DNA from: Sulfolobus sp. SCGC AB-777_G06
GTDB lineage: Archaea; Thermoproteota; Thermoprotei_A; Sulfolobales; Sulfolobaceae
Assembly: GCA_003086555.1 (NCBI GenBank)
Contig: QEFN01000013.1
Location: 1-25,579 of the forward strand
Reading direction: 5' to 3'
DNA: 25,579 nt
In this document: piece by piece, positions 1 through 25,579 of the stretch
How the letters are laid out: every line of letters starts with the position of its first letter
Numbering within the stretch: the first letter of the stretch is position 1
Notes under the pieces: model-generated
What the model saw: only the letters and a program-made list of their open reading frames with translations
Databases searched by the model: none
Told to the model about the DNA's origin: nothing
Program-made: the position numbers and the translations under genes

Positions 1-330
1 TAAACCCAATTGAGTTGGTTTGGAAGGATTTGAAGCGTTGGGTTAATACTTATTACTCGTGTTATACTCTAGAATTTATTGAGGATGAGTTCTATTATTT
101 GGTTTCTAAGGGTAATTATACTAGGTATTGGATTAATAAGTTTCGTGACGTGCTTGGGGATCTTGAGGAAGGTATAAGTATGGGAAAATTTTTCTCATAT
201 TTGATTTATTATCTGTTAACAAGTTTTATCAAGTTTTATCTAACAATAATACAAGCCTTTCTCAATGTTTTTCTATATTTTGTATTGAGGGAAGTTAAAA
301 GCCTGTTGCAACTATTATGAAAAAGACTAT
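1..330 (+). mobile_element. Right end of an IS630-type element (boundary inferred)
   Basis: The treT-like reading frame on the minus strand matches its family down to about position 332 and then stops making sense at a TATA tetranucleotide (329-332). IS630 elements insert at TA, so I place the element's right end here. No inverted repeat could be checked because the left end is outside the window. A perfect tandem 10-bp repeat (aagttttatc twice, 221-240) lies in the non-coding tail. Confidence 0.5.
3..320 (+). CDS. IS630-family transposase, C-terminal part (cut by window start)
   Basis: The open frame enters from the window edge with the residues NPIELVWKDLKRW, the C-terminal signature of IS630/Tc1-type DDE transposases, in which the Glu is the third catalytic acid. 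The stretch FYYLVSKGNYTRYWINKF that follows resembles the usual last helix of these enzymes. About 50 further residues follow before the stop; they are hydrophobic and unlike the family, so the true end may lie earlier or a frameshift may have extended the frame. Catalytic residues one and two lie outside the window, so I cannot say whether the element is intact. The enzyme would cut and paste the element at TA dinucleotides. It abuts a truncated treT copy on the opposite strand, which suggests the insertion removed the treT 3' end. Confidence 0.8.
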   Translation, partial: NPIELVWKDLKRWVNTYYSCYTLEFIEDEFYYLVSKGNYTRYWINKFRDVLGDLEEGISMGKFFSYLIYYLLTSFIKFYLTIIQAFLNVFLYFVLREVKSLLQLL

Positions 331-1042
331 AACTAATTTATAAGCCCTTATAATACCTAACGGGTCTTTTGCTCTATCAAATCTTGATACTTGAGTTATA
401 ATAGGGCGATCTGGATCTAAGTTGAACTTATGCAAGATTCTCTTTACTGTAAACTCTGGAATGTCTCTATTCTTTATACTCGAGGGAACTATAGATGGAG
501 GAATTATAAACTGGGAATTCTTTAAGTCGTCCCTCATAAATACGTCTGAAAATACTATTGCTGAATCATTTTTCTGTATATATCCACGCATGAAGTCCAT
601 ACTGGTTGATACGGGTTTGATATATCAATATGGCATCTCCATATCCATTTGCCTTTCTTTCTGAAGGTTATTAGCCCGGCTGGTTGCGGGTCGTGAACAA
701 ACACTAAATCATAATCTAAATCAAGTTCGTTACCGTTTATTTCTTGTCATTTTCTATAAATCTTAAGTGCACCTTGTGATAGCTCTCCTAATCTGTTTTG
801 TAAGGAGTTATGAAAGGACTTAGTGACTTTAAAAACTCAGGATCCCCTCTTATAATCTTCCAATCCGTGTTAATTCCTAACTCTTTCATCAAGGGAACTA
901 GCTTACTTAGAATCTCCGCTACTCCTCCTCCAGCTGGAGTAGAATTAACGTGAAAGTTTGATAAACCTTTTAGTTTTTCGGCTATTTTAAAAATATTATC
1001 CAATTCATTTTCTCCTATAATCTCTGCGTATCTCTCTATCAT
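329..1042 (-). pseudogene. treT: treT pseudogene (trehalose glycosyltransferring synthase, GT4)
   Basis: TreT makes trehalose from an NDP-glucose and glucose in the cytoplasm. The N-terminal frame (from ATG 1042) reads MIERYAEIIGENELDNIFKI and contains a GGGVAEIL-like loop near residue 40. Reading then needs a one-base shift at an A5 run (831-835). It meets an in-frame TGA at 747-749 where the family should have Trp (RK*QEING), and another one-base loss near 598 (VW-DFMRGYI). It continues through SRFDRAKDPLG and ends after AYKLV near 332, next to the IS630 end. Roughly the last third of the enzyme is missing. The start overlaps the stop of the DUF5752-like pseudogene (ATGA), so the two formed an operon. 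Family assignment rests on remembered motifs; the lesions are directly visible. Confidence 0.8.
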
Positions 1043-1703
1043 TTTGACAACATCTCCTGCTCAAATATTTTTAGAAGATCTTCCCTTAACATCTCCTCAT
1101 CAGTATAGGTCTGTTGGTCGAGTGAACTAAGCTTCTTTGATAGTTCAGTCAATCCATAATTATCTTCTATCCATTTTGAGAAATCATTCTTATCTTCGTA
1201 CCCAATAATACGCCTAAAGATAAAGTGATAGGCAATAGATCTAATACTTATTGAAGCGATTATATTAAGAACCCGGCTAAGCTCATTGCTACTCTCTCTG
1301 TATTATACACTACTGGTTAACAAGTTATGAAGTAAAATGATTTATTAGCTATTCTCGAGATCCTCGCCTCGGATTCAATTTTTATTAAATCTTCCCTTAC
1401 GTTTTCAACAGTCCTTGGCTCTTTTCCTTCCATATCAGATACTTCTTAAGCTAAAAGTCCATCACCTAGTTTATTTCTTATCCATGTTACAAAGTCGTTA
1501 CTCATATCTTCTGGTACTACATGGCTCGAAAACAGAGGGTGAAATACGTGATAAAAGATTGAAAACCCGTCAACCTTCTTTATACCCTCTATTAGTTCAT
1601 CAATAGTTGTAGCCTTAAAGCCTGCATAAATCGGTGGATAGTAGGCTGCATAAAACTCAAACGGTTTATTGGCAGATTTTTTCAAGGATTTCATACATGT
1701 CAA
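1039..1703 (-). pseudogene. DUF5752-like trehalose-locus protein, pseudogene
   Basis: The protein starts with a block containing PFEFYAAYYPPIYAGFKA and VDGFSIFYHVFHPLFSSHV. It then has a TAA at 1446-1448 inside LLA*EVSD, continues in the same frame (GKEPRTVENV, EDLIKIESEARIS), meets a second in-frame TAA at 1317-1319 (ITC*PVVYNTERVAMSL), and needs a one-base shift near 1262-1272. After that it reads cleanly (IASISIRSIAYHFIF, NDFSKWIEDN) to the true stop at 1039-1041. The architecture with a repeated (N)DF-x-x-W block, and the position immediately upstream of treT, match the DUF5752 proteins that accompany treT in Sulfolobales. Their function is unknown to me. The gene is clearly dead, with at least three lesions. 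The exact start is uncertain. Confidence 0.7.
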
Positions 1704-1816
1704 TCAGAATATATTTGTTTTATATTATACAAAAACATTATTCCAGCTTATTATACACAAGTAGGAAAAATCAGATTTTTATAAGGGACTAGGAGGGAAA
1801 ATAGTGCCCATGAAAG

Positions 1817-1876
1817 AGAAATCAGTATTTCCAGCGTTAGCTCACGGATCACACGACCCTCTTTTCATCATCAACT
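1817..1876 (-). ncRNA. Candidate box C/D guide sRNA divergent from tRNA-Gly
   Basis: On the minus strand there is a perfect C box (ATGATGA, 1871-1865), then a 12-nt spacer (AAAGAGGGTCGT), a D'-like GTGA (1852-1849), 3 nt, a weak C'-like GTGAGCT (1845-1839), a 13-nt spacer, and a perfect D box CTGA (1825-1822). Spacers of about 12 nt and degenerate internal boxes are typical of archaeal C/D RNAs, which direct 2'-O-methylation. An AT-rich TATA-like element (TTTTAATT on the minus strand, about 1896-1904) lies roughly 25 nt upstream. I could not assign an rRNA or tRNA target. The same DNA could also encode a 30-residue peptide on the plus strand, which I consider less likely. Confidence 0.5.
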
Positions 1877-1906
1877 TTAAAATCCACCTCTTATATAATT
1901 AAAATT

Positions 1907-1996
1907 GCGGCCGTCGTCTAGCCTGGATTAGGACGCTGGCCTTCCAATGAGCTAGAGGAAAGCCAGTAATCCCGGGTTCAAATCCCGGCGGCCGCA
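1907..1996 (+). tRNA. tRNA-Gly(TCC) with intron
   Basis: The acceptor stem GCGGCCG/CGGCCGC, T arm CCGGG-TTCAAAT-CCCGG (1972-1988) and anticodon stem CTGGC/GCCAG (1936-1940, 1962-1966) are all perfect. The anticodon is TCC at 1943-1945. Between position 37 (A1946) and 38 (A1961) sits a 14-nt intron (about 1947-1960). TTCC in the anticodon loop can pair with GGAA in the intron, giving the four-base central helix of a bulge-helix-bulge motif for the archaeal splicing endonuclease. CCA is not encoded. A TATA-like ctttaaaa (about 1874-1881) lies at the expected distance upstream. Confidence 0.95.
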
Positions 1997-2154
1997 CTTA
2001 GTTATAATATATCATTATTACAACTCTTTTCACATCATACATATAGTATAGAATTTGGTCCGTTTGAGATTTATTAGACCTTTTCTTACTTATTTGAAGC
2101 ACTAACCAAAGTGTTATATTCATCATGTAATACCTAAAATTCGTTAAAAATAGT

Positions 2155-2232
2155 ACTTGTAGGGACCTCTGGAGACTCTGTATCATCGTAACCCCAAACT
2201 TGGGGAACTCAACAGAGTGTCGCCCGGTCCCA
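2155..2232 (-). ncRNA. Candidate box H/ACA guide sRNA with kink-turn
   Basis: Read on the minus strand the segment folds into one hairpin of archaeal H/ACA type. It has a lower stem GGGACC/GGTCCC, a pocket of 7+7 nt (GGGCGAC and CTCCAGA), a 7-bp upper stem ACTCTGT/ACAGAGT, an asymmetric loop with TTGAG on one side and ACGATGAT on the other (kink-turn-like, with TGA and GATGA for tandem G-A pairs), and an apical CCCCA-AGTT-TGGGG hairpin. An ACA trinucleotide (2160-2158) follows one base after the lower stem, exactly 14 nt from the pocket's upper edge, as in known guides. The plus strand also shows ACA after the fold but lacks the G-A elements. Predicted target form: TCTGGAG-UN-GTCGCCC; I could not place it in rRNA. 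Such RNAs guide Cbf5. Confidence 0.72.
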
Positions 2233-2253
2233 ACAAAAACATTAACCATTAAA

Positions 2254-2262
2254 CCTATAAAT
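2254..2262. promoter_or_regulatory. Shared TATA box between H/ACA RNA and tRNA-Phe
   Basis: The only good TATA-like element in the interval is cctataaat. Its centre (about 2258) is 27 nt upstream of the tRNA-Phe 5' end (2285) on the plus strand. It is also 27 nt upstream of the start of the H/ACA fold (2231) on the minus strand, where it reads TTTATAGG. One element therefore fits the normal archaeal spacing for both transcripts. This is inferred from spacing only. Confidence 0.5.
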
Positions 2263-2284
2263 TCATTCTTCATAAAATAATAAT

Positions 2285-2374
2285 GCCGCCGTAGCTCAGC
2301 CCGGGAGAGCGCCCGGCTGAAGGCCGGATCACGCAGGGACCGGGTTGTCCGGGGTTCAAGTCCCCGCGGCGGCA
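2285..2374 (+). tRNA. tRNA-Phe(GAA) with intron
   Basis: The acceptor stem GCCGCCG/CGGCGGC, anticodon stem CCCGG/CCGGG (2312-2316, 2340-2344) and T arm CGGGG-TTCAAGT-CCCCG are complete, with discriminator A. The anticodon is GAA at 2319-2321. The loop is interrupted after G2322 by a 16-nt intron (about 2323-2338) before A2339, the canonical 37/38 site. CCA is not encoded. Confidence 0.95.
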
Positions 2375-2639
2375 TTACTTGGATATGGATCACTCCTGAA
2401 TATGCTGCGTTACTTACTTAGAAGATTTTCTGCGAATATTTAGAGCTTCAACAAATTAAAACTTCCATTCTGATAGTTTAATTATAAGGTCTTAATAATA
2501 TTAAGGAAAATAATTATTTATATTATAAAAAACTAAAAGAATTCTTGAAAGAAGTTCGAAGTGCTATTTGTTCTTGTTCTATCTAATAGCTAAATGACAG
2601 TCTTTGTTAGCAAGTGTTACCTTTTTAAGGAGATAATTA
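2375..2639. other. Gene-free spacer between tRNA-Phe and tRNA-Ser
   Basis: This AT-rich stretch has no convincing frame on either strand, no box C/D or H/ACA arrangement that I could find, and no tRNA-like fold. It contains several A/T runs only. Confidence 0.6.
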
Positions 2640-2735
2640 CGCCGGGGGCGGGATTCGAACCCGCGCACGGTGACCCGTACTGGCTATCCCAGTAAGCTCT
2701 CAAGGCCAGCCCCTTAACCGCTCGGGCACCCCGGC
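2640..2735 (-). tRNA. tRNA-Ser(TGA) with intron
   Basis: On the minus strand the acceptor stem is GCCGGGG/CCCCGGC with discriminator G. The D arm CCCGAGCGGTTAAGGG and a long variable arm mark a class II tRNA. The anticodon stem CTGGC/GCCAG encloses CT-TGA-G, giving anticodon TGA (2702-2700). A 13-nt intron (about 2686-2698) separates position 37 from A38. The G discriminator and anticodon favour Ser over Leu. A TATA-like TATTAAA (2761-2766 region) sits about 28 nt upstream and overlaps the spacer before the methyltransferase stop. Confidence 0.92.
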
Positions 2736-2773
2736 AATCTTCATATTTTATTTTATTCCTTTAATACTTAACT

Positions 2774-3346
2774 TCAGTCTTTCCTTACAATTATAATCGA
2801 GTATCCCTTAATCCTCCTATAGACCTCAACGTTTTTGAATTTCTGGCTAAATAAATTAATCACGTTTTCTTCACCCTTGTATACTACGAGCTGTATTAGT
2901 CCACCTTCGGTAACTCTGTCGTAGCTAGTACTTGCTAGTCTCTCTATGAATGCTTTTCCAGCCTTCAAGGGTGGATTAGAGTAAATTGCATTAAATTTAA
3001 TCTCTGATGGTATGTTTTCAAATATATCACTTTGGATAACGTGGACTCTGTTTTCAAGCCCGTACCTACTAACGTTTTTTCTGGAATAATAGACGGCTTT
3101 CTTATCAACATCAAGCATGTAAACCTTAAGATTAGGGTTTTTTAATGCCAAATAAATTCCTATTGGACCATAGCCACAACCTACATCGGCAACTACCCCG
3201 CTCTCGGGTATTATTAGGTTCTCTAGCATTACTTTAGTACCTAAGTCTAGTTTATCCTTAGAGAATAGACCATAAGAACTCTCTAAAGACAAGGGTATAC
3301 CGTTAACTACATCGTTTACAAAAATTATTTCTTTAATCTTTTTCAT
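2774..3346 (-). CDS. MTS-domain SAM-dependent methyltransferase (RsmC-like)
   Basis: This is a 190-residue class I Rossmann methyltransferase. The SAM-binding motif I is VADVGCGYGPIGIYLA (about residues 52-67), followed by an acidic strand end YMLDVD (about 76-81). The catalytic motif IV is SNPPL (about 123-127); an NPP[LFY] motif is the mark of N-methyltransferases acting on exocyclic amines of bases, as in the RsmC/RsmA-like MTS family. The likely substrate is rRNA or tRNA guanine or adenine, but the exact base cannot be told. It lacks the duplicated N-terminal half of bacterial RsmC, as expected for archaeal single-domain forms. The start lies 14 nt inside the 3' end of cbf5, so the two are co-transcribed with rpl14e, which suggests a role in ribosome or RNA modification. 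Confidence 0.85.
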   Translation of the reverse strand: MKKIKEIIFVNDVVNGIPLSLESSYGLFSKDKLDLGTKVMLENLIIPESGVVADVGCGYGPIGIYLALKNPNLKVYMLDVDKKAVYYSRKNVSRYGLENRVHVIQSDIFENIPSEIKFNAIYSNPPLKAGKAFIERLASTSYDRVTEGGLIQLVVYKGEENVINLFSQKFKNVEVYRRIKGYSIIIVRKD

Positions 3347-4371
3347 TCTTTTTCCATCCCTTCGGATAAACGTCTCTTTCCATTAAGACTCTCTTAGGTT
3401 TTACTACAATTCCTTTCTTCATATTTTGTATTTCGTTACTGTTTATGTTACTTTCCCCTATTGCTACAATTTCTCCTTTTAGTGTCATTATGGCCACATT
3501 TTCACCTCTCTTAAAGTTCTGAAATGCCACTACACCCGGTGCATTTAATGTAGCACCGTAAGTAATGGCATTGACCGCGTCATCATCGATTACCACTTTT
3601 GGAATTCCACACACTGCAAATTCCATGGGAAGCAAAACTCTTCTTAGGTCACTCTCATCTTTGCAGTGTTTGTACATGTACAATGCCTCTGAGATCTCGT
3701 GGAGAGTAACTAAGTTTGAATCCTCGGTGAATATTCCTGATCTTGTTCTTCTTAGTTCTCTCATGTGAGCTCCACAACCAAGTAATATCCCGACATCATG
3801 ACATATTTTTCTCATATAAGTACCAGGCTCAGAGGCTATTTTCATGAGTACCAATCTTCCTTCAGTCTCAAGAATGTCTATACTGTATACTCTTCTTTTT
3901 CTTGTCCTTCTCTTAACTGAAGATCTTACTGGAGGCCTCTGATATATTTCACCAATGAATTGGTTAACTATCTCTTTGAGCTCATCCATTTTGTAATCGC
4001 AGTGTACTTGCATAATGCAGACATATTCTTTACCAGCCTTACTAATAAGGCTCATCAGTTTTGTTGCATTTTCCATTCCTATTGGCAATACTCCCGTTAC
4101 TTTTGGGTCTCCCCGCACGTTAAACGTGCTCTAGGGTCCCCCCATGGCCTACTTTGTTCAAGTTAAACATTTTCTTAACCCAATATGCAACTTCATGACT
4201 TGTAGGACCCGCTGGCTTATCTAAGTTTATTATTGCGTTTCTTATCAGGGCCTCTATAGGTCTTTTGTCGGGATAGAAGCCGTATTTATCATCTGTTTGA
4301 GCTTCTCGAAGTATATTCCAACTATTACTGTAATTACAAAAATGATCTATCTTTTCTAAAAATTTATACAT
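3333..4371 (-). CDS. cbf5: Cbf5/dyskerin-like tRNA and rRNA pseudouridine synthase, split by an intron
   Basis: This is the catalytic subunit of archaeal H/ACA RNPs; it also makes Psi55 in tRNA. Exon 1 (4371-4131) encodes 80 residues ending GHGGTL and exon 2 (4108-3333) continues DPKVTGVLPIG. Removal of 22 nt (4109-4130) joins G+AC into the GAC codon for Asp81, the catalytic Asp of the TruB/Cbf5 motif G-T-L-D-P. The spliced protein is 338 residues, normal for archaeal Cbf5: an N-terminal extension, the catalytic domain, and a C-terminal PUA domain (about 255-330, with PKVVIDDDAVNAI and IVVKPKRVLM). Unspliced mRNA stops at TAA 4120-4122 after 83 residues. The gene starts 1 nt after the rpl14e stop and overlaps the methyltransferase at its end. 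cbf5 introns are known from Sulfolobus and Aeropyrum. Confidence 0.95.
4109..4130 (-). other. Archaeal pre-mRNA intron in cbf5 (22 nt, BHB-type)
   Basis: Reading the minus strand, an inner hairpin GCACG-TTTAA-CGTGC is flanked by two identical AGA bulges. Between them CCCT of exon 1 can pair with GGGG of the intron (one G-U pair), giving a 3-4-3 bulge-helix-bulge. Cutting each AGA after its second base yields CTAG+ACCC, exactly the frame needed. Because both bulges are AGA, neighbouring cut choices give the same mRNA. The outer helix (GGG with CCC) is short and has an unpaired A. Confidence 0.9.
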
Positions 4372-4372
4372 A

Positions 4373-4663
4373 TTAAATCACAAGTATCTTAGGTTTTATT
4401 GTTTCCTTCATGTAATCCATGAGACCCGCTTCTTGTAGTGCTTTCTTTACGTCTTCATCATTTGCTCCTCTATTTATGTTTATCTTTTTGTCTGTTGGCT
4501 CTACATGTAATATATTAACTCTTCTTCTCTTTACTCCGTTTACATCTTTAGGTCCAGTTACTAGTACGTAATTCTCGTCAATTATATCAACTATTACACA
4601 TTTCTTACCGGCTTCCCTACCTCTGGTCTTAACACAAATCCTGCCTACCTCTATTATCGACAT
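4373..4663 (-). CDS. rpl14e: 50S ribosomal protein L14e
   Basis: This is a 96-residue KOW-fold large-subunit protein found in archaea and eukaryotes. The N-terminal KOW region reads [20 protein letters not shown], followed by [14 protein letters not shown] and the basic [13 protein letters not shown], all typical for L14e. The length fits the family. It is the first gene of the rpl14e-cbf5-methyltransferase unit; the cbf5 ATG follows its TAA by one base. A TATA-like GGTTTAAATCC on the minus strand (about 4695-4704) gives a short leader with an AGGT purine stretch before the ATG. Confidence 0.95.
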
Positions 4664-4694
4664 AAGGATTACCTATGAATCAAAAAATAAGGAT

Positions 4695-4704
4695 GGATTT
4701 AAAC
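4695..4704 (-). promoter_or_regulatory. TATA-like promoter element for rpl14e-cbf5
   Basis: GGTTTAAAT on the minus strand lies about 37 nt upstream of the rpl14e ATG. It sits directly at, and just downstream of, the stop of the helicase gene, so the ribosomal unit is probably transcribed independently of the helicase. It is inferred from sequence and spacing only. Confidence 0.45.
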
Positions 4705-7440
4705 CTATTGCCAGTATTTTCTATTCTTTAAAAACTTTCTTTCTTCATCAAGTAAAGCTTCGTAAAACTTTTCCTCCCCATATTTGAGCTTATCAAGGGC
4801 TTTTCCCAAGTTACTAGCACCTACTCCTCTTGCACACATTCCTATTGCTACATACTTATTATAGATCGAGTACATTGATGCTAAGTTCCTCAGGGCTTCT
4901 AGCCTCTTAGCTTCCTTTTTATTGATTTTCTGGTTCCCTCTAATTTTCCTAAGGATTTTTAAGTCGTCGTCATTCTCAATTATCGTTAAGAAGATAGAAC
5001 CACACTTAGGGCATTTTTGTGGCGCCGAAGAGGAGGTTACTTTCTGATTCCAATCACATAATAAACAAGAAATCCAAACTTCACAGTTACTAAGTTTACG
5101 CTTGAATATCTCTAGCATAGCTCCTTTATCGTCCGAGTGGGATAAGACCAGAAGCTTGTTCAAGAACTCTTTAGCGAGAGGCGAGAAGCTCGGCACTTGT
5201 AAAATTTTCCAGGAAATGTGTTTAAGGTCGTTAAAGATTGTTAAGTCGTAATTCTTATATACTAATTCCTTTACAGCTTCTTCCCCAACTACTGTGTCTG
5301 CGAAAGCCTTAAGGACAGTCTGCATAATTTGTAGGTCTGAGATCTTCTCTCTATCTATCACACCAAACCTCTCAGCTTCTACTAAAAGTTTCCACTTAAA
5401 CTGAGGACTATCCCTTACAGCCCTCCCGATCAAGTCCTTAAATTCATCAATAGTAATGTTATTTAATATAGAAATAGCTCTTTTAACGTCATTTTCACTT
5501 AAGGGGATCACGGATGCTATAGCTATGTGATAAGCATCAGCTCTGTAGTTAGTCTTAACTCCCTTTAGATTAGTTAGTAGCAACGACAGAACCGCACCTA
5601 AAGTGTTGTTCCCTCTAGTACCTAAAGCTACGTGGACTACAATTAAGTCATTGTTTATTTCTACCAAGCTCGTAGTCCTAGAGGGTAGTGGGTATCCTCT
5701 CTTCTTCTGTTCTTCCACAAGTGTTCTTAATCTATCAATCACGTTCTCAGGTAGTTCTAAACCTTCTCCCTTTTCGAGTTTCTCAAGATATTCGTATACC
5801 TTCAAAGCTACTTCCTTTTCTACCGGAATAGACTCCCCGAACCAGTTCGGTAAGACGCCCGATTTTAGAGACGTTTGCTCTACGTATACTCTATTCTCTT
5901 CTATCGAAACGATTTTCCATAGTCTTCCCCCTAAGACTATAACGGAATTCTCGTCCAGCGTAGCTACGAACTCGTAATCTAGAGACCCTATTTTTGAGTT
6001 GTTAATATGATCTATTACGAGGTAATCTCTTATTGAATCCGGTATCATATTAGTTGTATAGTAATATCTCCATGCCCTATACGAGGGAAGGACGTTTTCT
6101 TTATTCCTCTTTATAATTCTAGCCGACTCGAGGATACTGAGGATTTTTTCAAACTCCTCCTCTGTTAAGTCAGAGAATAAGAACGAGGACGTTACTATCT
6201 TGAATATTTCCTTTTGGTCTGTTATTCCTTCAAGTACCATACCAGCTATTTCATGAGCTACTACGTCGTAGGGTTTTGGTTCTACTATAGGTCTTTCAAG
6301 ATAACTTTCCCTTAAGCTATCGAGTATGCTTTTACACTCGAGGATATCATAAATATCTCCTGATGGCATTAAGTATCCTCGCGAAATTTTATCTAGAGAG
6401 TGGCCGCTTCTTCCTATTCTTTGCACTAATCTTATAACTTGTCTGGGCGACATATACTGGATTACAGCGTTAATTAAACCAATATCTATACCTAATTCAA
6501 GGCTTGATGTCGCAACTAAGGCGTCTATTTCTCCTTTTCTGAATCTGTTTTCAGCATCTATTCTTATTTCCTTTGACAGAGAGCCGTGGTGAGTAAGGAT
6601 CTTTAAATCTGTTAGTTTTGTCAACTCGTTAGCCAAGAACTCCGTAGTTTCTCTTACGTTAGTGAATATCAGAACTGGCTTTTCCTCTTTAATTATTTTC
6701 TCTAACGCTTTTATCCTAGATAAGGTCTCTGGGTTTAAGCCGGTTTTCACTGAGAGGTCTATGATCTCTTGATCGATGCTAGGTATTACTAGGGTAATTT
6801 GCATATCTTTTCTCTTATCAATCTTAACTACCTCTACTTCATCACCTAAGAACTTCTTAGCTACGTCTATGTCTCCGATTGTAGCAGATAATCCTATCAT
6901 CTGCGGTTTTCTTTGGGCAGTAAGGTGTTTCAACCTTTCGAGGACAAGAAGTAATTCATATCCCCTTTTTTCATCCAACATTTCTTGTAACTCGTCTATG
7001 ACTATCCAACGTATGTTCTTTAGTAATTCTCTCATATCTTTATTTATAATCAGGTACATTAAAGTCTCTGGAGTGGTAAGGAGTACATCTGGAGGATCCT
7101 TTATTACGTTCTTTCTTTCCGACTGAGAGGAGTCACCGTGCCTTACTGCTACTTTAACTCCTAATGCTTCTCCTAACCTTTTTAACCTATTTTCTATGTC
7201 TCTGTTCAGAGCCCTAAGAGGTGTAATATAAATTGTTGAAATCCTGGGTGGGGTCTCTTTTAGTATTTTATAATAAATCGGAAATATCGCTGTTTCGGTT
7301 TTACCGAATCCAGTTGGGGCTATAACTAACGTGTTTTTTCCTTCTAAAATTTTCGGAATAGCTTTTTCTTGTATGGGGGTAAGACTCTTATATCCTAACT
7401 CGTATAACTTCTTGTAAAAACTCTGAGAAACGTTTATCAT
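4705..7440 (-). CDS. Lhr-family superfamily 2 helicase with C-terminal zinc motif
   Basis: This is a 911-residue ATP-dependent nucleic-acid helicase. Visible motifs (numbered from ATG 7440) are a Q-motif-like TPIQ, Walker A APTGFGKT (41-48), TPLRAL (Ia), TTPETL, motif II DELQ (149-152), SAT (185-187), the motif V region ATSSLELGID (310-319) and motif VI VQRIGRSGH (339-347). These two RecA domains followed by a winged helix and a long C-terminal domain fit the large helicase-related (Lhr) family, which acts in archaeal DNA repair and possibly RNA processing. Near the C-terminus five Cys (C-x5-C-x2-C ... C-x2-C, about 786-812) probably bind zinc. I prefer ATG 7440 over the more upstream ATG at 7536, which would add a hydrophobic non-homologous extension and overlap the divergent gene. 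Motif II is usually DEVH/DEIH in Lhr; DELQ suggests an aLhr2-like branch. Confidence 0.88.
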   Translation of the reverse strand: MINVSQSFYKKLYELGYKSLTPIQEKAIPKILEGKNTLVIAPTGFGKTETAIFPIYYKILKETPPRISTIYITPLRALNRDIENRLKRLGEALGVKVAVRHGDSSQSERKNVIKDPPDVLLTTPETLMYLIINKDMRELLKNIRWIVIDELQEMLDEKRGYELLLVLERLKHLTAQRKPQMIGLSATIGDIDVAKKFLGDEVEVVKIDKRKDMQITLVIPSIDQEIIDLSVKTGLNPETLSRIKALEKIIKEEKPVLIFTNVRETTEFLANELTKLTDLKILTHHGSLSKEIRIDAENRFRKGEIDALVATSSLELGIDIGLINAVIQYMSPRQVIRLVQRIGRSGHSLDKISRGYLMPSGDIYDILECKSILDSLRESYLERPIVEPKPYDVVAHEIAGMVLEGITDQKEIFKIVTSSFLFSDLTEEEFEKILSILESARIIKRNKENVLPSYRAWRYYYTTNMIPDSIRDYLVIDHINNSKIGSLDYEFVATLDENSVIVLGGRLWKIVSIEENRVYVEQTSLKSGVLPNWFGESIPVEKEVALKVYEYLEKLEKGEGLELPENVIDRLRTLVEEQKKRGYPLPSRTTSLVEINNDLIVVHVALGTRGNNTLGAVLSLLLTNLKGVKTNYRADAYHIAIASVIPLSENDVKRAISILNNITIDEFKDLIGRAVRDSPQFKWKLLVEAERFGVIDREKISDLQIMQTVLKAFADTVVGEEAVKELVYKNYDLTIFNDLKHISWKILQVPSFSPLAKEFLNKLLVLSHSDDKGAMLEIFKRKLSNCEVWISCLLCDWNQKVTSSSAPQKCPKCGSIFLTIIENDDDLKILRKIRGNQKINKKEAKRLEALRNLASMYSIYNKYVAIGMCARGVGASNLGKALDKLKYGEEKFYEALLDEERKFLKNRKYWQ

Positions 7441-7501
7441 GAAGCCATAAAATCTTGTGATTTGGTGCTTAAAATAAAATATGCTTAAAAAGCACGCTAT
7501 T
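7441..7501. promoter_or_regulatory. Divergent promoter region, helicase / HerA-like gene
   Basis: The short interval holds AT-rich elements usable on both strands: TTTTAAGC on the minus strand (about 7465-7475), some 28 nt from the helicase ATG at 7440, and cttaaaata on the plus strand (about 7467-7476), some 30 nt from ATG 7502. Both genes would then be leaderless or nearly so. Confidence 0.35.
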
Positions 7502-9193
7502 ATGACATCTTTGATAGTTCTTGAATTTATACTCATTAAGTATGCAATTCCTAATTTAATTGTAATTCCGTACTATATTTACCCAGCTGTGGAGTCTGCT
7601 GAGCTTTTGGTGATTTTCTTCCTTGACGGAATTCTAGTTGAATTTATATTTACTTCTTTAGTTATGGTAATTTTATATTACCCCCTTATCCTCTTTACGT
7701 ACTCTTTATTTCAACAACAGTCCCTATCCTTTTTCTTTCTCCTTGACTTGCTTACGTTTTCGTCTACCTACTTTATTTCTGCCTTATTCATAGGTTTTAT
7801 AGGGTGGTTTATTAGAAGAAACATCTCAGATACTTGGTTCGAACAATTATCCCTTTTTGGATACAAGTTCAAGCCTAAAATAGCCCTCATCGGGTTCACA
7901 TTGGTAATAGCTCTCCATTTTTTTCTTTTTTATGGGAACTTGCCTCTCATAGCTGGTAGTATGTTAAATGTTATAGGCATTTCTCTTTTCGGGGATTACT
8001 ACGACCTACCTTTAGTATTACTCTCATGGTTCGCAACACCTTATTCTCTAACTCCAAGAGGGGAAATCAGTAAACAAGGTATCTGCCTAGGAAACATCGT
8101 AGGAATACTAAGTAAGTCCAGCATTATAGACTCAAGTGTAATAAGGGTTAACAGTAGCAGAAAGTATAAATGGTCAGGTATCAAGGCTAATTATTGTATT
8201 GACTTTTCAAAAACTAAGAACTATAATATTATTGTAGTCGGCACCAGTGGTTCTGGTAAGTCCAATTTTGCTAAGCTCTTAGCCTCTAAACTTAGTGTTA
8301 ATTTTCTCGTATTTGACTTACACGGAGAATACTACCTAAATGAAGTTAAGAGAGTAGACGTTTCTCAGATTTCGGTAAATCCCTTGAGTCTCTTTAATCG
8401 AAATCCGAAGGAGAGAGCATTAGAGATCGCATACATGCTTAAGAGTTTATTTAATCTAGGAAATATTCAAGCTATTGAGTTAACTAACTTAATCGTTGAG
8501 GCTTACGCCGAAAAAGGTCTAGACCCAGACGACCCTTCTACTTGGTCTCAAAACCCTCCTACTTTTAGGGACGTATTACTACTCCTTGAGCGTCACAAAA
8601 AGAACGCTTTAAGTGCACAAGAAATTAACAAATATCAATCACTAGAGCCATATCTACAGTATTTATCTTCAACAGTTTTTCAGTCTAACAGTATTAACTT
8701 CGAGGAGTTATTTAACTCTTCTTATATACTAGACTTTTCTAGTGTACCTACAAATGAAGTTAAATATATTATAATGGAAACAATTCTGAAATCAATACAA
8801 AGTTTAATGTACTCTCGTAAATCGAGTAAGATAGAAAACTTAGTAATAATAGATGAGGCTCCTTTTCTACTTAGTAAGGAGTCAGGCAAACAATTGATTG
8901 AAAGGCTTTTAGCCGAAGGTAGAAAGTTTGGATTTGGTTTTCTGTTAATATCACAAAGCGTGGATTATTTGAAGGACGTTATTCCGAATGCTGGTTTATT
9001 CTACGCATTTAATATAGTTGAGCCTGGGGAGCTTGAGTATATCAGTAAGTTTTTTGGAGGTTCTGATTTGGATATGTATTACACATTATACGAGACTTTT
9101 CCGAAACTGCCTAGAGGGGTATTCGTGACTAGAGATTTATTAGGGAGATTCATATATTTAGTTCAGTTTTACGAGGGTGATGTTCATGTTTGA
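7481..9193 (+). CDS. Membrane-anchored HerA-like ATPase (DUF87/FtsK-HerA superfamily)
   Basis: The first ~190 residues hold four to five hydrophobic segments (about 8-32, 42-76, 82-110, 132-150 and 155-180), so the protein is membrane-bound. The soluble part has Walker A GTSGSGKSN (about 254-262), FDLHGEY (about 278), Walker B LVIIDEAPFL (about 453) and a FGFLLISQS sensor strand (about 486), the pattern of HerA/VirB4-type hexameric ATPases that move DNA or protein. A small beta-rich block (GICLGNIVGIL) precedes the ATPase, where HerA has its HAS barrel. It is not the canonical soluble HerA of the HerA-NurA-Mre11-Rad50 cluster. ATG 7481 or ATG 7502 may be the start; spacing to a TATA-like element favours 7502. 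It overlaps rpo13 by 8 nt and heads an operon with rpo13 and pcna1. Its substrate is unknown. Confidence 0.8.
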   Translation: MLKKHAIMTSLIVLEFILIKYAIPNLIVIPYYIYPAVESAELLVIFFLDGILVEFIFTSLVMVILYYPLILFTYSLFQQQSLSFFFLLDLLTFSSTYFISALFIGFIGWFIRRNISDTWFEQLSLFGYKFKPKIALIGFTLVIALHFFLFYGNLPLIAGSMLNVIGISLFGDYYDLPLVLLSWFATPYSLTPRGEISKQGICLGNIVGILSKSSIIDSSVIRVNSSRKYKWSGIKANYCIDFSKTKNYNIIVVGTSGSGKSNFAKLLASKLSVNFLVFDLHGEYYLNEVKRVDVSQISVNPLSLFNRNPKERALEIAYMLKSLFNLGNIQAIELTNLIVEAYAEKGLDPDDPSTWSQNPPTFRDVLLLLERHKKNALSAQEINKYQSLEPYLQYLSSTVFQSNSINFEELFNSSYILDFSSVPTNEVKYIIMETILKSIQSLMYSRKSSKIENLVIIDEAPFLLSKESGKQLIERLLAEGRKFGFGFLLISQSVDYLKDVIPNAGLFYAFNIVEPGELEYISKFFGGSDLDMYYTLYETFPKLPRGVFVTRDLLGRFIYLVQFYEGDVHV

Positions 9194-9527
9194 CGAAGAC
9201 GAGGAGGGTAAGGAGGAAAAAAGTGAGGAAGAGGAGAAGTTAGAAGAAGAAATAGCTCCGAAAGAGGAAGAAGAATCAGAGGAGAAAACAAGTGAAAGTG
9301 GCGAGGAAGAAGAATTCGCCTCCATGACAATTCCTGATATAGAGTTGCTGATGAAAAACACCGAGATATGGGATAAGTTATTGGACGACAAAATAAGTCT
9401 TGAGGAAGCAAAGAAAATGTTTGATGAACTGAAAAATAGATATTCTGTTAGAGATAAGAAGAAAAGAAAAGTGGCAAAAAAGTCTAAAAAAGTTAAAGCC
9501 AAAAAAACATCTGAGGAAGAAGAATGA
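9186..9527 (+). CDS. rpo13: DNA-directed RNA polymerase subunit Rpo13
   Basis: This is the crenarchaea-specific RNA polymerase subunit that sits near the downstream DNA and the clamp head. The protein has three zones: an acidic low-complexity N-terminus (about 1-45, mostly Glu), a helix-turn-helix core PDIELLMKNTEIWDKLL plus KISLEEAKKMFDEL (about 48-80), and a Lys-rich C-terminal tail ending in EEE. The core is nearly the same as that of the Sulfolobus protein. I chose ATG 9186 because a Shine-Dalgarno-like GAGGGTGAT (9174-9182) lies just upstream; GTG 9177 and ATG 9180 are in the same frame and fall inside that motif. The gene overlaps the end of the HerA-like gene and overlaps pcna1 by 4 nt (ATGA). 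Confidence 0.93.
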   Translation: MFDEDEEGKEEKSEEEEKLEEEIAPKEEEESEEKTSESGEEEEFASMTIPDIELLMKNTEIWDKLLDDKISLEEAKKMFDELKNRYSVRDKKKRKVAKKSKKVKAKKTSEEEE

Positions 9528-10276
9528 TCAAAGCTGTTTATTCTAATGCTAAGGATTTTTATTCACTATTAGCGGGGTTGAACGAAATAGCTGATGAAGT
9601 AGTTTTAAATTTCATAGAGGATTCGATTTATTCTTCTTATTTAACGGACGATAAGTCCTTAATGGGAGTCCTCGTTATATCTAAGGAATACTTAGAGGAT
9701 TACTCAATCGATAAGCCAGTCGGTGTAAAAATCAACTTAAATGAGGTAAAGAAAATTCTAGGTAAAGCTAAGAGCAAGACTACCTCAGTAATGATAGATG
9801 AAACTGACGCTGGATTAAAAATAACTTTAAGAGACGAAAAAAGTGGACTTAGAAGCAATATTTATGTCAAGGGTGAGAAAGTAGAAACACAACGCTTAAC
9901 TGAACCTAAAGTCTCACTTCCGGTCTCCTTTTCGTTAGACGGATCAATCCTGAAGAAGATATTGTCTGATGCTAGTATTGTAACAGAGGAAGAAGTTCAA
10001 ATAAGTACCACTGACGATAACGGGATTGAGTTCTCTGCAGAAGAAAGTGGTAAATCTTATAAAGCTAAGCTACGCCAAGATAAACCCCTAAAGTCTGTAA
10101 CTATAGAGGCAGAGAGTAGATCATTCTACAAGATAGAGGTACTAAAGACAGCTTTTAAGGCATTAGCATTCTCGGAGGACGTTACCGTAAGCTTCGGAAC
10201 TAATGTGCCGTTAAGGGGAGAAGCTACTACTGAATCTGGAGGTCATTTGAGGTTTTGGATAGCACCAAGACTATGA
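9524..10276 (+). CDS. pcna1: DNA polymerase sliding clamp subunit PCNA1
   Basis: This is one of three distinct subunits of the Sulfolobales heterotrimeric clamp that tethers DNA polymerase, ligase and FEN1 to DNA. The 250-residue length and the two-domain clamp fold fit. YSNAKDFYSLL at the start, YSIDKPVGVKINL, LRDEKSGLRSNIYVKGEK, LTEPKVSLPV (domain connector) and the C-terminal GGHLRFWIAPRL match PCNA1 rather than PCNA2 or PCNA3. The start overlaps the rpo13 stop, so it is translationally coupled to it. Its last 34 nt overlap the 3' end of the convergent aminohydrolase gene. The second subunit gene (pcna3) lies about 6 kb downstream; pcna2 is not in the window. Confidence 0.95.
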   Translation: MIKAVYSNAKDFYSLLAGLNEIADEVVLNFIEDSIYSSYLTDDKSLMGVLVISKEYLEDYSIDKPVGVKINLNEVKKILGKAKSKTTSVMIDETDAGLKITLRDEKSGLRSNIYVKGEKVETQRLTEPKVSLPVSFSLDGSILKKILSDASIVTEEEVQISTTDDNGIEFSAEESGKSYKAKLRQDKPLKSVTIEAESRSFYKIEVLKTAFKALAFSEDVTVSFGTNVPLRGEATTESGGHLRFWIAPRL

Positions 10277-11352
10277 GAAACTAGATTAGAACCTCTTTTA
10301 ACGATAGCAGAATAAATATTGTGAGCCCAACTTAATTCATCCTTTTTTAGAAGGACTACCAAAAACGTTTTACCTTCTTCTACCCCGTAGTTTAGATTAA
10401 ATATTCTATAAGCAGTTGTTGTCGCTCCTTTCAGAATTTCCTTCGAAAAATCCGTAAGGGGTCTTTGAACTCTCGATAAGAGATACGCTAACTCAAGGTC
10501 TTTCCATAAATTATAATCTATCCATGCACCATTATCTGTACCGAAAAGTAACTTTACATCTTTTTCTATTGCATCAGCTATTCTAGGTATACCAGCTGAG
10601 AACCATAGGTTGCTTCTGGGACAAACTACTAAGGGAATATCCGAAATCGAGTCGAAGTCAGGCTCATTTAAATTAGTCCCGTGAATCAGGAGAGTCGGCT
10701 TATAATAACTTAGTAAGTACTCGAGGTCATCCCTTAAGTAATGTCTCTTAGTCTCGGAAACATGAGCACCTCTAATCTTATCTGAAAACACAGTGCTGAT
10801 TTTAGCTAATTCGTCTTTACTATTACTATTCGCAGAAGGTAACCCGTAGCCATGAGATATGCTGTGTAGTTTAATTAATTCCTCCTCTGAAAAAACGTCA
10901 AGTCTTCCTAGAAGTATATGGTTAACTTCCGCCACAATTTTGTCCGCTTCTAGAGCTATTTTTATTCCTTCAATACCCTCCTCTCTAAAATCTACTATTG
11001 TAAATATTCCCAGACTCTTGGAATATTTCAAAAATTGTGCAATTCTCTCGACTATTTTATCTCGATACTTCTTAAAATACTCATATTTTACACTTTTTGG
11101 ATCGCCTACAAGTTCCTTCAGGCTTTTTGTTATTTCTACTTCGGGAAATGTGAAATCCGCTGTGTGCACATGAGCGTTAACTAGAGGAGGGATAGCAACG
11201 TAACCTCTTAAGTCCTTTCCCTTATAGTCATAGCCCTTCCCTATATGAGTTATTCTTCCAGTATTTTCGTCAAATTCTATGTTTATTTTCTCGACGTAAT
11301 CTAGTTCTTCTCCGAGTAAAGCTCCTCCGAGGTTTATCCTATTATTTTCCAT
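10243..11352 (-). CDS. Amidohydrolase-superfamily aminohydrolase in the riboflavin operon
   Basis: The 369-residue TIM-barrel metallohydrolase has the complete ATZ/TRZ deaminase pattern: HVH at 61-63 after VNA, H197 in GAHVSET, H224 in LLIHG, CPRSN at 244-248, and D273 in FGTDNG. These bind one metal ion and activate water; the family mostly deaminates aromatic heterocycles (cytosine, guanine, adenosine derivatives, triazines). It is the last gene of ribB-ribC-ribH-gch3 and overlaps gch3 by 19 nt, so it is translated from the same mRNA. Archaeal riboflavin synthesis needs a pyrimidine deaminase and a FAPy deformylase whose genes are not generally known; this enzyme could be one of them. That role is my inference. 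An alternative is a nucleoside or thioadenosine deaminase. It overlaps pcna1 3' to 3'. Confidence 0.85.
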   Translation of the reverse strand: MENNRINLGGALLGEELDYVEKINIEFDENTGRITHIGKGYDYKGKDLRGYVAIPPLVNAHVHTADFTFPEVEITKSLKELVGDPKSVKYEYFKKYRDKIVERIAQFLKYSKSLGIFTIVDFREEGIEGIKIALEADKIVAEVNHILLGRLDVFSEEELIKLHSISHGYGLPSANSNSKDELAKISTVFSDKIRGAHVSETKRHYLRDDLEYLLSYYKPTLLIHGTNLNEPDFDSISDIPLVVCPRSNLWFSAGIPRIADAIEKDVKLLFGTDNGAWIDYNLWKDLELAYLLSRVQRPLTDFSKEILKGATTTAYRIFNLNYGVEEGKTFLVVLLKKDELSWAHNIYSAIVKRGSNLVSHSLGAIQNLK

Positions 11353-11993
11353 TTTTCTTCCCTGAATTTTCTAATCTCGTCCAATGCCTCAGTAGCGTTT
11401 CTTAAAGCATCTCTAGCTTTTGAACCGATACCTATCCCTACTTTAACATCATTTAACTCCTTAACTACCTTTATGTGTGCTTCAACAGTGTCCTCGGAGC
11501 AGAACAGCCCCAAGTTATCACCACCGAAATATTGATCTATACAACCTAGCCTCTTTCCTACCGCTTTTATGTAGTCCATCAGAAAATCTATTTTTTCCAT
11601 CGATTGTTGTATATTAAGTTTAGTAATTCCATCAATGTCGTAATGTGCAACGAGTATTCTTTCATCAGGTACCTTGTCTAAATCGATTTCTTCACAAGAA
11701 AACACTGAAAGGATAGGCTTTTGATGATAACCTTTACATAGTTTAATAGAAGTCGGAGAATGAGTATCTATTTCTTCTATTACTTTTACTATATCTTTTT
11801 CCCTTACTCCATCGGCTAATATAACGTGGATATCATAACGAAATGGGATAACGTAACTTCCAATTTCGGCTAATTTGTTGTAGAGTAAGTAAGAAAAGTA
11901 GTGTTGGAAAGCTTGAATTTTCCATTCTCTGTCGACTCCTAAACTTTCAGTCCACTGCTTATAACCCTCCATTATGAGCTTTACTGTTTTCAC
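11334..11993 (-). CDS. gch3: GTP cyclohydrolase III
   Basis: This archaeal enzyme converts GTP to the formamidopyrimidine FAPy nucleotide, the entry step for riboflavin and the deazaflavin of F420, unlike GTP cyclohydrolase II of bacteria. The 219-residue protein has two ferredoxin-like halves related to nucleotide cyclases. The motif [10 protein letters not shown] (about 136-145) with its metal-binding Asp residues, and [10 protein letters not shown] (about 168-177), mark the active site, followed by [14 protein letters not shown] near the end. The start is GTG 11993, whose GTGA overlaps the ribH stop. Its presence in the rib operon argues that the product feeds riboflavin. Confidence 0.92.
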
Positions 11994-12460
11994 TCAATTA
12001 CCACCGTCGCATCCCCACTTAGCTGTAACTCCTTCAATTTTCTTGCCCTTTTAACTAGCTTTATTGCAGACTCCACAGCCCTAGTTGAGTACTCCTCAAT
12101 TCTTTCTACAGCTTGTTCATGTGTGACTCCATGTCCAATAATTCCTAACGTTACAGGTTTGCCATATTCTACGGAAAGATCCATTAATTTTCTGGCAGTC
12201 TGTGTTGCTACTATTTCGTCATGCTTAGTTTCTCCTTTAATTACAGCACCTAAAGCCACTACTGCGTCTATTTCGTCTCTCTTTAGTAATTCCTTGACTA
12301 TCATGGGCATGTCGTAACTCCCGGGGACTTTCACTACTACCTTAACTGTAGCTCCTAAGAAGTTGGCGTGGGATATTGCCCTTTGTAGCATTAAGTACGT
12401 GATATCGTAGTTAAATTCAGCTACGACTATAGCTAAATTAATCTTCGAGTTCTCCTGCAT
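11990..12460 (-). CDS. ribH: 6,7-dimethyl-8-ribityllumazine synthase
   Basis: RibH condenses the ribityl-diaminopyrimidine with 3,4-dihydroxy-2-butanone 4-phosphate to lumazine, the substrate of riboflavin synthase. It usually forms a pentamer or a 60-mer shell. Motifs: [11 protein letters not shown] (aromatic binding residue near 14-18), [24 protein letters not shown] and [15 protein letters not shown] with the catalytic His region. I set the start at ATG 12460 ([16 protein letters not shown]); a longer frame to 12493 would add 11 residues with no family counterpart. It overlaps the ribC 3' end by 23 nt. The C-terminus has a basic, then hydrophobic tail (VVIE). Confidence 0.93.
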
Positions 12461-12911
12461 GTGTATACCCCTGCCTAAGACCTTTACCAGCATACTTAGT
12501 TAAAGCTGATCCTCCTTCTTTGACTAACTTAACAAGGTTTAGAGCGTGTTTTGATGCCCTGTCTTTCGCGATCTCAACGAGTTTTTCCTCATCTTCAGAT
12601 TCGTCTTCATGAACAGTTACGTCAATTACGTGTTTAGAAGTTAATATCTGAACCATGATCAGTCCAATACTTGTAGCCAGATAGCTGTACTTATCTAACA
12701 TAGTCTTTCCTACCCACCCTAAAGTAATAACACCGTCACATCCTTGATCTAATAACTTCTTTGCACCCACAGGCAAGTCTTTTATACCGGGGACTGTATA
12801 CCTTACAATCTCAGCTTCTGGGTCCTCTTTCCTTATCACGCTTATGGCTATTTTTCCCATGTCTACTCTAGAAAAGGTTGTATCTACAACTCCGTATTTA
12901 CGTGAGGTCAT
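12438..12911 (-). CDS. ribC: Riboflavin synthase, archaeal type
   Basis: This enzyme dismutates two lumazine molecules to riboflavin and one diaminopyrimidine. The archaeal form is unrelated to bacterial RibE and shares its fold with lumazine synthase. The 157-residue protein shows [14 protein letters not shown] at the start, [29 protein letters not shown] and [15 protein letters not shown], all typical for the archaeal family. ATG 12911 overlaps the ribB stop (ATGA), and its end overlaps ribH, so synthase and lumazine synthase are translationally coupled. Confidence 0.93.
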
Positions 12912-13567
12912 CTAATCACCTCTAACACAATTTCCTTACCCTCTATGAAAAGGAATCCGTTATTCTTAGCATAGAGTATAGCTTTCTCTTTAGAGAGGCT
13001 CTTACCATCTCCCAGCATTTCAGCTATAACACCACTTCTTTCTAATCCTATATACTCTAGTAGAGATGTACTCAATTCCGTATGACCCTTTCTGTTCTTT
13101 AATCCTCTTGAAATTAAAATTGGGACGTGACCCGGTGCATAAAACTCTGTGTAGAATTTATTCCTAGCCTCATCCTCCCTTATCTTTATCATGCTAATTG
13201 TCTTATGTAACTCGGATATTGTTTTAGCCCGGTCCTCATCGTTTATTCCGGTTCGGGTAGAGATGTGGTTAACCCATAATGCGAAGGCAGGTTCGTCTCC
13301 GTAAGGAGGTTTCTTATACAATGGAGGGTACTTCTCTTTCACTATTTCCGTCATAAAAGTTATGCCTAACTTTTTAGCCTCATTATTACCGGTTACGTAG
13401 CAGATGAGTCCTCCTGCATCTTTTCTTAATAAGTTTATACTTTTCCATGTCACCGCACCTGCATAAAACACCATGTCAACTTCTTCTTCTCTTCCGTCAA
13501 AGTCATAAATTAAAATCGGTAGTCCAGATTCTAAGTTTCTCTTGATTTCTTCCTTAGGGGGTAACAT
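12908..13567 (-). CDS. ribB: 3,4-dihydroxy-2-butanone 4-phosphate synthase
   Basis: RibB turns ribulose 5-phosphate into the four-carbon unit of riboflavin plus formate, using Mg. The acidic loop DGREEEVDMVFYA (about 24-36), AGGLICYV, and the phosphate-binding segment FYAPGHVPILIS...GLKNRKGHTELS match the family (pattern PGH ... GL-x-x-R-x-GHTE). The length of 219 residues fits the single-domain archaeal form with no fused GTP cyclohydrolase II. It is the first gene of the operon. A TATA-like ATTTATAAAAAT on the minus strand (about 13583-13594) lies some 22-25 nt from ATG 13567, so translation is probably leaderless. Confidence 0.93.
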   Translation of the reverse strand: MLPPKEEIKRNLESGLPILIYDFDGREEEVDMVFYAGAVTWKSINLLRKDAGGLICYVTGNNEAKKLGITFMTEIVKEKYPPLYKKPPYGDEPAFALWVNHISTRTGINDEDRAKTISELHKTISMIKIREDEARNKFYTEFYAPGHVPILISRGLKNRKGHTELSTSLLEYIGLERSGVIAEMLGDGKSLSKEKAILYAKNNGFLFIEGKEIVLEVIR

Positions 13568-13582
13568 TGCAAGATAACATAT

Positions 13583-13594
13583 TTTTATAAATAT
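13583..13594 (-). promoter_or_regulatory. TATA-like element of the riboflavin operon
   Basis: ATTTATAAAAAT on the minus strand lies about 20-25 nt upstream of ribB ATG 13567, in the 40-nt gap behind the neighbouring membrane-protein gene. No riboswitch-like fold is seen; the gap is too short for one. Confidence 0.5.
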
Positions 13595-13607
13595 TTAAGT
13601 GTATTTA

Positions 13608-14180
13608 CTAATTTCTTTTTTTAAATCTTAGAGTTACAAATACAATTATTGCTAAAATAGAAATAATTAAGAATAAGACTGTAGTTGATTGAATAAAAGG
13701 ATGGTTATTATTTAGAGTTATTGAAGAAGAAAGAGTTGAGAAAAGAGTTTCTGACAAGTTATATGCTTCTTGTACTAGCGATACTACTATAGTAGCATTT
13801 TGAGAAGAATCATACAAATTTATTGTAAAATATGAGTTGTTATAAAAATACATCAGCAAATAGCTGGATGGAATGATAATTTCTGTACAGTTGATTGTTT
13901 GAGAAACTACATAATGTAGGGTGCTAGGCAACCTCAGTTTTAAGGCTGAGGTATTATCCGTTACATTAAACGTTAACTGAAATCCGTTAAAATTGTACGT
14001 TATGTTTAACTGAGAGTTAACGTAATCCTGAATAACGCTTATCTTTATTTCTAACGACGGTAGGGATATTGTAGAGCTAGTGGAACTCTGGAACCCCGAA
14101 AAGATCGTTATTTTATTCATTGACAATAGGATTAATGTAATAAATACCGCACTAATTACTAAACGTTGTGTAAGAGACAT
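13608..14180 (-). CDS. Sequon-rich membrane-anchored extracellular protein, unknown
   Basis: I do not recognise a family. The 190 residues contain an N-terminal hydrophobic segment (about 6-24, likely signal peptide or anchor), an extracellular-looking beta-rich middle, and a C-terminal membrane helix (about 166-184) followed by the positive tail RFKKRN. The middle carries seven N-x-S/T sites (NIT, NVT, NTS, NCT, NNS, NAT, NLS), so it is probably N-glycosylated at the cell surface. Ser, Thr and Asn are very frequent, like other secreted Sulfolobales proteins. It is divergent from the neighbouring multi-pass protein and may share its promoter region (14181-14227). Its stop lies 40 nt before the ribB start; co-transcription with rib is possible but the TATA in between argues against it. 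Confidence 0.7.
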   Translation of the reverse strand: MSLTQRLVISAVFITLILLSMNKITIFSGFQSSTSSTISLPSLEIKISVIQDYVNSQLNITYNFNGFQLTFNVTDNTSALKLRLPSTLHYVVSQTINCTEIIIPSSYLLMYFYNNSYFTINLYDSSQNATIVVSLVQEAYNLSETLFSTLSSSITLNNNHPFIQSTTVLFLIISILAIIVFVTLRFKKRN

Positions 14181-14227
14181 GTTACAACAGATATTTATTA
14201 CCCCACATTAATAGAGTATGATTAAGT

Positions 14228-14995
14228 ATGTCTGGTTATCCTCAAGGATATCCCAATCCCTACAACTGGAAGATGATACTGATATCGCAAGGGCTAATGA
14301 TTTTAATGTCTTTTGTTCTATCTCTTTATCCTCAATACTTCTTGCCTGTTTATATCCTTTATATTGTCGTGATAATGGGGATATCCAGCGTTATGATGGC
14401 TAAAAGTAACCCTATGTTAGCGGAGAGAAAATATATGGGTGAGATATACAAGTCAAATACATTGTTTGAAGAGAAGAATGCTGGAAGCCTCATACAGAAG
14501 GATATGGAGTATGTTCAGAAAATGCAACAACTTGCCGTAGCTAACTTTAAGTCGTTCGGTATAATGATTTTGTACATAATAATAATATTTCTATTTTATG
14601 ACTATATATTATTAAAAATTGTAGATAGTGTAACACAATACGAGAAATTAGCAATTTACTTAATCTACTTTGAAGCTCTGTATCTTTTCAACATGTTCGT
14701 CTATCGTAGACTGATAAAAATCCAGATGATGGACGCTATGGCTCCCTCAAGTTATAAAGTAACAGAGAAAGGAATATTATCCACAGATAAAAGCGGCGTA
14801 TTCTTACATTCGAGACATTTGGTCAACGCTGAAATAATAGAGAACAGGGAGAAGAAATATGTAGAGATAGATTCTAAAACTTCAAAGCTTCCATACAAAA
14901 TAAGACTTTACACAAATGATATAGATAGGCTCTTGGAAGTTCTTAATAGAGTTAAAAGGATGGAGTTAAAGAGACAACAGACTTCCAATTCGTGA
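14228..14995 (+). CDS. Multi-pass membrane protein, possibly DUF2208 family
   Basis: The protein of 255 residues begins with a Pro/Tyr/Gly-rich cytoplasmic-type tail (SGYPQGYPNPYN). Two hydrophobic helices follow close together (about 15-35 and 37-57), then a charged loop with EEKNAGSLIQKDMEYVQKMQ, two more helices (about 108-130 and 136-156), and a soluble C-terminal domain of about 90 residues (KLPYKIRLYTNDIDRLLEVL) that ends in basic residues. The layout resembles crenarchaeal DUF2208 membrane proteins; I am not certain of this. The start is the first ATG with a downstream coding-like composition; another ATG at 14218 is in a different frame. It is divergent from the sequon-rich protein, and its last 30 nt overlap the convergent cbiA. 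Confidence 0.7.
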   Translation: MSGYPQGYPNPYNWKMILISQGLMILMSFVLSLYPQYFLPVYILYIVVIMGISSVMMAKSNPMLAERKYMGEIYKSNTLFEEKNAGSLIQKDMEYVQKMQQLAVANFKSFGIMILYIIIIFLFYDYILLKIVDSVTQYEKLAIYLIYFEALYLFNMFVYRRLIKIQMMDAMAPSSYKVTEKGILSTDKSGVFLHSRHLVNAEIIENREKKYVEIDSKTSKLPYKIRLYTNDIDRLLEVLNRVKRMELKRQQTSNS

Positions 14996-16276
14996 AAAGT
15001 ATAAGTGAGAATACAATCCTATAGTGTTTTCGTATAATACACCATCTTTTCCCTCCCATATACCTTTTCCGATCTTATTTCTGAACGCAAACTGAACATC
15101 AGTTCCTACTTGAGTTGGCTTAGAGACGTGAAACTCATGCCCTTTGATTGTGGAAGATGATAGATAATTAATCCTAATCGGCTCTAACTCAGTATAACCT
15201 ATAGTCAGCCTATCCTTAGTCTTTATCGATATATCGAATACGTTAACCATACGATACGACCTTCCTTGAGTATCGATCAACTCTTCAGAGAGATACATGA
15301 GTCCTCCGCATTCACCTAGTATTTTAACACCTCGCTCAGAGTTTCTCTTTATCCATTCTTTTGTCAAAGTAGAATTCTCTAACTCTTCTAGATGTAACTC
15401 GGGATAACCGCCTCCGATATATATAAAGTCTGGAGTTTCTGTAGGTCTGTCGTTATTTAGAGGGCTAAAGAACTCGAGCTTATATTTTTTCCTTAAGAAG
15501 TCTAGGTTAGCTTCATAGTAAAAGTTGAACGCGGAATCCAGTGCAATATAGGCGATTCCCTCTTGTTTAGATTGATCCTCACTAGTCACTTCATTATCTA
15601 TCGGCTTTGTATCTTGTGAAATTTCTACCAGTCTATCTAAATCTACGTTTTCTTCTACAAGTCTGGAGGCGTAACTAATCACTTCTTCAGCTTTGTTGAA
15701 GTCTTCGGTTGTGTATAGACCTAAATGCCTTGATGGAACCGTAAGTTGTTTATCGAAGTTTATATAGCCGAGAACCTCGATGTCTTCTGGAACTGATCTT
15801 TTACAATAATTAAAGTGAGTAGTTGAACCTACTTGGTTAAATATTACTCCTTTTACATTAGCGTTTCCATACTCTTTCAGTCCTTTTATTATAGCACCTG
15901 CCGTGCTAGCTAGGCTACTACAATTTATTACCAGAACTATGGGCGTATGGGTTATTTTGGACAGCTCGTAAGTGCTGTATCTAGTATCAACTCCATCATA
16001 TAGACCCATCACTCCTTCAATTATACCAAGATTGTAACCCTTGCTGTATTTTGCTAGTGTCTGCTTTACTCCATCCTCTCCCATGAGCCAAATGTCTAGA
16101 TTGATTGCTGGAGAACCGGTGGCTATTTTTAAGTACTTAGGGTCTATGAAATCCGGTCCAGCTTTAAAAGCCCTCACTTTAAACTTTTTGGATAGTGCTC
16201 TGGCTATCCCAGAAGTTATTAGCGTCTTACCTGAGTTACTTCTGTCTGAAGAAATGATTATACGGGGTAGGATCAC
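14966..16276 (-). CDS. cbiA: Cobyrinate a,c-diamide synthase
   Basis: The enzyme amidates the a and c side chains of cobyrinate with glutamine and ATP in the anaerobic-type cobalamin pathway. The 436-residue protein has an N-terminal DTBS-like ATPase domain with P-loop SSDRSNSGKTLIT (about 9-21), FKAGPDFIDPKY (about 38-49), NLDIWLM and EGVMGLYDGVD. The C-terminal class I amidotransferase domain follows, with YIGGGYPELHLEEL, GECGGLMYL carrying the nucleophile Cys, and the C-terminal GHEFH and GLYSHLYF with the catalytic His. The start is GTG 16276. It is divergent from pcna3 with only 35 bp between them. cbiX, from the same pathway, lies about 3 kb away on the same strand. Confidence 0.93.
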   Translation of the reverse strand: MILPRIIISSDRSNSGKTLITSGIARALSKKFKVRAFKAGPDFIDPKYLKIATGSPAINLDIWLMGEDGVKQTLAKYSKGYNLGIIEGVMGLYDGVDTRYSTYELSKITHTPIVLVINCSSLASTAGAIIKGLKEYGNANVKGVIFNQVGSTTHFNYCKRSVPEDIEVLGYINFDKQLTVPSRHLGLYTTEDFNKAEEVISYASRLVEENVDLDRLVEISQDTKPIDNEVTSEDQSKQEGIAYIALDSAFNFYYEANLDFLRKKYKLEFFSPLNNDRPTETPDFIYIGGGYPELHLEELENSTLTKEWIKRNSERGVKILGECGGLMYLSEELIDTQGRSYRMVNVFDISIKTKDRLTIGYTELEPIRINYLSSSTIKGHEFHVSKPTQVGTDVQFAFRNKIGKGIWEGKDGVLYENTIGLYSHLYFSRIGSLLSL

Positions 16277-16311
16277 GCAAAAAATAAGAACTAAATAACT
16301 TAATTTAATTT

Positions 16312-17052
16312 ATGCATGTATATTACGATGATGCACGAGACATAAAGGCTATTATCCAAACTCTCACTAAGTTGGTTGATGAAGCTCTTTTCGAAATCAA
16401 ACCAGAAGGTATAAAATTAACTGCTGTAGATAGGGCAAAAATATCTTTAATTAATATTGATTTACCTGCAGAAATGTTTAAAGAATATGAAGTTCAGGAA
16501 GAATACAAATTCGGATTTAACACTCAGTATATGTCGAAACTGATGAAAGCTGTGAAAGGAAAACAAGCAATTTCATTAGATGCAGATAACGAGGAGGTAG
16601 TAAAGTTGACTATTATAGGTGCTATAAATCGTGATTTCAATATAAGGAATATTCAAGTTTTACCCCCTGAAATACCAGAAGCCAATTTTGAGTTCGATGT
16701 AAAAGCTTCAATTTCCTCGAAAGGTCTGAAAACCGCTATCAGTGAGGTTTCACAAGTTAGTAAAGACAGTGTAACGATATATGCAAATGAAGAAAAAGTA
16801 GTAATCAGAGGAGGTGAAGAGAGTAAAGTAGAAAGTGAGTTTACAAAGGAGACCGGTGCTTTGGCTGACATAGAGTTTACTAAAGAGGCAACAGCTACTT
16901 ATGACATTAATTACATTGACAACGTTTTACAGCTAACTAAACTGTCAGACTATACTAAGCTAGCCTTTTCGGATCAGAAACCTTTGCAAATGGAATTCAG
17001 CATGGAAGGAGGGGGGAAAGTTACTTATTTGCTTGCTCCTAAACTATCTTGA
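16312..17052 (+). CDS. pcna3: DNA polymerase sliding clamp subunit PCNA3
   Basis: This is the second heterotrimeric clamp subunit in the window. The 246-residue protein begins MHVYYDDARDIKAIIQTL and shows LTAVDRAKISLINIDLP, YKFGFNTQYMSKLMK, RDFNIRN, LTKLSDYTKLAF and the C-terminal MEGGGKVTYLLAPKL. These match PCNA3 of Sulfolobus rather than PCNA1. It is translationally coupled to the downstream MetE-like protein (TGATG overlap at 17050-17054), so the clamp and methionine synthesis genes share an mRNA. The short AT-rich gap upstream allows only a leaderless transcript. Confidence 0.93.
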   Translation: MHVYYDDARDIKAIIQTLTKLVDEALFEIKPEGIKLTAVDRAKISLINIDLPAEMFKEYEVQEEYKFGFNTQYMSKLMKAVKGKQAISLDADNEEVVKLTIIGAINRDFNIRNIQVLPPEIPEANFEFDVKASISSKGLKTAISEVSQVSKDSVTIYANEEKVVIRGGEESKVESEFTKETGALADIEFTKEATATYDINYIDNVLQLTKLSDYTKLAFSDQKPLQMEFSMEGGGKVTYLLAPKLS

Positions 17053-18026
17053 TGGAGATCTATACAGCACTGGTGGGTAGCTATCCTAAATCTATAAAGA
17101 TAGCCAAGATAATAACTAGATATAGAAACGGTAACGTCGAAAAGTCTAAAGTAATAGAAGAAATAGATAAGTTTCAGAAAGATTTCTTCAGACTAATGGA
17201 GGAATATAAAGTAGACTATGTAACAGATGGAATGGTAGAATGGGACGATATAGCAGACTTAACCTACTCTTTTCTCAAGGGTGTTGAAAAGGGAGCGTTA
17301 GATAGATTTTTCGATAACAACTTCTACTATCGCCATATTGTAATTAAGTCTAAATTGGAGTACAGAGAATCTAATGATTACGTTAACTACATGGAATTAG
17401 CAAAGAAGAATGTAAAGAAAAGTCTAAAATTAAAGGCTGTTATATTAGGGCCGCTGTCATTTACGTATATGTCCAAGAACGTGCATTATAAAGGCAAGAC
17501 AGAAGATTTAATGATGGATTACTCCTACGTAGTAAACTCTTTACTTAAGGATACGGAAAAATACTATGACGCCGTGGAAATACATGAGCCTTATTTCTTT
17601 CAAGATAGAGTGAGAAAGCAAAGACTAGAGAACTTAAAGGAGTACTATAAGACGATGTTTAACGGAATAAATAAAGAAAAACACATTATCACATATTTCA
17701 ACATAAAGTTCGACGTCATTGACGACTATTTTAAGTTACCAGTAGATGTTTACGGCTTTGATGTAACAGAGGATAACAAACCCATGATTGGAATGCTATA
17801 CAATATCAGCAAAGATAGGCAAGTGTATTTCGGTGTTTTGGACTCAAGAAACACTAAGTTAGATAAGATCTCTACAATAAAGAGGATTGCAAATAACGCT
17901 AAAGAGAAGGGTATAACTAAATTAATCTTGGGGAATTCTACCTTCAACGATTTAATACCTGAGCTCATAGTAAAGAGAAAGTTTAAAATATTACAGAGGG
18001 CGAAGGAGATGATACTAAATGGATGA
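17052..18026 (+). CDS. MetE-like barrel protein (N-terminal-half partner of methionine synthase)
   Basis: The 324-residue protein begins [12 protein letters not shown], the same opening as the MetE catalytic barrel (GSYPRP), and shows [15 protein letters not shown] and AVEIHEPYF, equivalent to the substrate-binding strands of MetE. It lacks the H-x-C and distal C zinc ligands, so it is the analogue of the non-catalytic N-terminal half of full-length MetE. In Sulfolobales MetE is known to be split into two genes. It overlaps the next gene, which carries zinc ligands, by 8 nt. The ATG lies in the TGATG overlap with pcna3. Together they probably form methionine from homocysteine; the methyl donor of such split enzymes is not clear to me. 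Confidence 0.8.
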
Positions 18027-19035
18027 GCTCCCTATTTTACCAACTACGGTAATCGGTAGTTATCCAAGGCCCAAATGGTTAAGAGAAGCTATAAGACTAT
18101 ATCATCAAGGTAAACTTAACGAGCAAGATATGAAGGAAACGTTTAATGATGCTGTGATAGCAGTGCTCAGAGACCATCAAAAAGCAGGAATAGATGTTCC
18201 TACAGATGGTGAGATGAGAAGAGACGAAATGGTAGAGTTCTTTGCAGAGAGACTAGGCGGTTTTAGGTTTTACGGCTTCGTTAGGGTATGGGGTGATCAT
18301 TACTATAGGAACCCATCTGTAGTAGGTAAGATAACGTATAAAGAGCCTATGTTACTCGAAGAAGCCCTATTTGCTAAGGAAGCCAGCTACACTCCTTATC
18401 TGAAAGTAACGATTACCGGTCCTTATACAATAGCCGAGTGGTCTTACAATGAATACTACAAGAGTAAGAGAGATCTGGCATTCGATCTGGCAAAAGTGCT
18501 TAACACTGAAATGAAAAAGCTAGTGGAGGCTGGAATAAAGGTCATCCAAGTTGATGAACCTGCTATCCACACTAGGAAGGATGAAGTAGAATGGGCAGTA
18601 GAAGCTGTAAATGAGTCTATTAAGGGAATTGGTGTTAAGGTCGTTATGCACGTGTGTTACGGTGAATATTCGTATCTAGAGCCTTATTTAGACAGATTAA
18701 AAGTTGACCAAATTAACCTAGCTCTGAAAAACTACAATTATGAACCAGTGAAACTTTTCGAGAAATGGGATGGTGAAATAGGAGTAGGAGTAATAGACGT
18801 TCATAACAGAAGGGTGGAGTCGCCTGAGGAAGTAGCTAATGATTTAAGAATGTTATTGGAACACTTTAAGCCAGAGAGAGTGTGGGTGAACCCCGACTGC
18901 GGACTGAAGCTTTTGCCTAGGTCTATAGCTTTTCAAAAGATGGATAACATGGTGAAGGGTACATTAATAGTGAGAGAAGAACTTAAAAGAAAGGGTTATA
19001 CTACTACTAATCTGAAACCATTGTTTAACAGGTGA
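18019..19035 (+). CDS. metE: Cobalamin-independent methionine synthase, catalytic half (MetE C-terminal type)
   Basis: This enzyme transfers a methyl group to homocysteine to make methionine. The 338-residue barrel starts [14 protein letters not shown] and contains [35 protein letters not shown], the zinc ligands H211 and C213 in MHVCYG, and C294 in [11 protein letters not shown]. The fourth zinc ligand of MetE, a Glu in the strand after HxC, appears to be replaced: the matching stretch reads INLALKN with Ala235 at that place. Full-length MetE has about 750 residues; here the N-terminal half is the preceding gene. The start overlaps it by 8 nt and the stop overlaps the start region of rps15. 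Confidence 0.9.
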
Positions 19036-19040
19036 ATGAC

Positions 19041-19499
19041 GTGAATAAGAAACGAGCTCATGGTCAAAGTCACTCTACTAGACCCGTTAGGACTGGAGCT
19101 CCTAAGTGGGTTAGGTTCACTAGGGAAGAAGTGGAGTTACTTATAGAAGAACTAGCTAAGAAAGGATATCCTCCAAGTATGATAGGGCTCATATTGAGAG
19201 ACCAATACGGAGTACCACTAGTTAGGCAAATAGCTGGTAAAAAAGTAGTTCAGATATTAGAGGAGAAAGGTTTAGCACCTAAGATTCCAGAAGATTTATA
19301 CAATTTAATAAAGAAGGCTGTTAACATAAGAAGACACTTGTTTGAGCATCCTAAGGATAAGAAAGCCAAGAGAGGGTTAGAGGAGACTGAGTCTAAGATA
19401 AGAAGATTAGTAAGGTACTATGTAGAGGTAGGTAAGTTACCTCAAGGATGGAGATACGAGCCTGAGAAAGCAGAACTTCTCGTTTCAGGAGCTCAATGA
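19041..19499 (+). CDS. rps15: 30S ribosomal protein S15 (uS15, S13e type)
   Basis: This is the small-subunit protein that binds the central domain of 16S rRNA. The archaeal form of about 150 residues has an N-terminal extension ([21 protein letters not shown], here split for length: KKRAHGQ and [10 protein letters not shown]). The core follows, with [30 protein letters not shown] and [12 protein letters not shown] chose GTG 19041 because the family starts MNKxRA and GGTGA (19031-19035) is well placed as a Shine-Dalgarno; an in-frame GTG at 19032 lies inside that motif. The last 15 nt overlap convergent cbiX. Confidence 0.93.
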
Positions 19500-19838
19500 T
19501 TTTTCCACTCTTTCTTTGAGAATTTCTGCAACCCTTTGGTCTACTCCTATTGGCTCAGCGACCATTATTTTAACTTTATTTGACACTGATTGAAGCTGTT
19601 TAGGAATATCCCTCTTAAAGTGCGTTCCCGCAGCAAAAAGCAGTGGGACTACAACTATAGTATCTACACCTTTTTCAATAAGCTTCTTAGCTGCGTCGGT
19701 GATACTAGGTTCGTTAAACTCGATGAACCCGTACTCGACTACTGAAAAATACTTTCTAAGTAAGTCAGCATACTTTATTGCAACTTCTTTCCACTCACTA
19801 ACTTTACTTCCGTGTAAAACTAGTAATACGCCAATCAT
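19485..19838 (-). CDS. cbiX: Sirohydrochlorin cobaltochelatase, small archaeal form
   Basis: CbiX(S) inserts Co2+ into sirohydrochlorin in the early-cobalt route to cobalamin and acts as a homodimer. The 117 residues match the short archaeal form, which is half of bacterial CbiX or CbiK. Metal-binding His residues are visible at H9 (VLLVLHGSK) and H73 ([12 protein letters not shown]). The ATG at 19838 lies about 26 nt from TATATAAAA on the minus strand, so it is leaderless. cbiA is on the same strand about 3 kb away, but the two are separate transcription units. Confidence 0.92.
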
Positions 19839-19859
19839 AGGTCAAATTATTAACTTCGA

Positions 19860-19868
19860 TTTTATATA
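19860..19868. promoter_or_regulatory. Shared TATA box between cbiX and rps6e
   Basis: TTTTATATA is the only clear TATA-like element in the 63-bp divergent gap. Read on the minus strand (TATATAAAA) its centre is 26 nt from the cbiX ATG. Read on the plus strand it predicts a start near 19890, leaving a leader of about 12 nt before the rps6e GTG. It is inferred from position. Confidence 0.5.
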
Positions 19869-19901
19869 CTTGTGTTTTGATTTAGCTTAAAGGGATAAAG
19901 A

Positions 19902-20539
19902 GTGCCTGACTTCAAGATTGTCATATCTGACCCGCAGACAAAAGAGCCTAACACAGCTAAGGTTAAAGTTAAAGTATCTGATGCAGTTCAGGTTAATCAG
20001 GGAGAGAAGGATGGAAAAGCAATACCCTCAGCCAAACTGAATGAGAAGACTAAACAAGATTTCGGTTTAGACCAGTTCGTGACAGTCGAGATAGAAAAGC
20101 AGGAGGGAGATAAAAAGTTAAAAATAAAGGGTCACTTTAAGGTCGAGGTAGATAACTCCGTCCCCCAAAATGAGATATGGATTTCCCAGCAGATGGGAGA
20201 GAAATTCGGTGCTAATGAGTTTGAAGCAATAGCTTACAGAACTAAAGCCTTCCAGGTCTCAGTAGATCAATCAAAAGTCCCCAGTTTAATAGGGGCAAAA
20301 ATAGGGGATGTAGTTGACGTAAACATATCCGGAGTACCCATGAAACTTAAGATAACCGGTGGGTCAGATAACTCAGGCTTCCCGATGAGATTTGACGTAC
20401 AAGGCGGTGCTAAAAGGAGGCTGTTACTGAGCTCCCCTCCCGGTTTCTATCCTACTGAAGACGGTATGAGAAAGAAGAAGACCGTTCGCGGAAATATGAT
20501 CACTGCTGAAATAGTTCAGATTAATACTATATTAGTTAG

Positions 20540-20543
<4 letters not shown>
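19902..20543 (+). CDS. rps6e: 30S ribosomal protein S6e
   Basis: This is a small-subunit protein shared by archaea and eukaryotes. The S6e core is the second half: [53 protein letters not shown] and RKKKTVRGN. The first ~110 residues ([20 protein letters not shown] onward) form a beta-rich extension not present in the short euryarchaeal S6e but usual in Sulfolobales, where the protein has about 214 residues. GTG 19902 is the start; there is no in-frame ATG before it. Its stop overlaps the aIF2-gamma GTG start (GTGA at 20540-20543). Confidence 0.92.
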
Positions 20544-22203
<1,660 letters not shown>

Positions 22204-22215
22204 TCTGATACCTCT

Positions 22216-22767
22216 ATGTTTAAACTCATTAAAGCCAAGGGTATCGTTAGAATACCTCCAGACTACTTCGGTCAGCCTATCGATGATGTCGCGTTACAAA
22301 TTCTGAGACAAGAATACCAAGAAAAAGTATTAAAGGATATCGGACTTGTACTCGGCGTGTTTGATGCTAAAGCAAACGAGGAAGGATATATAATCTTCGG
22401 AGACGGCGCAACTTACCATGAGGTAGAGTTCAATATGCTAGTTTATGCACCAATGATGCATGAAATAGTTGAAGGTGAGGTGAATCAAGTAGATAACTAT
22501 GGTATATACGTCAATATAGGTCCGGTTGACGGTCTAGTTCATATATCACAAATAACTGACGATAACCTGAAATTTGATCAAAATAGAGGTATTCTTATAG
22601 GAGAGAGGTCTAAGAAGGTCATTCAGAAGGGAGATAGAGTGAGAGCACGGATAATTAGTATATCAGTAGGAGGTTCTAGAATGCCAAGGATAGCTCTAAC
22701 AATGAAGCAACCATTCTTAGGTAAATTAGAGTGGATAAACCAAGAACTCTCAAAGGCGAGTAAGTGA
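22216..22767 (+). CDS. rpo7: DNA-directed RNA polymerase subunit Rpo7 (RpoE1)
   Basis: Rpo7 forms the stalk of archaeal RNA polymerase with Rpo4 and binds the emerging RNA. The N-terminal RNP-like tip domain reads [20 protein letters not shown] and includes VLGVFDAK and [16 protein letters not shown]. The C-terminal S1/OB domain starts at [20 protein letters not shown] (about 88) and ends in [20 protein letters not shown]. The 183-residue length fits. The stop overlaps spt4 (TGATG). Confidence 0.96.
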
Positions 22768-22967
22768 TGCCAGAAAAGAAGATATTCAAGGCTTGTAAAA
22801 ATTGTAGAGCACTAGTACCCTTGGAGACAGCTACATGCCCTATCTGTAACTCAACGTCTTTCAGTGAGGATTGGAGCGGGATGGTTATTATAATAAGCCA
22901 AGATTCTGAAGTAGCAAAGGTCTTTGGGGCATCAACACCGTGGAGATACGCGATTACAGTCAAGTAG
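22767..22967 (+). CDS. spt4: Transcription elongation factor Spt4 (RpoE2)
   Basis: This is a small zinc-ribbon protein that pairs with Spt5 on the RNA polymerase clamp to support processivity. The zinc site is C-x2-C (KACKNCRAL) and C-x2-C (ATCPICNST), followed by DWSGMVIIISQDSEVAKVFG and the terminal PWRYAITVK, as in all archaeal Spt4. I start it at ATG 22767, coupled to the rpo7 stop; the GTG just before it is also in frame. The last 28 nt overlap the dephospho-CoA kinase gene. Confidence 0.95.
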   Translation: MPEKKIFKACKNCRALVPLETATCPICNSTSFSEDWSGMVIIISQDSEVAKVFGASTPWRYAITVK

Positions 22968-23476
22968 ATTATTGTTTTATTTTACCTCAAGAACTAAGAA
23001 ACCAATTGGCAAAACCGTACGGTATTCTTTTCACAAACAATGCCGAACTTCTCCACTTTCTTAAATCTAGGAAAAACTCGAGAATAATAACAGTTGGTGA
23101 TGTTGTAACTAAGACTGTATTAGACCTTAACTTAACTCCTTTACTGTCATTAGTAGACGGAAAAACTAGGCGTAAGTTTAATATCGAAAAGAGGACAGTC
23201 ATGGAAAGGGTAAAAAACGAAGCCGGGCTGATAAGGTTATCAGCAATTTCGAAAATTAAAGAACTGCTTGAGATTGACTCGGGTACTAGTAAGGTCGTGT
23301 ATGTGGAGGGTGAAGAGGATTTATTAGTAATTCCAATAGTAATTTACGGAAAAGACGGAGATATTATACTTTATGGTCAACCGTATGCAGGAGCCGTTGT
23401 CCTAATAATAGACGATCTAATAAGAAGAAGAGTAATGGAAATCTTCACCAAGTTTAGGATAGTTAAGTGTGAATAA
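22940..23476 (+). CDS. GTP-dependent dephospho-CoA kinase (DUF359)
   Basis: This enzyme makes the last step of archaeal coenzyme A synthesis, phosphorylating dephospho-CoA with GTP; it is unrelated to bacterial CoaE. The 178-residue protein shows PYGILFTNN, IITVGDVVTKTVLDL, VDGKTRRK, VYVEGEEDLLVIPIVIYG and VLYGQP/GAVVLI-like strands (ILYGQPYAGAVVLI), matching the DUF359 family. The start is GTG 22940 inside the spt4 3' end. Operon position after spt4 is common in archaea. It is convergent with apgM, with a C/D RNA candidate in the gap. Confidence 0.9.
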   Translation: MEIRDYSQVDYCFILPQELRNQLAKPYGILFTNNAELLHFLKSRKNSRIITVGDVVTKTVLDLNLTPLLSLVDGKTRRKFNIEKRTVMERVKNEAGLIRLSAISKIKELLEIDSGTSKVVYVEGEEDLLVIPIVIYGKDGDIILYGQPYAGAVVLIIDDLIRRRVMEIFTKFRIVKCE

Positions 23477-23478
23477 AA

Positions 23479-23535
23479 ACATCCGACCTGCGCGGGCTCA
23501 TCACTTGTCAGCCCTTTCGAGCTTCTTCATCTTTG
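23479..23535 (-). ncRNA. Candidate box C/D guide sRNA at the 3' end of apgM
   Basis: On the minus strand the order is a C-like ATGAAGA (23530-23524), a 12-nt spacer AGCTCGAAAGGG, a perfect D' CTGA (23511-23508), CAA, a perfect C' GTGATGA (23504-23498), a 12-nt spacer GCCCGCGCAGGT, and a D-like CGGA (23485-23482). AAACA before and TGTTT after could form a terminal stem. Two spacers of exactly 12 nt with 3 nt between the internal boxes are the hallmark of archaeal C/D RNAs. The second guide extends into its D-like box as complement of CCGACCTGC, which resembles a conserved stretch of 23S rRNA domain IV as I remember it. It starts about 6 nt past the apgM stop and may be processed from that mRNA. 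Confidence 0.65.
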
Positions 23536-23540
23536 TTTCT

Positions 23541-24785
23541 TTACGCACCGTATTTTTCTGCTCTATAAGAGTAGTTAAGTAATAAGTTCATTACATCAAG
23601 CCCCCTTATTCTTAGAGTTCCCTTTCGAGCTTCTCTTTCGTTGAAGTCCTTAACGTCATCGAAGACTAAATTACTATATGGCATATAGAGCATAAACGGT
23701 ACTGGATCCCCCGTGTGTTCTCTAACTTCTACTGGTGTGGCATGATCTCCAGTTATTGCAATTACTATCTCACTTCCAAATCTATCAAGAATCTTTCCGA
23801 TCATTTTGTCAATCATCTCTATAGCATATTTTTTACCTTCCACATTTCCGTCATGAGAAGCTGCATCCGTAGCCTTTAAGTGCAAAAAGACGAAGTCGTA
23901 GTCGTTCAGCAATTTCGCAGCCTCCTCTGCCTTACCGATGTAATTGGTGTCCAATCCTCCGGTGGCTCCAACTGGGGTCACTACTTTCATTCCTAACTGC
24001 TCGCATATTCCCTTAATTAACGCAGTTGCAGAAACTGCTGCAGCCTTCAGCTTAGTGTAGCTTTCGAACGCGGGTAATTCTTCGTACTCCGAAGCTCCTC
24101 TTAGTAAGATAATATTAGCCGGTAGTTCTCCCTTTTCTATTCTCTTCTTGTTATACTCAGATTGTGAAAGGACTTCGTAAATCCTCTTCGTAAGTTTATT
24201 TACTATCTCGGCTGTCCTTTTTGCTGCATCACTATTTGTTAGTGGGCTACTATCAAGAACTTTTTTACCGACTTCATGGGGGTCTGTGTCGGATATTTTA
24301 TCGCTCAGACCTTTACCTCTCAATACTACAGCTACTCTATGTTCTGTACCGTGGAAGAACTTCACTTCAACTCCATCGATCTCTTTTATTTTCTCGTTGA
24401 GCTCTCTTACGAGGTCTTCAGCCTCTTCTATCTTTCTACCAGCCCTCCTATCCTTAACTATGAAATCATTGTCTACTGTTGCAAAATTACCCCTAAAAGC
24501 TACATCTCCTCCTTTTAACCTAGCCCCAGCCCCTATAGCTTCAAATGCTCCTCTTCCTTTGTAGAACTTTTTTGGATCTAGGCCAAATATAGAAAGATGG
24601 GAAGTGTCACTTCCTGCAACTACACCCGGTGAAATAGGATCCATCAGACCGACCAGTGAAGATTTAAGCAACTCCCTCACAGTAGGTTTGTCTACAGCTT
24701 CTAAAGGTGTCTTATAATTCAACTTACTTATTGGTCTGTCACCTAATCCGTCGGCAATGAAAAGAAGAATCTTGTAGTGTTTCAT
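23541..24785 (-). CDS. apgM: 2,3-bisphosphoglycerate-independent phosphoglycerate mutase, archaeal type
   Basis: ApgM interconverts 3- and 2-phosphoglycerate in glycolysis and gluconeogenesis. It belongs to the alkaline phosphatase superfamily with two metal ions. Visible are the first metal Asp in [10 protein letters not shown] (about 9-18), the nucleophile region [14 protein letters not shown] (about 58-71), [39 protein letters not shown] with metal ligands, and [19 protein letters not shown] (about 346-364). The 414 residues fit. ATG 24785 overlaps the AAA ATPase stop (ATGA), so the two are in one operon. Confidence 0.95.
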
Positions 24786-25579
24786 GCTATCGACCTCTTC
24801 AATTCCTTAGCCATTCTCTCATATCTTTGTATATCAGCTTGGGTTACACTAGCTCTCACTATCTCAAGTGCCTTCATGAAATCTGATTTAGTTACTTTAA
24901 CTTGTGCTTTATTATTCATACATTCTCTCATATTCTTTAAGTAACATTCTTCACTATTATCTTTACCTTGGCAAGAATTTCTGCTTTGTTGGTCACAATC
25001 TCTATAAGCTTGCCTCATGGCGTTAATTGTAGCTTCTCTTACTAAAGCCTCTAAGTCTGCTCCAGTATATCCTTCCGTTTTTTCGGCTATCTCCTCTAAT
25101 GTTACGTCTTCGGCTAGTGGGACGTTCTTTGTGTGTACTTTTAGTATTTCTAGTCTTGCTTTTTTGTCTGGTGGTGGTACGTAGATTAGTCTGTCGAATC
25201 TACCTGGTCTAAGTAATGCAGGGTCTAAGATATCAGGCCTATTAGTAGCAGCAATAACAACTACATTCTCAAGTTTCTCTATTCCGTCCATTTCAGCTAA
25301 TAGTTGGTTGACTATTCTTTCAGTAACACCACTATCTACTGAAAGTCCTCTCATTGGTGCTATTGCGTCTATTTCGTCGAAGAATATTACTGTTGGTGCT
25401 GCTTGTCTTGCTTTTCTGAATATTTCTCTTATTGCTTTTTCGCTTTCTCCTACCCATTTTGATAGTACTTCTGGTCCTCTTACTGCTATGAAGTTTGCTC
25501 CGCTTTCTGTTGCTACTGCTTTTGCCAGCATTGTTTTACCAGTCCCAGGTGGGCCAAATAAAAGAATACCCTTAGGCGG
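24782..25579 (-). CDS. Cdc48/VAT-type AAA ATPase, C-terminal D2 part (cut by window end)
   Basis: This is the C-terminal AAA module of a p97-like unfoldase that extracts and unfolds proteins, in archaea probably for the proteasome. The visible frame starts [16 protein letters not shown] (Walker A), then [12 protein letters not shown], Walker [10 protein letters not shown], sensor 1 AATNRPD and the arginine fingers region LLRPGRFDR, then the lid with [14 protein letters not shown]. About 265 residues are in the window; the N-domain and D1 are outside. Within the lid a Cys-bearing insertion (C at DCDQ, NSCQG, EECYL, RECMN) is unusual for this family. It overlaps apgM by 4 nt. The protein could also be another two-domain CDC48 paralogue. 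Confidence 0.92.

Follow-up and report, generated by a model that had tools for sequence, protein, structure and literature searches.

The window analysed here, the whole stretch of 25,579 nucleotides, contains a near-palindromic interval between tRNA genes that an initial annotation, made from the letters alone, had taken for a box H/ACA guide RNA. Which RNA is encoded there, on which strand, and which uridine it would direct to be modified are the questions addressed below. The minus strand of 2155-2236 almost certainly encodes an archaeal box H/ACA guide RNA with one hairpin. The features of the locus are as follows.

2155..2236, minus strand: box H/ACA sRNA gene; fold z -3.6; covariance-model match of 99.5 bits over model positions 1-82, the window being one of the ten rows used to build the model
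2226-2231/2162-2167, minus strand: lower stem, 6 bp, GGGACC/GGUCCC, hand count
2212-2218/2175-2181, minus strand: upper stem, 7 bp, ACUCUGU/ACAGAGU, hand count
2202-2205/2192-2195, minus strand: apical stem, 4 bp, CCCC/GGGG, hand count
2219..2225, minus strand: 5' guide strand GGGCGAC, with the core GGCGAC at 2219-2224 invariant in 31 of 31 rows
2168..2174, minus strand: 3' guide strand CUCCAGA, with the core CUCCAG at 2169-2174 invariant in 31 of 31 rows
2183..2211, minus strand: kink-turn and apical hairpin, read from the sequence, UGA 2209-2211 opposite GAUGA 2183-2187
2158..2160, minus strand: ACA box, beginning 14 nt from the upper-stem edge
2256..2261, minus strand: TATA-like element TTTATA (TATAAA in plus-strand letters), located upstream of model position 1 at a distance of 20-25 nt
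2284..2375, plus strand: tRNA-Phe (gaa) with intron, divergent neighbour, called by ARAGORN
3333-4371, minus strand: cbf5, with DKCLD at 4120-4371 and TruB_N, TruB_C_2 and PUA at 3333-4118

The three nested minus-strand stems and the TGA facing GATGA, both described in the initial annotation, were recovered at these positions. Above the upper stem, a U.U and two G/A pairs bring the GA stem of the window RNA to 10 pairs by hand count, followed by a GAU bulge, a G-C pair, a U-A pair and the apical stem; we take this order of stem, bulge and G/A pairs to be that of a kink-turn. Under the rules for kink-turns, in part those of PMC4652768, it should be the L7Ae site. The window RNA thus has the hallmarks of the H/ACA class, namely a hairpin with an internal pocket between lower and upper stems, a kink-turn with tandem G/A pairs and a 10-pair GA stem, and an ACA box within 14-16 nt of the upper-stem edge. 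Of 15 productive archaeal folds in PMC4652768, 14 have a GA stem of 10 pairs, and the distance to the ACA is 14-15 nt. The 82-nt core folds at -34.8 kcal/mol and the 96-nt stretch 2145-2240 at -36.9 kcal/mol (z -4.0), both on the minus strand and neither equalled by any of 200 shuffles; in its minimum-energy fold the isolated RNA forms two pairs (GA/UC) within the pocket. In Rfam release 15, no H/ACA family reaches its gathering cut-off at 2155-2236, and the lone H/ACA line elsewhere is HgcG at 2434-2504, with 9.6 bits against a cut-off of 77. Another small RNA, the C/D-box sRNA sR20, is matched by Rfam at 1820-1875 on the minus strand (44.3 bits, cut-off 44).

A DNA similarity search found matches in 10 of 41 related genomes. 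The covariance model, built from alignment A2 (the window and nine DNA-similarity relatives; L005 was excluded), gave a single match each in 30 of 31 genomes of the family (Sulfolobaceae), covering all 11 genera. The RNA is present in all 28 genomes that are at least 90% complete, and the one miss is a 71%-complete genome. Six opposite-strand matches were removed from alignment A3, and the duplicates L104, L112, L113 and L121 were excluded from A4; L099 and L007/L108 are one and the same RNA. A planctomycete match to the DNA pattern (L098) showed no matching stems by eye and was set aside as chance.

Among the 31 rows, which comprise the window and 30 family homologs, GGCGAC and CUCCAG occur without variation. 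The ACA is found at exactly 14 nt from the pocket edge, as originally described for the window, in 30 rows (it is absent in L129), and the TGA of the kink-turn is retained on the 3' strand in 30 (not in L117). The symmetric 7+7 pocket of the initial annotation agrees with the letters GGGCGAC/CUCCAGA of the window but not with the family as a whole: the seventh positions are T-A in 10 rows, T-G in 7, C-G in 6 and G/A in 8, the window among the last. As they pair in 23 of 31 rows, the pocket is nearer 6+6, and in most genera the seventh positions belong to the lower stem. The upper stem is one letter shorter in some genera (e.g. L108 and L109), the count of a 10-pair GA stem being that of the window.

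Compensatory changes, for which the initial annotation proposed to look in relatives, are present. In a 27-row alignment, which was fitted to the covariance model itself, 90.7% of cells pair, and both partners change in 10 of the 19 pairs, a number reached in 1 of 500 shuffles. Cells with changes on both sides number 48 against a shuffle mean of 16.1, with none of 500 shuffles as high, and a control with slid partners gives at most 11. In the MAFFT alignment A2 there are 12 such cells against 5.7 expected (0 of 500 shuffles), and five pairs with both sides changed, a count matched by 171 of 500 shuffles. Fold, geometry, covariation and family-wide conservation together support the H/ACA class that had been proposed.

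The place of the RNA is also constant. All 31 rows have the start of a divergent tRNA 44-50 nt upstream of it; ARAGORN recognises a tRNA at that place in 24 of the 30 loci and assigns 15 of these to Phe. TATA-like words occur in 30 of 31 upstream stretches, a count obtained with loose patterns in AT-rich DNA and without a control, and TTTATA/TATAAA of the window is, from its position and letters, a possible shared promoter of the sRNA and tRNA-Phe. The cbf5 gene does lie close by, about 1.1 kb away, as had been remarked; the link of the sRNA to it is probably incidental, since the neighbour that stays constant in all 31 rows is the tRNA start. The gene is read in two frames, a DKCLD part and a TruB/PUA part, with a break near 4119. 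An intron is carried by the Sulfolobales cbf5 pre-mRNA (PMC2738675), and the split sits where this known intron is expected; the 121-nt stretch around the break has a moderate fold only (z -1.3). In the same part of the window there are three tRNA genes of a length that could accommodate introns, at 1907-1997 (plus), 2284-2375 (plus) and 2640-2735 (minus), of which ARAGORN calls only two. Two short adjoining ORFs on the minus strand, 295-600 and 788-1042, resemble pieces of one glycosyltransferase gene, trehalose-synthase-like and perhaps decayed.

A near-palindrome that always neighbours a tRNA start, as here in all 31 rows, could also be a terminator, a cruciform or an operator between tRNA genes, with no guide made at all. 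Both strands do fold (z -4.5 for the plus strand of 2155-2236), so that fold energy cannot assign the strand. The minus strand was assigned from the ACA at exactly 14 nt and from the TGA on the 3' strand; these strand-specific signals, together with the invariant unpaired pocket strands and the 10-pair geometry, are at odds with a mere palindrome and make this explanation highly improbable.

Since the RNA is read as an H/ACA guide, the question becomes its target. The search set consisted of complete rRNA sequences, five of 16S and five of 23S, from relatives of the window's genome, not from its own assembly; many rRNA stretches of relatives read N or were not found, most family 16S genes among them. 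The literal 7+7 target form of the initial annotation, TCTGGAG-UN-GTCGCCC, did not hold up: with up to three mismatches, the matches listed stand at the level of a reversed-pattern control and none recurs. Exact 6+6 targets with wobble are missing from 3 of 10 genomes, and in the others their number matches the control. Three candidates at wider spacings, CUGGGG...GUCGC in 16S, CUGGAG...GCUGCC in 23S and the 530 loop of 16S, were discarded because their spacers are non-canonical.

A register-locked scan, in which the U-N spacer between the two duplexes was fixed, gave a more specific result. All six pairs of CUCCAG form in 5 of 5 sets at only one of 451 conserved U columns, and this column is in 16S helix 31. 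The site, UUGGAG-U-C-AAC(G/A)CC, lies at positions 928, 930, 907, 928 and 925 in the five 16S sequences, and the 10 of 31 family genomes that could be read here all carry UUGGAG-UC-AAC(G/A)CC, as AACGCC in eight and AACACC in G010 and G012. The 5' duplex has -10.0 kcal/mol without initiation, beyond the -6.0 kcal/mol cut-off given in PMC4652768. As to the rRNA or tRNA target with an unpaired U that the initial annotation asked for, helix 31 offers a U in the unpaired register with six pairs on its 5' side, and on its 3' side four pairs (GGCG/CGCC) that follow two mismatches at n+2 and n+3; AACACC, present in two of the five sets (L032 and L033), weakens this half further, and candidates with an n+2 mismatch are set aside in PMC4652768. 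Helix 31 leaves the invariant AC of GGCGAC unexplained.

Among shuffled guides, 21% have at least one conserved six-pair site (184 of 1000 in a second run), so that pairing alone is not significant. Other six-pair sites exist in single rRNA sets, and two single-species sites, L031 U712 and L033 U639, pair better than helix 31. The weight of the assignment comes from the site being a known modified position. In S. solfataricus, m1acp3-pseudouridine 930 stands at the tip of helix 31 and contacts C34 of the P-site tRNA (PMC11698992), and the position counted in L030 (G009) is likewise 930. That source also records Nep1 and Tsr3 in S. solfataricus, and in yeast the same nucleotide is made by snR35, then Nep1, then Tsr3 (PMC7026641). 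In titles and abstract openings of the papers listed, no guide assigned to the archaeal helix-31 position was found. The target proposal is of moderate confidence: the RNA probably acts as the H/ACA sRNA for the helix 31 uridine of 16S (930 in S. solfataricus).

In nine genomes, 28 places have GA, CTCCAR and ACA at the spacing of the guide, a pattern that covers this geometry only and misses the copy in G012. Eight of them are homologs, folding at -27.9 to -37.4 kcal/mol, and the other 20 fold at -6.9 to -20.4 kcal/mol. A simple stem count does not separate the two groups cleanly (13-16 of 16 for the homologs, 9-13 for the chance places), whereas fold energy does.

The AC that helix 31 leaves unexplained does pair with a second site, ACAGGG-U-C-GUCGC in 23S rRNA, which from its GAUAACAGG context we take to be the equivalent of E. 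coli U2457, near the peptidyl transferase centre. One pocket of the same RNA might therefore serve both this uridine and 16S U930, with each half held constant by a different target, helix 31 of the P site and 23S U2457; we regard such dual use, and such an origin of the invariance, as no better than tentative. Between them the two complementarities account for each of the 12 invariant letters: helix 31 alone uses CAG and the first G, 23S alone uses AC, and both use the remaining letters. In 4 of the 5 sets U2457 has at least eight register-locked pairs in an unbroken run, as no other site does, and none of the 17 family genomes read departs from GUCGC. The uridine is a pseudouridine in E. coli and in yeast, where snR34 is its guide (PMC11121408). 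On the other hand, the bipartite complementarity around U-N is 3 + 5 pairs here and 6 + 4 after two mismatches at helix 31, and the three-pair 5' duplex has -3.6 kcal/mol, short of the -6.0 cut-off. The letters upstream of the U are GGG in 14 of the 17 genomes, GAG in G008 and AGG in G010 and G018, and the last two, which form genus g9 (ACAAGG), lose one of the three 5' pairs. Shuffled guides give a site of at least eight pairs in 132 of 1000 cases and both kinds of site in 36 of 1000.

It is also conceivable, though we doubt it, that neither proposal above is correct and that this H/ACA guide serves only 23S U2457, a tRNA or some other RNA, or has no target. No perfect target was found in the pattern searches. 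Two tRNAs of G001 have a U after six 5' pairs but lack contiguous 3' pairs, and the best of the 45 unspliced G001 tRNAs reaches seven contiguous pairs. Matches outside the family bear on the same point. Under stricter filters, 5 of 166 genomes beyond the family give weak covariance matches (E 0.001-0.012), four of them in one family; we treat these order-level matches (L166-L170) as tentative relatives of the guide. They retain GCGAC in 4 of 5 (not in L168), CUC in 5 of 5 and CAG in none, which would suit 23S alone; yet they were found by a model that rewards the GCGAC and CUC letters. Judged by its 5' duplex, helix 31 also passes with the out-of-family guides (-7.8 and -7.1), with 23S at -4.5 to -6.1. 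One of these genomes, G048, has the same helix-31 letters. The ACA is found in two of the five, at 12-13 nt. L170, at 427-504 on the plus strand, has a clear hairpin, a TATA-like stretch upstream and an ACA at 13 nt, and is perhaps a distant relative.

Among known systems, the RNA shares one hairpin, the kink-turn, the 10-pair GA stem and the 14-nt spacing with H/ACA sRNAs of Pyrococcus and other archaea (PMC4652768), but has a 3' guide strand of 6-7 nt and a short lower stem of 6-7 pairs, so that of the folds listed there the variants 10/6/8 and 10/8/7 are closer to it than the main ones, 10/5/9 and 10/6/9. Yeast snR35, the guide for 18S U1191 (PMC7026641), has the proposed nucleotide and the subsequent Nep1 and Tsr3 in common with it; snR35 is a eukaryotic snoRNA, likened by target, and the 3' pairing half of the archaeal RNA is interrupted. 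Yeast snR34, acting on 25S U2826 (E. coli U2457; PMC11121408), shares the nucleotide of the second candidate target, at which the archaeal pairing is weak (5+3 pairs). Sso1, the S. solfataricus guide for tRNA-Tyr U35 (PMC4652768), is of the same class and from the same organism family. Since no good tRNA target was found among the 45 tRNAs of G001, Sso1 is taken to be a different guide, set apart by target only. Since H/ACA sRNAs have been recorded for S. solfataricus (PMC4500138), its copy of this guide may already be among them.

With helix 31 as the preferred target, the following mechanism is proposed. The sRNA would be transcribed on the minus strand, divergently from tRNA-Phe. Its kink-turn would bind L7Ae, and the ACA, lower stem and pocket would bind Cbf5 with Nop10 and Gar1. 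CUCCAG would then pair with UUGGAG just 5' of the helix 31 tip uridine (930) and GGCG with CGCC on its 3' side. Cbf5 would convert the uridine to pseudouridine, and Nep1 and Tsr3 would carry the modification on to m1acp3-pseudouridine, the nucleotide in contact with the P-site anticodon.

The later enzymes of this pathway being known, the RNA is a candidate guide for its first step, on the way from uridine to m1acp3-pseudouridine 930 in Saccharolobus, and makes that step testable by one small deletion. The analysis also provides a family-wide covariance model for an RNA without a matching Rfam family. The invariance of the pocket may reflect two targets at once; if this is true, one RNA would start the synthesis of m1acp3-pseudouridine in the small subunit and, in the large one, that of a universal pseudouridine.
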